Below, piece by piece: positions 1 to 64,000 of a stretch of 64,000 nt of DNA. The position numbers and the translations under genes were made by a program. Every line of letters begins with the position of its first letter. Position 1 is the stretch's first letter. The stretch comes from Methylovirgula ligni (GTDB taxonomy: Bacteria; Pseudomonadota; Alphaproteobacteria; Rhizobiales; Beijerinckiaceae): assembly GCF_004135935.1 (NCBI RefSeq), contig NZ_CP025086.1:1178001-1242000 (forward strand), in the 5' to 3' direction. Under the pieces are notes generated by a model. That model was not told the DNA's origin. It did not search any database and saw only the letters and a list, made by a program, of their open reading frames with translations.

Positions 1-275
1 GCAATGAAGCGATGGGCTTCTGGTGGGCCGCGGTGCCCAAGAACCGCTGGCCCGATCATCCGGAATGGCGTGCGGCCATCGCCAAGCATTGGGACAAGGT
101 CTATGGCGACCGGCGGCAGGAGATTGTCTTCATCGGCGCGGCGATGGAGGAGGCAGCGATCCGCCGCACGCTCAATGCCTGTCTCGTCGGCGACGCCAAT
201 GCGAAGGAGATGCAGACCTCGGCCTGGGGCAAGCTCGCCGATCCCTTTCCCGTCTGGCAGCTCGACAAAAACTGA
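1..275 (+). CDS. COG0523/CobW-family GTPase, C-terminal fragment (5' end outside window)
   Basis: The open frame enters from the left edge and ends with TGA at 273-275. The visible ~90 residues read like the CobW C-terminal domain: FWWAAVP near the start, then a WRAAI...W segment, GDRRQEIVFIG and a closing RxTLNACL helix. This family comprises P-loop GTPases acting as metal (often zinc) chaperones. The GTPase domain lies outside the window, so the metal cannot be judged. A second, complete COG0523 protein lies at 34941-36038. Confidence 0.8.
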   Translation, partial: NEAMGFWWAAVPKNRWPDHPEWRAAIAKHWDKVYGDRRQEIVFIGAAMEEAAIRRTLNACLVGDANAKEMQTSAWGKLADPFPVWQLDKN

Positions 276-344
276 GCGTTCACGATTTGCGGCATCCGCT
301 TTCCTTGCGCGCTCCCGCCGGTATGATCGGGGGCGGAGGCCGCC

Positions 345-914
345 GTGCTGCAACAAAGTTTTTCATCCAAACCCGGGCTCGCGCGCTACAATGCGCCGGC
401 GCAAGCGCTGCATTGGATCACACTCGTCGTCATCTTCACCCTCCTGCCGCTCGGCTGGGTGATGGTGAACATGGACGAGCACAAGCCGGCCCGCGGCACG
501 CTGTTCTTCGTCCACAAATCCTTTGGTGTGCTGGCGCTCGGGCTCATTGTCGCGCGGCTTGGCTGGCGGGCGCTGCGCCCGGCGCCAGGCCTACCGCCAC
601 AGACAGCCAAATGGGAAATCGGCCTCGCGCATGCGACGCATGCCTTTCTCTATCTGATCTTCATCGTGATGCCGGTGAGCGGCTACATTACGTCGAGCGC
701 CGGCGGCCATCCTGTCTCGCTGTTCGGGCTGCCGTTGCCGCAGCTTCCGAAGGACAAAGCCTTGTCGGATCTCGCGGGCCAGATTCATGTCGCTGGGCAA
801 TATCTCGTCTATTTCTTTCTCGGCGTGCATATCCTCGGCGTCGTCTGGCATGTCGCCGTGCGCAAGGACGGTTATCTGGCGCGGATGCTGCCCGAGCAGA
901 TCAACGCAGAATAG
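345..914 (+). CDS. Cytochrome b561 family protein
   Basis: 189 aa with four hydrophobic segments (about residues 17-38, 53-70, 93-112 and 150-168), typical of the bacterial cytochrome b561 family. These inner-membrane dihaem proteins pass electrons between quinol and periplasmic or membrane acceptors. Candidate haem-ligand histidines occur in RYNAPAQALHWI (TM1), FFVHKSFG (TM2) and the IHVAGQY/GVHILGVVWH segments (TM4). The start is GTG, preceded by GGAGG about 5 bases upstream. It lies 69 bp after the COG0523 fragment and overlaps the next convergent gene by 14 bp. The acceptor is unknown. Confidence 0.85.
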   Translation: MLQQSFSSKPGLARYNAPAQALHWITLVVIFTLLPLGWVMVNMDEHKPARGTLFFVHKSFGVLALGLIVARLGWRALRPAPGLPPQTAKWEIGLAHATHAFLYLIFIVMPVSGYITSSAGGHPVSLFGLPLPQLPKDKALSDLAGQIHVAGQYLVYFFLGVHILGVVWHVAVRKDGYLARMLPEQINAE

Positions 915-1203
915 AGCACGAGCTCGCCCCGTTGCACCAATCCTGCCGTCGATATGGGTGGCGACGCATCTGCTGATGCCGGTCGCCTTGCATGGTTTGC
1001 GGATCGTCCAGTGCATTGGGGCCCTTGGCCTGCGGCACGGGCTGCGGCACGAGTTCCTGGTGCGCGCCGCCGCCGGGGTTCAAGGGCTGCGATTCCTGCG
1101 CATTGCCGCCGAGCTGTCCCGGATATGGCTCGGGGATGAGCTGCTGCGCGGCAAAGGCGGGCGTGGCAAGAAGACAGGCCGCGAGCACCAACGTCCTGAA
1201 CAT
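901..1203 (-). CDS. Small exported protein of unknown function
   Basis: 100 aa. The N-terminus MFRTLVLAACLLATPAFAAQ is a textbook signal peptide with cleavage after AFA. The mature part is rich in Pro, Gln and Gly with no recognised domain, and ends with a WCNGASSC stretch that may form a disulfide. The ATG is chosen because the longer in-frame extension is arginine-rich and lies before the signal peptide. It converges on the cytochrome b561 gene and starts just downstream of the protease-like gene on the same strand. Function unknown. Confidence 0.6.
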   Translation of the reverse strand: MFRTLVLAACLLATPAFAAQQLIPEPYPGQLGGNAQESQPLNPGGGAHQELVPQPVPQAKGPNALDDPQTMQGDRHQQMRRHPYRRQDWCNGASSCSILR

Positions 1204-1240
1204 GGCTTCGCCTTTCCGAGTCGGGCCAGCGCCGCGGGGA

Positions 1241-2164
1241 TCAATCCTTCTTGATCCACACCCGTCCCGCTTGCGGGTCGAAAACGATCGTCTGGAACAG
1301 GCGCAGGAAGGAGACGCCAAGCTGTGCCGCCGGCGTCGTCTGCGCCGCGATACCGCCACAGATATTCGCTGGTTTGACGATCAGATAATAGTCGCGGGTC
1401 TGCGCGACAGCCGCGCCGCTCTCATTTGTGATCACAAGCGGTTGACGGCTCGAATAAACCGGCCGGCTCTCAAAGCCGGCGCAGGTCTTCACCGTCACAT
1501 GATTTTGAAGCGTCAGCGACGCTCCGTCTGCGATCAGGGCGTCGTGAAAGGCCTGATTGATGTCGAGTGAATGGGGATAGAGATCGTCGTCATAGCCAGT
1601 GTCGATCTGCGCCCAGGTCTTCGCCGCGCCGATCCGCAAAAAGACCACAGGCACATTCGGCCTGTCGTGGGCGACATGAACGCGGCCGGGTGAGAAGAAG
1701 CCGCGCTGGTCGATGGGCGTGAACCCGGCTTCTTGCAGTTGCGACGCCGCGCATGGTGTGGCCGAAATCGCCGCCGTTGTCGCATTGAGCGCGACGGTGA
1801 GATGCGCCAGAAGGTCGGTGCCGATGATGGCGTCCGTGGCCGGATCGGCATGGCGGGCGAGGAATTCGCTTTCGCCCGGCAAGGGCAGCGAGGTTGCGGC
1901 CTTGACCAGCAAACCAACGTCGGTCGCGGCCTTCGCCCGCAACGAGCTTTGCGTGGCGCCATAATCGAGCAGGGCGCGGGCGGGCGTGCCGTCGATATCG
2001 ATCTCGATATGCGGCGCGCCGGCGCTATGGCTCAGCGGATAGGTTTTGGCGCTACAAAGCATTGCCGTGGTCTGCGGCGTGGCGCGAAAGTGAAACATGG
2101 CCGCCGCCAACGCGAGCGCAAGCAAAATGGTTGCGGCAAAAATTTTATGATGCGCAACCGTCAT
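1241..2164 (-). CDS. Membrane-anchored aspartyl-protease-like protein
   Basis: 307 aa with an N-terminal hydrophobic segment (residues 8-24). Two retropepsin-like active-site motifs are visible: LLDYGATQS with Asp67 and WAQIDTGYDD with Asp188. The first is a variant, with Tyr instead of Thr/Ser between Asp and Gly. Hydrophobic-hydrophobic-Gly patterns (AIIGTDLL; LGVSFLRLF near the C-terminus) fit the second part of retropepsin-like lobes. It is probably an exported or anchored aspartyl protease or a degenerate relative; the substrate is unknown. Its ATG is at the edge of the 2160-2234 palindrome with no clear ribosome-binding site, so the start is uncertain. Confidence 0.6.
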   Translation of the reverse strand: MTVAHHKIFAATILLALALAAAMFHFRATPQTTAMLCSAKTYPLSHSAGAPHIEIDIDGTPARALLDYGATQSSLRAKAATDVGLLVKAATSLPLPGESEFLARHADPATDAIIGTDLLAHLTVALNATTAAISATPCAASQLQEAGFTPIDQRGFFSPGRVHVAHDRPNVPVVFLRIGAAKTWAQIDTGYDDDLYPHSLDINQAFHDALIADGASLTLQNHVTVKTCAGFESRPVYSSRQPLVITNESGAAVAQTRDYYLIVKPANICGGIAAQTTPAAQLGVSFLRLFQTIVFDPQAGRVWIKKD

Positions 2165-2234
2165 TGCGAGGCGCGCATGCGCCGAAGCAATCCAGAATGA
2201 TTATGGATTGCTTCGCCTTCGGCTCGCAATGACG
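2160..2234. repeat. Palindromic intergenic repeat (family A)
   Basis: Imperfect inverted repeat between the protease-like gene and uvrB. The outer arms are CGTCATTGCGAG and CTCGCAATGACG, and the inner arms GAAGCAATCCA and TGGATTGCTTC. A related copy is at 17757-17852 and a half-copy near 48147-48164. Such CATTGCGAG/GAAGCAATCC elements are common dispersed repeats in Rhizobiales genomes. Confidence 0.75.
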
Positions 2235-2248
2235 CCGCCTCGGACAAA

Positions 2249-4735
2249 TTACCCCCGCCTCTTGCCCTTCCACGCCCGCGTGCCGCCTTTGCCCGCAGAC
2301 GAGCGTGGCTTGGCTTCGCCGCCGCCGAAATTATGGGGCCCCATTTCGGAATCGGTCGGCTTGTGCGGCCGGCTCGCCGGCATATTCGCAGCATCGCCGA
2401 AGGGCCGTGGGCCGCGGTAGCCGCCCGCCTCGCGTTCGACATCGGACTGCGTCGCCAGCGGATCGTCGGAGATCGCGAGTTCCACCGCTTGTAGCCGCTT
2501 GATTTCGTCGCGCAGCCGCGCCGCCTTCTCGAAATTGAGGTCCGCCGCCGCATCGCGCATCTCGCGTTCGAGGTCCGCCATCGTCGCCTTGAAATTATGG
2601 CCGATGAGATTGCCCGCCTGCGCCATTCCGGCATCGACCGTCACATGGTCGCGCTCGGCGATGGAGCCGAGGATGTTCTGAATGCCGCGCTTGATCGATT
2701 CCGGCGTGATGCCGTTCTCGACATTGAACTGCTCCTGCTTTTCACGCCGCCGGCTGGTCTCGGCCATAGCGCGCTGCATCGAGCCGGTGATCTGATCGGC
2801 GTAGAGGATCACCCGTCCATCGATATTGCGCGCGGCGCGGCCGATCGTCTGCACCAGCGAGGTCTCGCTGCGCAGAAAACCTTCCTTATCCGCGTCGAGG
2901 ATGGCGACGAGCCCGCATTCGGGAATGTCGAGACCCTCGCGCAGCAGGTTGATGCCGATGAGCGCATCGAAAGCGCCGATGCGCAGATCGCGGATGATCT
3001 CGATCCGCTCCAGCGTGTCGATGTCGGAATGCATGTAGCGCACGCGCACGCCATGCTCATGCAGATATTCGGTGAGATCCTCGGCCATGCGCTTGGTGAG
3101 GACGGTGACGAGCGAGCGATAGCCGCGCTGGGCGACCTCGCGCACCTCGCCAAGAAGATCATCTACTTGTGCCCGCGCGGGGCGCACCTCGACCGGCGGA
3201 TCGATGAGCCCGGTCGGGCGGATCACCTGTTCGACAAAGATGCCGCCGGCGCGTTCGATCTCCCATTTGCCGGGGGTCGCGGAGACATGGACAGATGGCG
3301 GCCGCATCGCGTCCCATTCCTCGAAGCGCAGCGGCCGGTTGTCGAGGCAGGACGGCAGGCGGAAGCCATATTCGGCCAACGTCGCCTTGCGGCGAAAGTC
3401 GCCGCGATACATGGCGCCGATCTGCGGGACGGTGACATGCGACTCGTCGGTGAAGACGAGCGCATTGTCGGGCAGATATTCGAACAGCGTCGGCGGCGGC
3501 TCGCCCGGCTGGCGGCCGGTGAGATAGCGCGAATAATTCTCGATGCCGGCGCAGGAGCCGGTCGCCTCCATCATCTCGAGATCGAAGAGCGTGCGTTGTT
3601 CGAGCCTTTGCGCTTCGAGCAGGCGCCCGGTGGCATAAAGCTCGGCGAGGCGCTGCTTCAATTCCTCCTTGATGCCTTTAATCGATTGCAGCAGCGTCGG
3701 GCGCGGCGTCACATAATGCGAATTCGCATAGACCTTGATGAATTCGAGGTCCTGCGTCTTCTGCCCGGTCAGCGGATCGAATTCAACGATTCCTTCGATC
3801 TCGTCGCCGAAGAAACGGATGCGCCAGGCGCGATCCTCATAGTGGGCGGGGAAAAGCTCGATCGTATCGCCGCGCACGCGGAAGACGCCGCGATAAAAGT
3901 CGCCGCCCGAGCGCTTGTATTGCAAGGCGACGAGATCGGCGATCAATTGCCGCTGATCGATGCGCTCGCCCGCCTTCACGGTGAAGGTCATCGCCGTGTA
4001 GGTCTCGACCGAGCCGATACCATAGATGCAGGAGACGGAGGCGACGATGATCACGTCGTCGCGTTCGAGCAGCGCGCGCGTCGCGGCGTGACGCATGCGG
4101 TCGATCTGCTCGTTGATCGAGGATTCCTTCTCGATATAGGTGTCCGAGCGCGGCACATAGGCTTCCGGCTGGTAATAGTCGTAATAGGAGACGAAATATT
4201 CGACTGCGTTCTCCGGGAAGAAGCTCTTGAACTCGCCGTAGAGCTGCGCCGCCAGCGTCTTGTTGGGCGCGAGAACCAAAGCCGGGCGCTGGGTGCGGGC
4301 GATGACCTGCGCCATCGTAAAGGTCTTGCCCGAGCCGGTGACGCCGAGCAGCACCTGGTCGCGTTCGCCGCTGTTGATGCCGGCCACAAGCTCATCGATC
4401 GCCGCCGGCTGGTCGCCGCGCGGCTCATATTCCGAGATGAGTCTGAACTCGACGCCGCCCTCCGACTTCTCCGGGCGCGGCGGCCGATGCGGCATCCACG
4501 GGGTCTTGCCGCGCAGATTGGGGTCGCCCCGCTCGAGCAGATCCTTCAGCGAGGCGGCGGTCGCCGCGACACCGCCTGCGGCGTCGAACGTCGCGGGTGC
4601 CTCGGCAAAGCCCACAGGAGGCCCGCCGTTGGTCGTCAAGGCAGGATTGAGCAGCGCGGCGAGATGGTCGCCGAGCGGCTTCAGCTCGGGCTTTCCGGCT
4701 TTGGGGCGGCTGAGTTTTTTCGGCGGTTTGGGCAT
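2249..4735 (-). CDS. uvrB: UvrABC system protein B (excinuclease subunit)
   Basis: 828 aa. It is the DNA-damage-binding helicase-like subunit of nucleotide excision repair. An N-terminal extension of about 100 residues precedes the canonical [14 protein letters not shown] start, as in other Rhizobiales. Walker A is GVTGSGKT, the beta-hairpin region is [20 protein letters not shown], and the DExx-type box is TDESH. Late helicase motifs [12 protein letters not shown] and QTIGRAARN are present. The C-terminal UVR domain (about residues 720-755: [21 protein letters not shown]) contacts UvrC. The ATG at 4735 is chosen because sequence upstream is not UvrB-like. No other uvr gene is nearby. Confidence 0.97.
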
Positions 4736-4797
4736 GGCCGCAATATGGGGCCGCCGCGTCCGAGATGAAAGCGCCGGACCGCCTGTGCCGGATTTTC

Positions 4798-5448
4798 CTA
4801 CCCTCGCTCGGTCGCTGCGAACAGCCGGTAGAAAAAGCCGGCGCCGAGCCCCGAGAGCGCTTCCATGCCGATCGAGACGGGGGTTGCATCGGCCCACAAC
4901 AGGGCCGCGACCAGCGCATAGGCCAGAGAGGCCGCCGCACCGCCGAGGCTATAGGCGAGTAGACTGGTATGGCCGAGGCGCGCCAAAATCTTGTGGGCGA
5001 ACAGCAGGGCCAGCGCGCTGGCGCGAGCACCGCTCCAGAGGCCGGCCATCGCGATCAGCAGCATGATCGGCACTTGAGCTTCGCCGAGCGAGATCTGGCC
5101 CATGCCGATATCACCGAGCGGCAGCTTGTCGAGGCCACCGAGCGCGCCGAAGCTGAGGAAACTGGTGGCGCGGGCCGCGGCATTGAGGAGGCCGACAATC
5201 AGACCGGCGAGAACGGCGGCGCGAAACGACCAGCCGACGCGGGTGATCCCGGAAGGTTTGGCGCGCGCTGCGCTGGCATCATCACGGGGGCCGGCGAGCA
5301 CCGCGGCGACGACCTCGCGCGGCAGTTCCGGCGCCAATTTTTCGGACGGACGCGGGTCCGGCCGCGCTGGCGCCGGGCCTCGCGCCGCCGGGGCAAGGCC
5401 GCGCCGGCCGAAGGTCTTTGCTGGAGGCATGGACATTGGCGGAGACAT
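4798..5448 (-). CDS. Integral membrane protein of unknown function
   Basis: 216 aa. A Pro/Arg/Ala-rich cytoplasmic N-terminus (residues 1-70) is followed by about four hydrophobic segments (residues 75-95, 125-147, 160-180, 195-212). It lies 62 bp upstream of uvrB on the same strand and could be cotranscribed with it. No family was recognised. Internal Met codons at residues 4 and 6 are alternative starts. Confidence 0.6.
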
Positions 5449-5530
5449 GGGCGCAGCCTAAGGCCGCCGCCCTACGAAACGATTGACGCAATCGCCGAAA
5501 CTTTCTGACCGGAGACGAGAAGCGGGCAAA

Positions 5531-5563
5531 AAGAAAGGGCCGCGTCCTTACGGAGCGCGGCCC
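5531..5563 (-). terminator. Rho-independent terminator
   Basis: The stem GGGCCGCG ... CGCGGCCC spans 5537-5563. Read on the minus strand it is followed by TTTCTTTTT (5528-5536), so it terminates the transcript of the small membrane-protein gene at 5616-5873. Confidence 0.8.
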
Positions 5564-5615
5564 TCAGACACGACCTCCTACGGGGGGCATCGGGGGTCGT
5601 GGTAACGTTCCGCCG

Positions 5616-5873
5616 CTACGAGTGCGGCGCGAAACCTGTCAAATCCGGCAGCACACCGGCGAAATGGACATCATGCGCGGCTGTCGGCGCCTGGGATTGG
5701 GACACGCCCGCGGGCGGATCAAAGCGAACCAGCAGGCCGAGGGCGAAAGCGGAAACGGTCAGGATGGCGATCAGGATCAGCGAAACCTGAAACTGCCGCC
5801 GGGCCGATCGCAGATCATAGCTGCGGATAAAACCAGCATCCGGGGCGTGATCGAAATGATCGGCAATCGACAT
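5616..5873 (-). CDS. Small single-span membrane protein
   Basis: 85 aa from the ATG at 5873, chosen over a TTG two codons upstream because GAGAGGAG lies about 6 bases before it. Residues 1-29 are polar, residues 30-48 form one hydrophobic helix (SLILIAILTVSAFALGLLV), and the tail is short and polar. A strong terminator directly downstream supports a real monocistronic gene. Function unknown. Confidence 0.65.
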   Translation of the reverse strand: MSIADHFDHAPDAGFIRSYDLRSARRQFQVSLILIAILTVSAFALGLLVRFDPPAGVSQSQAPTAAHDVHFAGVLPDLTGFAPHS

Positions 5874-7707
<1,834 letters not shown>

Positions 7708-7722
7708 TCGAGGTCTTTGCAG

Positions 7723-8772
7723 CTAAGAGGCTTCCGCGGGCGGCCGCGGAGCCTCGCGCACCGCCGCTTTGTCCCCCGCGCGCAAACTTGCCTGCCAGAA
7801 GAGTTCATTGCCGAAATCGTGGAGCTGGCTCGGCAGGCGGCGCGGCACCCAGGTTTGGTGGCGAAGAAAACCGGCGCTGGTGCAAAGGAATTCGGCAATC
7901 GGCTTTCGCGACAGGACACGGACCGCCGCGCGGTTGAGGCTTCTTCTGAAAAATCGGCCATGCCGCAAGTGCCAGGCGCGAAGATAGCGGGAGGCCGCCA
8001 CTTGCCCCGTTTTCAATTCACTTTCGGGCGGCATTTCGGATGGGCGCGGCGGCTCAGGCAGGGACGCGATCAAGGCGTCGAAATCCCGAACCTTGAAGGG
8101 CGCCGGATTTTGCACGGCCGGAAACAGGTCCGGCAAAATATGATAGGTGTATTTCCAGGTCGATCGCGGTTTGATCGACTCGTAGCGGCGCATTTTCGCC
8201 AACCGCTCGCCGGGATTTCTCAAGAGAACATCGAGGTGCAGGAAAAAGGCTGACGCCGGCGCGAAATACGGATCGCCGGACGCGAATCCGCATGAATGGA
8301 TGTCGGTGATGTAGCCGACGCTGCGATGGCGATAGAGCCGGCACTGCGGGTCGAGGAGCCGGCTGTGCGGATACCAGTGATAATGGGTCTTTATCCGGCT
8401 GTATTTGAGCCGCCCCTTGTGTTGGAAGAGCGTCACGCGCGGCAGCCACCACGAAGCAATATCGGGCGCCGCAACCGTTTTTTCCGCCCATTCCAGAAGC
8501 CCGCGCGACGGAAACTCGTCGTCGTCCAGGCGCAATATCCAGTCGCGATCGACGAAGCGCGACATTTGCGCGAAAACGTTCTCGACGTGGAAACCATCCT
8601 GATGGATGAGGGCAATCCTTGCGCCGCGGGCGCGGAGCAATTCCAGCGCGCCGTCGTCGCTTCGGTCATCGACCGCATAGAGCGGCTCAACCCCGAATGA
8701 CCGGTAGGCGTCCAGCAGTTGCCCGAGCCAGCGCGCGCCGTTCAACGTCGGAATGACGATATCGAAATCCAT
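7723..8772 (-). CDS. Family 2-type glycosyltransferase
   Basis: 349 aa. The N-terminus VIPTLNGARWLGQLLDAY is the nucleotide-sugar entry of a GT-A fold. DDRSDDGAL and LRLDDDEFPSRG (about residues 102-113) supply the acidic metal-binding motif. The middle and C-terminal part is rich in Trp, His and Arg and gives no acceptor clue. It starts 337 bp from the divergent chemoreceptor gene and ends 15 bp from aspC (convergent). It probably modifies a surface polysaccharide; donor and acceptor are unknown. Confidence 0.75.
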   Translation of the reverse strand: MDFDIVIPTLNGARWLGQLLDAYRSFGVEPLYAVDDRSDDGALELLRARGARIALIHQDGFHVENVFAQMSRFVDRDWILRLDDDEFPSRGLLEWAEKTVAAPDIASWWLPRVTLFQHKGRLKYSRIKTHYHWYPHSRLLDPQCRLYRHRSVGYITDIHSCGFASGDPYFAPASAFFLHLDVLLRNPGERLAKMRRYESIKPRSTWKYTYHILPDLFPAVQNPAPFKVRDFDALIASLPEPPRPSEMPPESELKTGQVAASRYLRAWHLRHGRFFRRSLNRAAVRVLSRKPIAEFLCTSAGFLRHQTWVPRRLPSQLHDFGNELFWQASLRAGDKAAVREAPRPPAEAS

Positions 8773-9109
8773 TCAAATATCGATTTCGGCTTGGAGATTT
8801 CAGCTTGGCGCCTGCCGGCTTAATAGAATAATGCCGCCAGCAAGAGCGCGCAAAAAAGCCCGGTTCCCCCCAGAACCGGGCTTTTGCCTGCCCCTCGGCC
8901 CGTTTCTAAACCGTTGCCCCCCGGCCGGTTGAATCAGGTCGTCGTCAGTGATGTTCGTATAACAAAGGCAGGCGCCGATGTCTGTTGTGAACGGGCAACA
9001 ATGGGACTTCAAAGGCACGGTTTTGGGAATCGAAATTTGGGGCTGTCACAAATAGGCAACAGAATTTGCTAACTCCTGTAGGAGAGACTTCGCATGCGAT
9101 CTCTGATTC
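8773..9109. other. Divergent intergenic region, 337 bp
   Basis: Apart from the terminator-like hairpin at 8852-8885 it shows no coding potential. The stretch 8886-9090 ends in GTAGGAGAG at 9077-9085, a ribosome-binding site ahead of the chemoreceptor. On the minus strand, about 100-200 bases upstream of the hairpin could encode a small RNA ending at it. Confidence 0.45.
8852..8885. terminator. Bidirectional rho-independent terminator with no adjacent gene
   Basis: AAAAAAGCCCGGTTC - CCCCCA - GAACCGGGCTTTT: a long GC stem with A/T tracts on both sides, so it could act on either strand. It lies between two divergent genes (starts at 8772 minus and about 9110 plus) and is downstream of neither. 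This hints at an unannotated short transcript. Confidence 0.75.
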
Positions 9110-10825
9110 GTGTGCCCAAAGCAGATTCAAGTGTTGAACCTCGCCCCCAAACTGCGGCTGACCCACCGGTTCGCCGCGATCATCATCACCTTTGCGATTT
9201 TGACCGCCGTTTGTGCCGCTATCTTCTGGCACGAAGTCGGCGGATTGCGGGGCGTCTATACCGACATCATCCACCGGCAATATGCCGCCCGCGTCGCCAT
9301 CGTCGAGGCCAAGGCCTCGGAAGCGAACTTCACCGCCTTCGCCTACGAACTCGCGCATGCCGACCCCGACACGGCGCAGCAGACGACCTGGGCCTTTCGC
9401 GACGAGGCGAAGCGCTTCCGCAACTGGATTGGCATCGCCCGCGCCTTCTTGCCCGAGGCGAAGGACAATCTCGACGGAATTTCCGTGCGCTTCGACAGAT
9501 TGCTCGCCTTCCTGGAAGGCTACGCGCGGCAGACGCCGAGCGCCGAGACGCGCGAATTCCAGATCGATTATCGCTTCGGTCCGTTGCGCGACGATCTCGA
9601 AGCCGCGCTGAACGAGGTTTCGAACCAAACCGCGGGCGACATGAACGATCGCATCGCCCATGTCGACAATGTCGCCGCGCCGCGCTTTCAACGCCTCAGC
9701 GCTTTGTTCGCCAGTGGCTATATCGCCATTTTTCTGGGGGCGCTTGCGCTGGCCTCGTTCGCTATCGCCCGGCCCCTGCTGCGGCTTGCCGCTGCGATGG
9801 GCGAGATCGCCGGCGGCCGGTTCGATACCGAAATCGGGCATACGCGCCGCTCGGATGAGCTTGGTGACATGGCGCGGGCGATCCGGGTGTTTCGCGACAA
9901 AGCCAAGGCGCTGAAGGCCCTGGAAGCGGAAACCCGCTCGGCCGAGTCGCGCGCCGAGCAGACGCTGGCGGCCGAGCGCGAGCGCTTCATAGAAGCCTTT
10001 CAGGACGATGTCCTGCATGTCATCGCCGCGCTCTCGGCGGCGAGCCAGGAATTGCAACGCAATGCGGCGGCGATGCGCGACATCGCCCATGCCACGGACG
10101 GGCGCGCCCGGAATGTCGTCCAGTCCTCGCGCGTCAGCCTTGAGATGGTCGAGGCTCTGTCCGCCGCGGCGCAGAAATTCAGCTCGCTGGTCGACGGTGC
10201 CAACCAGGATTTCTTCGCCGCCGACCAGATCGCCGGACACGCGGCGGCCGACGGCAAGATGACGTCGAATTCCGCTGGCGAACTCGCCGACGCCGTCGAA
10301 ACCATCGGCCAGATCGCCGATTTCATCGGCGGGGTCGCCTATCAGACCAACCTGCTTGCCCTCAACGCGACAATCGAGGCGGCGCGCTGCGGCGAGGCAG
10401 GGCGCGGCTTCGCGGTGGTTGCCAGCGAGGTGAAGGCGCTGGCGCAGGAAACCTCGCGCGCCGCCGCCGACATTGCGGCGCGGATCGAGGTCGTGCGGAG
10501 CGCGACCGGGCAGGTCGTCAAGGCCGTGGGTGTGACGGTCGAGCGCATTGGTCGTATCGGCGCGATCACCGACATGATCCGCGAAGGCACGGCGATGCGG
10601 GAACAGGCGGCCGGACGGATCGGCGATTATGTCGTGGCCACGGCAGGCGAGGCGCAGCAGCTTTCCGCGACGCTGCAAGCGGTGGCGCAATCGACTGGCG
10701 AGAGCCAGAGGATCGCCGCCGAAATGCTCCAGGCGACCAATTCGCTCTCGGAGGAGACGGAGCGCCTGCTGGTGCGCTCGCGTGAATTCTGCGTTCAGAT
10801 CCGCGGCAAGAAAGCGGCGCGTTAG
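9110..10825 (+). CDS. Methyl-accepting chemotaxis protein
   Basis: 571 aa from GTG at 9110. TM1 is about residues 22-43, followed by a periplasmic four-helix-type sensor and TM2 about residues 203-222. A HAMP domain begins at [16 protein letters not shown], and the C-terminal signalling domain has the hairpin tip [25 protein letters not shown] then [18 protein letters not shown]. It senses periplasmic signals and controls CheA. The start is doubtful: the only good ribosome-binding site (9077-9085) serves an ATG at 9094 in another frame, and another GTG in frame is at 9131. No che genes are nearby. Confidence 0.9.
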
Positions 10826-10888
10826 TCTCTTGTTGCATTTGCGCAACGAGCCTATTTTGCCGGCTCATCTTCGACGAGGCAAAATCGC

Positions 10889-11290
10889 ATGTTCAGGGAT
10901 GTTCCCGGAGGCGGTGGCCGCAAGCCGGCGCGCAATGTGCTCGGCGAGCCGCTGGAAAGCTGCTCGTTCAATCCGTTGACGGGCTTTTTCCGCAACGGCT
11001 GCTGTGACACGTCGCCGGAAGACGGGGGCAGCCATACCGTCTGCGTCGTGCTGACGGCGGACTTCCTCGCTTTCTCCAAGGCACAGGGCAACGACCTCTC
11101 CACCCCGGCCCCGGCCTACGGTTTCCCCGGCCTCAAGCCCGGCGACCGCTGGTGTCTCTGCGCGCCGCGCTGGCAGGAGGCCTTCGAGGCAGGGCAGGCG
11201 CCGCGCGTTGCGCTGAAGGCGACGCACGAGGGGGCGCTCGCGGATTGCGCCCTGGCCGATCTCAAGGCCCACGCCGTCGATTTGTCCTAG
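10889..11290 (+). CDS. DUF2237 family protein
   Basis: 133 aa. It matches the small DUF2237 family in length and layout: N-terminal NVLGEPLESCSFNPLTGFFR, the conserved GCCDTSPED segment, HTVCVVLTADFLAFSKAQGNDLSTP, and GLKPGDRWCLCAPRW. The several conserved cysteines (GCC, CLC) suggest a metal or redox site, but no function is established. It lies 63 bp after the chemoreceptor gene on the same strand. The first ATG gives the full family length. Confidence 0.85.
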   Translation: MFRDVPGGGGRKPARNVLGEPLESCSFNPLTGFFRNGCCDTSPEDGGSHTVCVVLTADFLAFSKAQGNDLSTPAPAYGFPGLKPGDRWCLCAPRWQEAFEAGQAPRVALKATHEGALADCALADLKAHAVDLS

Positions 11291-11402
11291 AGCATGTTCC
11301 GAAAAAGTTGTGCGACTTTTTCGATCGGAACGTGCTCCAACATCATGAATTGGCGCGATTTCTTATCGACCGGATGAGTCCATCCGGTCCGAAAGCGCGC
11401 TA
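11288..11402. repeat. Intergenic inverted-repeat element (family B)
   Basis: GAGCATGTTCCGA-AAAAAGT ... ACTTTTT-CGATCGGAACGTGCTC forms a long imperfect hairpin (11291-11337). It is followed by a second half with CCGGATGAGTCCATCCGG and TCCGAAAGCGCGCTAA. Related sequence occurs near 24228-24310 and 33838-33905. The layout resembles the dispersed 'GAGCATGTTCCGAAAA' elements of Rhizobiales. It lies between the DUF2237 gene and carB. Confidence 0.7.
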
Positions 11403-11536
11403 AAAGCCGGGGGGGTTCACAGGGCGGCTTTTCTTCTTTAGAGCAATTCCTCTAGCCCTTAATTCGCAATTTTTGCCGCCCCGTCCTCTCGGTGGCGGCC
11501 TTCCGGCGCGCCCGGACGAGGAGACAAAGCCCACCT

Positions 11537-14500
11537 ATGCCCCGCCGGACGGATATTTCGACCATCATGATCATCGGCGCCGGTCCCATCGTGATCGGCC
11601 AGGCCTGCGAATTCGACTATTCCGGCACCCAGGCCTGCAAGGCCCTGCGCGAGGAAGGCTATCGGATCGTCCTCGTCAATTCCAATCCGGCGACGATCAT
11701 GACCGACCCGGATATGGCCGACCGCACCTATGTCGAGCCGATCACACCCGAGGTCGTCGCCAAGATCATTGCCAAGGAGCGCGATGCCGTGCCCGGCGGC
11801 TTCGCGCTGCTGCCGACCATGGGCGGCCAGACGGCGCTTAATTGCGCGCTGTCGCTGACCAAGATGGGGGTGCTCGAAAAATACAATGTCGAGATGATCG
11901 GCGCGACCGCCGAGGCCATCGACAAGGCGGAGGATCGCGAACGTTTCCGCGAGGCGATGTCGCGCATCGGCCTTTCGACGCCGCGCTCGCATCAGATCAA
12001 GACGCTCTCCCAGGCGCTGGCGATTCTGGACGATATCGGCCTGCCGGCCATCATCCGGCCCTCCTTCACCATGGGCGGCACGGGCGGCGGCATTGCCTAC
12101 AACAAGCAGGAGTTCATCGAAATCATCGAGCGCGGCATCGACGCCTCGCCGACCAATGAAGTGCTGGTCGAGGAGAGCGTGCTCGGCTGGAAGGAATTCG
12201 AGATGGAGGTCGTCCGCGACACAGCGGACAATTGCATCATCATCTGCTCGATCGAGAACATCGATCCGATGGGCATCCACACCGGCGATTCGATCACCGT
12301 CGCCCCGGCGCTGACGCTCACCGACAAGGAATATCAGGTGATGCGCGATGCCTCGATCGCGGTGCTGCGCGAGATCGGCGTCGAAACCGGCGGCTCGAAC
12401 GTGCAGTTCGCCGTCAACCCCGAGAACGGGCGCCTCATCGTCATCGAGATGAACCCGCGCGTCTCGCGCTCCTCGGCCCTCGCGTCCAAGGCGACCGGCT
12501 TTCCGATCGCCAAGGTCGCGGCCAAACTGGCGGTCGGCTATACGCTCGATGAGATCGCCAACGACATCACCGGCGGTGCGACGCCGGCCTCCTTCGAGCC
12601 GACGATCGATTACATCGTCACCAAGGTGCCGCGCTTCGCCTTCGAGAAATTCCCCGGCGCCGAGCCGTTGCTGACGACGGCGATGAAATCGGTCGGCGAG
12701 GCCATGGCGATCGGCCGCACGTTCGCCGAGAGCCTGCAGAAGGCGCTGCGTTCGCTCGAAATCGGCCTCACCGGCCTCGACGAAGTCGAGATCGAGGGGC
12801 TCGAACGCGACGACGACAAGAAGGTTCTGCGCGCCGCGCTGGGGCGGCCGACGCCGGATCGCCTGCTCGTCGCCGCGCAGGCGCTGCGGTATGGCATGAG
12901 CCTCGATGAAATCCACGAGGCCTGCAAGATCGACCGCTGGTTTCTCGCTCGCATCCAAGAGATCATCGAACTTGAAGCGAAAGTGCGGGCGCGCGGCCTG
13001 CCGCAGGATGCCGATAATCTGCGGATGCTGAAGGCGGCGGGCTTTTCCGACACGCGGCTCGCGACGCTCGCGGGCACCGACGAGGCGAGCGTGCGGGCGC
13101 TACGGCACGAACACGGCGTGCGGCCCGTCTTCAAGCGGATCGACACCTGCGCGGCGGAATTCGCCTCCCCCACCGCTTACATGTATTCGACCTATGAGAC
13201 GCCGTTCGCCGGCGTTCCCGCCAGCGAAGCGCTGCCGTCGTCGCGCGAGAAAATCGTCATCCTCGGCGGCGGCCCCAACCGCATAGGCCAGGGCATCGAG
13301 TTCGACTATTGCTGCTGTCACGCGAGCTTTGCTTTGCGCGCCGCGGGCTACGAGACGATCATGATCAATTGCAATCCGGAGACGGTGTCGACGGATTACG
13401 ATACGTCGGACCGACTCTATTTTGAGCCGCTGACCGCCGAGGACGTGCTCGAAATCCTCGACGTCGAGCGCTCGGTCGGGCGGCTGCGCGGCGCCATCGT
13501 CCAGTTCGGTGGCCAGACACCGCTGAAGCTTGCCTATGCGTTACAGCAGGCGGAGATCCCGATCCTCGGCACCAGCGTCGATTCGATCGATCTCGCGGAA
13601 GACCGCGACCGCTTCAAGCGGCTGCTCGACAAGCTCGGCCTTAAACAGCCGATGAACGGCATCGCCTATTCGGTCGAGCAATCGCGGCTTGTCGCCGCCG
13701 ACCTCGGCCTGCCGCTTGTCGTGCGGCCCTCCTATGTGCTTGGCGGGCGGGCGATGGCGATCATTCATGACGCCTCGGCCTTCGACGATTACCTGCTGGA
13801 GACGCTGCCCGGTCTCGTCCCCTCGGATGTGAAGGCGCGCTATCCCAACGACAAGACGGGGCAGATCAACACTGTTCTTGGCAAGAATCCGCTGCTCTTC
13901 GACCGCTATCTTTCGGATGCGGTCGAGATCGATGTCGATGCGCTTTGCGATGGCAAGGATGTTTTCATCTGCGGCATCATGGAGCATATCGAAGAGGCGG
14001 GCATCCATTCCGGCGACAGCGCCTGCTCGCTGCCGCCGCATTCGTTGCCGCCCGAGACGATCGCGCGGGTCGAGGATGTGGCGCGCAGACTGGCCCTGGC
14101 GCTCGACGTCGGCGGCCTGATGAACGTCCAGCTCGCCCTGAAGGATGGCGAAATCTATGTCCTCGAGGTGAATCCCCGCGCCTCGCGCACCGTGCCCTTC
14201 GTCGCCAAGGTGATCGGCATCCCGATCGCCAAGATCGCGGCGCGGCTGATGGCCGGCGAAAGTCTCGCAAGCTTCCATCTGGCGCCGAAGCCGCTCAACC
14301 ATGTGGGCGTCAAGGAAGCGGTGTTTCCGTTCGCGCGCTTCCCCGGTGTCGACACTGTGCTCGGCCCGGAAATGCGCTCGACCGGCGAGGTCATCGGCCT
14401 CGACAAATCCTTCGCCATCGCCTTCGCCAAGAGCCAGCTCGGCGGCGGCACCAAAGTGCCGGTCAGCGGTACGGTCTTCGTGTCGGTCCGCGATGCCGAC

Positions 14501-14872
14501 AAGCCGCGCATCGTCCCGGCGGTCAGGCAATTGCTCGGACTCGGGTTCACCTTCTGCGCGACGGGCGGCACGGCCCGCTTTCTCGAAAGCCAGGGCATCC
14601 CGATGCAGAAGGTCAACAAAGTGTCGGAGGGCCGCCCGCATATCGTCGATACGATCAAGAACGGCGGCGTCCAGCTCGTCTTCAATACGACCGAGGGCGC
14701 GCAGGCTTTGGCCGATTCGCGCTCGCTCCGGCGTGCGGCCCTGCTGCATAAGGTGCCTTATTATACGACGCTTGCCGGGGCGATTGCCGCCACGCAGGCG
14801 ATCGCCGGCTATAAGGCCGGCGACCTGGAGGTGAGGGCGCTGCAGGATTATTTCGCCGACAGCAGCGAATAA
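11537..14872 (+). CDS. carB: Carbamoyl-phosphate synthase large subunit
   Basis: 1111 aa. It forms carbamoyl phosphate from bicarbonate, ATP and ammonia channelled from CarA, for arginine and pyrimidine synthesis. Two homologous halves are visible, each starting with a nucleotide-binding loop: [21 protein letters not shown] and [21 protein letters not shown]. Each is followed by an ATP-grasp domain with an [18 protein letters not shown] or [18 protein letters not shown] active site. The C-terminal MGS-like allosteric domain starts about residue 970 ([11 protein letters not shown]). The ATG at 11537 gives the family N-terminus MPRRTDIS, with GAGGAGAC upstream. carA is not in the window. A 350-bp gap separates it from greA. 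Confidence 0.97.
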
Positions 14873-15221
14873 ATTAAGTAAGCACCTGAATAAAATAGCG
14901 TTTTTGGCAGAAATTCTTCACGGCCGGCGGCCGTGCGAGGCGGGCGCGACATTCGGGCACAGGCCCGGCGGCGGCGTCGGGCCTCCGGATTTACAATTGC
15001 AACCTTCGCTTTTCGCGGAAAGAATAGGCTGGAACATCTGATCCGGCCGCTGCCCCTCGATAGGAGCGCGCGGCACAAGATCCTGTTTCGGGAATCGTAG
15101 AACAGCGGGCGCGCCTGGTGCGCTCCGCCGAGGTTGCTATCCGCCGCGCTTCAGCCGCGCGGCCAGAATATCGAATTTCAACGAACGCCGGCGAGCGCCG
15201 GCCTGGAGAGAGATCGAGAGA
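14873..15221. other. Intergenic region between carB and greA, 349 bp
   Basis: No coding frame supported. Several GC-rich hairpins are visible: CACGGCC-GGC-GGCCGTG near 14930, GCCCGG...TCGGGC near 14963-14985, and GCCGGCGAGCGCCGGC just before greA (about 15188-15204). The last sits in the greA leader. No T-tract terminator follows carB. Confidence 0.5.
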
Positions 15222-15695
15222 ATGGAAAGGATTCCGATGACCGGGCAGGGCTATACGGCTTTGTCGGAGGAGTTGAAGCATCGCCAGCAGGTGGAGCGCC
15301 CGCGCATCATCCAGGCGATTGCCGAGGCGCGTTCGCATGGCGACCTGTCGGAAAATGCCGAATATCATGCCGCCAAGGAGGCGCAATCGCTGAACGAAGG
15401 GCGCGTCGCCGAGCTTGAGGACAAGCTTTCGCGCGCCGAAGTCATCGATGTCTCGAAGCTTTCCGGCAATACGGTCAAGTTTGGCGCGACGGTCACGCTC
15501 GTCGATGAGGATACGGAAGAGAAGAAGGTCTACCAGATCGTCGGCGAGAGCGAGGCCGATGTGAAATCCGGCCGCGTCTCGATCACCTCACCGACCGCGC
15601 GCGCGCTGATCGGCAAGAAGGAAGGTGATTCCGTCGAGGTCAACACGCCCGGCGGCGGCAAGAGCTACGAAGTCTTGAAGGTGGCCTTTCGGTAA
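15222..15695 (+). CDS. greA: Transcription elongation factor GreA
   Basis: 157 aa. It binds RNA polymerase through the secondary channel and stimulates cleavage of backtracked transcripts. An N-terminal coiled coil (residues 1-75) carries the signature [19 protein letters not shown] with the acidic tip residues. The C-terminal FKBP-like domain (residues 80-157) ends in [16 protein letters not shown] at the start matches the family, and GAGAGA lies upstream. Carriage next to carB is common in Rhizobiales. Confidence 0.96.
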
Positions 15696-15702
15696 GCAAG
15701 CA

Positions 15703-16602
15703 TCAGGCGGCGGATATTTCCTCGCTGGCCGCCCCGATACCGCGCAGGCGCAGCGCGTCGCGCGCCGGCGGCGCGCCGAACATGCGGGCATATTCGCGGC
15801 TGAACTGCGAGGCGCTCTCGTAGCCGACCGCATAGGCCGCGCGGGTCGCGTCGGGGTTGGCGATCATCAATTGGCGGGCCTGCTGCAGCCGCAGCGTCTT
15901 CTGATATTGCAGCGGGCTCATCGTCGTCGCCGCCTTGAAATGGCGATGGAATGAGGCCGTGCTCATTCCCGCCAGGCTGGCGAGCGATTCGATCTGCAGG
16001 GATGCGTTGTAATTTTCCCTGATCCAGCCGATGGCCTTGCGGATCTGCGAGAGCCGGCTGTCGGTCGTCACGATCTGGCGCAGCACATAGCCCTGCGGGC
16101 CTTGCAGAAGCCGATACAGAATCTCCCGCTCGCAAAGCGGCGCGAGGACGGCGATATCCTGCGGCGCTTCGATCAGACGCAAGAGCCGCAGCCAGGCATC
16201 GAGGAAGGGCGCCGTGACGGGGCTCACCGCGAAACCGGCGCCAGCCGTCTCGCGGCCGCCGGGCACGTCGGGAATCAGCGCGGCGAGGCTTTGCCAGTCG
16301 AGCGTGAGGGAGAGGCCGAGATAGGGCTGTGCGGCGCTCGCCTCGATGATCCGTCCCGTGACCGGCAATTCGACCGTGGCGATGAAATAGTTCGCCGGGT
16401 CGTAACGCAGTACCTGATCGCCGATCATGATCTGTTTCGCGCCTTGCAGGACGAGACAGAGTTTCGGCTCGAAGAGGCCCGCCGAGATTTCCGTCGGCGC
16501 GCATCCTCTATGGATCGCGACCCGCGGGATTGGCGTCTCCTGATGCCGGCCTCCGGCATGGCGCGCGGCCAGGGCGCGCAAAAGCTCTAGTTCTTCAGCC
16601 AT
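15703..16602 (-). CDS. AraC-family transcriptional regulator
   Basis: 299 aa. Residues 20-165 resemble the AraC_N (PF06719-type) ligand-sensing domain (PKLCLVLQGAKQIMIGDQVLRYDPANYFI). Residues 185-285 hold the two helix-turn-helix motifs of the AraC DNA-binding domain (IESLASLAGMSTASFHRHFK and AAYAVGYESASQFSREYARMFG). It is divergently placed from the SDR gene at 16768, with a 165-bp shared region, so it probably regulates that gene, as in many AraC_N/oxidoreductase pairs. The inducer is unknown. Confidence 0.9.
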   Translation of the reverse strand: MAEELELLRALAARHAGGRHQETPIPRVAIHRGCAPTEISAGLFEPKLCLVLQGAKQIMIGDQVLRYDPANYFIATVELPVTGRIIEASAAQPYLGLSLTLDWQSLAALIPDVPGGRETAGAGFAVSPVTAPFLDAWLRLLRLIEAPQDIAVLAPLCEREILYRLLQGPQGYVLRQIVTTDSRLSQIRKAIGWIRENYNASLQIESLASLAGMSTASFHRHFKAATTMSPLQYQKTLRLQQARQLMIANPDATRAAYAVGYESASQFSREYARMFGAPPARDALRLRGIGAASEEISAA

Positions 16603-16767
16603 GAAGCTGACATTGGCGCAGCGGCCGGGAAGGGCAAGGCATTTCCGGCCCCAAGCGCAATCTTTTGAGAGGATTAGGCAAGAGATCGACGCAATCGCGA
16701 GCGCGGATCAATCTGCGGTCCTCCAGATAGAGCGTGAACCGACAACCAATTCATGAGGGAAATGAGC

Positions 16768-17733
16768 ATGAGCAAGCAATTTGGCGCCGAATCCACGACC
16801 GACGAGGTGCTCGCGGGTGTCGATCTGCGTGGCAAACGCATCCTCGTCACCGGCGTCTCGGCCGGCCTCGGCACCGAGACGGCGCGCGCATTGGCGGCGC
16901 ACGGCGCGGAAGTCGTCGGTGCCGCGCGCGATCTCGACAAGGCGCGCGCCGCGACGCAGGAGGTCCGCGCGCAAGCCAAAGCCGCCGGCGGCGGGCTCGA
17001 ATTGATCGAACTCGACCTCGCCTCGCTCGCCGATGTCCGGGCCGCGGCCGATGCGCTGGTGGCCGATGGCCGCACATTCGATCTCGTCATCGCGAATGCC
17101 GGGGTCATGGCCTGCCCCAAGAGCTTCACCAAGGACGGGTTCGAGATGCAGTTCGGCACCAATCATCTAGGCCATTTCGTCTTCGTCAACCGCATCGTCT
17201 CGTTGTTCAAACCGGGCTCGCGGCTGGTGAACCTGTCGTCAGCCGGGCATCGCTACAGTGACGTCAATCTCGACGATCCGAATTTCGAGCATACGGAATA
17301 TACGGAATTCGGCGCCTATGGCCGCTCGAAGACGGCAAATATTCTGTTCGCCGTCGAATTCGATCGGCGCCACAAGGCCGCGGGCATCCGCGCGACGGCG
17401 GTTCATCCGGGCGGCATCCAGACCGAGCTCGGCCGCCATCTGGCGCCGGGCGCTCTTGAGCAAATGCTCGAGAGAATCAATGCCGAGCGCCCGGCCGGCG
17501 CACCGCCGTTCAAGTTCAAGTCCATTCCGCAAGGCGCCGCGACCACCGTCTGGGCGGGCGTTGTTGCGCCAGCCGAGGAGGTTGGCGGTCTTTATTGCGA
17601 AGACTGCCATGTCGCCGAACTGGTCGACGGCGCTTCGCTGATGAGCCGCGGCGTGCGTCCCTATGCGCTCGATCCCGCGCACGCCAAGGCGCTCTGGGCC
17701 AAGAGCGAGGAAATGGTGGGCGAGAAATTCTGA
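16768..17733 (+). CDS. Short-chain dehydrogenase/reductase (SDR)
   Basis: 321 aa. A Rossmann fold with the glycine motif TGVSAGLGTETARAL near residue 30, NAGVMACP, and the catalytic serine in NLSSAGHRYSD, with YGRSKTANILF supplying Tyr and Lys. This is the retinol-dehydrogenase/WW-domain-oxidoreductase-like SDR group; the substrate is unknown. Of three ATGs (16753, 16762, 16768) the last is best spaced from GAGGGAA at 16756-16762. Divergent from the AraC regulator, its probable controller. Confidence 0.88.
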   Translation: MSKQFGAESTTDEVLAGVDLRGKRILVTGVSAGLGTETARALAAHGAEVVGAARDLDKARAATQEVRAQAKAAGGGLELIELDLASLADVRAAADALVADGRTFDLVIANAGVMACPKSFTKDGFEMQFGTNHLGHFVFVNRIVSLFKPGSRLVNLSSAGHRYSDVNLDDPNFEHTEYTEFGAYGRSKTANILFAVEFDRRHKAAGIRATAVHPGGIQTELGRHLAPGALEQMLERINAERPAGAPPFKFKSIPQGAATTVWAGVVAPAEEVGGLYCEDCHVAELVDGASLMSRGVRPYALDPAHAKALWAKSEEMVGEKF

Positions 17734-17756
17734 TCGCCAACATCATCGCAAGGCGC

Positions 17757-17852
17757 GGTGCGGCGAAGCAATCCGGGCGTTGTCCTGGATTGCTTCGCGG
17801 AGTTTATCATTGGGCCGGCCAAAGGCCGGACCCGATGGCGCGCAATGACCGG
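17757..17852. repeat. Palindromic intergenic repeat (family A), second copy
   Basis: GCGAAGCAATCC ... GGATTGCTTCGC forms the inner palindrome. It is followed by GGCCGGCCAAAGGCCGG and a terminal CGCGCAATGACC. This matches the organisation of the element at 2160-2234. It lies between two convergent genes and could fold into a terminator-like structure, though no T-tract is seen. Confidence 0.7.
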
Positions 17853-17853
17853 T

Positions 17854-19167
17854 TTAGCTCGGCGAAGGCGCCTGCGGTCCGCCAAGCGGCGTGACGCGCA
17901 GCGTCGTGAGCCGGTTGCGGATCTTGCGCAGCACTTCGAAGCGGAAATTGTGGAAGGTGAAGACCTGTCCCACTTCGGGGATGGCGCGGGCCTCGTGGAT
18001 AACGAGGCCGGCGATCGTCGTCGCCTCCTCGTCCGGCAATTGCCAGCCGAGGACGCGGTTGAGATCGCGGATCGGCACGGAGCCCTCGACGGTGACGGAG
18101 CCGTCGGGATTCTGCCGCACGCCGAGCGCGACCGGGTCGTGCTCATCGGCAATGTCGCCGACGATTTCTTCGAGAATATCCTCGAGCGTGACGAGGCCGA
18201 GAACGACGCCATATTCATCGACGACGAGCGCGAAGTGAATCTTGCGCTTCAGAAAGGCCTGAAGCTGGTCCTGCAGGCTCGTCGTGTTGGGCACATACCA
18301 GGCATCAAGCGCGACATCCTCGATCTTCACATGCGAGATGTCGCCGCCTGAATCCTCGATCGCGCGCAGCAGATCCTTGGCGTGCAGAACGCCGATGATG
18401 TTGTCGGGCTCGCCGCGCCAGATGGGCACCCGCGAATAGGGCGAGCCGACCACCGCATGGAGAAACTCGTGCGGCGTCAGATCGGCGTCGATCGTGTACA
18501 TTTTTGTCCGGTGTACCATCGCGTCCTCGACGGTGAGTTCGCGGAGATCAAGCAGCCCGCCGAACATATCGCGTTCGGTGCGCTGCACGCCGCCTTCCCG
18601 GTGCATAAGATCCACGGTGCTCTTCAGTTCCTCGTGGCCGGACAGAAGCGCGTGGTGGACCTTGGTGTCGATGCCGACAAGCTTAAGCAGACCCTGGATG
18701 AGGGTTTCGATGGCGGCGAGAATCGGTCCGAAAATGGCGACGAAGAAGCCGATAGCCGGCGCGACGGTGAGCGAGAACCTGTCGGGGTAATTGATCGCCA
18801 GGGTCTTCGGCAGGATTTCCGCGAAGACGAGCAGGAGCAGCGTCATCAGGCCGGTGGCATAGATCACGCCGCGATAGCCGAAGATGGCTTCGAGCACGCT
18901 GGTCAGAAACGCCGAGGAGCCGATGCTGACAAGCGTATTGCCGAGCAGGATCGCGCCGATCAGCCGGTCCCGCTTGGCGAGCAGGTGGTTGACCCGCAGG
19001 GCGTTACGGTCGCCGCCCTTTTCGAGCGCGTGCATGCGGGCGCGCGAGGCGGCCGTCAGCGCCGTCTCCGAGCCGTTGAAGAAGGCCGCCATGAAAATAC
19101 AGAAGATGACGATGCCGGCGGCAATCCAGAGATTGAGCGTCACTCCGTCGGCGTGAGCGCCGTGCAT
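17854..19167 (-). CDS. CorC/HlyC-type transporter (CNNM DUF21 + CBS pair)
   Basis: 437 aa. The DUF21 transmembrane domain (residues 10-195) contains FFNGSETALTAASRARMHALE and four hydrophobic segments. Two CBS domains (about residues 215-340) include TKMYTIDADLTPHEFL and LVVDEYGVVLGLVTLEDILEEIVGDI. A CorC_HlyC domain (about residues 355-435) closes the protein. The family is implicated in Mg2+/Co2+ export; older names call it hemolysin. Its ATG is 16 bp downstream of the aroKB stop, so they probably form one operon, as often seen in Rhizobiales. Confidence 0.92.
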   Translation of the reverse strand: MHGAHADGVTLNLWIAAGIVIFCIFMAAFFNGSETALTAASRARMHALEKGGDRNALRVNHLLAKRDRLIGAILLGNTLVSIGSSAFLTSVLEAIFGYRGVIYATGLMTLLLLVFAEILPKTLAINYPDRFSLTVAPAIGFFVAIFGPILAAIETLIQGLLKLVGIDTKVHHALLSGHEELKSTVDLMHREGGVQRTERDMFGGLLDLRELTVEDAMVHRTKMYTIDADLTPHEFLHAVVGSPYSRVPIWRGEPDNIIGVLHAKDLLRAIEDSGGDISHVKIEDVALDAWYVPNTTSLQDQLQAFLKRKIHFALVVDEYGVVLGLVTLEDILEEIVGDIADEHDPVALGVRQNPDGSVTVEGSVPIRDLNRVLGWQLPDEEATTIAGLVIHEARAIPEVGQVFTFHNFRFEVLRKIRNRLTTLRVTPLGGPQAPSPS

Positions 19168-19183
19168 GATTGAGATTCCCGTC

Positions 19184-20944
19184 TTACGGCGCGTTGAGTT
19201 CGGTCGCGAGGAAGGCGCGCACATCCGCCGCTGCGACATCGCGAGCGATGAAGCTTCGGCCGATGCCATGCGCCAGGATGAAAGTCAGCACCCCGCGTTG
19301 CACTTTCTTGTCCTGGAACATGGCTTCGAGGATCGTCGATTCATCCGCATTCCAGTCCGGAATATCGCGGATCGCGGTTGGCAGGCCGACCGTGCGCAGA
19401 TGAGCGACGACACGCTCCGCCTCGGCCGCGCCGACAAGGCCGCGCGCGGCGGAGAAGCGGAAGGCGCAGGCGAGGCCAATCGCCACGGCCTCGCCGTGAA
19501 CCAGCCGGCGATTGTCGTAATGGACGATGTGCTCGAACGCATGAGCGAAGGTATGGCCGAGGTTGAGTAGCGCTCGCTCGCCCGCCTCGTGCTCGTCCGC
19601 GATCACTATCGCCGCCTTGGCGGCACAGCTTTTGGCGATGGCATGCACCTGGTCCGGGCCGCCGGCGAAGACGCCGCGCCAGTGGGTTTCGAGCCATTCG
19701 AAGAAGGCGCGGTCGTTGATGAGGCCGTATTTGACGACCTCGGCATAGCCGGCGCGAAATTCGCGTAAGGGCAGTGTCTTCAGCACTTGCGTATCGATGA
19801 GAACGAGGCGCGGCTGATGAAAGGCGCCGATGAGATTCTTGCCGTGCGTCGAATTGATTCCGGTCTTGCCGCCGACCGAGGAATCGACCTGCGCCAGAAG
19901 CGAGGTCGGAACCTGAATGAAACGCATGCCTCGCCGCACGCTCGCCGCGGCAAAGCCGGCGAGGTCGCCGACCACGCCGCCGCCGAGCGCGACAACGAGA
20001 TCGCCGCGCTCGAAACGACCGGCGATGATCGCGTCGCAGACTTTCTCGAATGTGGCATAGGATTTCGATTCTTCGCCGGGCGCGACGACGATGCTCTCAT
20101 GCCGGATACCGGCCGCCGTCAAAGCGGCTTCGACCGCCGGCAGATGCGCGCGCGCGACATTCTCGTCGGTGACGATGGCCAGCGCCGCGCCGGGTGCGAG
20201 CCGCGCGGCATGGGCGTCGATCTGCGGCAGGATCGCCTCGCCGATCAATATGTCGTAGCTGCGCCGGCCGAGCGCGACATTGACCTTTTCGAAGATGGCC
20301 GGCTTTTCCCGCACGTCATTCACACCCGCGTCCTCCGCACTTTCAGTGCCCAGATAGCTTTGCAATGTGGCGAGCAAATCCTCGACAACGGCATCATGCG
20401 GCCCCTCCTGCGAGATGATGGCGATGTCGGCCTCGGCATAGATCGGATAGCGCTCTTCCATCAACGTCTTCAGCACGCCCTCGGGGTCCGCGCTATGCAG
20501 GAGTGGGCGGTGGCCACGCTTGCGCACGCGCCGCCAAAGCACGTCGAGATCGGCTTTGAGCCAGATGGAAATGCCGTTCTCCTTGATCCGCGCGCGCGTG
20601 TCCTCGCTCATGAAGGCGCCGCCGCCCGTCGCGATCACGCGCGGGCCGCCGGTCAGAAGCCGTGCCATGACGCGGCGTTCGCCGTCGCGGAAATAAGGCT
20701 CGCCGTAACGGGCGAAAATCTCCGGGATCGGCATGTCGGCGGCGCGTTCCACCTCGGTATCGGAATCGACGAATTCGAGCCCAAGACTTTGTGCCAGCCG
20801 CCGCCCGATCGCCGATTTGCCCGAGCCCATCAGCCCGACGAGCACGACGGAGCGATGTCCCAAAGCCGCGGCGAGCGCTGCGGCCTCCGCAGTTAGCGGT
20901 GCGCTCTGGCCTTCCTCGCCGATGGATTTTATCGCGCCGGTCAT
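19184..20944 (-). CDS. aroKB: Fused shikimate kinase / 3-dehydroquinate synthase (AroK-AroB)
   Basis: 586 aa, one uninterrupted frame. Residues 30-200 are AroK: Walker A GLMGSGKS (37-44), DSDTEVE, the substrate residue set RYGEPYFRDGE and ATGGGAF, and lid HRPLL. After a linker (about residues 198-222) comes AroB: DENVARAHLP, EESKSYATFE, GGGVVGDLAGFAA, PTSLLAQVDSSVGGKTGIN and HGEAVAIGL. AroB converts DAHP to 3-dehydroquinate and AroK phosphorylates shikimate, non-consecutive steps of the same pathway. In most alphaproteobacteria aroK and aroB are adjacent separate genes. No internal stop or frameshift is seen. Confidence 0.95.
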   Translation of the reverse strand: MTGAIKSIGEEGQSAPLTAEAAALAAALGHRSVVLVGLMGSGKSAIGRRLAQSLGLEFVDSDTEVERAADMPIPEIFARYGEPYFRDGERRVMARLLTGGPRVIATGGGAFMSEDTRARIKENGISIWLKADLDVLWRRVRKRGHRPLLHSADPEGVLKTLMEERYPIYAEADIAIISQEGPHDAVVEDLLATLQSYLGTESAEDAGVNDVREKPAIFEKVNVALGRRSYDILIGEAILPQIDAHAARLAPGAALAIVTDENVARAHLPAVEAALTAAGIRHESIVVAPGEESKSYATFEKVCDAIIAGRFERGDLVVALGGGVVGDLAGFAAASVRRGMRFIQVPTSLLAQVDSSVGGKTGINSTHGKNLIGAFHQPRLVLIDTQVLKTLPLREFRAGYAEVVKYGLINDRAFFEWLETHWRGVFAGGPDQVHAIAKSCAAKAAIVIADEHEAGERALLNLGHTFAHAFEHIVHYDNRRLVHGEAVAIGLACAFRFSAARGLVGAAEAERVVAHLRTVGLPTAIRDIPDWNADESTILEAMFQDKKVQRGVLTFILAHGIGRSFIARDVAAADVRAFLATELNAP

Positions 20945-21074
20945 TTCCTTGCTGTATCACGGCGGAAAGGCAGTTTTAAGCGGGTGTTCCCCGGTGCCGA
21001 CCGGGCGGCAATATTTTAGCGCCTATTTTGATCTTAATATCGGTAAATTCAGCGATTCGCCTGGGAGTTCGGGG

Positions 21075-21218
21075 TTGCCCAGCCTGTTCCGGTTCATCTT
21101 CACCATCGCCGTGCTGGCGGGGCTCGTTTACCTCGGCATGCTGGCTCTGGTGACGTTTGTGACGCCCGAACCCCACGAAATCGTCCAGACCCTGCCCGCT
21201 TCGCGGCTCAACAAATAG
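21075..21218 (+). CDS. Small inner-membrane protein upstream of xerD
   Basis: 47 aa from TTG at 21075, chosen because GGGAG lies about 8 bases upstream and the protein then begins immediately before its single hydrophobic helix (FIFTIAVLAGLVYLGMLALVTFV). The tail PEPHEIVQTLPASRLNK matches a conserved short membrane protein next to xerD in Rhizobiales, sometimes misannotated as a histidine kinase. It ends 6 bp before xerD, so is cotranscribed. Function unknown. Confidence 0.7.
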   Translation: MPSLFRFIFTIAVLAGLVYLGMLALVTFVTPEPHEIVQTLPASRLNK

Positions 21219-21224
21219 GGCGGC

Positions 21225-22151
21225 ATGGCAAGAGAGCGCGGCATCGCAGCCTTTCTGGAGATGCTGGCCGCCGAGCGCGGCGCTGCCGCCAACACGCTCG
21301 AAGCCTATCGCCGCGACCTCGCCGATTATCACGGGAGCCTCGCCCGCGCCGGCAAGAGCCTGCAAAATGCCGCGACGGATGACATCAAGGCCTATCTGCG
21401 GGGGCTGAAGAGCCGTGGCTTCGCCCCGTCCTCCAGCGCCCGGCGGCTTTCGGCGATCCGGCAGTTGCATCGTTTCCTCTATGCCGAGGGTCTGCGCGGC
21501 GATGATCCCGCCGCGATTCTGGAGGGGCCGCGACGCGCGCCGAGCCTGCCCAAAATCCTGTCCGTCGAGGAGGTCGAGCGCTTGCTCGCCACCGCCCATG
21601 CCGCCGCGGCCGATGCGCCGGAAAAGTCCGCCGAGCGGCTCGACGCGCTGCGCACCGTCTGTCTGCTCGAATTGCTCTATGCGACGGGGCTGCGCGTTTC
21701 GGAGCTGGTGGCGCTGCCGAAGACGGCGGGCAAGGGCGCCGAGCCGCTGATCTACGTGCGCGGCAAAGGCGGGCGCGAGCGGCTCGTGCCCCTTTCCGAG
21801 CCGGCGCGCCGGGCCATCGCCGCCTATCGCGCGCTTCTGGAGACGCGGGGCGGCGCCGCCGGCCCCTGGCTTTTCCCCGCCGCGGCCGCTAGCGGCCATC
21901 TGAGCCGGCAGGTTTTTGCCCGTGATCTCAAGACCATAGCCGCGCGAGCCGGCATCACCACGGCGCGCGTCAGCCCGCATGTGCTGCGCCATGCCTTCGC
22001 CAGCCACCTTTTGCAGAACGGCGCCGATCTGCGCGTCGTGCAGGAATTGCTCGGCCACGCCGATATTTCGACGACGCAGATCTATACCCACGTGCTCGAC
22101 GCGCGGATGAAGGCGATGGTGCGCGATCTGCACCCGCTGAACGAGGTTTAG
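21225..22151 (+). CDS. xerD: Site-specific tyrosine recombinase XerD
   Basis: 308 aa. With XerC it resolves chromosome dimers at dif. A SAM-like core-binding domain occupies residues 1-90 and the catalytic domain 105-305. Catalytic residues visible are Arg157 (ATGLRVSEL), Lys181, His252 and Arg255 ([13 protein letters not shown]), His278 ([15 protein letters not shown]) and nucleophile Tyr287. The chromosomal-housekeeping context and Xer signatures argue against a mobile integrase. It overlaps the convergent amidotransferase gene by 4 bp. Confidence 0.93.
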
Positions 22152-22867
22152 GCTGCTGTCACGCCTGTCCAGGCGTCAAGGAAGGCGTCGGACCAGCGCG
22201 CGACCGCCATATCATGCTGAAACCAGCCTTGAAGATGCTGCTCGCGCGGGCAGGCGCCGGGCTGTTCGAGGCGGCCGCCGTTGCGCCCCATCCAGCAGCA
22301 CATCATGGTGAAGGTGACCTCGGGATGGAATTGCAGCCCGTAGGCGCGGGTGCCGTAGCGGAAAGCCTGTGCCTCGAAATCCTGCCCCGAGGCGAGAAGA
22401 GCCGCCCCGGCCGGCAGTTCGAAGCCCTCGCCATGCCATTGATAGACGTGGTCGGGGAACGGGCAGTCGCAGACGTTATGGCCATCGGCGGTCGGCTGGA
22501 TCGGATAATAGCCGACTTCGACCTTGCCCTCGGGATGGGCGTAGACGCGGTGGCCGAGGTGGCGGGCGAGCATCTGGGCACCGAGACAGATACCGAGAAA
22601 GGGCTTGTCCTCGGACAGCGGCACGTCGATCCAGTCGATCTCGCGCCGCAGCCAGTCATGCTCGTCATTGGCGCTCATCGGGCCGCCGAACATGATTGCA
22701 CCGGTATAGTCGCGGAGCGTTTCAGGCAGCGGATCGCCGAATCGCGGGCGGCGGATGTCGAGTTCGTAGCCCCGCCCATTCAGCAGGCAGCCGAAGCGGC
22801 CGGGAGAGGAGCGTTCCTGATGCAGGACGATAAGAATCTTGCCGGAGGCCTGCTGATTCGTCGCCAT
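22148..22867 (-). CDS. Class I glutamine amidotransferase-like protein
   Basis: 239 aa from the ATG at 22867; upstream codons are not family-like. The GATase1 fold shows [11 protein letters not shown], the nucleophile elbow [15 protein letters not shown] with the catalytic Cys near residue 95, and LQFHPEVT with the catalytic His. It resembles the stand-alone GMP-synthase-like amidotransferase group (YfeJ/GuaA N-domain-like). The real substrate is unknown. It is 80 bp from the TerB-like gene on the same strand. Confidence 0.85.
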
Positions 22868-22946
22868 AGCCAATACTATCTGCCGAGACGTTTCATTTCT
22901 CGGTGAAATGGTCGGCAAGACTAAGGCAGGAAGACAAGGCAAGAAA

Positions 22947-23459
22947 CTAAGACAGGCTTCCCTTCGCCGCTGCCGGCGCCCAGGGGCCAGCAAATCCTGT
23001 GCCCGCCGCGATGCCGTCGGCGACCTGCTGGCGCAGCCGCAGCCGGTCCGGGCGGGAAACGCCGAGGAGATCGGCGATACGGGCGACGATGCTTTCCTCG
23101 ACTTCGGTCACCGTCCCGTCGGCGAAGGCGATCTCCCACATCATGGCGATGATCTTCTGCCGGCCGTCCTGATCGAGCGCTTTCGTGAGCGCATGAGTGA
23201 AATGGTAGAAATCGACGGCCTGACGGTCCTGCACCTCGCCGAGTTCAATGAGGCGGGTCGTCGTGTCGGCGTCGAGGCCGAATCGCGTCTCGATAATGTC
23301 GCGGAGCCGGCGCTGCTCGTCGGCGGAAAAATTGCCGTCGGCGCTGGCGAGATGGACCAACAGGGCGACCGCCGCGAGCCGGAAATCATCCGGCGAAAAG
23401 CTGCGGGCCTCCGATGCGCCGGTCAGTTCGGCGACGAAATTTCTGATTTGATCGAACAT
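22947..23459 (-). CDS. TerB-family (tellurite-resistance TerB-like) protein
   Basis: 170 aa, all-helical. Two TerB-type acidic segments occur: LLVHLASADGNFSADEQRRL (about residues 33-52) and MWEIAFADGTVTEVEESIVARIADLLGVS (about residues 106-134). Each carries the DG.....E pattern that probably binds metal. No other ter genes are nearby, so a tellurite role should not be assumed. It lies 14 bp before the next gene on the same strand in an apparent row of small genes. Confidence 0.85.
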   Translation of the reverse strand: MFDQIRNFVAELTGASEARSFSPDDFRLAAVALLVHLASADGNFSADEQRRLRDIIETRFGLDADTTTRLIELGEVQDRQAVDFYHFTHALTKALDQDGRQKIIAMMWEIAFADGTVTEVEESIVARIADLLGVSRPDRLRLRQQVADGIAAGTGFAGPWAPAAAKGSLS

Positions 23460-23473
23460 CGCTTTCCCTTGGA

Positions 23474-23800
23474 TCAGCGCAAAGGCAGGCAGGTCCAGTC
23501 GCCCTTGATCTCATGATAGAGGCGGCGCTCGGCGTGCTGCCAGTGCAGGCATTCGCGCCGCGAGGGAAAGCAGAGCTTGTCATCGTGCCAGTCGACGAAA
23601 GCCGACGGCGAATTCGGCGCATAGCGGGCGATGCCACCGGAAAAATGCCCGTACCAGACGGAGGGCCAGGACAGCAGCCGGGCGTCGCAGGCGACGCCAT
23701 CGCCGAAGATCGGCGGGCGGCCGATGTCGGTGCCCGCGGCCTGCGCGCCACCGGCGCCGAAGGCGAGAAACAGAAAGGCGAAGATGAAAGCGCGGGGCAT
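23474..23800 (-). CDS. Small secreted protein of unknown function
   Basis: 108 aa with signal peptide MPRAFIFAFLFLAFGAGGAQA (cleavage after AQA). The mature part has four cysteines (CDARLL, LCFP, ECLHW, WTCLP) and many Trp/Tyr residues, suggesting a small disulfide-bonded periplasmic protein. The internal ATG is preferred to the one seven codons upstream because it starts the signal peptide. It is 14 bp upstream of the TerB-like gene on the same strand. No family recognised. Confidence 0.65.
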   Translation of the reverse strand: MPRAFIFAFLFLAFGAGGAQAAGTDIGRPPIFGDGVACDARLLSWPSVWYGHFSGGIARYAPNSPSAFVDWHDDKLCFPSRRECLHWQHAERRLYHEIKGDWTCLPLR

Positions 23801-23901
23801 GGGATCGTTCCGGGAGGACAACCGGCAAAACTATAATCGCCCGGCGCTGGCTTGATAAGTCCCGCGTCGGCGCAAAAGACGGGGCTCGAAGATCGGCGTG
23901 T

Positions 23902-24144
23902 CTAATTGCGGATCGATTCGTTGCTGATCGCCGTGCGCATGAAATAATACAGCAGCACGACGCCGCAGAGGGCAAACAGCCCTTCGACGATCCGGCTTAC
24001 AAGCGGCGAAAACTGCAACAGGCCGCCGAGCGCCCAGCCCGCCGCCCAGGAGGCGCCAACCATCTCCGTGCCGACAAGAATGCCGACAGCGATCAAGGTC
24101 GAGACATGCAGCCAATTGATGGAGCCACGTTCGGGCAAGGCCAA
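23902..24144 (-). CDS. Small two-helix membrane protein
   Basis: 80 aa with hydrophobic stretches at residues 12-42 and 49-68 and a short charged C-terminus (RTAISNESIRN). GC-rich codon use is normal for the neighbourhood. No family recognised; it is about 100 bp upstream of the secreted-protein gene on the same strand. Confidence 0.5.
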   Translation of the reverse strand: MALPERGSINWLHVSTLIAVGILVGTEMVGASWAAGWALGGLLQFSPLVSRIVEGLFALCGVVLLYYFMRTAISNESIRN

Positions 24145-24224
24145 GTTCCACTCGCTGACGCCGCATTACGCGGCCCGTGGAAGGCGGCAATAAACCATCG
24201 TCTGGCGCGGGGCAAGTTCTTGCG

Positions 24225-24315
24225 AGCAGGCGCGCTAAAACACGGCGAGCACGTCGAAAAAGTCGAAACTTTTTCGAACAGGCTCAGGCGCTTGCTGCTC
24301 TCATCCCCCGCAGGG
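24225..24315. repeat. Family B-like inverted-repeat remnant
   Basis: GAGCACGTCGAAAAAGTCGAAACTTTTTCGAACAGGCTC (24246-24284) contains the CGAAAAAGT/ACTTTTTCG arms of the element at 11288-11402 with different flanks. It lies between two minus-strand genes. Confidence 0.5.
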
Positions 24316-24339
24316 CTTTCGAGCCCCTAGTGCTCGGTC

Positions 24340-24630
24340 TTAATGCTCGATCTTGGGCGACTTGGGACCGCCATGCGAGGCATGGCCGCCCTTACGGCCG
24401 GCTTCCGACGCGAGCTGATGATTTTGCGAGAAGCTGCGTTTGGCCGGACTCACGCTCTGGCCGCCCTTGCGGCCGGCCTGCGCGGCGAGCGCCGGGTTTT
24501 GTGAGAAGCTGCGCTTTTCATGGGGCACGCTTTCGCCGCCCTTGCGTGCGATGGCGCGCTGCTTTTCCGGATCCATCGAAGCGAAACCGCGCGTCGACGT
24601 TCTGGTGGGCAGATCTGTCGTATTTGTCAT
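24340..24630 (-). CDS. KGG-repeat general stress protein
   Basis: 96 aa, hydrophilic. It has three glycine-rich KGG modules: ARKGGESV, GRKGGQSV and GRKGGHAS, joined by two near-identical KRSFSQN linkers. This matches the con-10/GsiB-like stress protein family (PF10685). A perfect EcfG-type promoter (GGAAC-N16-CGTT, 24665-24689) lies 35 bp upstream, and GAGGGA serves as ribosome-binding site. It is therefore a likely member of the general stress response encoded 1-3 kb away. Confidence 0.9.
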   Translation of the reverse strand: MTNTTDLPTRTSTRGFASMDPEKQRAIARKGGESVPHEKRSFSQNPALAAQAGRKGGQSVSPAKRSFSQNHQLASEAGRKGGHASHGGPKSPKIEH

Positions 24631-24664
24631 GCACTTCCCTCGCTAGAAAGCTGGTTGGAAGGCA

Positions 24665-24689
24665 AACGCACCGTCGTGACGAAGGTTCC
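24665..24689 (-). promoter_or_regulatory. EcfG-dependent promoter of the KGG-repeat gene
   Basis: Read on the minus strand: GGAAC (24689-24685), 16-base spacer, CGTT (24668-24665). This is an exact match to the alphaproteobacterial general-stress sigma consensus. The start codon is 35 bp downstream. Confidence 0.8.
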
Positions 24690-24856
24690 CGCCTGCCGAT
24701 TCACATTGCGTGATGTGGCACTTTTGCCGATCCGGCGTGGCGATTGGTTCAAACCAAATGCCGGCATTAGCGTTAAATCCAGCATAATTGACTGATGTCA
24801 GAGAATTTTGCGGACGGCGCGCTATGTATGGCGCATGTGAACAAAGGGAGAGAGTC

Positions 24857-25180
24857 ATGGCAGACCTTAAATCCGTCGAGGCGCAGGTGAGTTCAGACCT
24901 CGCCGCCGATCTTGCCGCCCTGCGCGATGATATATCGCAGCTTTCCACGTCGGTGCTGGAACTGGTGCAGCAACAGGCGGCCGCCGCCAAAACCCAGGTT
25001 TTCGGCGCCGTCGATGACGCGCGGCAAAAATTTGCGGATCAGTCCGCCGACGCGCGCGACCGCATAGGCGCGCTGACGTCCGATCTCGAAAACACCATTG
25101 AGCGCAATCCGTTTGCGGCGATCTTCGCCGGTGCGCTCGCCGGATTTTTGATCGGAATTCTGGTGCGCCCCGGCAAATGA
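24857..25180 (+). CDS. DUF883/ElaB-YqjD-like membrane-anchored protein
   Basis: 107 aa. A long amphipathic, coiled-coil-like region (residues 1-80) is followed by the typical ERNPFAAIFAGALAGFLIGILV C-terminal membrane anchor. E. coli relatives (ElaB, YqjD) are stress-induced inner-membrane proteins that bind ribosomes. ATG at 24857 has GGGAGAGAG just before it. The stop overlaps the next start (ATGA), so the pair is translationally coupled, like yqjD-yqjE. Confidence 0.8.
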   Translation: MADLKSVEAQVSSDLAADLAALRDDISQLSTSVLELVQQQAAAAKTQVFGAVDDARQKFADQSADARDRIGALTSDLENTIERNPFAAIFAGALAGFLIGILVRPGK

Positions 25181-25707
25181 ACGAATTTCTGGCACGTCAG
25201 GCGCGCGAAATCTCGGCGCTGCTCGAAAGGGCCGCCGGCCGTGTGATCGTCAACATCGTTCTGGCGGTGTTGGCGATCATCGCGATCTTCGCCGGTCTCG
25301 CCTTTCTGACGGTCGCGCTCTACCTCAAGGTGGCGGCGCTGGCCGGGCCGTTCTATGCCGCGCTGGCGGTCGGCGGCGCATTTATCCTGTTCGCGCTCAT
25401 CGCTTTGCTCATCTTGCGGCTGAGGCGTCTCTCGGGGCCTCCCGCGCCCAAGCCGAAACCGGTCGAGGCGGACCCTACACAGATTGAAGCGAAGGCGGCC
25501 GAGCGGCGCGCCGCTTTGTCCGCCAATATCGACGAGACGGTCGCGCCGATCCTCAGCGCCTTGCATGAGGCGAATATGCAGCCGGCGGAACTGGCGTTGC
25601 GCGTCGGCGTCGAACTCAGCAAGCAGACGGGACCCTTCGGCCTCATCGCCCTGGCGGTGACCGCGGGCTTCGTCGTTGCCCGCAGCATTTCCGGCAAGAA
25701 GGGCTGA
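25177..25707 (+). CDS. Phage-holin-superfamily/YqjE-like membrane protein
   Basis: 176 aa. A short amphipathic start is followed by two adjacent hydrophobic helices (residues 25-50 and 57-82), a Pro/Lys-rich linker (PPAPKPKPVEAD) and a helical C-terminal part ending in a further weak hydrophobic stretch. Partner of the preceding DUF883 protein by 4-bp overlap. The name reflects fold similarity only; there is no sign of a lysis cassette. Confidence 0.65.
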   Translation: MNEFLARQAREISALLERAAGRVIVNIVLAVLAIIAIFAGLAFLTVALYLKVAALAGPFYAALAVGGAFILFALIALLILRLRRLSGPPAPKPKPVEADPTQIEAKAAERRAALSANIDETVAPILSALHEANMQPAELALRVGVELSKQTGPFGLIALAVTAGFVVARSISGKKG

Positions 25708-25712
25708 GGGGC

Positions 25713-26537
25713 TCAGACCAAAGCAGCTTTTTGATCCGGCGGCGCCTTGCGATAGGATCTGCGATCAAAGAAGAGCGCCTGGCTGATCACGGCTTTCAAA
25801 CTGTCGATGCCGAACGGCTTGGTGATGAGAAAAGCCGGTTCCGGCGGCGTGCCGGTCAGGAACCGCTCCGGATAGGCGGTGATGAAAATCACCGGCAACT
25901 CGAAGTTGCTGAGAATCTGGTTCACGGCGTCGAGGCCGGAGCTGCCGTCCGCGAGCTGGATGTCGGCGAGAATCAGGCCCGGGGGACCGGATTTCGCCGC
26001 CGCGATGGCCTCGTCGCGGGTACGGGCGATGGCGACGACACGATGGCCGAGCTCTTCCACCAGCATCTGAATATCGATGGCGATCAGCGGCTCGTCTTCG
26101 ATGATCAGCACATCGGTGCGGATCTGCTTGGAAATCTCCTTGCCGGCTCGATCGATGAGGCCGGCGGCCGCTTCGCTCGAACAGTCGAGGATGTGGGCGA
26201 CCTCCTCGACATTGAAATTTTCGAGCGCGCTGAGGAGGAAGGCGATGCGCGGCTCGGTCGGAATCGCCTCGAGATTGCGCTGTGCGCCTTTTTCGTCGGC
26301 GGAAAACGGTGCTTCATCGACGTAGCCATTGATGGGGGTCGATTCCCAGACCTTGAGGAAGAGCCGATAGAGGTCAACGCGCAGATCCGCTGTGTCCTCC
26401 AGAGTGCCGGGTTCAGCAACGAGGGTTTCCAAAGTTGCCAGAACATAGGCGTCGCCGCCCGCCTGCGTTCCCGTCAGCGCGCGGGAAAAGCGACGTAAGT
26501 AGGGAACATGCGCGGAAATGGCGTTCGAGACGGACAT
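25713..26537 (-). CDS. phyR: General stress response regulator PhyR
   Basis: 274 aa. Residues 1-135 form a sigma-factor-like (SL) domain and 142-265 a receiver domain. Phospho-acceptor Asp192 (ILADIQLADG), acidic pair Glu147/Asp148, Thr220 and Lys240 are all present. Phosphorylated PhyR binds NepR through its SL domain and frees EcfG. An excellent ribosome-binding site (AAGGAGG) lies 5 bases before ATG. It is divergent from nepR-ecfG with an EcfG-type promoter in the shared region. No PhyR kinase is adjacent. Confidence 0.96.
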   Translation of the reverse strand: MSVSNAISAHVPYLRRFSRALTGTQAGGDAYVLATLETLVAEPGTLEDTADLRVDLYRLFLKVWESTPINGYVDEAPFSADEKGAQRNLEAIPTEPRIAFLLSALENFNVEEVAHILDCSSEAAAGLIDRAGKEISKQIRTDVLIIEDEPLIAIDIQMLVEELGHRVVAIARTRDEAIAAAKSGPPGLILADIQLADGSSGLDAVNQILSNFELPVIFITAYPERFLTGTPPEPAFLITKPFGIDSLKAVISQALFFDRRSYRKAPPDQKAALV

Positions 26538-26576
26538 CTTTCCTCCTTAAGCACTGACGAGCTCAGGCTAGAATCT

Positions 26577-26601
26577 AATGTCTCAGGAGAAATTTGGTTC
26601 C
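26577..26601 (-). promoter_or_regulatory. EcfG-type promoter of phyR
   Basis: Minus strand GGAAC (26601-26597), 16-base spacer, CATT (26580-26577). The -35 is perfect and the -10 has one mismatch to CGTT. It lies 40 bp before phyR. Confidence 0.6.
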
Positions 26602-26609
26602 AATTGAAA

Positions 26610-26634
26610 GGAACCTTCGCCAAAACATTACGTT
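26610..26634 (+). promoter_or_regulatory. EcfG-type promoter of nepR-ecfG
   Basis: GGAAC (26610-26614), 16-base spacer, CGTT (26631-26634): an exact general-stress sigma consensus, giving positive autoregulation. Its -35 element is the inverted partner of the phyR -35 (GGTTCC AATTGAAA GGAACC). Confidence 0.8.
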
Positions 26635-26785
26635 ATGCATCGGCGGGCGCAAGCCTGCCCAAAACTGGCTTTACAGGTAAGACGTCGCCAGCAGAAATGC
26701 ATTAGCCAGTGGCGAAAGTTTGAAATTGCAACCGGGTTGTCCGCGTGGGGGCGGGACGGTCCACTGATTTGGCCGAGTTGGCACG

Positions 26786-27142
26786 ATGGATCAGGACGAG
26801 AACCTCTACAGGGGCGCACCAGTGACAAAACCCATTGAAATCAAAACGAAAAATACAGATGCATCGACCTCGGGCCGAATTGAGAAGCTGCGTGCCAAAA
26901 CGAAGGACACCAACGGTGATGCTCAATTTTCCGCCGATATCAGCGTCTTGCCCGTAGGCCGCAAGGCCAAGGGTCCGCCCAATCCCGAAATGGTCGACCT
27001 CATCGGCCACCGCTTGGCGTCCATATACAATTCGGTCGCCTCCCAGCCGGTGCCCGAGCGCTTCCTCGATCTTCTGGCGCAACTCGAAGCGGGCGAGCAT
27101 GAGGCCCAAGCCGGAAAGCCGGCGAAGAAGGAGCGCAAGTGA
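26786..27142 (+). CDS. nepR: Anti-sigma factor NepR
   Basis: 118 aa. The basic, disordered N-terminus precedes the conserved NepR core at residues 70-100: NPEMVDLIGHRLASIYNSV then PVPERFLDLLAQLE. NepR sequesters EcfG until phospho-PhyR binds it. It sits between phyR (divergent) and ecfG (4-bp overlap), the canonical arrangement. GTG at 26822 is a possible shorter start. A leader of about 140 bases separates the promoter from the start. Confidence 0.92.
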   Translation: MDQDENLYRGAPVTKPIEIKTKNTDASTSGRIEKLRAKTKDTNGDAQFSADISVLPVGRKAKGPPNPEMVDLIGHRLASIYNSVASQPVPERFLDLLAQLEAGEHEAQAGKPAKKERK

Positions 27143-27747
27143 CAGGAATGCCGAGCGAAAGCGCCGGCCACAAGCCGGTTAGCGCGCAGGTCAAGGCGGA
27201 GCTGATTTCCGTCATTCCGAATCTGCGGGCCTTTGCGGTTTCTCTATGCGGCAATCCGGACCGGGCGGACGACCTCGTTCAAGAGACGCTCGTCAAGGCG
27301 TGGGGAAATCTCGATTCCTTCGTCGAGGGCACCAACCTGCCGGCCTGGCTCTTCACCATCCTGCGGAATTTCTATTATTCCGAATATCGCAAGCGCCGCC
27401 GCGAGGTTCCCGATCCCGATGGCGCGATGGCGATCAGACTTGCCACCGCGCCGGCGCAGAACGGCCATATGGACCTCTGCGATCTCCACGACGCCTTGCA
27501 GCAATTGCCGAACGACCAGCGCGAGGCGCTAATCCTTATCGGCGTCTCGGGGCTTGCCTATGAAGAAGCGGCGGAGATTTGCGGCTGTGCCGTTGGCACG
27601 ATGAAGAGCCGCGTCAACCGGGCGCGTAACCGGCTCGCCAACCTCCTGTCGATCCATTCGACGAGCGAATTCGGCCATTCGGAGAATTGGCAGGCCACCG
27701 ATCCCGCGACCGCCGGCCATCAATTGCCGAAGACCGGTAGCGATTAA
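27139..27747 (+). CDS. ecfG: ECF sigma factor EcfG (general stress response)
   Basis: 202 aa. Region 2 (residues 25-90) includes AVSLCGNPDRADDLVQETLVKAW and LFTILRNFYYSEYRKRRRE. Region 4 (about residues 115-170) includes LPNDQREALILIGVSGLAYEEAAEICGCAVGTMKSRVNRAR. It directs RNA polymerase to GGAAC-N16/17-CGTT promoters. Start GTG at 27139 overlaps the nepR stop, with GGAG 7 bases upstream; ATG at 27148 is an alternative. The 3' end overlaps the convergent pxpA by 4 bp. Confidence 0.95.
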   Translation: MTGMPSESAGHKPVSAQVKAELISVIPNLRAFAVSLCGNPDRADDLVQETLVKAWGNLDSFVEGTNLPAWLFTILRNFYYSEYRKRRREVPDPDGAMAIRLATAPAQNGHMDLCDLHDALQQLPNDQREALILIGVSGLAYEEAAEICGCAVGTMKSRVNRARNRLANLLSIHSTSEFGHSENWQATDPATAGHQLPKTGSD

Positions 27748-28514
27748 CCCGCAGGCTTGACGAAGGCCCGCAGGCTGACGCCAGCCGCGGCAAGTTCTTT
27801 TCGCACCATAGCAGCGATCGCGACGGCGCCTGGCGTATCGCCATGCACGCAGATCGAATCAATCTGCGTCGGCAGTCGCTTGCCGGATGTGGCGATCACC
27901 GCGCTTTCTTCCACCATGTCCAATACCCGCTTGGCGATGACCTGCGGATCATGCAGCACGGCGCCGTCCTGCCCGCGCGGCAGAAGCTGACCATCGTCGC
28001 TATAGCCACGATCAGCGAATATTTCGCGCGCGACAGCGAGGTCCGCCGTCGCGCCCGCACGCTCGAGTTCCGTGCCGGCAATGGCGAGAAAGACAAGCTG
28101 CGGATCGACGATCCTGGTTGCGCGCGCGATCGCCTCCGCGATCTCGCGCTCCTCGGCGGCGATATTGCTCAGGGCGCCGTGCGGTTTCACATGCGTGATC
28201 TTGTGGCCCGCATAGGCGGCGAGCGCTTGCGCCGCGCCGATCTGATAGGCAACGAGCCGCTCGATTTCCGCCGCCGAAAACGGCAGCCGCCGCCGGCCGA
28301 AACCCCAAAGGTCGGGAAAGCCCGGATGCGCGCCGACAGCGACGCCCTTTTTCTTCGCCAGCCCGAAAGTGCGGGCCATCACCTCGGGGTCGCCGCCGTG
28401 GAAGCCGCAGGCCACATTGGCGCTGGTGACGATCTCCAGCATGGCGGCGTCGTCGCCCATCACATAGGCACCGTAGCTCTCGCCGCAATCGCAATTCAGG
28501 TCGATGCTTCGCAT
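27744..28514 (-). CDS. pxpA: 5-oxoprolinase subunit A (LamB/YcsF family)
   Basis: 256 aa. Family motifs are complete: DLNCDCGESYGAY at the N-terminus, TSANVACGFHGGDPEVM, GAHPGFPDLWGFGRR, VKPHGALSN and CVHGDTPGAV. PxpA with PxpB/PxpC hydrolyses 5-oxoproline to glutamate. The partners PxpB and PxpC are not adjacent, so they must be elsewhere or the protein has another role. It converges on ecfG. The ATG is the first in the frame giving the family N-terminus. Confidence 0.9.
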   Translation of the reverse strand: MRSIDLNCDCGESYGAYVMGDDAAMLEIVTSANVACGFHGGDPEVMARTFGLAKKKGVAVGAHPGFPDLWGFGRRRLPFSAAEIERLVAYQIGAAQALAAYAGHKITHVKPHGALSNIAAEEREIAEAIARATRIVDPQLVFLAIAGTELERAGATADLAVAREIFADRGYSDDGQLLPRGQDGAVLHDPQVIAKRVLDMVEESAVIATSGKRLPTQIDSICVHGDTPGAVAIAAMVRKELAAAGVSLRAFVKPAG

Positions 28515-28578
28515 GCGCGCATGAATGCACGCCCGCAGCGGCGGAACAAGCGGCCCGGCGCGCTCGACTTTTATGGCT

Positions 28579-29007
28579 CTAGCGCCGGGTGAGTTCCTTG
28601 CGCCGACGGTCGATCAGCATATTGGCGATCTTCATCCGCGCCGTTGCCTGCTCGGCAAGCCGGGGATGCAGCATCAGATCGGGATGGTTGCGGCGCGCGA
28701 AGGCACGGCGGATGCGCGCGAGGTCGTCGAGAGTTCGTGCCGACTCGAGTTCGAGTTCCGCGATGATGCGCTCTTCATCGTTCAGCGAGAGGAGAAGCGG
28801 CGGCTCTTCTTCTCCGGTTTCGTGATAGGCGGTGCGCGGGTCTTGCGGATCGCCGGCAATATCTTCAGCCGCTGCGACGAAGACGCGGAACAGCCAGTCC
28901 GGGCTCGATGCCGCCGGTGCCGCCTCGCCGAGATCGTCCGCCGCGTGCGGATCGAGCGCCAGGTCTTCGAGAATATCGCTGAAGGACGGCTGCCGGATCG
29001 GCTGCAT
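28579..29007 (-). CDS. J-domain-like protein
   Basis: 142 aa from the ATG at 29007; upstream sequence is poorly coding. The acidic N-terminal half has no recognised domain. Residues about 98-140 resemble DnaJ helices I-III, with the HPD tripeptide in FARRNHPDLML and ATARMKIANMLIDRR after it. J domains stimulate DnaK ATPase. Here the domain is C-terminal, so it is probably a specialised co-chaperone of unknown target. It lies 64 bp upstream of pxpA on the same strand. Confidence 0.65.
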   Translation of the reverse strand: MQPIRQPSFSDILEDLALDPHAADDLGEAAPAASSPDWLFRVFVAAAEDIAGDPQDPRTAYHETGEEEPPLLLSLNDEERIIAELELESARTLDDLARIRRAFARRNHPDLMLHPRLAEQATARMKIANMLIDRRRKELTRR

Positions 29008-29176
29008 GAGGCTCCTTGGGCATTCGCTGGCGCCGAAAGGAGCGCGGCGCATTGAATGCCGAGGTCGCTTAAGAACCGATTAACCTTAAAAGGGCGGCGA
29101 TGGCCGTAACGGGACATAAAAGGTTCTCCGCCATAAGACGCGCAGGCCCTTGCCGGGCTTGAGCGCTGGAGCCCTT

Positions 29177-30985
29177 GTGTCGAGCACCGATACGACGACC
29201 GGATTTGCCACGGCGCAGCATTCACGCGGCCGCACACAGCGGCCGCTTCCCGCATGGCTGTTGATAGCCATCTGTTCGGGCCTCAGCGCGGTGGTTTCCG
29301 CCGCCAGCATTTCGAGCGTGTGGCGGAAGAGCACGTTCTTCGACTCCGACGATGCGATGCAGCTCGTCGAGGTGCGGGCACTTCTCAACGGCCAGAACTG
29401 GTTTGATCTCACCGCCGCCCGGCTCGATCCGCCGCAAGGCGTCTTCATGCATTGGTCGCGGTTGATCGACGCGCCACTCGCGCTTCTGATCCGGTTTTTC
29501 GAACTCTTCATGTCCGCCGGCGATGCCGAGCGGGCGACGCGCATCGTTTTTCCGCTGCTCCTGCTGACTTTGCTCTATGCCGGGGTTGCGCATTTGGCGC
29601 GCCGGCTTATCGGCGTCGAGGGCATCCTCCCCGCGCTCATCCTGGTGCTGCTCAGCGGCGCGGTCTTCGGCCAATTCCAGCCCGGCCGCATCACCCATTC
29701 GGCGGCGCAGGTCGTGCTGCTCGTTTTCATGGTCGGCAGTTTTGTCGATGCGCTCGATCAGGCCCTCGCCCGCCGCGCTGCGGTCGCGGGCGCGCTCGCC
29801 GCCGGTTCGCTCGCGATCAGCCTCGAGAATCTTCCGTTCGTCGTCGTCTTAATGGCAGCCGCTGTCCTGCTGTGGATCGGCCTTGGCGATGGCTTGCGCA
29901 AACAGATGATCGCCTTCGGTCTCGGGCTGGGCGTGACTCTGCCCATCGTCTTCTTCGCGACGATCGGCAACGCGCATTGGTCCGATGACAGTTGTGACGC
30001 CTTCTCGCGCACCTATCTTGTGCCCGGCCTTGCCGGCGCTGCCGTGCTGGTGCTGCTCGGCCTTGTATCGCCCCGGCTACCGCGATGGCCGCTAAGGCTC
30101 GCGGGTGCGGCGCTGGCGGGGGGCGCCGTGCTCGCCGCCGCCGCCGCGATCCGGCCGGGCTGTTTCGTCGATCCCTATAGCGGCATCGACCCGCTGCTGC
30201 GTGACATCTGGCTCAAGCATGTCGAAGAGGCGCTCCCGCTTGCGCGCTTTGCGCTTCTGCGGCCGATTCCGGCTCTGACGCTCTCCATGCCGATCATCCT
30301 GGGCGTGGCGGCAACCCTTGTCGCCGTCTGGCGCACGCATGGGCTCGCGCGTCTGCGTTGGGGCGTCGTCGCGGCGATGGCGAGCGCCGGTCTGCTGCTG
30401 AGCTTCTGGCAAATCCGCATGATAGCTTTCGCAACGCCGCTCGCGCTGCTGGGCGGCGCCTGGGGGATCGTGCGGCTAAAAGATTATTCGAAGACGACGC
30501 GATGGCGCGAGGCAGCTTCACTCGCCTTTCTGCTCGTGTTGCCGTTCTCCTCGATCGGCTGGGCGCTTGCCACGCCGGCTTTGGGCGCCAAAACGGCGGA
30601 TAGGCGCGACGCCTGTCTGGCAACATCGGCCTTCGCCGATCTGGCGCGGCTTCCGCCGGGGCTCGTCGCCGGGCCGATCGATGCTGGTTCACACATTCTC
30701 GCGCTCACGCCGCACTCGGTGCTTGCGGCGCCTTATCATCGCGACAATCACGGCAATCGCATCGTGCTCGACGCGCTTCTCGCCAGGCCTTCGCGCGCGC
30801 ACGACATTCTATCGAGCGCGAAGGTCACCTATGTCGTGCAATGCGCGGGGCTTGGCGAATTTGCAGGGCTTGCAAAGCGCGCGCCCGATTCGCTCGCCGC
30901 GCAGATCGTCGCCGGAACATTGCCGGCGTGGCTCGCACCATTGTCACACGGCGGCGCGTATCAAGTCTTTGTGATGAAGCCGTAG
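29177..30985 (+). CDS. Multi-spanning membrane protein, GT-C-like
   Basis: 602 aa from GTG at 29177, chosen because GGAG lies 7 bases upstream; an in-frame TTG at 29150 would add nine residues. It has 10-12 predicted transmembrane helices. The first periplasmic loop carries FFDSDDAMQLVEVR, an acidic DxD-like motif typical of GT-C glycosyltransferases using polyprenyl-linked sugars. A soluble C-terminal part (residues 470-602) follows. Substrate and acceptor unknown; the family is often left hypothetical. Confidence 0.65.
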   Translation: MSSTDTTTGFATAQHSRGRTQRPLPAWLLIAICSGLSAVVSAASISSVWRKSTFFDSDDAMQLVEVRALLNGQNWFDLTAARLDPPQGVFMHWSRLIDAPLALLIRFFELFMSAGDAERATRIVFPLLLLTLLYAGVAHLARRLIGVEGILPALILVLLSGAVFGQFQPGRITHSAAQVVLLVFMVGSFVDALDQALARRAAVAGALAAGSLAISLENLPFVVVLMAAAVLLWIGLGDGLRKQMIAFGLGLGVTLPIVFFATIGNAHWSDDSCDAFSRTYLVPGLAGAAVLVLLGLVSPRLPRWPLRLAGAALAGGAVLAAAAAIRPGCFVDPYSGIDPLLRDIWLKHVEEALPLARFALLRPIPALTLSMPIILGVAATLVAVWRTHGLARLRWGVVAAMASAGLLLSFWQIRMIAFATPLALLGGAWGIVRLKDYSKTTRWREAASLAFLLVLPFSSIGWALATPALGAKTADRRDACLATSAFADLARLPPGLVAGPIDAGSHILALTPHSVLAAPYHRDNHGNRIVLDALLARPSRAHDILSSAKVTYVVQCAGLGEFAGLAKRAPDSLAAQIVAGTLPAWLAPLSHGGAYQVFVMKP

Positions 30986-31197
30986 GCGGACTTTTAGCGG
31001 CCGAATGCCGCCGACCGTGAAAGATACGCTGCTCCAGCATATTGAAAGACGTTCTTTGCGAAATGTACTTTGCGAAATTTTCGAGAAATCAGCAGCGGTC
31101 CGCACCGCAGGACAAGATTGCCAAAGCTTAATTTGAAGGCACCAGCCGGTGGGCCTAGCTCTGCCCAATCGATTTCGAGTCGATGGGGAGATTGATC

Positions 31198-31821
31198 ATG
31201 AAATCGCGCTTACCACTCGTTCTCGCACTTGCCGGCGTTGTCGGTGCGGGCCTCACGTCCATGGCGATTAACGCCAGCGCCGATCCGGTCGACGTAGCGC
31301 CTGCCGAGCACGCAATGCCGGAATCTTCGGATAACACCAAACTCACAGATGCCGATCGTGCGGCCTTCCTCGAAGCACGGATCGCTGCGCTTCATGCAGG
31401 GCTCACGCTGACACCGGAGCAGGAGAAGCTTTGGCCACCCTTCGAAAGCGCTTTGCGCGACACGCACAAGGTCATCGCTGCGCAACGCGCTGAGCGGCGC
31501 AACGAGCCTCGCCCTGCTGATCCGGTCGCGTGGCTACAGCGGATCGGAACGAATACGGTCGCGCGCGGCGAAGCCCTGAAAAAGCTCGCCGATGCAGCAG
31601 CGCCGCTTTATGCCGCGCTCAACGATGATCAAAAACATCGCCTGCCGTTCCTTCTGCATGCGGGGCGTTTTCATTTCATGTGCGGTCACATGTTCAACTG
31701 GCATGACGCGGTCGATCACGATGACCGCGATGGCGATTGGCATGAGGAGGACGAGCATCATCACGGAATGGAGATGGACCATGACCAGGATAGCGATGGT
31801 CCCGATAATGAAGACCACTGA
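31198..31821 (+). CDS. Periplasmic Spy/CpxP-like (LTXXQ) protein with acidic His-rich tail
   Basis: 207 aa. Signal peptide MKSRLPLVLALAGVVGAG... with cleavage near NASA. The mature helical part contains HAGLTLTPEQEKLWPPFESAL, matching the LTxxQ motif of Spy/CpxP envelope-stress chaperones. From about residue 165 the tail is extremely rich in His, Asp, Glu and Met (HDDRDGDWHEEDEHHHGMEMDHD), suggesting metal binding. ATG at 31198 is preferred to 31183 because GGGGAG precedes it and the signal peptide starts there. Monocistronic. Confidence 0.75.
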   Translation: MKSRLPLVLALAGVVGAGLTSMAINASADPVDVAPAEHAMPESSDNTKLTDADRAAFLEARIAALHAGLTLTPEQEKLWPPFESALRDTHKVIAAQRAERRNEPRPADPVAWLQRIGTNTVARGEALKKLADAAAPLYAALNDDQKHRLPFLLHAGRFHFMCGHMFNWHDAVDHDDRDGDWHEEDEHHHGMEMDHDQDSDGPDNEDH

Positions 31822-31889
31822 TTGAAATACGACCCCGTCTCCTCGCGTCAGAAGGGGATGCGGGGCCGTCTGATCGTCAGCGGTGCATT

Positions 31890-32327
31890 TTACTTGGCTT
31901 GTTTGGCCAGCAGATCGCGGATCTCTTCAAGCAGGACTTCCTCGCGCGTCGGCGGCGCCGCCGCTTCCTTCTTCTCTTCTTCCTTGGCGAACCGGGTGCG
32001 CAGAACATTGATGCCGCGCACGACGAGGAAGAGCACGAAGGCGACGATCAGAAAGTTCAGCACGATTGTCGCGAAATTGCCCCAGGCGAGAACCGCGCCT
32101 TCCTTCTTCGCGTCGCCCAGGACATGCGCCGTGACATTGTGCGAGAGCGGCAGGAAATAATTGGAGAAATCGAGGCCGCCGGCGATCGCGCCAATGACCG
32201 GCATGATGACGTCGTTGACGAGCGAATCGACGATTTTGCCAAAGGCCGCGCCGATGATCACACCGATGGCGAGATCGACGACATTGCCCCGCATCGCGAA
32301 CTCGCGAAATTCCTTCAACACGCTCAT
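31890..32327 (-). CDS. mscL: Large-conductance mechanosensitive channel
   Basis: 145 aa. It forms the pentameric pore that opens under membrane tension during hypo-osmotic shock. TM1 contains [31 protein letters not shown]2 [20 protein letters not shown]. The charged C-terminal helix ([26 protein letters not shown]) is typical. Monocistronic. Spacing to the convergent Spy-like gene is 68 bp. Confidence 0.96.
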
Positions 32328-32502
32328 TCTTTGACCCCCTTTTTCAAAAATCGGCCGGAGCGATCAATTGCGCTCCGGGGCGTTGACTTGGCCGTTAAAA
32401 GCCCACGCTACAAATCTAGATTCAAAATGACGGCGCATTCTTATGTACCAAACCGCACATGCTTTACATCCCCTTTGCGCCTCGTCCGGGGCGCGGGCCG
32501 GA

Positions 32503-33300
32503 TTACCAAAGGCCGCTGAAGTGCTGCAGCGGGCCGGGGCCGTGGCCGACGCTGAGTTCATTGGCCGCTTCGAGACTTCGGCTCACATAGGCCTTGGCGG
32601 TTTCGATCGCGGCTGGCAGGTCCAGCCCCTTTGCAAGACCGGCAGCGATGGCGGAAGAGAGCGTGCAGCCCGTGCCATGCGTATTCTTCGTCGCGACGCG
32701 CGGTGCGCGGAAATGCTGATAGCCGGCGCCGTCGTAAAAGACATCGATGGTTTCGCGGCTCGGCAGATGGCCGCCTTTGACCAGTACGTTCTTGAACCCG
32801 GCTTGATGGAGCTGCGCCGCAGCAGCTTCCATCTTCGCGACCGAGGTAAGTTCCGCCGTGCCCGTGAGCTGCGCGGCTTCCCCTAGATTTGGCGTCACCA
32901 AAGTCACGAGCGGTGCGAGGCGGCGCAGGATGGCCTGGCCAAGGTCCGTTTCGGCGAGGGTTTCGCCATGCGAGGCCGCGAGCACGGGGTCGAGAACGAC
33001 ATGCGCCGGCCGATAGGCCGCGAGCTTTTCCGCGACCGTCTCGACATTGGCGGCTGTCGCCAGCATGCCGATCTTCACCGCCGCGATTTCGATATCGACG
33101 AAAAGCGCGTCGATCTGTGCCGCGAGAAATTCCGGCGGTTCCGGCATGAGCGCATGCACGCCCTGCGTATTCTGCGCCGTCAGAGCGGTGATCGCGGCGA
33201 CGCCATAGCAACGCAGGGCGGCGAAGGTCTTGATGTCGGCGAGCACGCCGGCGCCGCCCGAGGGATCGAAGCCGGCAATGGAAAGCACGTTCGCGGTCAT
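32503..33300 (-). CDS. thiD: Hydroxymethylpyrimidine/phosphomethylpyrimidine kinase
   Basis: 265 aa. It phosphorylates HMP to HMP-PP in thiamine synthesis. ATG at 33300 starts the family N-terminus MTANVLSIAGFDPSGGAG. QNTQGV, VLDPVLAASHGE, TPNLGEA and the ribokinase-family anion hole NTHGTGCTLSSAIAAG follow. The long open frame upstream is not ThiD-like and overlaps the DUF2937 gene in another frame. No TPP riboswitch and no other thi gene is visible nearby. It directly follows the DUF2937 gene (1-bp gap). Confidence 0.95.
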   Translation of the reverse strand: MTANVLSIAGFDPSGGAGVLADIKTFAALRCYGVAAITALTAQNTQGVHALMPEPPEFLAAQIDALFVDIEIAAVKIGMLATAANVETVAEKLAAYRPAHVVLDPVLAASHGETLAETDLGQAILRRLAPLVTLVTPNLGEAAQLTGTAELTSVAKMEAAAAQLHQAGFKNVLVKGGHLPSRETIDVFYDGAGYQHFRAPRVATKNTHGTGCTLSSAIAAGLAKGLDLPAAIETAKAYVSRSLEAANELSVGHGPGPLQHFSGLW

Positions 33301-33301
33301 G

Positions 33302-33820
33302 TCAGGCTTCGACGGGGGCATTGCGGCGGCGAAAGAGTTTCTTGCGATGGCGGATCGGCAGGCCGATGAGATGCACCAATCCGCCGCCGATGACAAAGCC
33401 AATAATGCCGGAGATGAAGCCATCCGGCGTCGTCGGAATGGCCGGCTCATAAGCTTCGTAGGCGCGCTCGGCGATTTGCGGATCGAAGGTTTCGGCGAGC
33501 GCGACCCATTTGGCGCCGACATTCGGTGCGTCGAAGGCGGCGGCGGCATGGCGCAGCTTCGCCAGCCGGTCGATAAGATGCTGGATCTCGACGCCGCGCC
33601 CTTGTGCCAGCGGGTCGGGGTCGGATTCGAGGCGGGCGATGGCCTGCGCCTGCGTCAGGTGCTGGGCGGTGGCGTCCGTGTCGAACTGGGTGACGATGGC
33701 GGCAAGCTCGTCGATGGCGCCGCCAAGCCGCTGCTTGTATTGCTGCCAGAATTCCGGCGCCTGCGTCGCGGCCAGGCCGAAAATAAAGGCGAAGAACAGG
33801 GCAAAGCGGCCGATGATCAT
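33302..33820 (-). CDS. DUF2937 family membrane protein
   Basis: 172 aa. N-terminal hydrophobic segment MIIGRFALFFAFIFGLAATQ, a long helical periplasmic-type region with APEFWQQYKQRLGGAIDEL, and a C-terminal hydrophobic segment (residues 133-157: DGFISGIIGFVIGGGLVHLIG) before a basic tail. The organisation matches DUF2937. Function unknown. It sits one base before the thiD start, so the two are probably cotranscribed. Confidence 0.75.
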   Translation of the reverse strand: MIIGRFALFFAFIFGLAATQAPEFWQQYKQRLGGAIDELAAIVTQFDTDATAQHLTQAQAIARLESDPDPLAQGRGVEIQHLIDRLAKLRHAAAAFDAPNVGAKWVALAETFDPQIAERAYEAYEPAIPTTPDGFISGIIGFVIGGGLVHLIGLPIRHRKKLFRRRNAPVEA

Positions 33821-33837
33821 GCGGGCTCCGTTGGGGC

Positions 33838-33905
33838 GGACAGCATCGGATTTGTCCGAAAACCACTTCGCGCTTTTCGGTCCGATGCTGAACCGGACCG
33901 CATGA
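33838..33905. repeat. Family B-like palindromic element
   Basis: GCATCGGA-TTTGTCCGAAAAC ... CGCTTTTCGG-TCCGATGC forms an imperfect inverted repeat (33843-33892), followed by GAACCGGACCGCATGA. It lies in the promoter region of the DUF2937-thiD unit and resembles the second half of the 11288-11402 element. Confidence 0.5.
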
Positions 33906-33933
33906 TTATAGGGCATCGCCTGCGGGTATGCGA

Positions 33934-34941
33934 TCAGGCCGGCATTTCGAGCAGGCCGGCCGCACCTTCGCCGGTGCCGAAGAGGAGATGGCGTCCGGTC
34001 TCGTCCCAGGCGAGCGCGGTGACCGGGTCTTGCGTTCCTGCCTCCGTCCGGCGCACCAGAATTTCGGCGCCATCGGTCATGCGGCAGAGGAGAACCCAGC
34101 CGTCCTCGTAGCCGATCGCGACGACCAGCGCCTTCGGGTGGCAGGCGACGCGCGAGACTTTCGCACGCCGCACGCCGCATTCACGCGGCTGTTTGCCCAT
34201 TGGTCCGTCCTTGTCCTTGAACGGCCAGACGATGCAGGCCTCGGCGCCGGACGTCGCCAGCCAATGGCCGTCGCTGGACCAGGAGAGGGAACGGGTCTTC
34301 GCCGGGTAGCCCGACATGCGCATGTCGCGTTTGTCGGCGAGCCGCCAGCCGTGCAGCGCATTCTCCTGCATCGAAGTGACGAGAAAACGCCCGTCCGGCG
34401 AGAACGCCGTGTCGAGATGCGCGCCCTTCCAGCTGAGGACTTCGGGCGCCGCCGCGACGTTGGGAAACCAGAGCGTCGCGCCATTGTAATGGGCGATTGC
34501 AAGCCGGTAGCCCTTGGGCGCGAAGGCAAGGCCGCGTACGGAAGACAGCGCGGTGAAATTCTTCAGCGCGCCGTGCGCATCGCGGGCGAAGACCTGCTTG
34601 CCGGAGGACCAGGCGAGTGCGCCGTCGTCGCGCCCGGCGAGCGCGTCGATCCACTTGCCCTTTTCGGAATGAATTTCTTCCCGTGTGCCATCGGCGGCGA
34701 GTGCGACGATGCGGCCGTCGTCACCGCCGGTGAGAAGCCTTTTGCCGGCGAGCGCCGCGACGAGAATAGCGCCGTCTTCATGCAGCGGGATGCGCGTATC
34801 GCCGCCCGCGCCATGCCACAGGGCCGTGCCGTCGCCGAGCGCCAGCACCGCGACCGGCCCGAGAAAGGCCGCCGCGGTGACATGCGCGTCGGCGGCGAGC
34901 GGCGTCACGCGCTCGGTAAGGGAGGTTGCCGTCTCGGCCAT
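33934..34941 (-). CDS. WD40-repeat protein
   Basis: 335 aa, several WD40-type blades visible, for example DTAFSPDGRFLVTSMQENALHGWRL, SLSWSSDGHWLATSGAEACIVWPF and ALAWDETGRHLLFGTGEGAAGLLE. It is soluble with no signal peptide. The start overlaps the stop of the COG0523 GTPase (TAATG), showing translational coupling. WD40 proteins next to zinc COG0523 GTPases suggest a scaffold or partner role, which is inference only. Confidence 0.8.
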   Translation of the reverse strand: MAETATSLTERVTPLAADAHVTAAAFLGPVAVLALGDGTALWHGAGGDTRIPLHEDGAILVAALAGKRLLTGGDDGRIVALAADGTREEIHSEKGKWIDALAGRDDGALAWSSGKQVFARDAHGALKNFTALSSVRGLAFAPKGYRLAIAHYNGATLWFPNVAAAPEVLSWKGAHLDTAFSPDGRFLVTSMQENALHGWRLADKRDMRMSGYPAKTRSLSWSSDGHWLATSGAEACIVWPFKDKDGPMGKQPRECGVRRAKVSRVACHPKALVVAIGYEDGWVLLCRMTDGAEILVRRTEAGTQDPVTALAWDETGRHLLFGTGEGAAGLLEMPA

Positions 34942-36038
34942 TATGCGGCGCAGGCCAGAAAGCCCTGACGGATTTCGTCTTCCTTCAAATGCCGGCCGAT
35001 GAAGACGACGCGGCTTGTTCGCTTTTCGTCCGGCCGCCATTCGCGCTGCACGTCGCCATCGAGCATCATATGCACGCCCTGAAAGACGAAGCGCTTGGGT
35101 TCGTTCTTGAAGGCGAGGATGCCTTTGGAACGCAGGATCGAAGGCCCTTCCTTCTGGATGTAATCGTTGAGCCAGGGCAGGAATTTCTCGGGATCGACAT
35201 CGCCGTCGAGGGACAAGGCGACCGATTGCATCTCCTCGTCGTGATAATGCTTGAGGCCGTGCTTGTGCTCATGGCTCTCGTGGTTCGCGTGGTCATGATC
35301 GTGGGCGTGGTGCTCATGCTCATGATGTTCATGATCATGGTCGTGACCGTGATGATGATCGTGGCCGTGATGGTGATGGTCGTCCTCGTCCTCGGTTTCG
35401 AGGAAGGACGGCTCGATTTCGAGGATGCGGTCGAGATCGAAGGCGTTGCGGCCGAGCACGGCGTCGAGCGGCACGGCGCAGTTCACCGTCCGGTGCAGTT
35501 TGGCATAGGGGTTGATAGCGCGGATGCGCGCCTCCACCTCGGCCAGTTCGTCCTTGCTCACGGTATCGGATTTGTTGAGCAGGATGACATCGGCGAAGGC
35601 GATCTGGTTCTTGGCCTCCGGCGCGTCCTTCAGACGCTCGGACAGCCATTTGGCGTCGGCGACGGTGACGACGGCATCGAGACGCGCTGCCTCCTGCACA
35701 TCGGCATCGACGAAGAAGGTCTGTGCCACGGGGGCGGGATCGGCGAGGCCGGTCGTCTCGACGATGATGGCGTCGAACTTGCCCTTGCGCTTCATCAGCC
35801 CCTCGATGATGCGGATCAGATCGCCGCGCACCGTGCAGCAGATGCAGCCATTGTTCATCTCGAAGATTTCCTCGTCGGCGCCGACGACGAGGTCGTTGTC
35901 GATGCCGATCTCCCCGAATTCATTGACGATGACGGCGAATTTCTTGCCGTGCGGCTCGCTCAGGATGCGGTTGAGCAGCGTCGTCTTGCCGGCGCCGAGA
36001 TAGCCGGTGAGCACGGTGACGGGAATTTTTTCGGCCAT
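34941..36038 (-). CDS. COG0523/CobW-family GTPase with His-rich metal-binding loop
   Basis: 365 aa. Walker [16 protein letters not shown], the family metal motif [12 protein letters not shown] (CxCC), [10 protein letters not shown] and the G4 motif NKSD are present. A loop at about residues 219-262 is packed with His/Asp/Glu/Gly ([19 protein letters not shown]...). The C-terminal CobW_C domain follows. Located between the znu genes and a WD40 protein, it is probably a zinc metallochaperone used under zinc limitation. The nickel/cobalamin role of true CobW is less likely in this context. Confidence 0.93.
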
Positions 36039-36113
36039 GCCAAACTCCGGGAGGGATTGATCTTGCAGACAAGAGCGGCCGGACTCTAGCTCGCATCGTG
36101 GCGAGAATAGGGG

Positions 36114-36917
36114 TCAGGCCGTCTGCCAGGCGCGGATCTGGCTAGGCGCCGTGGCGAGGAGATAGATAAGCGTGCTGAGCGCGGTTATCCAGAAGCTCGT
36201 CGGCCAATCGGTATAATAGGCGAGGGTGATCCCGCCCCAGGCTTCCACAAGCGCCAGTCCCGCCGAGAGCAGGACGCCGGCAGCGACGCCGTTGACCAGC
36301 TTTTGGGCCGCCGCCGCCGGTCCGACCATCAGGGCGAAGACCAGCAGGACGCCGACGATCTGAGCGCATTCGGCCGTCGCCAAAGCGACGATGGCGAGGA
36401 AGATCACGCCATAAAGTTGCAGCGAGACGCCCTTGGCCTCCGCGAGTTCGGGTTGGAGACTGGCGAACAGCAGCGGCCGCGAGATGACCGCGAGCGTACC
36501 GAGGCAGACGGCGCCGAGCCCGAGCAGGATGACGACCGTCCCCGGATCGACCGCGAGCACGTTGCCGAAGAGCAGCGCCGTCGCATGGGTCGCGAAACTG
36601 GTGAAAAAGTGCAGGAAGAGAAGGCCGAGCGCCAGCGCGAAGGCGAGCACAAGGCCGATCGCGACATCCCGCTGCGCCAGCCGTTCGCCCATAAATCCCA
36701 TCAGAACACCGGCGACCACTGTCATCGTGACGAGACCCCAGAGGGGAGACGCGCCGATGAGGACGGCGCCCGTCGCCCCGGTGAAGCCGACATGGGCGAG
36801 CGCATGGCCGGCGAAGGTCTGCCCGCGCAGCACGAGAAAATAGCCGACGATGCCGGAAACGATGGCGACGACGGTCGCGGCGGCGAAGGCGTTGCGCATG
36901 AAATCATATTCAAACAT
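36114..36917 (-). CDS. znuB: Zinc/manganese ABC transporter permease ZnuB-like
   Basis: 267 aa with seven to eight transmembrane helices, ABC-3 family. FAGHALAHVGFTGATGAVLIG is the conserved family motif in the early loop, and ECAQIVGVLLVFALMVGPAAAAQ near the end contacts the ATPase. ATG at 36917 overlaps the end of the ATPase gene by 8 bp. It carries metal ions inward together with ZnuA and ZnuC. Confidence 0.92.
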   Translation of the reverse strand: MFEYDFMRNAFAAATVVAIVSGIVGYFLVLRGQTFAGHALAHVGFTGATGAVLIGASPLWGLVTMTVVAGVLMGFMGERLAQRDVAIGLVLAFALALGLLFLHFFTSFATHATALLFGNVLAVDPGTVVILLGLGAVCLGTLAVISRPLLFASLQPELAEAKGVSLQLYGVIFLAIVALATAECAQIVGVLLVFALMVGPAAAAQKLVNGVAAGVLLSAGLALVEAWGGITLAYYTDWPTSFWITALSTLIYLLATAPSQIRAWQTA

Positions 36918-37773
36918 GCGACGACTCTTCGCGCGCGTGTGCATGGGTATGATCGTCATGGGAGTGGCCGTGCGCATGGCCATGTTCATGCCGATGCGCG
37001 TCGGCCTCGACATCGTGGCTGCCGGACATCACGAAAATGCGGCCCTGCACCTGGATGACGTCGATGGGCGAGCCATAGAGCTTGGAGAGGACCGGCGGCG
37101 TAATCACCTCCGCGACTGGGCCGAGCGCCGCTTGGCCGCTGCCGAGATAGAGCACCTGATCGATGGCATTGAGCAGCGGATTCAATTCATGTGCGCTGAA
37201 CAGAACGGTAATGGCGAACTCGTGCTGCAGTTTCTTCACCAATTCAACGACTTCCCCCTGACGGCGGGGGTCGAGGCTGATCAACGGCTCGTCGAGAAGC
37301 AGCAATTTGGGGTCGCCGATGAGTGCCTGCGCCAGCAGCAGGCGCTGGCGCTCGCCGCCGGAGAGTTCACCGAGCGGCCGCGGGGCAAGCTTTTCAGCGC
37401 CGACACGCGCGAGCGCTTGCTGCACCTCGGCGCGGGCGGCGGGGCTCAGGATCGGCAGGCCGAGGCGATAGCCATCGGCGACGCTGGCGACGAAATCCCA
37501 GCCGCTGATCTGTAGCGTCGTCATATTACCCGCCGTCTGCGGGCGATAGCCGATTTTCGGATTGCCGCGCGTCGCCGGCTCGCCGAGCACGCGTAGCGTG
37601 CCCGACTTTGGCGCCAGCAGGCCAAGGATGGCCCGCATCAATGTGGTCTTGCCGGAACCATTCGGCCCCAGAACGCCGATGAATTGGCCGGCGGGAATGT
37701 CCAGGCTGATGTTCGCCAGGATGGTGCGCCCGCCGAGGGCCAGGGTCACATCGCGCAGCTCGATGGCGTTCAT
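36910..37773 (-). CDS. znuC: Zinc/manganese ABC transporter ATP-binding protein with His-rich tail
   Basis: 287 aa. Walker A GPNGSGKTTLMRAI, Q-loop region GYRPQTAG, signature LSGGERQRLLLAQALIG, Walker B LLLLDEPLISLD and switch His in VLFSAHEL are all present. The last ~35 residues are unusual for the family: a run rich in His (HRHEHGHAHGHSHDDHTHAHA), which may bind zinc on the cytoplasmic side. It lies between znuA (6-bp gap) and znuB (overlap). Confidence 0.93.
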   Translation of the reverse strand: MNAIELRDVTLALGGRTILANISLDIPAGQFIGVLGPNGSGKTTLMRAILGLLAPKSGTLRVLGEPATRGNPKIGYRPQTAGNMTTLQISGWDFVASVADGYRLGLPILSPAARAEVQQALARVGAEKLAPRPLGELSGGERQRLLLAQALIGDPKLLLLDEPLISLDPRRQGEVVELVKKLQHEFAITVLFSAHELNPLLNAIDQVLYLGSGQAALGPVAEVITPPVLSKLYGSPIDVIQVQGRIFVMSGSHDVEADAHRHEHGHAHGHSHDDHTHAHAREESSHV

Positions 37774-37779
37774 GAACCT

Positions 37780-38673
37780 CTACTTTGCCAGAGCGTGATC
37801 GACCGCATCGAGCTCGTTCGACATCCATTGCTGATAGGCGACGCCGAGCGGTTCGGTCTCGGTCGCGCCGATGACAGGCACGCCCGATTGCTTCGCCAGT
37901 TTCTCCATCCGCTCGGCGATCGGGTCCGATGCCTGACTGTTATATACTAACAAGACAACTTTGTGGTTTTTCAGATCGTCCTCGAAGCCCGCGACATCCG
38001 AGGCGCTCGGCTCGGTATTGTTCATGACCGCGATCTGGAAGCCCTGGTTGCGGCTCGTCAGCCCGAGCGCGTCGAGCATGTAGCCGAAGACGGGTTCTGT
38101 CGCGGTGACAGCGCGGCCAGCGAGACGGGCATGCAGTTCAGCGATTTTGGCGCGGATCGGCTTCAGCGAGTCCTCGAATTGCGCCAGACGGGCGGTGTAA
38201 TCGGCCTTATGCGCCGGGTCGATCGCGCCGAGATCGGCGGTGAACGCCTTGGCGAAGGCGGTGACGGTATCGATGTCGTACCAGATATGCGGGTTATCGC
38301 CGGACTTCTTGCCCGCGAGGTCGGCCACGACGATCACCTTGCGGTCGGGGCTCTTGGCGGCGGCGAGCAGTTTCTGCACCCAGGGGTCGTAATCGGCGCC
38401 GCTGGCGATAACGATTTTCGCCCCGGAGATGGCGCGTGCGACCGAAGGGCTCGCCTCGAAAAGATGCGGGTCCTCGTCGGGATTGCTGAGGATGCTCGTG
38501 ACGGCCACATCGCCGCCGCCGATCTGCTTGGCGACATTGCCGTAGAAATTTTCCGCGGCGACGACCGGAACCGGCGCGGCCTGCGCCAGCGCCGATGTCA
38601 GCGCCAGGCCGGCGACTGCGAGAAGGAACGAGAGCTTTCTGCGATGCGCCGTGATCGCGCGGGGGAACGACAT
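37780..38673 (-). CDS. znuA: Zinc/manganese ABC transporter substrate-binding protein ZnuA-like
   Basis: 297 aa. Signal peptide with cleavage near ALAQAA. Cluster A-I fold with metal ligands visible in DEDPHLFEASPSVAR (first His), GDNPHIWYDI (second His) and a carboxylate near the C-terminus. The usual long His/Asp loop of ZnuA is missing, so manganese cannot be excluded. The candidate Zur box 28 bp upstream favours zinc. First gene of znuA-znuC-znuB. Confidence 0.9.
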   Translation of the reverse strand: MSFPRAITAHRRKLSFLLAVAGLALTSALAQAAPVPVVAAENFYGNVAKQIGGGDVAVTSILSNPDEDPHLFEASPSVARAISGAKIVIASGADYDPWVQKLLAAAKSPDRKVIVVADLAGKKSGDNPHIWYDIDTVTAFAKAFTADLGAIDPAHKADYTARLAQFEDSLKPIRAKIAELHARLAGRAVTATEPVFGYMLDALGLTSRNQGFQIAVMNNTEPSASDVAGFEDDLKNHKVVLLVYNSQASDPIAERMEKLAKQSGVPVIGATETEPLGVAYQQWMSNELDAVDHALAK

Positions 38674-38700
38674 ATGGGGAACCTCATGTGGACGGAACGG

Positions 38701-38718
38701 GTTATGTAATAATATAAC
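38701..38718. promoter_or_regulatory. Candidate Zur operator before znuA
   Basis: GTTATGTAATAATATAAC is an 18-bp imperfect palindrome (perfect GTTAT/ATAAC arms) in an AT-rich island, 28 bp upstream of znuA. It resembles alphaproteobacterial Zur boxes and contains a TATTAT -10-like element on the minus strand. Confidence 0.6.
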
Positions 38719-38862
38719 GTTTATGGCAATCTTCGGGCGGCGCCGCCATCACGATCGCGTTATGGCCGCCCGGATTTGCTGCCCCGCTGCGTGCGCAAAG
38801 ACCCCTGCCGAGAACGCCTGATAAGACTTTTTATCGCCCGAGTTTTCCGCTAGCTCAAACCT

Positions 38863-39444
38863 ATGTCACGCCGCCTTCTGCTCCCCTTCGCGATCCTTCT
38901 CATCGGCTTTGCCGGCGTCGGGATCGGCACGTTCATGACGATTTCGAAGCAGGCGGGGGCACCCGTCGCCTCCATCGGCGGCCCGTTCCGGCTTCAATCG
39001 TCAAACGGCGGCGAGCTGACCGACGCCGATTTCAAGGGCCGTCCCTTTCTGGTCTTCTTCGGCTATACGCATTGTCCGGACATCTGCCCGACCGAGCTTT
39101 TTCAGCTGTCGCAGATGCTGAAGGCGGCGGGGACGGACAAGCCGCTCAAGGTTCTGTTCATCACCGTCGATCCGGAGCGCGACACCGCGCCGGTGCTCAA
39201 GCAATATCTGGCGAGTTTCGATTCGCGCATCGTTGGCCTCACGGGCACGCCGGCGCAGATCGATGCCGTCGAGAAGGAATATCGCGTCTATGCCCGCAAG
39301 GCGCCGTCGGCGGACGGCAAAGGCTACGCGATGGATCACACCGCGATCATCTATCTGATGGACAAACAGGGCCAGTTCGTTTCGGCCTTCGATGTCGAGC
39401 GCCCGCCATTGGTCGCGGCGGAGGAACTCGAGACCTATCTTTGA
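38863..39444 (+). CDS. SCO1/SenC/PrrC family protein
   Basis: 193 aa, anchored by an N-terminal hydrophobic segment (residues 5-26). Thioredoxin-like fold with copper ligands Cys71 and Cys75 (CPDICP) and His159 (AMDHTAIIY). SCO proteins deliver copper to, or reduce cysteines of, cytochrome c oxidase CuA. No oxidase genes are nearby. Its promoter region is shared with divergent znuA. Confidence 0.93.
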   Translation: MSRRLLLPFAILLIGFAGVGIGTFMTISKQAGAPVASIGGPFRLQSSNGGELTDADFKGRPFLVFFGYTHCPDICPTELFQLSQMLKAAGTDKPLKVLFITVDPERDTAPVLKQYLASFDSRIVGLTGTPAQIDAVEKEYRVYARKAPSADGKGYAMDHTAIIYLMDKQGQFVSAFDVERPPLVAAEELETYL

Positions 39445-39450
39445 TCGGTC

Positions 39451-40278
39451 CTAATAAAAGCCGATCGGAAAATATTTGAGATAGATGTCGGTATAGACGC
39501 CGCGCCGGGCGAGCTCCACCAGCGCGTAGTCGAGCGCGCGGCGCAGGTCGTCGTTGCCCTTCTTCACCGCAATACCGACGCCCTCGCCGAAATAATTGCT
39601 GTCGGTATAGGGACCGCCGCGGAAGGCGCAGCAATTGGCTGCCGCCGTTCCCGCGAGCCAGAAGCTCGAGGTGATGGCATCGTCGAAAAAGGCATCGATC
39701 TGGCCGCCCTGCAGAGCGGCATAAAGCTCGCCGCGGTTGGCGAAGGTCTGCCGATGAATCTGCGGAAAGAAAGCTTTGAGAAAGGCCTCGTGCGCCGTTT
39801 CGCCGATGACGCCGATCTTCTTGCCCGCCAGACCCTCCGGCGTCGCTTTGAAGGTCGCGTCCTTGCGCGCGACGAAGCGCGCCGGGGTCGTGTAATAGGG
39901 CGCGGTGAAATCGAAACGTGCGCGGCTTGCGGCGTCGATCCGCAATGAGGCGATCAGCGCATCGCCCTCGCCGTTATTCAAGGCGTCGGTAAGGAGATCG
40001 AACCGGCGCGCCTGAATGGTGCAGGCGATTTTCAATTCCTCACAGATCGCGCGCGCAAGGTCGATGTCGAAGCCGGTGAGCGTCCCATCCGACAGAGCGA
40101 AGTGGAACGGCGGATAATCGTCCTCGGTCAAAAACCGCAGCGTATGGATTGCGCCGAGATCGGGTTTCTCCAGCCGGTTTTGCGGATCGAAATAATTCGG
40201 CACCGTCACCGGCTGGCTCGTTTGCGCCCATGCCGCCCCCGGCGCGGCCAGGACAAGCGTAAGCATTGCCATAGCCAT
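39451..40278 (-). CDS. Periplasmic solute-binding protein, family 3
   Basis: 275 aa. Signal peptide from ATG at 40278 (MAMAMLTLVLAAPGAAWAQ). The SBP_bac_3 fold shows LRFLTEDDYPPFHF, LTGFDIDLARAICEEL, DALIASLRIDAASRARFDFTAPYY and GKKIGVIGETAHEAFL. It would bind an amino-acid-like ligand. No permease or ATPase genes are adjacent, so it may be an orphan or have a sensory role. Paired Cys residues (ANCCAF) are unusual. It is divergent from the broken glycosyltransferase by 35 bp. Confidence 0.85.
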   Translation of the reverse strand: MAMAMLTLVLAAPGAAWAQTSQPVTVPNYFDPQNRLEKPDLGAIHTLRFLTEDDYPPFHFALSDGTLTGFDIDLARAICEELKIACTIQARRFDLLTDALNNGEGDALIASLRIDAASRARFDFTAPYYTTPARFVARKDATFKATPEGLAGKKIGVIGETAHEAFLKAFFPQIHRQTFANRGELYAALQGGQIDAFFDDAITSSFWLAGTAAANCCAFRGGPYTDSNYFGEGVGIAVKKGNDDLRRALDYALVELARRGVYTDIYLKYFPIGFY

Positions 40279-40313
40279 GCAAAGCCTGTAAAAATGCCGA
40301 CAAAGTTTAACGT

Positions 40314-41611
40314 ATGGCGCGACGTAACTTGGGCTGGCATGCCGGGCAGCGTCGATTGGTGCCGGGGGCGTGTAGCTTGCGTTCGGAGCCGTGGTTCGAG
40401 CAGACGCGCGAGCGCGGCCTTGCCCCCGCCAGTACGCAGCGCAAGCTGGCGATATTGCGAGCGCCAGGCGCGGCCCCAAAATCCGATCAGCCATCATCCC
40501 TTCCGTCCGCCATCTCGCCTGCGCGCGGCGCCCGGCGTTGGCCGGGCGAGATCGGCTTTCTCGTCCACTATGACGTCCCGCCCGCATGTTTGGCAATCGC
40601 GACGGAGAAAGCGCGCGAGCTCGGGGTCACGGCAGACAGGGTTCTGATTGCCAAAGGTCTCGTTTCCGAAACGCATTTCTATCGCTGCCTCGCGCGCCAC
40701 CTTCGCGTCGGCTTCGTCGAGGGCGATATCGCCTTGGCTGCCAACGTCAATTATCGGGCGGCGATTCGGGCGGGTGTCACGCCGCTGGCGCGGGGGCACG
40801 GGGCAGACCTTCTCGCCGCGCCGCGCGGCCGGGCGATTATTGCGCTGATCGCGGCGGCGCGGCAGACCAATCGGGTCAAGAATCTTGCGATCACCACGCC
40901 GACGCATCTTTCGAATCTCGCCCGCGCGGCGGCCCGCGTCGAGATCGCGAATGCCGCCAGCCTTACGCTTCAAACGTTGGACGCCAGCCTCTGTGCCCGG
41001 GATGGCATGACCAAGCCGCAGCTTCTTGCCCTGACCGCGGCGGCCTGTCTCGCCGCTTTCTTCGCGCCGCTTGCACCGGTCGAGACGGCGACGATCTGCA
41101 CGGCGCTGGCGAGCTTCGTATTTCTCGCGATCCTCTGGTTGCGCCTGTCGATCTGTGCCGCCAGCCTTGCGGCGGCAGCGCCTCAAGCCTCACCTTTGGC
41201 GGATGCCGATCTGCCGCTTTATTCGCTCGTCGTCGCGCTCCATCGCGAAGCGCGGATCGTGCCGCAATTGCTCGCGGCGATCGAGGCGCTGGCTTATCCG
41301 CGCACCAAGCTCGACGTGAAGTTCGTCCTTGAAGATGGCGACGACGCAACCCTTGCGGCGTTGCGCCGCGCTCCGCCTTACAGCGAGATCATCATCGTGC
41401 CGGCGGGGCTTCCGCGCACCAAGCCGCGCGCGCTCAACGCCGCTCTGCCTCTCGTTCGCGGCGAACTGGTCGCGGTCTACGATGCCGAAGATATTCCCGA
41501 TCCGCAGCAACTTCGCCGCGCGGCGGCGCGCTTTGCCGTGGCGCCGTCCCGGCTCGCCTGCCTTCAGGCGCGGCTGGCGATCGACAATACCGGCGATGGC
41601 TGGCTGGCGCA
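40314..41611 (+). pseudogene. Family 2 glycosyltransferase, 5' part (split by transposon)
   Basis: The first 430 codons plus the target site of a gene whose remainder is at 45108-45872. Residues about 95-150 resemble the GspE_N/MshEN-type module (ELGVTADRVLIAKGLVSETHFYRCLA). Then two hydrophobic helices (about 225-280) and the start of a GT2 catalytic domain follow, with YSLVVALHREARIVPQLL, LEDGDDAT and VYDAEDIPDP. Translation runs into the transposon and stops at 41661-41663. The truncated product lacks the rest of the catalytic domain and the acceptor-side motifs. Confidence 0.88.
41604..41611. repeat. Target-site duplication, left copy
   Basis: CTGGCGCA, identical to 45108-45115. An 8-bp duplication is the usual size for IS1595-family insertion. 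Confidence 0.9.
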
Positions 41612-41637
41612 CGGTCTTATGGCGCAAACGCCGGAAG
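41612..41637 (+). repeat. Left terminal inverted repeat
   Basis: Begins CGGTCTTATGGCGCAAACGC and continues to GGAAG. It is 26/26 identical to the reverse complement of 45082-45107; the match ends right after it. Confidence 0.95.
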
Positions 41638-41742
41638 GGCGTTCGCATGTCACGCTGGCATAGCGGGAGAGGAACGATGAGTTAGGAGCCCGCCGTGCGG
41701 CGGCACGCGGCATGGGCCGCGATTCTCTTGACGCTTCTTCTT

Positions 41743-42579
41743 TTAGTTAGCGTCGGTAAAAGTTTGTACCAGAATCGCGTCGCCCAGATGACCGTTGATA
41801 GGCTTTGCGCCCTTACCTTGGATCAAAATGTAGGTGGGTTCAGTGAAGAACGTGGGCGTATCTTTGACGCCTATTTCTTGATACCTAATACAGACGACGA
41901 TGAAGCCTCTGAACAGGTCGGATTTGGTGAGTTCGGATGCATTAATTCCGTCGATAAGATCCGCATCTACACCTTGTTCCAATTTACTCCCTGGGAAGAC
42001 AGCACTTGTGAAGCCACTATCATGGCTCGCCCTGCACTTTTTACTATCAACCAATTTCTTGTCAGCCTCAGTGCTATTCATAGGGAAGATGTAAGCATCC
42101 CTAAAAATAACCATAGCCGGACTAGTCCCGCTGTTTTTTATGGACAATGTCAATGGAAGATCTGCGGCTTTCGCAGTAATCGAGAATTTCCCGGACGGCT
42201 CAGCGTCAACGGAAACCCAAGGACGGCGCTCGATCTTCATTTCGTTAAGTTGGCCTTGGGCCGAACCGGCCAAGTTGTGCAGATTGCTGACAGCTTCGGT
42301 CAGTTGAGATGTATCAGCGGCGTTTCGGTAAGTCAGATAGGATATTGCCAGCGACCCGATACCGACCAGCAACGTAAGCCACTCATTGACAGTCAGGCGG
42401 CCAAGAAAGCGGAGGGTTTCGCGGCGCTGCTTGCCAGCATTGCCATTGGGAGCGTTAGCGGCGCTTTTTGCATCGGATGTTTTGGGGGCGCTGCCTTCGG
42501 GTATAGCGCCTCCGTCCGTTTCAATTTTTTGATCTATGCTCTCTCGATTGGCGCTATTGCTTTCTGGCTTCTCAGTCAT
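41743..42579 (-). CDS. Transposon passenger: membrane-anchored protein of unknown function
   Basis: 278 aa. A polar N-terminus (residues 1-60, Asn/Ser/Ala-rich) is followed by one hydrophobic helix (WLTLLVGIGSLAISYLTY, about residues 67-84). A short coiled-coil-like stretch (DTSQLTEAVSNLHNLAGSAQGQLNEM) and a C-terminal beta-rich domain (WVSVDAEPSG ... LTLSIKNSGTSPAMVI) come next. This layout occurs in many uncharacterised single-span proteins with an immunoglobulin-like outer domain. AT-rich codons mark it as foreign. No catalytic motif seen. Confidence 0.7.
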   Translation of the reverse strand: MTEKPESNSANRESIDQKIETDGGAIPEGSAPKTSDAKSAANAPNGNAGKQRRETLRFLGRLTVNEWLTLLVGIGSLAISYLTYRNAADTSQLTEAVSNLHNLAGSAQGQLNEMKIERRPWVSVDAEPSGKFSITAKAADLPLTLSIKNSGTSPAMVIFRDAYIFPMNSTEADKKLVDSKKCRASHDSGFTSAVFPGSKLEQGVDADLIDGINASELTKSDLFRGFIVVCIRYQEIGVKDTPTFFTEPTYILIQGKGAKPINGHLGDAILVQTFTDAN

Positions 42580-42599
42580 TTAGCCGCGCCGCTCTTAAA

Positions 42600-42842
42600 T
42601 TAAATATCCTCCAATCTTACGCCCTGTAGCTCTAGCGCAGCAAGGCAAGCCAGAAAGAAAGCCGCCGGAACGGTTGCACGTGCAAGCTTGTTCGCGATGC
42701 TTGCTTTCGTCTCGCTGAATCCCTGCTTCTTTAGCCTTTCGGCTAGCTCCTCATAGGTTACGTCCGCTCGTTTCAGCTCGGCTTTCAGGTGCCTAGCCGC
42801 CCTCTCAGCCCATTCCTGTTCCGTCTTGGCAAACGCCATCAT
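42600..42842 (-). CDS. DUF6471-type small protein, probable helix-turn-helix regulator
   Basis: 80 aa. VTYEELAERLKKQGFSETKASIANKLAR (about residues 28-55) has the rhythm of a helix-turn-helix, followed by FFLACLAALELQGVRLEDI. This matches the DUF6471 pattern. It is divergent from the transposase across a 99-bp region with two palindromes, so it may repress itself and the transposase. That is inference; no experimental function is known to me. Confidence 0.7.
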   Translation of the reverse strand: MMAFAKTEQEWAERAARHLKAELKRADVTYEELAERLKKQGFSETKASIANKLARATVPAAFFLACLAALELQGVRLEDI

Positions 42843-42869
42843 GGAAATATTCCCAAATGCGATCTTTCG

Positions 42870-42885
42870 TTATCATATACGATAA
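42870..42885. promoter_or_regulatory. Palindromic operator candidate
   Basis: TTATCATATACGATAA is an imperfect palindrome (TTATC/GATAA arms) midway between the DUF6471 gene and the transposase. A second perfect palindrome, GATACCGTATC, sits at 42901-42911 inside the transposase promoter spacer. Confidence 0.5.
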
Positions 42886-42892
42886 TTTCCTA

Positions 42893-42920
42893 TTGACAAT
42901 GATACCGTATCCGATATTGT
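42893..42920 (+). promoter_or_regulatory. Sigma-70-like promoter of the transposase
   Basis: TTGACA (42893-42898), 16-base spacer, TATTGT (42915-42920), 21 bp before the transposase ATG. The GATACCGTATC palindrome overlaps the spacer, so a bound repressor would block it. Confidence 0.6.
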
Positions 42921-42941
42921 GTTCTCAGAAACGAGAACGCA

Positions 42942-43928
42942 ATGAGCCAGCACTTCCTCCTCTCGAAAGCCGCAAAGACCCTGAGCCTCGCTCAGGTGCT
43001 TCGCCTTTCGGATGCGGAAGCCGAGGCGATGTTCTCGCAAGTCCGTTGGCCGGCGACGAATGGCAAGCCGGTCTGCTCGCATTGCGGGGGCTTAGAGCCT
43101 TACGATTGCCGCCGTCCGAACGGTGCGCCACGCTTCGAGTGCCGCGCGTGCGGCAAGGATTTCAGCATCACCAGCGGGACGCTGTTCGCCTCTCACAAGC
43201 TTCCGCTGCGCACCTATCTCGGGGCTATCGCGATCTTCTGCAATGAAGTGAAAGGCAAGTCTGCGCTCGCCCTGTCCCGCGATCTTGGCCTTTCCTACAA
43301 AACCGCCTTTGTCCTGCTGCACAAGCTTCGCGAAGCAATGGCTTCGGAAATGAAAGGCCGCGTCGTCGGCGGCGAAGGCAAGGTTGCGGAGATCGACGGC
43401 GGCTATTTCGGCGGCTACGTAAAACCTGCCAATCTCAGAGAGAACCGCAAAGATCGGCGCTTCACTAATAACCAATCCGGCAAGCGCAAGGTTGTCGTGA
43501 TCGTCCGCGAGCGCGGCGGCAACTCAGTCCCGGCGGTTTTCCGGTCCGAAGGCCAAGCCCTGAATTTCATTCGCGCGCGTGTCGCGAAAGGCACCGTCAT
43601 CAACGCCGACGAAGGCAATGGCTGGAATGACCTTCACGGCCAATACGAAATGAAGCGCATCAATCATCAAGAGGCGTACAGCCTCAATGGCGCTTGCACG
43701 AATTGGGCGGAGGAATATTTCAGCCGTCTCCGCCGTGCCGAGATCGGCCATCACCACAATATCGCTGGCGTCTATCTCCTGCGCTACGCGCAAGAGGCGT
43801 CATGGCGCGAGGATCATCGCCGCATGGCGAATGGCGATCAGGTGCAGCGGCTGGCGGGTCTGGCGCTGCGCAATAAGCCGAGCGTCGATTTCAGCGGATA
43901 TTGGCAACGGTCTATTAACCGTTTATAA
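42942..43928 (+). CDS. IS1595-family (ISXO2-like) transposase
   Basis: 328 aa. The N-terminal zinc ribbon has Cys45/Cys48 and Cys67/Cys70 (CSHCGG ... CRACGKDFSITSGTLF). A helix-turn-helix-like segment follows (residues 105-130). The DDE-type catalytic core shows Asp152 (EIDGGYFGGYV), Asp223 (INADEG) and the C-terminal N...E cluster (CTNWAEEYFSRLRR, residues 252-264). Full length and uninterrupted, so probably active. It moves the surrounding 3.5-kb element. Confidence 0.95.
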   Translation: MSQHFLLSKAAKTLSLAQVLRLSDAEAEAMFSQVRWPATNGKPVCSHCGGLEPYDCRRPNGAPRFECRACGKDFSITSGTLFASHKLPLRTYLGAIAIFCNEVKGKSALALSRDLGLSYKTAFVLLHKLREAMASEMKGRVVGGEGKVAEIDGGYFGGYVKPANLRENRKDRRFTNNQSGKRKVVVIVRERGGNSVPAVFRSEGQALNFIRARVAKGTVINADEGNGWNDLHGQYEMKRINHQEAYSLNGACTNWAEEYFSRLRRAEIGHHHNIAGVYLLRYAQEASWREDHRRMANGDQVQRLAGLALRNKPSVDFSGYWQRSINRL

Positions 43929-44067
43929 ACTACATTTAGTGGGTAGATGCCTTGACTTATACTAAAAATCCGGACAGAATCACGAGTCGGCCTTGATTCG
44001 GCGGTATCTGGTGTATGTAATAGGGTGTAAACCCTTTCAAAGCATTGTCCCTAGCGGGATAGCTTCC

Positions 44068-44367
44068 ATGAGCGCCGTGACCCACACACCTAAATTCGCA
44101 AAAATTGTTGTCAAGTTCGAGCGACGCGAAGACGGCGGTCTTCGTGCGTACAGTGATGACGTGCCTGGATTTGTTTTGTCCAATAAGAATCCAGAATTAG
44201 TCCTTGCGGACATCGTTCCGACGCTTGAATTCATGCTGTCAGCGATATGGGGTGAGTCAGTTGTAGCTAGTCGCCTTGGCAGGCTTGGCGAAGCTATTAA
44301 TCCCGAAGACAAACTTCCCTCGGTTCCTGCTGCTTGCGATAAAGAGTACGTAGCATACGTCAATTGA
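44068..44367 (+). CDS. Transposon passenger: HicB-like (putative antitoxin)
   Basis: 99 aa from the ATG at 44068. The segment IVVKFERREDGGLRAYSDDVPGFVLSNKNPELVLADIVPTLEFML resembles the HicB partial RNase H-like fold (substrate strand, VPGF loop, then a helix). It lacks an obvious DNA-binding C-terminus. It ends one base before the HicA-like gene, the coupling expected for a toxin-antitoxin pair. Assignment rests on weak fold-pattern resemblance. Confidence 0.5.
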   Translation: MSAVTHTPKFAKIVVKFERREDGGLRAYSDDVPGFVLSNKNPELVLADIVPTLEFMLSAIWGESVVASRLGRLGEAINPEDKLPSVPAACDKEYVAYVN

Positions 44368-44368
44368 C

Positions 44369-44614
44369 ATGATCGCAAATCGCCTCCTTTCGCGCTCCGA
44401 ATGGGAGGCAAAGCTACGAAGACATGGCGCGGAGCCATTAGAGGGGAAAGGTTCAAACAATACCGGAGAGTGGTGGCACGTGCCGAACGGCGGCTACCCT
44501 TTTAAGGTGCCCCTCGAAGATGATGAGGGGCGAGCCGAATTTTGGGCCATTCAACGAATCGCGGCCGACTTAGATAAGCCTCCGCCGCGCAATCCGTTTA
44601 GACCTTTCCACTAG
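44369..44614 (+). CDS. Transposon passenger: HicA-like small protein (putative toxin)
   Basis: 81 aa. WEAKLRRHGAEPLEGKGSNNTGEWWHVPNGGYPFKVPLEDDEG follows the HicA plan: helix, GKGS turn, beta strands, P.G...vP. The usual catalytic His after GKGS (GKGSH) is replaced by Asn, with a His three residues after WW instead. It could therefore be an inactive or divergent mRNA interferase. One base after the HicB-like gene; overlaps the convergent 44611-45048 gene by 4 bp. Confidence 0.45.
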   Translation: MIANRLLSRSEWEAKLRRHGAEPLEGKGSNNTGEWWHVPNGGYPFKVPLEDDEGRAEFWAIQRIAADLDKPPPRNPFRPFH

Positions 44615-45048
44615 CTCGCGAGCGACCAAAGCGCGCTCAGCCTGTCGCCTTCCTTCCTGACCAGGCCGCGCTCCCGCAGCAGATAATTCAGGTTCGCCCG
44701 CACGCGGTTTGTCATGCCGCGCTTGGCGTCGGGGCCGTGGCCTAGCTCCGCCACTACAGCGTCCGTCACTTCGCCCGTTGAGAGCGGCTTTCCGGCCTTC
44801 CTGAGCGCGTTCAGGATCAGCCGGTTCAATTCACCCGCGTTGAACAGCTTCACCCGCTTGTAGGGCTTCTTTGCCGGGATGGCGGAGCCGTCTAGATCGG
44901 GATTGAATAGCCGTATCGTATGATCGACGGCCTCGGCCATCTTGCGGAGATAGCGCAGGCGATCTTCGAGAGACGAGATTTCGCCCGCGATTGTGGCGCG
45001 GCGCTCTTTGAGAGCGGCAAGCGCGTATTGGTTTGTGTTCGGTTCCAT
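44611..45048 (-). CDS. Transposon passenger: coiled-coil plus winged-helix-like protein
   Basis: 145 aa. Residues 9-50 form a coiled coil (LKERRATIAGEISSLEDRLRYLRKM). Residues 72-143 resemble a winged helix (NRLILNALRKAGKPLSTGEVTDAVV ... RVRANLNYLLRERGLVRKEGDRLSALW). It probably binds DNA. It starts 34 bp inside the right terminal repeat, so it might act at the transposon end. No characterised family recognised. Confidence 0.65.
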   Translation of the reverse strand: MEPNTNQYALAALKERRATIAGEISSLEDRLRYLRKMAEAVDHTIRLFNPDLDGSAIPAKKPYKRVKLFNAGELNRLILNALRKAGKPLSTGEVTDAVVAELGHGPDAKRGMTNRVRANLNYLLRERGLVRKEGDRLSALWSLAS

Positions 45049-45081
45049 GTCCTAGAATCTAGGAATGGCATGGTCTAATGT

Positions 45082-45107
45082 CTTCCGGCGTTTGCGCCAT
45101 AAGACCG
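45082..45107 (-). repeat. Right terminal inverted repeat
   Basis: Reverse complement of 41612-41637, 26/26 identical. The element ends at ...AAGACCG, followed directly by CTGGCGCA. Confidence 0.95.
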
Positions 45108-45115
45108 CTGGCGCA
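45108..45115. repeat. Target-site duplication, right copy
   Basis: CTGGCGCA, identical to 41604-41611. Confidence 0.9.
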
Positions 45116-45872
45116 GCTTTTCGCCATCGAATATGCCGGCCTCTTCGATGTGTTGAACGTGGGGCTCTCGGCTTTGCGTCTGCCGCTTCCCCTGGGCGGT
45201 ACCTCGAATCATTTTCGATCCGAGGCGCTGCGCCGGATCGGCGGCTGGGATGCCTGGAATGTCACGGAGGACGCCGACATCGGCCTGCGGCTCGCCCGCT
45301 TCGGCTATGACATCGAGACATTGGACTCGACGACCTGCGAAGAGGCGCCTTTCACACTCGCCGCCTTTTTCAATCAGCGGCGGCGCTGGTGCAAAGGCTG
45401 GTACCAGACGCTGATCGTCTTGTTGCGGAACCCGCGCCGGCTGCTGCGGGAATTGGGGCCTGTGCGTCATGCCGCGATCGCGCTGACGCTCGGCGCGAAC
45501 ATTCTGGGCTCGCTCGCCGCGCCGCTTTGCGGCCTCTGCCTCGCTCTCGACGTCGCTCTCGGCGCCGCGGCCCTGCCTGCCAATGGCTGGCAGGATGGGC
45601 TGGCGGGGGTCTGTACGATGGTGATCGTGGCTGGCGTTCCGGCGCTGCTCTGGCCGACGCTTCTGGGGATGCAGCGCCGCCGTCTCCTGCGGCTGTGGCC
45701 GGTCCTGGCGCTTTTGCCGTTCTACTGGTTGCTCATTTGCGCCGCCGCCTGGGCAGCCGTCTTCGATCTCGTCCGGCGGCCCTTCCATTGGCACAAAACC
45801 GAGCACGGGCTGGCGCACCGGCGCAAAAGCGACGGCGCGCAGGGCGTGTCGTCTAGAAGGCTTGTCGTCTAG
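45108..45872 (+). pseudogene. Family 2 glycosyltransferase, 3' part (split by transposon)
   Basis: Begins in frame with CTG GCG CAG CTT TTC. It holds the missing half of the GT2 domain: GGTSNHFRSEALRRIGGWDAWNVTEDADIGLRLARFG (catalytic ED), then QRRRWCKGWYQT, the Q(Q/R)xxRW acceptor motif of processive polysaccharide synthases. Three C-terminal membrane helices follow (about 45470-45750). Joined to the 5' part the protein would be 684 aa. An ATG at 45078 inside the transposon could produce an N-truncated fragment. The intact gene probably made a surface or exported polysaccharide. Confidence 0.88.
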
Positions 45873-46153
45873 CCGGGGGTATGGTTACGCGCGGTGAGGA
45901 ATTTCTGACTGACGCGCTCCGACATTTCCATGTAGGCGTTGCCGGCATCTTCGAAGAGTTCGCCAAGCTCAAGCGGCAGTTCGGTGCGCTGCTGCAACAG
46001 GACGCCGAGCATCGCCTGATGATCGGCCATCGCCCGGCGGAGCGATTCCGAAAGCTGGTCGAGAATGGTCTGCGTTTCGACGGTGCGCCATTCCGGCGGT
46101 GTCGCGGAGGACGCGGGCGGGAGCGTTTTGGAGGGGTCCGTAGATCGGTTCAT
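45869..46153 (-). CDS. Small conserved helical protein
   Basis: 94 aa, no signal or membrane segment. A Thr/Pro/Ser-rich start is followed by two amphipathic helices (ETQTILDQLSESLRRAMADHQAMLG and ELGELFEDAGNAYMEMSERVSQKFL). It overlaps the 3' end of the GT2 gene by 4 bp (convergent). Its function is unknown; codon use is typical of the host. Confidence 0.55.
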   Translation of the reverse strand: MNRSTDPSKTLPPASSATPPEWRTVETQTILDQLSESLRRAMADHQAMLGVLLQQRTELPLELGELFEDAGNAYMEMSERVSQKFLTARNHTPG

Positions 46154-46394
46154 GTCGTAACCTGCTCAGAGTCCTGGAGAGCGGTCGAGTGACCTAGAGA
46201 GGCACGCGAGCTTGTCATGCCGGATGCGAGGCTGGATAGGTGGCGGTAAGGTGGAGACGAACTGATGCACTTGCCCTCCCGAAATGCGGGGTCCCGGCCG
46301 CGCTTGTCGCGGCCCAATTGCCGAACCCCGCATTTGATAGTAGGGCCTCGGGGCGCCCCGGCCCGGTGCTGCCGCGCACAATCCGGAACTGTAG

Positions 46395-48119
46395 ATGACC
46401 GCCTTAGACCCTTCGGCCACCTCGGCCTTGACGCTTCGCGAAGCCGCAGGCCAGGCGGGTGCCTGGCCTTTCGAGGAAGCGCGCAAGATCGTCGCCCGCG
46501 TCGCCCGCACCGGCCAGAAAGAGGTGATCTTCGAGACGGGCTACGGCCCTTCCGGCCTGCCGCATATCGGCACCTTCGGCGAGGTGGCGCGCACGACGAT
46601 GGTGCGCCATGCCTTCCGCCTGCTGACCGACGATAAGGTGAAGACCCGGCTCATCGCCTTTTCCGACGACATGGACGGGTTGCGCAAAGTCCCCGACAAC
46701 ATCCCGAACAAGGACGTGATCGCGGCCCATCTCGGCAAGCCGCTGACGCAGATCCCCGATCCGTTCGGCACCCATTCGAGTTTCGGCGCGCATAACAATG
46801 CGCGGCTGCGCGGGTTTCTGGATCAGTTCGGCTTCGATTACGAATTCGCCTCGGCGACGGACTATTATACGTCCGGACGGTTCGATGCCGCGCTGCTGCA
46901 CATGCTGGCGCGATACGAGGCGGTGATGGCGATCATGCTGCCGAGCTTCCGGCAGGAGCGGGCCGCCACCTATTCGCCCTTTCTGCCGATCCATCCGGAA
47001 ACCGGCGTCGTCATGCAGGTGCCGATTGAGGTCGTCGATGCGGCGGCAGGCAAGATCGCCTGGCGCGATCCCGTCTCGGGCGAGAGCTTCGTGACGCTTG
47101 TCACCGGCGGTCACGCCAAGCTGCAATGGAAGCCTGATTGGGCGATGCGCTGGTATGCGCTCGGCATCGACTACGAGATGGCCGGCAAGGATTTGATCGA
47201 ATCGGTCAAGCTGTCGGGCGAGATTGTCCGCGCGCTTGGTGGGGCCCCGCCCGAGGGCTTCAATTACGAGCTCTTTCTCGACGAGAAGGGTCAGAAGATT
47301 TCGAAGTCGAAGGGCAATGGCCTCTCGATCGAGGAATGGCTCACCTATGCAAGCCCCGAGAGCCTGTCGCTTTTCATGTATCAGAAGCCGTCGGCGGCGA
47401 AGCGGCTCTATTTCGACGTCATCCCGCGCACCGTCGACGATTATCTTTCTTTCCTTGAGGCCTATCCGCGTCAGGGCGTGAAGGAACAGCTCGGCAATCC
47501 GGTCTGGCACATCCATTCCGGCGCGCCGCCGGCGCCCGAGCTTCTGCGGCACGAGGGGCAGGGCACGGCGATCTCCTTCGGCATGCTGCTCAATCTCGCC
47601 GCGGTCGCCAACAGCGAAGACCCGCAAGTGCTCTGGGGCTTCCTGCGCCGCTATGCGCCGGGCGTCTCACCGCAGACGCATCCGCAGCTCGACCGGCTCA
47701 TCACCTATGCCGTGCGCTATTTCCGCGACTTCGTACGGCCGTCGAAGACCTATCGCGAAGCCGACGAGGTCGAGCGCGCGGCCCTGCAACAGCTCTCGGA
47801 CATGCTCGGGCGCCTGCCCGCGGACGCGAGCGCGGAAGAGATCCAGACCGCGCTCTACGACATCGCGCGGCCGATTCCGCGCTATCAGGATTTGAAGGCC
47901 AAGGGCGCGACGCCAGAGCGGCCGGGCGTCTCCAACGAATGGTTCAACATGCTGTATCAGGTGCTGCTCGGTGAAAGCCGCGGGCCGCGCTTCGGCTCCT
48001 TCGTGGCCCTCTACGGCATCGCGGAAACCCGGCAATTGATCGCCGATGCCCTGGCGGGCGATCTGATCCGCCGCCACGCGGAATTTCTTGTCGAGCGGTC
48101 CGGGGAGAAGGGCGCGTAA
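46395..48119 (+). CDS. lysS: Lysyl-tRNA synthetase, class I
   Basis: 574 aa. This is the archaeal-type class I LysRS found in many alphaproteobacteria instead of the class II enzyme. The Rossmann-fold motifs are HIGT (residues 57-60, in [13 protein letters not shown]) and [15 protein letters not shown], which bind ATP. The C-terminal helical anticodon-binding region is complete. It charges tRNA-Lys. ATG at 46395 begins 242 bp after the convergent small gene. Monocistronic. Confidence 0.95.
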
Positions 48120-48146
48120 AGCGCGTTACTTGCCGAGACCCTTATG

Positions 48147-48164
48147 TGAGTCGCTCGCAATGAC
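48147..48164. repeat. Family A half-element
   Basis: TGAGTCGCTCGCAATGACC matches the outer arm of the 2160-2234 palindrome. The other arm is absent, so this is a remnant. Confidence 0.4.
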
Positions 48165-48169
48165 CGGCG

Positions 48170-48853
48170 CTAATGCCCCGCTGCGTGGTGCGCGAGCAGC
48201 GGGGCGATATATTTCCACACGGTCCAGCCGCCGAGCCCGGCCAGGCCAATCAGCACGGCCGAGCCGAGGACTTCGATGAGAAAGCCAAGCGCCAAAGCGA
48301 AGGCGTTTCTGCGCTGCGGCTGGTCCGCGGCTGCCTGCGGATGGCGTGCGGCGAGCTTCTGCTCGGTTTCGATCTGCGCGCGCGCTGCGCGTTCGAGTGT
48401 CGTGTCGCCGGCGATCGCCTTGTCCCGCTCGATCAGCCGGCGGGCGACATAATCGGTAATCGATTCGACCAAAGGTTCGAGCCGCTCGCCCTCGGCGAGA
48501 AGGACGCGGCCGAGCCGCGTATCCTGCAGGAATCGATAGGTGCGCCGGTCGCGATCCATCTCGACGAAAGCGACCATATCGATGAAAAGGCGCGGCCGTT
48601 CGCTCGGCACCAGGGCGAGGTCGAAGAGATCGGCGTCCTTTGGCACTTCGGCAAAGACGGGGAGAAGTTCGTCGCGCAGCATCTCGAGCCGGGCGACCTC
48701 GGCGCCGCGCAATTCGGCGACGACGCTGCTGCGCTCGGCATCGTCGACCCGCGCCTGGCGCATCGCGAGCCGCAGCCTTTCACCGATGCGCGCAGGTTCC
48801 ACCGGGACATCCGCCGGCTGGCCGCCGTTCGAACGCGGCGTCGGATTTTCCAC
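48170..48853 (-). CDS. C-terminally anchored protein of unknown function in the C1 region
   Basis: 227 aa. The cytoplasmic helical part includes VFAEVPKDADLFDLALVPSERPRLFIDMVAFVEMDRDRRTYRF, a block that looks conserved rather than low-complexity. Residues about 190-215 form a membrane helix near the C-terminus (ALGFLIEVLGSAVLIGLAGLGGWTVW). It follows fhcC by 62 bp on the same strand and may be the last gene of that operon. No family function recognised. Confidence 0.6.
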   Translation of the reverse strand: MENPTPRSNGGQPADVPVEPARIGERLRLAMRQARVDDAERSSVVAELRGAEVARLEMLRDELLPVFAEVPKDADLFDLALVPSERPRLFIDMVAFVEMDRDRRTYRFLQDTRLGRVLLAEGERLEPLVESITDYVARRLIERDKAIAGDTTLERAARAQIETEQKLAARHPQAAADQPQRRNAFALALGFLIEVLGSAVLIGLAGLGGWTVWKYIAPLLAHHAAGH

Positions 48854-48915
48854 CGCCAGCTCCTATGGTTAAGGCTTGCTTAACATAGGGGGAAAAGGCG
48901 GCGGAACAAAGTCGC

Positions 48916-49719
48916 TCAGCCAGGGATGAAAATCTCGCCCTTGCCAAGTACCGAGACGTCACCGGCAAAGCGGTGCAGCGGCCCGCGGAGGAATTTGGCC
49001 ACGCCCGCACTTTCGGCCTGCAGCGCACGGCCGAGCACGGCGCTGAAGGGCGCGAAATAGCCGCCGTCATCGACGAAATTCGGCGGCAGATCGGGCGGAT
49101 TGGCCAGCGCCAGCGTGCCGCGCTTCATCAGATAGCCGGGGTTGCGGCCGACGGCGCCGAGCACGATCAGCGTGCCGGCGATAAAGCGGCTCGCCAGCCA
49201 ATCGCCGGCATCGCCTTCGACGATGATCGTGCCGCGGCGCAGACGGTCGCCCGCCCGCTCGCCGACCGTGCCGCGCACGACCAGCAGGCCACCGCTCATG
49301 CCGTGAAGCTCACCCTCGCGCGGCGCGGCGAGAAAGTCGCCCGCATCGCCCTTGATCTCCAGCCGTCCACTCGCGAGGCTGGAACCGGCATAAGGGCCGA
49401 CATGGCCGGTGACGATCACTTCGCCGCCCGCCAGCTTGCGGCCGACATTGCTGCCGGCGTCGCCGTCGAGGACGATGCGGCCGCTTGTCGCGCCGTGGCC
49501 GAGATTGTCGAAGCGCTCCGAGCCGCCCTCGAAGCGGATCTCGTCGACGCTGCCGGAACGGATGCGGAAAATGTCGCCGGCCTTCGCCGGCTCCCTGGTG
49601 GTCGCCAGATCGATGGCGGCGATCTCCTTCGCGCTTTTGCCTTCGAGCAGATGCGGCACCAGCGGCGAAAGATCGAGCCGCTGCGGCGGCTGCGCTTTAA
49701 GCGTGAGGACGAGCGTCAC
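48916..49719 (-). CDS. fhcC: Formyltransferase/hydrolase complex subunit C
   Basis: 267 aa. A right-handed beta-helix of the FwdC/GltB-alpha type with repeated G..G.I...GDAG turns: RIVLDGDAGSNVGRKLAGGEVIVTG, LEIKGDAGDFLAAPREG, TIIVEGDAGDWLASRF. It is the structural subunit linking FhcA and FhcD in the Fhc complex, which transfers the formyl group from formyl-H4MPT to methylofuran and releases formate. Its start overlaps the end of fhcD by 4 bp. Confidence 0.96.
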   Translation of the reverse strand: MTLVLTLKAQPPQRLDLSPLVPHLLEGKSAKEIAAIDLATTREPAKAGDIFRIRSGSVDEIRFEGGSERFDNLGHGATSGRIVLDGDAGSNVGRKLAGGEVIVTGHVGPYAGSSLASGRLEIKGDAGDFLAAPREGELHGMSGGLLVVRGTVGERAGDRLRRGTIIVEGDAGDWLASRFIAGTLIVLGAVGRNPGYLMKRGTLALANPPDLPPNFVDDGGYFAPFSAVLGRALQAESAGVAKFLRGPLHRFAGDVSVLGKGEIFIPG

Positions 49720-50624
49720 GGCGCCAATTCCTTCAGATGAAAATGGAAGGGTCCGAGCTTGCCGCCATAATTGCCGGCGCTGACGCGGCGTGCGCCGCGT
49801 TTCGGACCAAGCTTGACGATGGCGGCGAGGCCGGCGCGCATGGAATCGGCGACGGCGGCCTCGGTCAGCCCGTCGATGACGATTTCGAGCACACAGCCGA
49901 GATCATCGTCGAGCGCGGTCGCGACCTGGCCGCGCAAGGTCGGGCAAAAGGCGTCGTTGGTCGAGGCGTGCAGTACCTTGTAGCGCGAGCCCACCTTGGA
50001 GCCCGAGCGGACGATGCCGCCGGGGAAGGGCAGGATCGCGCCCTTTACCTTGTTCATCGCTTCGACCGCCGCCTCGGCGGCGCGCAGGGTCGATTCATAA
50101 TCGGCGCCGCAGATCAGGAGATTGCCGCCGCCGACGGCCGCTTTGGTCATGCCGGTCGTCGCCTCGACGAGGAATTCGCCGTCCATCACCGGGATGCGCC
50201 AGAAATGCCGGCCGCCGAATTTCTTCGAGATCTGCCAGCCATCGCCGAAATAGCGCAGGAGTTCGCCAACCTTCAATTGGTCGGGCGCGACAAGATCACC
50301 GAAACAGGCCGAGCCCGGCGACGTCAGCACGCATTGCCCGACGCGATTGGTGAGCTGGTTCTGCAATTCGGTGCTGGACATGGCGAAGATCAGCACGCGC
50401 ACGCCCGGCCGTCCGTCCGGCGTGTCGCGCGGGTCGATCTCGCCGTCGATTCCCGCCTCGACGCCGCAGCCGATGACCGAGGTGGCGAAGCCGGTCAATG
50501 TCACCGCGGCCTGGCGCGCCCATTTGCGGTTGGGCCCGGTGATGAGGATCGCCGTGCCGCGCATCGGGAAAGCTTCGGCGAAGCTGTCATCGATGCGCAC
50601 GCCGTTGCGCGTTATCCCTGGCAT
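49716..50624 (-). CDS. fhcD: Formylmethanofuran-H4MPT formyltransferase
   Basis: 302 aa, the family length. It carries the formyl group between H4MPT and methylofuran as part of the Fhc complex. Family features: N-terminal NGVRIDDSFAEAFPMRGTAILITGPN, CGVEAGIDGEIDPRDTPDGRPG, and the conserved GGNYGGKLGPFHFHLKEL-type C-terminus (SAGNYGGKLGPFHFHL). It overlaps fhcA by 13 bp and fhcC by 4 bp, so translation is coupled. Confidence 0.97.
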   Translation of the reverse strand: MPGITRNGVRIDDSFAEAFPMRGTAILITGPNRKWARQAAVTLTGFATSVIGCGVEAGIDGEIDPRDTPDGRPGVRVLIFAMSSTELQNQLTNRVGQCVLTSPGSACFGDLVAPDQLKVGELLRYFGDGWQISKKFGGRHFWRIPVMDGEFLVEATTGMTKAAVGGGNLLICGADYESTLRAAEAAVEAMNKVKGAILPFPGGIVRSGSKVGSRYKVLHASTNDAFCPTLRGQVATALDDDLGCVLEIVIDGLTEAAVADSMRAGLAAIVKLGPKRGARRVSAGNYGGKLGPFHFHLKELAP

Positions 50625-52249
50625 TGAACCTCCTCGAAGGCATGGTCGAGACCGATCGCGTGCTCGGGCACTTTGAACAGGTCGCGCGAAAGCCCATAGG
50701 CTTCGTCGTAATAGCGCGACAGGCGGCGATCGATATTGGAATCGTAGCTCGGCTGCACGGTCAGCGCGCGGCCCGGGCGGTAATGGGTGATCTTGCCGTC
50801 GCGGACGACGAGATCACCGTCCTTGAAGACGAGATGGGCGTGGCGGAAGGCGCGCGCCCGGTCGGCCGGATCGTCGTCGTAGATCGCGACATCGGCGAGG
50901 GCGCCCGGGGTCAGATGGCCGCGGTCCTTAAGGCCGAGGAGCCTGGCCGGCGCGACGCGCGTCATGGTCGCGATCTCGCTGAACGAATATTCGCGTTCGA
51001 TCGACGGCAGCGTGGTGAGTTCGACCGCTTCCTTCGGAAGGTCGGCGAGCCATTTGCTGCGCAGATCGCGGCTCATGATGAGCGCGAAAAGCTCCGGATA
51101 AGTCGTGTAGGGCGCGCCGTTCGGATGGTCGGTGGTGAAGAAGACCTGCGCGGGGTTGGTGATGAGCAGGAAGAGTTCAAGCCCCGCCGCCCATTGGATG
51201 GCGTTGTAGAAACTGTCCGACTTATAGAGATAGGGCACGACGCCGGCGCCGTTCACCTCGCCGTCGTAGATGACAGACTTGCGCGGCTTGGCGGAGCCGA
51301 TCGAGCTATATTGGCGCACCACGTCGCAGGAGATCGTCACCGTCTGGCGGAACATCACCTGGCCGACGTCGATCGTGACATTGGGAGTCTTGTTGACGGC
51401 ATCGGCCAGCTGCGCCGCGCCGGACGAGAAGCCGCGCTTGCCGTCCTTGCCATAGGCATAGAATTGCAGATGCGCGAGATGCAGCGGCTTGCCGTTGGCG
51501 GCCTGCAGCGTGCGCAGCGCCGTCTCGACATTGCCGCCGATGCCGAGATTGTTGGTATGAAGATGCAGCGGATGGGCGATGCCGATGTCGATCACGCCTT
51601 GCTGCAAAGCCTCGGTGAGCTGCCGCGAGGTGATACCGTAGAACGGCACCACGTCATCGAGATCAAAGGTGCGGGCATTGTTGGCGAAGGCGACCGAGCC
51701 GCCGGGATTGATGCTCTTGATGCCGAGAGCCTTGGTCTGCGCCAGTGCCGAGGCAAGATAATCCGCGATCGCCGTGCGATTGCCGCCTTCGCGCAGCAGC
51801 GAGAGCAGGAAATCGTCTTCGCCGACGACGGTCAGGATGCCCTTGTCGATGATCGGCACGTCGGCGAGTTCGAGATGCGAATGAAGCGCAGCGTGCGTCG
51901 GCACCGCCGGCTCGATCACCGTGGTGAAGCCCATCGCGGCATAGCGGACGCCGGTCTCGAAGGTCGACCAGCCCGCCGTCGAGAGCGGCGTCTCGGCCGG
52001 GCGCGGGGTGTGGGAACGATGATTCTCCGGCAGCAGCAGGCGGGCGGTATTCACATTGCCGCCCGCGATATGCGAGTGGATGTCGATCGCCCCGGCCATG
52101 ACGATCTTGCCCGAGACATCGAAGACTTCGTCCGGTGTCTCGCCGGACGGCGCTTCGATGATGCGCGAATCGCGGATCCAGATATCGCCGATGCTATCGC
52201 GTCCGTTTGCGGGATCGACGACGCGGCCGCCGGCCAGGCGTATCAACAT
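50612..52249 (-). CDS. fhcA: Formyltransferase/hydrolase complex subunit A (formylhydrolase)
   Basis: 545 aa, amidohydrolase superfamily. It hydrolyses formyl-methylofuran to formate. The metal-binding HxH is in AGAIDIHSHIAGGNVN (about residues 56-71), and later histidines occur at IAHPLHLHTNNLG and LHLAHLQFYAYG. The Asp motif is FTTDHPNGAPYTTYPELF. The C-terminal PGALADVAIYDDDP returns to the composite-domain barrel. Second in fhcB-A-D-C. ATG at 52249 gives the family N-terminus MLIRLAGGRVVDP. Confidence 0.97.
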   Translation of the reverse strand: MLIRLAGGRVVDPANGRDSIGDIWIRDSRIIEAPSGETPDEVFDVSGKIVMAGAIDIHSHIAGGNVNTARLLLPENHRSHTPRPAETPLSTAGWSTFETGVRYAAMGFTTVIEPAVPTHAALHSHLELADVPIIDKGILTVVGEDDFLLSLLREGGNRTAIADYLASALAQTKALGIKSINPGGSVAFANNARTFDLDDVVPFYGITSRQLTEALQQGVIDIGIAHPLHLHTNNLGIGGNVETALRTLQAANGKPLHLAHLQFYAYGKDGKRGFSSGAAQLADAVNKTPNVTIDVGQVMFRQTVTISCDVVRQYSSIGSAKPRKSVIYDGEVNGAGVVPYLYKSDSFYNAIQWAAGLELFLLITNPAQVFFTTDHPNGAPYTTYPELFALIMSRDLRSKWLADLPKEAVELTTLPSIEREYSFSEIATMTRVAPARLLGLKDRGHLTPGALADVAIYDDDPADRARAFRHAHLVFKDGDLVVRDGKITHYRPGRALTVQPSYDSNIDRRLSRYYDEAYGLSRDLFKVPEHAIGLDHAFEEVQCQG

Positions 52250-52255
52250 GCCTCG

Positions 52256-53338
52256 TTATCCTTTCAGATGTTCGCTGATGAGGCCGATCACCTCGGCGAC
52301 GCGCGGCGCGTCGCTGGCGGCCTTCGCGGGAACGTTGGCGAAAGTCGCGATCTCGCGCGTCCATTCGATAGCATCGTGATCTTGTCCCGGCGCGCCGATT
52401 TCGATGTTCACTTTCGGCGGATAGGGAAAGCTCGTGCCCGGCACCGCAAGCGCGACGAAGGGCACTTTGCGCCGCCAGCCCGGTGCGCTGGCGCCATAGG
52501 CCGAGACCCACAAGGCCGCGTCGGCCTCGCCGGTATCGACGAGCCTGTTGGCGTCGAAGCGCCAGACATCATGTTCCGGATAGCCGCGGCCGAAGCCGGT
52601 GCGGATCGGAAAGCCCGTCATCCAGCCCGAGGTCTGCAGCACGCCCACCGCGTTCTGCGGCGGGCCGAAGACGAGATTGGTGAAGCGCGTCTTGAGGTTC
52701 AGATCGAAGACGAGGCCGGTCAGGGCCTCGATGGTCAGCGGGTCCAGCGTCTCGGCCGACCAGACGAAGGCGCCGAAATGCGCCGCCTGCAAATGCCCGG
52801 CAAGCTCGGCAATGTTCTTGGCCAAGGCCCCGCCGAGGCGGCTCTTGCGGCCAGCGACCGCCGCGCGCAGCGCCGCGACGGCCTGCGGCAATTGCTCCGC
52901 ACTGGCGGCGATCTCGGTCGCGCCAATCGCGGCCGCGGCATCCGGCTCGCCGCCGAGCCAGAAGATTTTGCGGGGCGCCTTGTCCGCCGAAAGACGCGGC
53001 GGCGTGCCGAGGGCCAGCCGGTCCGCGAGATCGGGCCAAAGACGCGTCAGCCGCTGGCCGATCAACAATACGAGATCGGCGCGGATGCGGACGTCGTTGG
53101 CTGTGGTCGTCATGCGGCCTGCCTGGCGCAGCACGCCGACATCGCGCAGCAAGGCATCGCTTGCCGCATGGTCGTAGGCACCGCGTAATTTCTCAGCGAG
53201 CAGAATCGCCGCGCGCGCACCGGCGACATCGGTTTGCAAGCCGGCGACAAGGGGCAGGCGCGCGCCCTCGAGCAAACGCGCCGCCTCCGCGGTCGCCGCT
53301 TCGAGCGGAACCGCCGCGCCATCAACATAAGCCGTCAT
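52256..53338 (-). CDS. fhcB: Formyltransferase/hydrolase complex subunit B (FwdB-related, no Mo/W site seen)
   Basis: 360 aa, shorter than archaeal FwdB. It has the FwdB/FmdB fold segments (KIFWLGGEPDAAAAIGATEIAAS, RTGFGRGYPEHDVWRFDANRLVDTGEADAALW). The N-terminal cysteine-rich [4Fe-4S]/molybdopterin segment of the archaeal dehydrogenase is absent, and the chain carries no Cys cluster. This fits a non-redox role in the bacterial complex. First fhc gene, 46 bp after the PCD-like gene. Confidence 0.95.
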   Translation of the reverse strand: MTAYVDGAAVPLEAATAEAARLLEGARLPLVAGLQTDVAGARAAILLAEKLRGAYDHAASDALLRDVGVLRQAGRMTTTANDVRIRADLVLLIGQRLTRLWPDLADRLALGTPPRLSADKAPRKIFWLGGEPDAAAAIGATEIAASAEQLPQAVAALRAAVAGRKSRLGGALAKNIAELAGHLQAAHFGAFVWSAETLDPLTIEALTGLVFDLNLKTRFTNLVFGPPQNAVGVLQTSGWMTGFPIRTGFGRGYPEHDVWRFDANRLVDTGEADAALWVSAYGASAPGWRRKVPFVALAVPGTSFPYPPKVNIEIGAPGQDHDAIEWTREIATFANVPAKAASDAPRVAEVIGLISEHLKG

Positions 53339-53384
53339 ATATTCCTCACGTCGTCGCCGTCGCGATCCGAGGCCATGGAGAGAG

Positions 53385-53771
53385 TCAGTTTTTATCGTAT
53401 TTTATATAGGCGAAACGCTGATCGTCGGCCGGTGTGCCTTCGAGCGCGGAGCTTTCCCTGCCGGGCTGCCACTGCACAACCTCCTCGATCTTCTTCGCCA
53501 GTTCGAAGTCCTTGTCGGTGATGCCCTTGGCGGCATGATTTTTCAAGCGGACTTCAACCCAGGCGTAAGACGCTGTGATGTCGGGATGGTGCCAGGCGGC
53601 CTCGGCGAGGTGGCCGACCGTATTGATCACCATCAGCGTACCCTTCCAGCTTTGGGTACGATATTTCCGTCTTATCCAGCCGTCCTCGTAGTGCCAATGC
53701 GGCAATTCGCGTTCCAGATGCGCCTTGATCTCGGCTTCGTCATAGGTGCGCTCGTGCTGACGTTCGCTCAT
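53385..53771 (-). CDS. Pterin-4a-carbinolamine-dehydratase-like protein
   Basis: 128 aa from the ATG at 53771. The fold shows HWHYEDGWIRRKYRT, VINTVGHLAEAAWHHPDITASYAWVEVRLKNHAAKGITDKDFELAKKIEE, with the family E..HHP.......V.V.L.TH pattern. The third catalytic His (normally TH) is present as NH. In methylotrophs this gene commonly sits in H4MPT clusters and may act in pterin cofactor synthesis or repair. It leads the fhcBADC operon. Confidence 0.9.
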   Translation of the reverse strand: MSERQHERTYDEAEIKAHLERELPHWHYEDGWIRRKYRTQSWKGTLMVINTVGHLAEAAWHHPDITASYAWVEVRLKNHAAKGITDKDFELAKKIEEVVQWQPGRESSALEGTPADDQRFAYIKYDKN

Positions 53772-53934
53772 GGCAAAGCCTCCTCCTGCGCGCACTATGA
53801 CAATATCGATGTTATAGGTCCAGTCTGGCGCATTGTGCAGAGCGGCGTATAAGCTCCGGCGCGGCGGCGCAATCTGTATGCAATGTCGATGTGCTTGGTC
53901 GTGCCGTAAGCGTTTGATGTCAGGTTGAAGACGT

Positions 53935-54975
53935 ATGCAAACTCGTGTTTCGGTGCAGACCTCGGCCCGTCTTCACCTCGGATTTCTCGATCTCAACGGC
54001 GGCCTCGGCCGGCGTTTTGGCAGTTTCGGGCTGGCGATCGACCGGCCGGTGACGGCGCTGACGATTTTTCGCGCCAGCCAGCCGTCGGTCGAGGGGCCGG
54101 AGGCGGAGCGCATCGCCGCTCATATCGAGGTTCTGAAGCGTCATCTCAATCTCAGCACGACCTATGGCGTGCGGATCGAGGAAGCCATTCCGGCCCACGC
54201 CGGGCTGGGCTCCGGCACGCAGCTCGCCTTTGCGCTCGCCGCCGGGCTGCGCCGGCTGGAAGGATTGCCGGAGGATTTCGCCGGCGACGCCCTGCTGCTC
54301 CAGCGCGGCCGTCGTTCCGGCATTGGCGCGGCCCTGTTCTCGCGCGGCGGCCTTGTCGTCGATGGTGGACATGGCCCGCGGACGGTTCTGCCTCCGGTCC
54401 TCTGCCATCTGCCCTTTCCGGAGGATTGGCGTATCATTATTGTCATGGACAGCACCTTCGCCGGGGTCCACGGCGCCGACGAGCGCGCTGCCTTCGCGGC
54501 GTTGCCGCAGTTTCCCGCCGCAGCGGCCGCAGACATCTGCCACCGGCTGTTGATGCAGGCGCTGCCGGCGCTGGCGGAGCGGGATCTGGCCCAGTTCGGC
54601 GCGGCGGTTGGTCATATTCAGGTAATCCTGGGCGATTATTTCGCTCCCGCCCAGGGCGGGGCGCGCTATACAAGCGCCCGCGTCGCCGAGGTCATCGGCC
54701 GCCTCGCGCATTTCGGGGCTCAGGGGATCGGCCAAAGCTCCTGGGGGCCGACGGGCTTCGCCTTTGCCGCCAGCGACGATGAAGCGCAGAGACTTGTTCG
54801 CCAGGTTCGGGAAGAAAGGCGCGCGCAAAAGGCGGAAGACGGGGCTGACCCGGTCATGGTCGTTTGCAAAGCCATCAACCGGGGCGCCAGAATAACGGCG
54901 AGTTCTGTCCCCGGTGACATTCGGAATGCGGAAGACCAACCAGGCACGCAAGACCTTCGACAGGGAAGCACATAA
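53935..54975 (+). CDS. Beta-ribofuranosylaminobenzene 5'-phosphate synthase (RFAP synthase)
   Basis: 346 aa, GHMP-kinase-like superfamily. It condenses PRPP with a 4-aminobenzoate precursor, the first committed step of H4MPT synthesis. Motifs: TSARLHLGFLDLNG at the N-terminus, IPAHAGLGSGTQLAFALA (GLGSGT loop), and GIGQSSWGPTGFAFA near the C-terminus. Divergent from the fhc operon; its end overlaps the mtdB start. Followed by mtdB, ATP-grasp, mch, ATP-grasp and CitG-like genes in one transcription unit. Confidence 0.92.
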   Translation: MQTRVSVQTSARLHLGFLDLNGGLGRRFGSFGLAIDRPVTALTIFRASQPSVEGPEAERIAAHIEVLKRHLNLSTTYGVRIEEAIPAHAGLGSGTQLAFALAAGLRRLEGLPEDFAGDALLLQRGRRSGIGAALFSRGGLVVDGGHGPRTVLPPVLCHLPFPEDWRIIIVMDSTFAGVHGADERAAFAALPQFPAAAAADICHRLLMQALPALAERDLAQFGAAVGHIQVILGDYFAPAQGGARYTSARVAEVIGRLAHFGAQGIGQSSWGPTGFAFAASDDEAQRLVRQVREERRAQKAEDGADPVMVVCKAINRGARITASSVPGDIRNAEDQPGTQDLRQGST

Positions 54976-55862
54976 TGGCAAAACTCATCCTGCACATGCT
55001 GAGCCCGCTGAAACATATGAGCCCGTTCGACGTGAACATGGCGCTCGATGCGGGCTATGATTCGGTGACGCCCTATACAAATGTCACGCTCGAGGAGATC
55101 GAGCCGCTCGTGCAGGATGCGATGTTCTCCCGTTCGCCGCGCGATGCCGTCCGCACCGGCATCTTTATCGGCGGCAAGGATGCGATTCAGGCCCTCGACA
55201 TGGTCGAGAGGGCCAAGAAGACGCTGCTGAAGCCGTTCGAGATTTCGATCTTCGCCGATCCGGCCGGTTCGTTCACGACCGCCGCGGCCATGGTTGCCTG
55301 CGTCGAAAAGGTGCTGAAAGAGAAGAAGCAGCGTTCGCTCTCCGGCACCAAGATCGTGGTCTATGGCGCGACCGGCGTTGTCGGCTTTTCCTCCTCCGTT
55401 ATCGCCGCGCTGGAGGGCGCCCATGTGACGCTCGCGGGCTATAACGGGCCGGAGCGTGTCGAAAAGGCGACGCACGAGATTCGCAAGCGTTTCGGCGTCG
55501 AGACCTATTTCGCCGATGCGAGCGACCATGAAAAAGTGCTCGATTTGCTGGTCAATTCGGAAGTCGCGCTCTGCGCCGGCAAGGCCGGTGTGCAGATCCT
55601 CTCTGCCGAGGACATCAGTAAGGCGAAAAACCTGCTTGTCAGCGCCGACGTCAATGCGGTGCCGCCGCTGGGCATTGAGGGTGTCGGCCTCCATGACGAC
55701 GGCAAGGAGCTGCCGGGCGGGAGCTGCGGCATCGGCGCTCTGGCCATCGGCAATGTGAAATATCAGACCGAGTTCCGGCTGTTCAAAAAGATGGCGACAT
55801 CCGACACGCCGCTCGCGATCGACTTCCGCGACGCTTTCAAGCTCGCGCGCGAGCTTGTCTGA
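54975..55862 (+). CDS. mtdB: Methylene-H4MPT dehydrogenase
   Basis: 295 aa. It oxidises methylene-H4MPT to methenyl-H4MPT with NAD(P)+. The N-terminal domain has MLSPLKHMSPFDVNMALDAGYD, and the Rossmann domain VVYGATGVVGFSSSVIAAL (about residues 128-146). Location in the mch/fae cluster favours MtdB over the related MtdA. It shares one base with the stop of the RFAP-synthase gene, and its stop overlaps the TTG start of the next gene. Confidence 0.95.
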   Translation: MAKLILHMLSPLKHMSPFDVNMALDAGYDSVTPYTNVTLEEIEPLVQDAMFSRSPRDAVRTGIFIGGKDAIQALDMVERAKKTLLKPFEISIFADPAGSFTTAAAMVACVEKVLKEKKQRSLSGTKIVVYGATGVVGFSSSVIAALEGAHVTLAGYNGPERVEKATHEIRKRFGVETYFADASDHEKVLDLLVNSEVALCAGKAGVQILSAEDISKAKNLLVSADVNAVPPLGIEGVGLHDDGKELPGGSCGIGALAIGNVKYQTEFRLFKKMATSDTPLAIDFRDAFKLARELV

Positions 55863-56985
55863 GCCAAACGCAATTCTGATCGCCGCGGCCTCGGGGCGCG
55901 GGCTCGCCACGGCGGCGCGGCGATCAGGCTGCAGACCGCTTGTCGTCGATTTTTTCGGCGACAGCGATACGCGCGCCTTGGCGGCGGCGACGCGCGAAAT
56001 CGCCGATCCCGCGCGCGGCTTTGTGGCGGATGAGCTGCTTTCACATTTGCGCGAACTCGCGGCGGGTGAGACGACGGCGGGTGTCGTCTATGGCAGCGGA
56101 TTCGAAGACCGACCCGAAATTCTTGATCTTCTTGCGCAGCATTTTTTCGTCTTCGGCAATAATGCGCAAACGGTGACCCGCGCGAAAGACCCGCGCACCC
56201 TCGCGGCGCTTTGCGGAGAACTCGAAATTCCGCATCCCGAGATCAGCGTCGCCTGTCCCCGCGCGCCCGAAAACTGGCTCGTCAAGCGGCAGGGCAGCGG
56301 CGGCGGTCTGCATGTCCGTCCTGCCGGACACAGCGAAATTTCCTCCGGGGACTATTTTCAGCGCCGCGTCGGCGGCACGCCGGTCTCCGTGCTTGTGCTC
56401 TGCGATGGAAGCGAGACGCAAATTCTCGGCAGGAGTTCGCAATGGACGACGCCCTGGCCGGGAATGCCGTACCGCTTCGGCGGCGCGGTGCGTCCGGCCC
56501 TCGATCCGTCAGCCCAGCTTGCGGTTCTAAGTGACGCGGCGCGGAAAATTGCACGGGCGCTCGGCCTCGTCGGGCTGAATAGCGTCGATTTTCTTGCCGA
56601 TGCAGCCGCCTATCACCTGATCGAGGTCAATCCGCGCCCCGGCGCCACGCTCGATATTTTCGCCGACTTGGAGGGTGCGCTCTTCGCCGCGCATTTGGCC
56701 GCATGCCGGGGCCACTTGCCGGAGCGGCCTTTGGTCTTTACCAAAGCGGCCGCGACAGCGATCGCTTACGCGCCGCACGAGCTGCCCTCCATGCCCGGCC
56801 TCGTCTGGCCGGACTGGTGCAAGGACCGTCAAAGGTCTGGGACATATCTGCGCGCGGGCGATCCCGTCTGCACAATCCTCGCCGAGGCCGAAACCGCCGC
56901 CGCGGCCCGCGCCCTTGTCGCCGAACGTCTTGCTGTTTTTGAAGCGCAGCTCCTGCGCGAAGCCCAAAAGGAATGTGCCGCATGA
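55855..56985 (+). CDS. ATP-grasp protein of the H4MPT cluster
   Basis: 376 aa from TTG at 55855 (MSEPNAILIAAASGRGLA). It is an ATP-grasp ligase-like protein: WLVKRQGSGGGLHV (ATP loop), YFQRRVGGTPVSVLVL, and NSVDFLADAAAYHLIEVNPRPGATLDIF (metal-binding E/N residues). It has been found conserved between mtdB and mch in H4MPT-using bacteria and is thought to add a cofactor side group. Both ends overlap the neighbours by 4-8 bp, so it is firmly part of the operon. Confidence 0.85.
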   Translation: MSEPNAILIAAASGRGLATAARRSGCRPLVVDFFGDSDTRALAAATREIADPARGFVADELLSHLRELAAGETTAGVVYGSGFEDRPEILDLLAQHFFVFGNNAQTVTRAKDPRTLAALCGELEIPHPEISVACPRAPENWLVKRQGSGGGLHVRPAGHSEISSGDYFQRRVGGTPVSVLVLCDGSETQILGRSSQWTTPWPGMPYRFGGAVRPALDPSAQLAVLSDAARKIARALGLVGLNSVDFLADAAAYHLIEVNPRPGATLDIFADLEGALFAAHLAACRGHLPERPLVFTKAAATAIAYAPHELPSMPGLVWPDWCKDRQRSGTYLRAGDPVCTILAEAETAAAARALVAERLAVFEAQLLREAQKECAA

Positions 56986-57941
56986 CGGAAGCCCCGAAAA
57001 TCAGCGTCAATAACCTTGCCGGCGCAATCGTCGATCGCATGGTCACCGAGGCTGACCGTCTTCGCATTATTGTTTCCAAGGGCTCACTCGGCGAAACCCT
57101 GATCGATGCCGGCGTCAAGGCGGTCGGCGGCTTCGATGTCGGTCTGCTGATAGCGGAAATCTGTCTCGGCGGCCTCGGCACTGTGACGCTTAGCCCCTAT
57201 GCCGCGACGGCGAAATGGCCGTTCCATCTGACCGTCCGCACGGCCGACCCGGTGATCGCCTGCCTCGCCAGCCAATATGCCGGCTGGGCTCTGTCGCACG
57301 AGAAATGGTTCGCGCTCGGCTCCGGTCCCGGCCGGGCCCTGGCACTGAAGGAGCCTCTGTTCAAAGACCTCGGCTATGCCGACAAGGCCAATCGCGCGAC
57401 CTTAGTGGTCGAAGGCGACAAGCCGCCGCCGCCGGAAGTTGTCGAGAAGGTCTCCAAGGATACCGGCGTCCCACCGCACCACCTCACGTTCATCTATGCG
57501 CCGACGCGCAGCCTTGCGGGCGGTCTTCAAGTTGTCGCCCGCGTGCTCGAAGTCGCGCTGCACAAGGCGCATGAACTGAAATTTCCGCTGTCGCGCATCA
57601 TCGACGGCATCGGCACGGCGCCCCTGTCGCCGCCGCATCCGGATTTCGTCCAGGCGATGGGTCGCACCAATGATGCGATCATCTATGGCGGCCTGACACA
57701 TCTCTTCGTCACCGGGCCGGCCGACGAGGCGCGCGCCCTCGCCGAGAAACTGCCGAGCAAGACTTCGCGCGATTATGGCGAGCCGTTCAGCGACATCTTC
57801 AAGAAATTCAAAGGCGACTTCTACAAGATCGATCCGATGCTGTTCAGCCCGGCGGTCGCCGCGGTGACGGCGGTCGAGACCGGCGAGACCTTCTTCGCCG
57901 GCGAGATCAACGAGAGCGCCTTGAATGCCTCCTTCTGCTGA
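56982..57941 (+). CDS. mch: Methenyl-H4MPT cyclohydrolase
   Basis: 319 aa from the ATG at 56982, overlapping the previous stop. It hydrolyses methenyl-H4MPT to formyl-H4MPT, the step before Fhc. Family sequence throughout: ISVNNLAGAIVDRM, GLLIAEICLGGLGTVTL, SGPGRALALKEPLF, and FYKIDPMLFSPAVAAVTAVETGETFFAGEIN at the end. Overlaps the RimK-like gene by 17 bp. Confidence 0.97.
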   Translation: MTEAPKISVNNLAGAIVDRMVTEADRLRIIVSKGSLGETLIDAGVKAVGGFDVGLLIAEICLGGLGTVTLSPYAATAKWPFHLTVRTADPVIACLASQYAGWALSHEKWFALGSGPGRALALKEPLFKDLGYADKANRATLVVEGDKPPPPEVVEKVSKDTGVPPHHLTFIYAPTRSLAGGLQVVARVLEVALHKAHELKFPLSRIIDGIGTAPLSPPHPDFVQAMGRTNDAIIYGGLTHLFVTGPADEARALAEKLPSKTSRDYGEPFSDIFKKFKGDFYKIDPMLFSPAVAAVTAVETGETFFAGEINESALNASFC

Positions 57942-58872
57942 GGCAAATCCGTCTTTGGAGACAAGCCCGCGCATCGCGCTGCTGGTCGACAAGATCGAAT
58001 TCCACGCCAAGGCGTTGACGCGATCTTTCGCCAGACTCGGCGCGCGTGCCGTGCCAATGCGCCTCTCGGCCTTCAGCCTCGATACGCGGCGGCCGAGCGG
58101 CATCGCCGTTCCCGGCTTTGGCACCAGACTGCCCGACTTGATTCTTGTCCGCGCGGTCGGCCTCGGCTCGTTCGAATCGATCACGCTGCGGCTCGGCCTG
58201 TTGCACGCACTGAAAGACATGGGCGTGCCTATCGCCAATTCGCCGCGCGCGATCGAATTGTGCGTCGACAAGGCGGCGACGAGCTTTCGCTGCTTTAACG
58301 CCGGCATTCCGACGCCGGAGACTTTCGCGCTCGAAAGCCCGCGCCAGACGCGCGCGTTGGTGCGGCGTGAATGCGCTCGCAGCCCGCTGGTGCTCAAGCC
58401 CTTGTTCGGGGCGCAGGGGCGCGGCCTCAAGTTGATCCGGCAAGAGTCGGACCTGCCGGATATCGCCAGCATGGCCGGGGTCTATTATCTGCAGCGCTAT
58501 ATTGGCGTCGAACGCGACGGCTTCTCCGACTGCCGCGTACTGGTGGCGGGTGGGCGCGTGCTGGCCGCCATGACACGGCGGGCGCCGCATTGGATCACCA
58601 ATGTGAAGCTCGGCGCCAAGCCGGAGCCGGTGGAACTTGACGACGAAATGCGCGATCTTGCTCTGCGGGGGGCGGCGGCGGTCGAGGCGGAATTCGCCGG
58701 CGTCGATCTGCTGCGCGCGGCCGATGGCCGCTGGTACGTGATCGAAGTCAATTCCATGCCCGGCTGGCAGGGGCTGCAAAGCGTGACCGATTTCCCCATC
58801 GCCGACGAACTCGCGTCTTTGCTGCTCGCCCGCCACGGCCTCGCCGCGGGCGGGGCCGAGATGGCCTCTTGA
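57925..58872 (+). CDS. RimK-like ATP-grasp protein of the H4MPT cluster
   Basis: 315 aa. RimK/MptN-type ATP-grasp: LLVDKIEFHAKALTRSF, NSPRAIELCVDKAATSFRC, VLKPLFGAQGRGLKLI (ATP loop), FAGVDLLRAADGRWYVIEVNSMPGWQG (catalytic E/N). Such ligases add glutamate or similar groups to H4MPT- or methanofuran-type cofactors. It overlaps mch and the CitG-like gene, so is tightly coupled. Confidence 0.87.
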   Translation: MPPSAEANPSLETSPRIALLVDKIEFHAKALTRSFARLGARAVPMRLSAFSLDTRRPSGIAVPGFGTRLPDLILVRAVGLGSFESITLRLGLLHALKDMGVPIANSPRAIELCVDKAATSFRCFNAGIPTPETFALESPRQTRALVRRECARSPLVLKPLFGAQGRGLKLIRQESDLPDIASMAGVYYLQRYIGVERDGFSDCRVLVAGGRVLAAMTRRAPHWITNVKLGAKPEPVELDDEMRDLALRGAAAVEAEFAGVDLLRAADGRWYVIEVNSMPGWQGLQSVTDFPIADELASLLLARHGLAAGGAEMAS

Positions 58873-59720
58873 TTTTTGCCGCGGCGATTGCCGAAGCCTT
58901 CCGCGCGGCCTGCCGCGAGGAGATCGAGGCGCCCAAACCCGGCAACGTGCATGTTTTCGCCGGCGGCCACAATATGGAAGCCGCGCATTTTCTGACGAGC
59001 GCGGAAGCTTCGGCCGGACCCCTCGCGGCGCCCGGCGCCTCGGTCGGCGCGCGGGTCCTCGGCGCGGTCACGGCAAGTTTCGATGCCGTCGGCATGAACA
59101 CGAATCTCGGCATTGTCCTGCTCTGCGCGCCGCTTGCCGCGGCGGCGGAACGCGGTGGCCCGCTGCGCCCGGCGCTGGCCCATGTGCTCGCGGGTCTCGA
59201 CCGGAATGATGCGGACCAGGTGTTCCGTGCCATCGCTCTGGCGAACCCGGGCGGCCTTGGCGCGGCGGCGCATCATGATGTCCGTCACCCGGCGGATACC
59301 AGCCTTCTGGAGGCGATGCGCGAAGCGGCGCCGCGCGACCGGATCGCTTACCAATATGCGTCGGATTTTGATGATATTTTCGTGACGGGGCTTTTCGCAC
59401 TTGCGGAAGCGCAAACGCGCGGCCTTACGTCGCCGCTGCGCGCTGTCGCGGTCTATCTCGTCTTCCTCAGTAGCTTCGCGGATACGCATGTTTTTCGTAA
59501 ATTCGGCGCCGGGACAGCGGCTGAGGTGCGACGCGAAGCCACGGAGATGCTTTTACTTTTTCATTCCCGGCGCGGAGATTGTTTGCCCGAGCTTCTCGCC
59601 TTCGACCAGAGTCTCAAAGCCCGCGGCCTTAACCCTGGGACCAGCGCTGACCTGACGGTGGCGACACTTTTCGCCGATCGCTTGCGCAATGGCTTGCCGA
59701 GCCGCCGCAATGATGATTGA
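58869..59720 (+). CDS. CitG-like (triphosphoribosyl-dephospho-CoA synthase family) protein
   Basis: 283 aa from TTG at 58869. Motifs of the CitG/MdcB family: APKPGNVHVFAGGHNM (P.KPG.V), GMNTNLGIVLLCAPL, DHHDVRHP-like HHDVRHPADTSL and DTHVFRKFG. In H4MPT-using bacteria the gene is constantly found in this cluster and is expected to transfer a phosphoribosyl-type group during cofactor synthesis. The substrate is not proven. It is the last gene of the overlapping unit. Confidence 0.85.
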   Translation: MIFAAAIAEAFRAACREEIEAPKPGNVHVFAGGHNMEAAHFLTSAEASAGPLAAPGASVGARVLGAVTASFDAVGMNTNLGIVLLCAPLAAAAERGGPLRPALAHVLAGLDRNDADQVFRAIALANPGGLGAAAHHDVRHPADTSLLEAMREAAPRDRIAYQYASDFDDIFVTGLFALAEAQTRGLTSPLRAVAVYLVFLSSFADTHVFRKFGAGTAAEVRREATEMLLLFHSRRGDCLPELLAFDQSLKARGLNPGTSADLTVATLFADRLRNGLPSRRNDD

Positions 59721-59885
59721 TTGCGCCCCGTGCGGACGGTCCGCCGCTATCTGGCCAACCGGCCTGTCCCAAAGCCATCGGTAGCGTGCCGGTAGCTGAC
59801 GGGCGTCGATAACAAGGATAGGTCATTGGTCCCGTCGAGGAATCGGCGGGGAGTCGTGTTTTTTGTTCCACCGGAGGAAGTACAT
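59721..59885 (+). promoter_or_regulatory. fae upstream region
   Basis: 165 bp without coding potential, unlike the overlapping genes upstream, so it probably carries a dedicated strong fae promoter. A near-perfect ribosome-binding site GGAGGAAG lies 6 bases before the ATG. Confidence 0.55.
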
Positions 59886-60395
59886 ATGGCCAAGATAACG
59901 AAACTTGGTGTCGGCGAATCGCTCGTCGGCGAGGGCAATGAGGTCGCGCATATCGACCTCATCATCGGACCGCGCGGTAGCGTGGCGGAATCCGCCTTCG
60001 CCAACGCGCTCGTCAATGAAAAGGACGGTTTCAGCACGTTGCTCGCGGTGATCGCGCCGAATCTTGCCGTCAAGCCCCACACGATTCTTTATAACAAGGT
60101 CACGATCAAGGGCGCCAAGCAGGCGGTGCAGATGTTTGGACCGGCGCAGGCCGCCGTCGCCAAAGCCGTCGCCGACAGCGTCGCTGACGGCGTGATTCCG
60201 GTTGAAGAAGCCGATGACATTTTCATCTCCGTCGGCGTCTTCATCCATTGGGATGCCAGCGACGACAAGAAGATCCACGATTATAACTATCAGGCGACGA
60301 AGGAAGCCATTAAGCGCGCCGTCACCGGCGAGCCGAAGCCGTCCGAAGTCGTTGCCAAGCGCAACTCGGCGAAGCACCCCTTCTCGCCGTCGTGA
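59886..60395 (+). CDS. fae: Formaldehyde-activating enzyme
   Basis: 169 aa. It condenses formaldehyde with H4MPT to methylene-H4MPT, the entry step of the pathway. The ATG at 59886 gives the family start [25 protein letters not shown] with the conserved active-site His22. [13 protein letters not shown] and [18 protein letters not shown] follow. Strong ribosome-binding site and a perfect terminator suggest high monocistronic expression, as expected of this abundant protein. Confidence 0.97.
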
Positions 60396-60417
60396 GCCAC
60401 GCAAAATTCTGGTAATC

Positions 60418-60446
60418 AAAGGGGAGCTTCGGCTCCCCTTTTTTAT
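60418..60446 (+). terminator. Rho-independent terminator of fae
   Basis: GGGGAGC-TTCG-GCTCCCC stem-loop (60421-60438) with a UUCG tetraloop and a T-rich tail (TTTTTTATTTT). It also marks the end of the convergent HisA-related gene. Confidence 0.92.
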
Positions 60447-61144
60447 TTTGGGTTCAGAGTTTGCAGATCGCTCGCAGTGATCTTGCGGTCATGCAGCGCC
60501 GAGGCGACGAGGACGCCCTTGAGCCCTGCGGATTCGAGCCAGCGCAGATCGTCCGCGTCGCGCACGCCGCCCGCGGCATAGAGATCATGCTTTCCTTGCG
60601 TGAGCACGCCGAGCCGATCGAGACGTGCGAAGTCCGGACCGCCGCCGGCGCCGACCTTCGCCAAAGTCATCACGATGATTCGTTGCGGCCACAGCGCCGG
60701 ATTCGTCGCAAGAGCCATCGGACCGAGAAAATCGTCGCCGCGAAAATCCAGCGAGAGAATACGGCGCGGCAGATCAAAGCGCGGCAGTGTCTCGAGATCG
60801 GAGAGGCTCTCGCTGCCGATGACGAGCGCGCCGCGATGGCGCGCGAGCCAGGCGGCGGCATGGTTTTCTGTCGCGATTCCTGAGTCGACCCAGAATTCGA
60901 TCTCCGGGAAAACCGCTTCGAGCTCGGAAATGATCGCCGTATGGCCGCCCACGCCGGTGATCGCGTCAAGATCGGCGATGTAGATATTTTTGAATGGGAA
61001 GAGCGCGCGAAAGCCCGCGATAACGTCACGCGGACGGCTCGTACGGGCGAGCGGCGTCTCGATCGGCGCGTAAAGATGCCGGGCACCGCCGCTGGCGCGC
61101 ACCACAGCGCCGGCTTTCAAATCGATCACGGGAATGACGTCCAA
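60443..61144 (-). CDS. HisA/HisF-related TIM-barrel protein (hisAF-related)
   Basis: 233 aa from TTG at 61144, preceded by GGAGCG 4 bases upstream, giving start DVIPVIDLKAGAVV. The beta-strand patterns IYIADLDAITG, FWVDSGI, LDFRGDDFLGP and DLYAAGGVRDADDL resemble HisA, but the protein belongs to the archaeal/methylotroph hisAF-related group rather than histidine synthesis. It probably helps make methylofuran or H4MPT. Divergent by 72 bp from the MfnF-like gene. Confidence 0.8.
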   Translation of the reverse strand: MDVIPVIDLKAGAVVRASGGARHLYAPIETPLARTSRPRDVIAGFRALFPFKNIYIADLDAITGVGGHTAIISELEAVFPEIEFWVDSGIATENHAAAWLARHRGALVIGSESLSDLETLPRFDLPRRILSLDFRGDDFLGPMALATNPALWPQRIIVMTLAKVGAGGGPDFARLDRLGVLTQGKHDLYAAGGVRDADDLRWLESAGLKGVLVASALHDRKITASDLQTLNPK

Positions 61145-61216
61145 CGCTCGCTCCGCTTGGGTCTGGAAGCCGCCGCATGTTAGAGCCTGCGTAACGCGAT
61201 TTTGGGGCGAGTCAAA

Positions 61217-62230
61217 ATGCCAGGCACGATCGGCTGGGACATCGGCGGCGCGCATTTGAAAGCCGCGCGCGTCGAAGACGGGCAGGTTGTCAAAGTCGTC
61301 CAGATCGCCTGCCCGCTCTGGCTCGGCCTGGATCAACTGCATGAAGCCTTTGCCGAAGCGAAAGCGGCGCTCGGGTCGGTGCCGCATCATTTCGCGACGA
61401 TGACGGGCGAACTTTCCGATGTCTTTCCCAATCGCCGCGCCGGCGTTGCCGCCATTGCTGCGGCCGCTGTACGCGAACTCGGCCCAGTGCGATTCTATGC
61501 CGGGCCGCAGGGTTTCGTAGCGGCGGATCAGGTCGTGGCGCATGTGGAGGCTGTCGCCTCAGCCAACTGGCACGCCAGCGCCGTCTTCGCCGCGCGGCAG
61601 GTTCCCGATGGTCTCTTCGTCGATGTGGGCTCGACGACGACGGACATCATTCCCCTGCAAGCGGGCAAGGTCGCCGCGCGCGGCTATAGCGACGCGACAC
61701 GGATGGCGCAAGGCGAACTGGTCTATGCCGGAATTGTCCGCAGCTTCCTGATGGCAGGCCTGCACCATGTGCCCTTCGGCGGCCGCTGGGTGCCGATCAT
61801 GAACGAGGCGTTCGCGACGGCAAGCGACGTCTATCGCATTCTTGGCGATCTGCCCGAGGACGCCGATCTGATGCCCACGGCGGATGTGCAACCCAAGACG
61901 GCGGAAGCCTCCCGCGCGCGACTGGCACGCCAGATCGGCCATGACGCAAGCGACGTCAGCGCTGCGGCGCTCGATCGGCTCGCCGCTTATTTTGCCGAGG
62001 CGCAATTGCGCGAGATTTTCGACGGCACCTGCCTCGCACTGTCGGTAACCGCGCTCGACAATGATGCTCCGATTGTCGGCGCCGGGGCCGGGCGCTTCGT
62101 CGTCCGGCGACTCGCGGCGCGACTCGGCCGTCCGTACATCGATTGCGCGGATTTGCTTCCCACGGCACCGGAGCTGCGCCGCAAAGCCGCCGATTGTCTG
62201 CCTGCCTGCGCGGTGGCGTTGCTGGCTTAG
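61217..62230 (+). CDS. H4MPT-linked C1 protein, MfnF-like (hydantoinase/oxoprolinase-type ATPase)
   Basis: 337 aa from the ATG at 61217. ASKHA-like motifs: TIGWDIGGAHLKAARV (phosphate 1), GLFVDVGSTTTDIIPL (phosphate 2), IVGAGAGRFVVRRLA. It belongs to the 'one-carbon uncharacterised' group that includes archaeal MfnF, which joins the two halves of the methanofuran core. A corresponding role in methylofuran synthesis is inferred. Its end overlaps the convergent DUF447 gene by 4 bp. Confidence 0.82.
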   Translation: MPGTIGWDIGGAHLKAARVEDGQVVKVVQIACPLWLGLDQLHEAFAEAKAALGSVPHHFATMTGELSDVFPNRRAGVAAIAAAAVRELGPVRFYAGPQGFVAADQVVAHVEAVASANWHASAVFAARQVPDGLFVDVGSTTTDIIPLQAGKVAARGYSDATRMAQGELVYAGIVRSFLMAGLHHVPFGGRWVPIMNEAFATASDVYRILGDLPEDADLMPTADVQPKTAEASRARLARQIGHDASDVSAAALDRLAAYFAEAQLREIFDGTCLALSVTALDNDAPIVGAGAGRFVVRRLAARLGRPYIDCADLLPTAPELRRKAADCLPACAVALLA

Positions 62231-62790
62231 ATGCGTGCGTAATGCGCCGCGACTTTTTCGGCGAGCCAGCTCCACGCCTCTGCCTCTTCCGGCCCCGCCG
62301 TCTTGTCGATGGCGATTTGGAGATAGGCGATTTCGGTTTCGATCTTCTCGCGCGGCAGGAAGTCGAGCCGGCTTGCGAGCACCGCCAATTCCAGCACTGC
62401 CGCCTTGGCGCGGTTCATCCCCTCGAAAGGCGCATGCTGCTGCTGGCGTAACACGCGGCAATGAAACCGCGGGCGCTGCTCGTGTGCCTCGACCTGATCG
62501 ACGGCAAGTTCCGCATGGGTCAAGGCCGCCGCCAGACGCGGCACGGGAAAGCCTTCGATCTTCGTCAGCGGCCAGTCGCGTCGCCCGGTCAAACAGCCGG
62601 CGAAGATGCGCACATCGTCGATGTAATTGGCGATTGCGAAAGGCACCGCCCGCAGATTGTCGAGCGTCGTCGAAGGATGGAAGGGCGCGATGATCCATTG
62701 GTCCGCCTCGGCGATCAGTCCAAGCGGCGCGATATGCACGCGGCCCTGCGCATCGGCGGTCGTCACGACACATTCGCGGATCATGGGCAT
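62227..62790 (-). CDS. DUF447 family protein (flavin-reductase-like split barrel)
   Basis: 187 aa from ATG at 62790, chosen because GGAGGG lies 6 bases before it. CVVTTADAQGRVHIAPLGLI begins a split-barrel fold. DUF447 genes accompany H4MPT genes in methanogens and methylotrophs, suggesting a role in cofactor metabolism. It sits 1 bp downstream of the dihydropteroate-synthase-like gene on the same strand. Confidence 0.82.
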   Translation of the reverse strand: MPMIRECVVTTADAQGRVHIAPLGLIAEADQWIIAPFHPSTTLDNLRAVPFAIANYIDDVRIFAGCLTGRRDWPLTKIEGFPVPRLAAALTHAELAVDQVEAHEQRPRFHCRVLRQQQHAPFEGMNRAKAAVLELAVLASRLDFLPREKIETEIAYLQIAIDKTAGPEEAEAWSWLAEKVAAHYARI

Positions 62791-62791
62791 T

Positions 62792-64000
62792 TCAACCCTC
62801 CGCCTTGGCACGCAGCGTATGGCCCATCTCGCGCAGCCGCGTCAGATCTTCCTGTGCTGCCTCCGTCGCCGCTCCGAAGTCGAGCGGCTCATCCTGCACG
62901 TAGCGCTTGCCGAGCGTGAAGGCGAGCTCAGCCTTCATCAATTCCGTGCCGATATAGAAGGCATGCGCGTCGTCGCCTTTCACGGCAAGATGCGGGAAGA
63001 GCGTCATCGCATCGCGCGCCACATGATGGCCGGCGCGATTGTAGAGATGGATGCCGTCTTCCGCGACCTCGATACGATAATTGGCATCGCGCACATCCGC
63101 CGCGCGCTCGGCAATCTCGACCGGCGTCGTGACGAAGGGCTTGAGATCATGCACCTGCGCGAGGCCCGCGCCATAGCCCTTGGGCAGGGCCTCGTCGGCG
63201 CGCGCCGCATACATCAGCCGCCGCGCGTCATCGTGTTCGGCGACCGTGCGGCGCGTATGCGGGCTCACCTGCACGACGAGCACATTGCGGATGGAAAGCT
63301 CCGAACAGATGCCGAGCAGCATGGCGGTGATGCCGCTGGTATCCGCTTCGGTCAACTCCGTCAGATTCCCGGTGCCCATCATCATCTCGGCGTCCGGCAG
63401 CAGGCGCCGCGCCTCGATATAGCGCGCGAGCGAGGCGGAGAAACCGAAATGGATCGGATCGAGAATCGGATCGATGATGAAGGGAATGTCCGCCGCTTGC
63501 GCCTTTTCGGCGAGCCGGACCAGCGAGCCGAGATCGGAATGCGGCTGCGGGATCAGCACCGGCGTCACCGGATATTTGCGGGCGATGTCGAGCGTCGTCT
63601 CGGTGAGGCTCAGCAGAAAATCTGCCCCCGCTGCGGCGCCGCGCTCGAGTTCGCCGGCATCGGCGGAATCGACGCTCACTTTATGCCCCGCCGCCTTCAA
63701 CGCGCGCACGCAATCCTCAAGATTCGGAAACGGCGTATCGGGCAGGCAGCCGAGGTCGATCACATCGGCGCCCTCGGTGCGCATCTGCGCCGCGCGGCGC
63801 AGAATTTCATCGACGGAAACGCCGGAGGCGTCAACGATCTCGCTGAAAATGCGAATGTCGTAGCGGGACAGATCCGGTGGCCGGCCGCCCCGGCCGAAAT
63901 AGGCCGGAAGATCGGCGATCTCGTCCGGGCCACGCTCGACCTTGACGCCGAGTTCGCGCGACAGCGCGTCGAGATCGGCGCGGCAGCGTCCCGGCAGGAT
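62792..64000 (-). CDS. Dihydropteroate-synthase-related protein (DUF6513), C-terminal part
   Basis: About 400 codons, open to the right window edge; the start is outside. A DHPS-like TIM barrel: RTEGADVIDLGCLP, KVSVDSADAGELERG, FIIDPILDPIHFGFSASL. A DUF6513-type C-terminal extension follows (HLAVKGDDAHAFYIGTELMKAELAFTLGKRYVQDEPLDFG). This family is restricted to H4MPT-using organisms and is proposed to make the pterin part of the cofactor. Codon use and spacing fit an operon with the DUF447 gene. Confidence 0.85.
   Translation of the reverse strand: MLPGRCRADLDALSRELGVKVERGPDEIADLPAYFGRGGRPPDLSRYDIRIFSEIVDASGVSVDEILRRAAQMRTEGADVIDLGCLPDTPFPNLEDCVRALKAAGHKVSVDSADAGELERGAAAGADFLLSLTETTLDIARKYPVTPVLIPQPHSDLGSLVRLAEKAQAADIPFIIDPILDPIHFGFSASLARYIEARRLLPDAEMMMGTGNLTELTEADTSGITAMLLGICSELSIRNVLVVQVSPHTRRTVAEHDDARRLMYAARADEALPKGYGAGLAQVHDLKPFVTTPVEIAERAADVRDANYRIEVAEDGIHLYNRAGHHVARDAMTLFPHLAVKGDDAHAFYIGTELMKAELAFTLGKRYVQDEPLDFGAATEAAQEDLTRLREMGHTLRAKAEG

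Follow-up and report, generated by a model that had tools for sequence, protein, structure and literature searches.

The chromosome of Methylovirgula ligni carries a family 2 glycosyltransferase gene that is split by a 3,496-bp element, which raises the questions of what this element is, which of its genes are its working parts and what leads it to that gene. The element lies within the window, by which we mean the whole stretch of 64,000 nucleotides analysed (positions 1,178,001 to 1,242,000 of contig NZ_CP025086.1). Its features and those of the interrupted gene are as follows, with the basis of each call in parentheses.

40314..41611, + strand: interrupted family 2 glycosyltransferase gene, upstream part (Pfam Glyco_tranf_2_3, 1.7e-9)
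41604..41611, unstranded: target-site duplication, left copy, CTGGCGCA (flanking 8-mer comparison and end scan)
41612..41637, + strand: left terminal inverted repeat, 26 bp (end alignment)
41743..42579, - strand: membrane protein of the MEM family, which recurs in the left slot of relatives (iterated profile, 27/53 elements)
42600..42842, - strand: DUF6471 gene, probable repressor of divergent promoters (Pfam 1e-24; 47/53 elements)
42870..42885, unstranded: inverted repeat TTATCATATACGATAA, candidate operator (several of 10 intergenic stretches compared have similar repeats whose arms differ)
42893..42920, + strand: promoter-like site TTGACA-16-TATTGT, for the transposase (promoter scan)
42921..42938, unstranded: inverted repeat GTTCTCAGAAACGAGAAC ahead of the transposase start, candidate operator (intergenic comparison)
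42942..43928, + strand: transposase of the IS1595 family, containing a zinc ribbon and a DDE domain (Pfam, NCBIfam, invariant residues)
44068..44367, + strand: cargo cassette gene 1, 99 aa (reading frame; no profile match)
44369..44614, + strand: cargo cassette gene 2, 81 aa (reading frame; no profile match)
44611..45048, - strand: WH, a coiled-coil and winged-helix protein of 145 aa, proposed target selector (site association, predicted model)
45082..45107, - strand: right terminal inverted repeat, 26 bp (end alignment)
45108..45115, unstranded: target-site duplication, right copy, CTGGCGCA (flanking 8-mer comparison and end scan)
45116..45872, + strand: interrupted glycosyltransferase gene, downstream part (Pfam Glyco_trans_2_3, 1.4e-15)

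An intact IS1595-family element in a glycosyltransferase gene

The terminal inverted repeats are perfect (26 nt, 100% complementary), the 8-mers that flank them are identical, and a scan of positions 36000-50000 for inverted ends agreeing at 15 or more of 22 positions together with an exact 8-bp duplication returned this end pair as its sole result. The transposase matched the Pfam model DDE_Tnp_IS1595 (E 2.7e-32; 112.3 bits against a curated cut-off of 27) and the NCBIfam model IS1595 (E 1.4e-38; 132.9 bits against a cut-off of 75), its N-terminal zinc ribbon matched Zn_ribbon_IS1595 (E 7.2e-12; 45.5 bits against 25.4), and its zinc-ribbon and DDE residues (C45, C48, C67, C70, D152, D223 and E257) were unchanged in all 50 of the 50 aligned transposases. 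In its terminal inverted repeats and its target duplication of 8 bp, the window element also agrees with the IS1595 family. It is an intact, autonomous IS1595-family transposon, and its anatomy shows that the transposase carries out both the cutting and the joining of the ends and generates the duplication of 8 bp. A preliminary description of this DNA had recognized the 26-bp perfect repeats, the target duplication, a full-length ISXO2-like transposase and five other genes, all in an intact member of the IS1595 family that exceeds a simple insertion sequence in length, and each of these points was borne out, the ends being sharp and all five reading frames present.

Both outer pieces of the interrupted gene match Pfam glycosyltransferase models, and the joined flanks of the element form a single read-through frame. 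The genome itself (3,298,588 bases in one contig) contains one full copy of the element and, elsewhere, a remnant (130 bp, 85% identical) of its winged-helix gene. The preliminary description had overlooked the interruption of the glycosyltransferase gene, the occupation of the same site in unrelated hosts and the way in which the winged-helix gene tracks the site.

Chassis genes and variable cargo in related elements

A transposase query against genome contigs yielded 89 relatives, and the analysis went on with the 80 best; the phages searched gave no transposase match at E 1e-20. Short frames at contig edges (e.g., G491, G059 and G047) were left aside. In 57 of the 80 loci, candidate inverted ends were bordered by an exact duplication of 8 bp. 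Five of these were dropped, three for ends unlike the rest (L010, L044 and L054) and two for a broken transposase (L070 and L083), and the remaining 52 make, with the window element, a set of 53 delimited elements. All have exact 8-bp duplications and similar ends (common end, CGGTATTATGGCGCAAACGCCA; window element, CGGTCTTATGGCGCAAACGCCG), and their lengths run from 1,576 to 6,320 bp. The preliminary description had proposed that cargo and ends are one mobile unit, to be refuted by cargo without the repeats or repeats with only the transposase. In the relatives, cargo and ends do make up one unit, and the repeats also occur with little between them, in five forms of about 1.6 kb that contain a transposase and a winged-helix gene.

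Most groupings among the 253 reading frames of the 53 elements were singletons; the exceptions were a family with three members and three large ones, namely, those of the transposase, the winged helix and DUF6471. Frame grouping placed the winged-helix gene in 49 elements, and position and translated search extended this to 53 of 53, counting L060, where only a 61-aa piece is present, L007, L040, L063 and L068, where the gene was first found by position, and L018, where it lies on the other strand. DUF6471, as the preliminary description had labelled it, occurs in 47 elements and is absent from L029 and from all five of the short (about 1.6 kb) forms, and an iterated profile built from the window membrane protein recovered its family on the minus strand of 27. 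The claim that all five genes beside the transposase are passengers was rejected on these counts. The winged-helix, DUF6471 and membrane genes look like chassis parts, and because their families recur across the 53 elements, the gene list of the window element is mostly chassis.

The variable cargo is the right slot, which in the window holds a two-gene cassette. A Pfam search of 70 frames (67 from the slots, the other 3 belonging to the left slot or the membrane family) matched 37 families, nearly all with a single member among the matches listed, including an MmeI-type restriction-methylation protein, DNA methylases, KilA-N, an M78 peptidase and SocA-like, PemK-like, ParA-like and TPR proteins. 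Among the first 25 of 96 PADLOC matches were BstA in two, mads_2 in two, a type IIG system in one and capP in one. The cargo pair of the window element matched no profile, of HicA, HicB or otherwise, when Pfam, NCBIfam, PADLOC and PHROGs were searched at E values up to 1, and the HicB/HicA-like labels given earlier, and with them membership in the HicAB toxin-antitoxin systems, were rejected. A single-sequence structure model of the 81-aa protein was of poor quality (pLDDT 60.2), and a search of 98 further family genomes turned up a relative in 1. A similar adjacent gene pair occurs in G028 (L215), outside any IS1595 ends looked for, where the 3.2 kb read by eye contained no IS1595 gene, and for this reason we regard the pair as a cassette in its own right.

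Insertion sites and the gene that tracks them

Insertion at the same codon and in the same phase recurs among the 53 elements at two sites of the glycosyltransferase gene (site 1, n = 6; site 2, n = 6, including the window), one codon of dprA (n = 9), one codon of comM (n = 2) and an unnamed gene (n = 2), with three of the dprA cases, one at site 1 and one at site 2 placed by their flanks. Pfam confirmed the identity of dprA (PF02481 and PF21102) and comM (PF01078 and PF13335) and gave no match for the unnamed gene (L045 and L048). The main comM site, LFLDELPE/F, is what we take to be the Walker B motif. The insertion of L018 lies in comEC, with PF03772 on both sides, and in L019, a one-sided case, a ComEC frame is interrupted at that residue too. 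A third glycosyltransferase site, occupied in five loci and associated with a winged-helix cluster of its own, came from the search of new genomes described below, so that overall the glycosyltransferase gene has three sites, comM two, dprA one and comEC one. Single genes can be struck more than once, as in G006, where one glycosyltransferase gene carries elements at sites 1 and 2, and G499, with sites 1 and 3. Two elements (L032 and L079) adjoin the 3' end of a tRNA-Arg gene.

Twenty-five elements share one of five sites with another element, and these, giving 68 same-site and 232 other-site pairs, formed the set for measuring association between gene and site; the remaining 28 of the 53 were left unused. 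Winged-helix identity separated the pairs completely, being at least 39.7% at the same site and at most 34.3% at different sites (AUC 1.000), and the nearest neighbor shared the site in 25 of 25 cases. The transposase followed the site less closely (AUC 0.750; nearest neighbor 15/25), as did DUF6471 (AUC 0.641; 10/25), and the membrane protein, present in 16 of these elements, gave an AUC of 0.537 (nearest neighbor 6/16), which 319 of 1,000 shuffles equaled or exceeded. When sequences were divided into five clusters, purity with respect to site was 25/25 for the winged helix, 15/25 for the transposase, 14/25 for DUF6471 and 10/16 for the membrane protein.

The transposase AUC was reached in none of 2,000 shuffles, as would be expected if the transposase itself read the target and the winged-helix protein merely regulated or helped. 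Against such a role, the transposase adds little once the winged helix is taken into account (residual AUC 0.549, compared with 0.971 for the winged helix given the transposase), the winged helix still gave an AUC of 1.0 among pairs whose transposases are less than 75% identical, and elements with transposases 85 to 89% identical and winged-helix proteins only 16 to 27% identical were inserted in different genes. We consider it unlikely that the transposase makes the choice.

The winged-helix gene is usually the one that adjoins the right end, and it could have hitch-hiked, staying linked to long-settled sites while the interior recombined, without choosing anything. The membrane gene, which adjoins the left end, nevertheless lacks any such association, both orientations are seen at four of the five recurrent sites, and winged-helix genes that lie away from the right end (L030, L035 and L065) or on the other strand (L018) still fit their sites. 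Nor would hitch-hiking account for insertion at one and the same codon in distant hosts, and we give it little credence. As the whole story, both transposase-led choice and hitch-hiking were rejected on the association data from the 25 elements.

Clustering of 111 winged-helix proteins by sequence alone placed all 46 that carry a target label in target-pure clusters, against a maximum of 25 with shuffled labels; the other 65 are unlabelled, their flank being missing or their gene unrecognized. The labelled share per cluster was 12/22 for site 1, 9/12 for site 2, 5/7 for site 3, 10/15 for dprA and 7/13 and 1/2 for comM, the rest being flankless or having a flank without the target. The comM cluster includes insertions at two different comM sites, and comM spans two clusters, since one case (L157) belongs to a neighboring one. 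Exceptions with two readable sides, in which the winged-helix class is off its target, are L011, L027 and L080 in the dprA cluster, L016 in that of site 1 and L029 in that of site 2, and five further loci (L022, L031, L041, L145 and L165) have a flank that lacks the class target. Because glycosyltransferase sites 1, 2 and 3 have different winged-helix clusters, the winged helix follows the site rather than the gene. This also weighs against the idea that the winged-helix protein, as a predicted DNA-binding protein that matches the interrupted gene, is kept because it acts on that gene, for instance by repressing or replacing its expression, with targeting done otherwise; we judge this extremely improbable. 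Palindromes or the ends of tRNA genes are the location of several insertions, which would suit an ordinary cargo transposon drawn to hot spots by DNA structure or selection, with the winged-helix protein a plain passenger regulator, but that account predicts neither the match of 46 out of 46 between winged helix and site nor the use of one codon across hosts of different orders, and we hold it to be very improbable.

The correspondence was carried into other genomes with winged-helix queries of four classes, which matched 13/397, 22/397, 2/385 and 15/385 genomes. Among 27 class-labelled winged-helix genes with a readable end and flank, 17 were on the predicted gene (14 of 24 without L111, L133 and L164, which repeat training elements), none was on the gene of another class and 10 were on no recognized target. 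By class, the predicted gene was occupied in 6/11 cases for site 1, 3/4 for site 2, 1/1 for dprA and 7/11 for comM, two of the seven comM cases being at a second comM site. This count excludes the own genome (L124, L148 and L162), a repeat (L155) and nine labelled loci without a recognized end (L112, L118, L120, L130, L144, L150, L152, L158 and L160). The element of G005 has a winged-helix protein identical to that of L043 and a comM flank 99 to 100% identical to it. Starting instead from the glycosyltransferase gene, which is present in 109 of 119 family genomes, 16 stretches and the window contained 12 insertions in 10 genomes, and all 12 had a winged-helix gene of the matching cluster, although in one case no more than 37 aa of it was present and in another it lay at the edge of the stretch. 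Seven of the 12 were in genomes already seen through the winged helix or transposase, with the site known, and in five the winged-helix gene was newly assigned (L200, L203, L204 at site 1, L205, and L207 at site 1).

The winged-helix protein as a proposed target selector

The winged-helix protein of the window is predicted to consist of a long helix (residues 3-48) and a winged helix, in a model of high confidence (pLDDT 94.1). The best fold matches of this model are winged-helix DNA binders, none with E below 0.001, and a profile search against the sequences of solved structures gave a best E of 0.026. Pfam returned no match for the window protein and weak matches in 5 listings over 44 members. 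Wobble bases at site 1 are consistent with a bound stretch of DNA: at bases 8-25 after the start of the duplication, likeness among the six inserted hosts was 0.82, compared with a mean of 0.49 in uninserted controls, and none of 5,000 subsets drawn from 23 uninserted genes reached the inserted-host value, in a test of 20 intervals in which the controls came from one family and the inserted hosts from several, with L186 excluded as itself an inserted gene. Other site 1 intervals had no such excess likeness, and the signal at site 2 was weaker (74 and 132 of 5,000).

The stretch 42800-42960 contains three promoter-like sites, compared with 0.4 expected. In several elements, inverted repeats that follow one pattern but vary in their arms occur two or three times around TTGACA in the gap between the DUF6471 and transposase genes; that of L021 contains no such repeats. 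These repeats suggest a candidate repressor with candidate operators, and it is from them and the divergent layout that we infer a repressor in DUF6471. This small protein would bind DNA between its own gene and that of the transposase and damp the expression of both.

Judging from the match between site and winged-helix type, the winged-helix protein would bind one given stretch within a conserved host gene, and by bringing the transposase to it would lead to insertion at a fixed codon. Different types would read different targets, namely, the glycosyltransferase gene at three places, comM at two, dprA and comEC, and exchange of the winged-helix gene between otherwise similar elements would make the family modular. 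Most probably, then, the winged-helix protein is a modular target selector, comparable to TnsD or TnsF of Tn7, in an IS1595 element with one transposase.

The window element shares with the IS1595 family a transposase with a zinc ribbon and the 8-bp duplication. The ISNha5 subgroup has ends of the form CGGNNTT and sizes of 3.45 to 7.9 kb. On that general description, the window element (CGGTCTT; 3,496 bp) may belong to the subgroup, but its relatives with a similar chassis measure 1,576 to 6,320 bp. ISNha5 of the IS1595 family is named in connection with passenger transcription regulators, and the passages that deal with it make no mention of target selection by a regulator-like gene (PMC11891212). 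In Tn7-like elements (TnsD/TniQ and TnsF), a separate protein picks a conserved gene, as proposed here for the winged helix; in the relevant passages, the Walker B motif of comM is where TnsF directs Tn6022 and Tsy, and selectors are swapped between elements (PMC10293859). Unlike these, the window element has one transposase, an 8-bp duplication and a 145-aa winged-helix protein, and Pfam and NCBIfam gave no match to TnsA, TnsB, TnsC or TniQ among its six proteins. Insertion of mobile elements at conserved positions in comM and comEC has been described, the proposed gain being a lower rate of transformation, and the competence-gene breakers treated in those passages are prophages, integrase elements and Tn7-like AbaR (PMC4774983, PMC11472951). 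The elements examined here differ in belonging to the IS1595 family, in having several candidate selectors and in including dprA among their targets. No IS1595 target selector was found in the literature searched, which lay mostly beyond subscription journals.

Tn7-like elements are known to use dedicated target selectors, and a short winged-helix protein seems to be the equivalent for an insertion sequence family with one transposase. If so, this would be the smallest known layout for protein-guided insertion, open to laboratory dissection and swapping. Breakage of dprA, comM or comEC should lower natural transformation, a known way to escape replacement by transforming DNA. We lean, if only slightly, toward the broader reading in which a one-transposase family with an exchangeable winged helix would amount to two-part protein-guided insertion at no fewer than seven fixed sites in four named genes, shutting off transformation family-wide via dprA, comM and comEC. 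The repeated choice of these three genes makes the shut-off of transformation by mobile elements directly testable, with many natural selectors.

Several elements in one gene or, apparently, at one place

A single glycosyltransferase gene holds two elements in genome G006 (locus L207), where they occupy sites 1 and 2 of the three recurrent insertion codons, and likewise in G499 (L204), where they occupy sites 1 and 3. The end of another similar element is present in the flank of the elements at L048 (4828-7927) and L077 (4779-8431), and these flanks look as if elements had been stacked at one spot.

Surroundings of other insertions

The elements of L045 and L048 have a common, unnamed target gene, which includes the stretch IFAIEACGSL and for which Pfam gave no match. 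Short palindromic or tandem repeats occur in the flanks near the elements of L007, L021, L037, L054, and L077, all of which fall into one sequence cluster of WH, the coiled-coil plus winged-helix protein proposed to select the target. In the L143 flank, an HSP90 gene (htpG) adjoins a one-sided element end.

Related genes in other contexts

The 6.3-kb elements of L008 and L026 each contain a second, distant IS1595 transposase between their ends (~32% identical). In the Methylovirgula ligni genome itself, a degraded fragment of a closely related WH gene, split over two reading frames, lies at 1500-1639 of locus L002. A gene pair resembling the cargo cassette of the window element was found in genome G028 (L215, 1205-1755); nearby, as judged by eye, are a phage-like-looking gene on the other side and a transposase gene.
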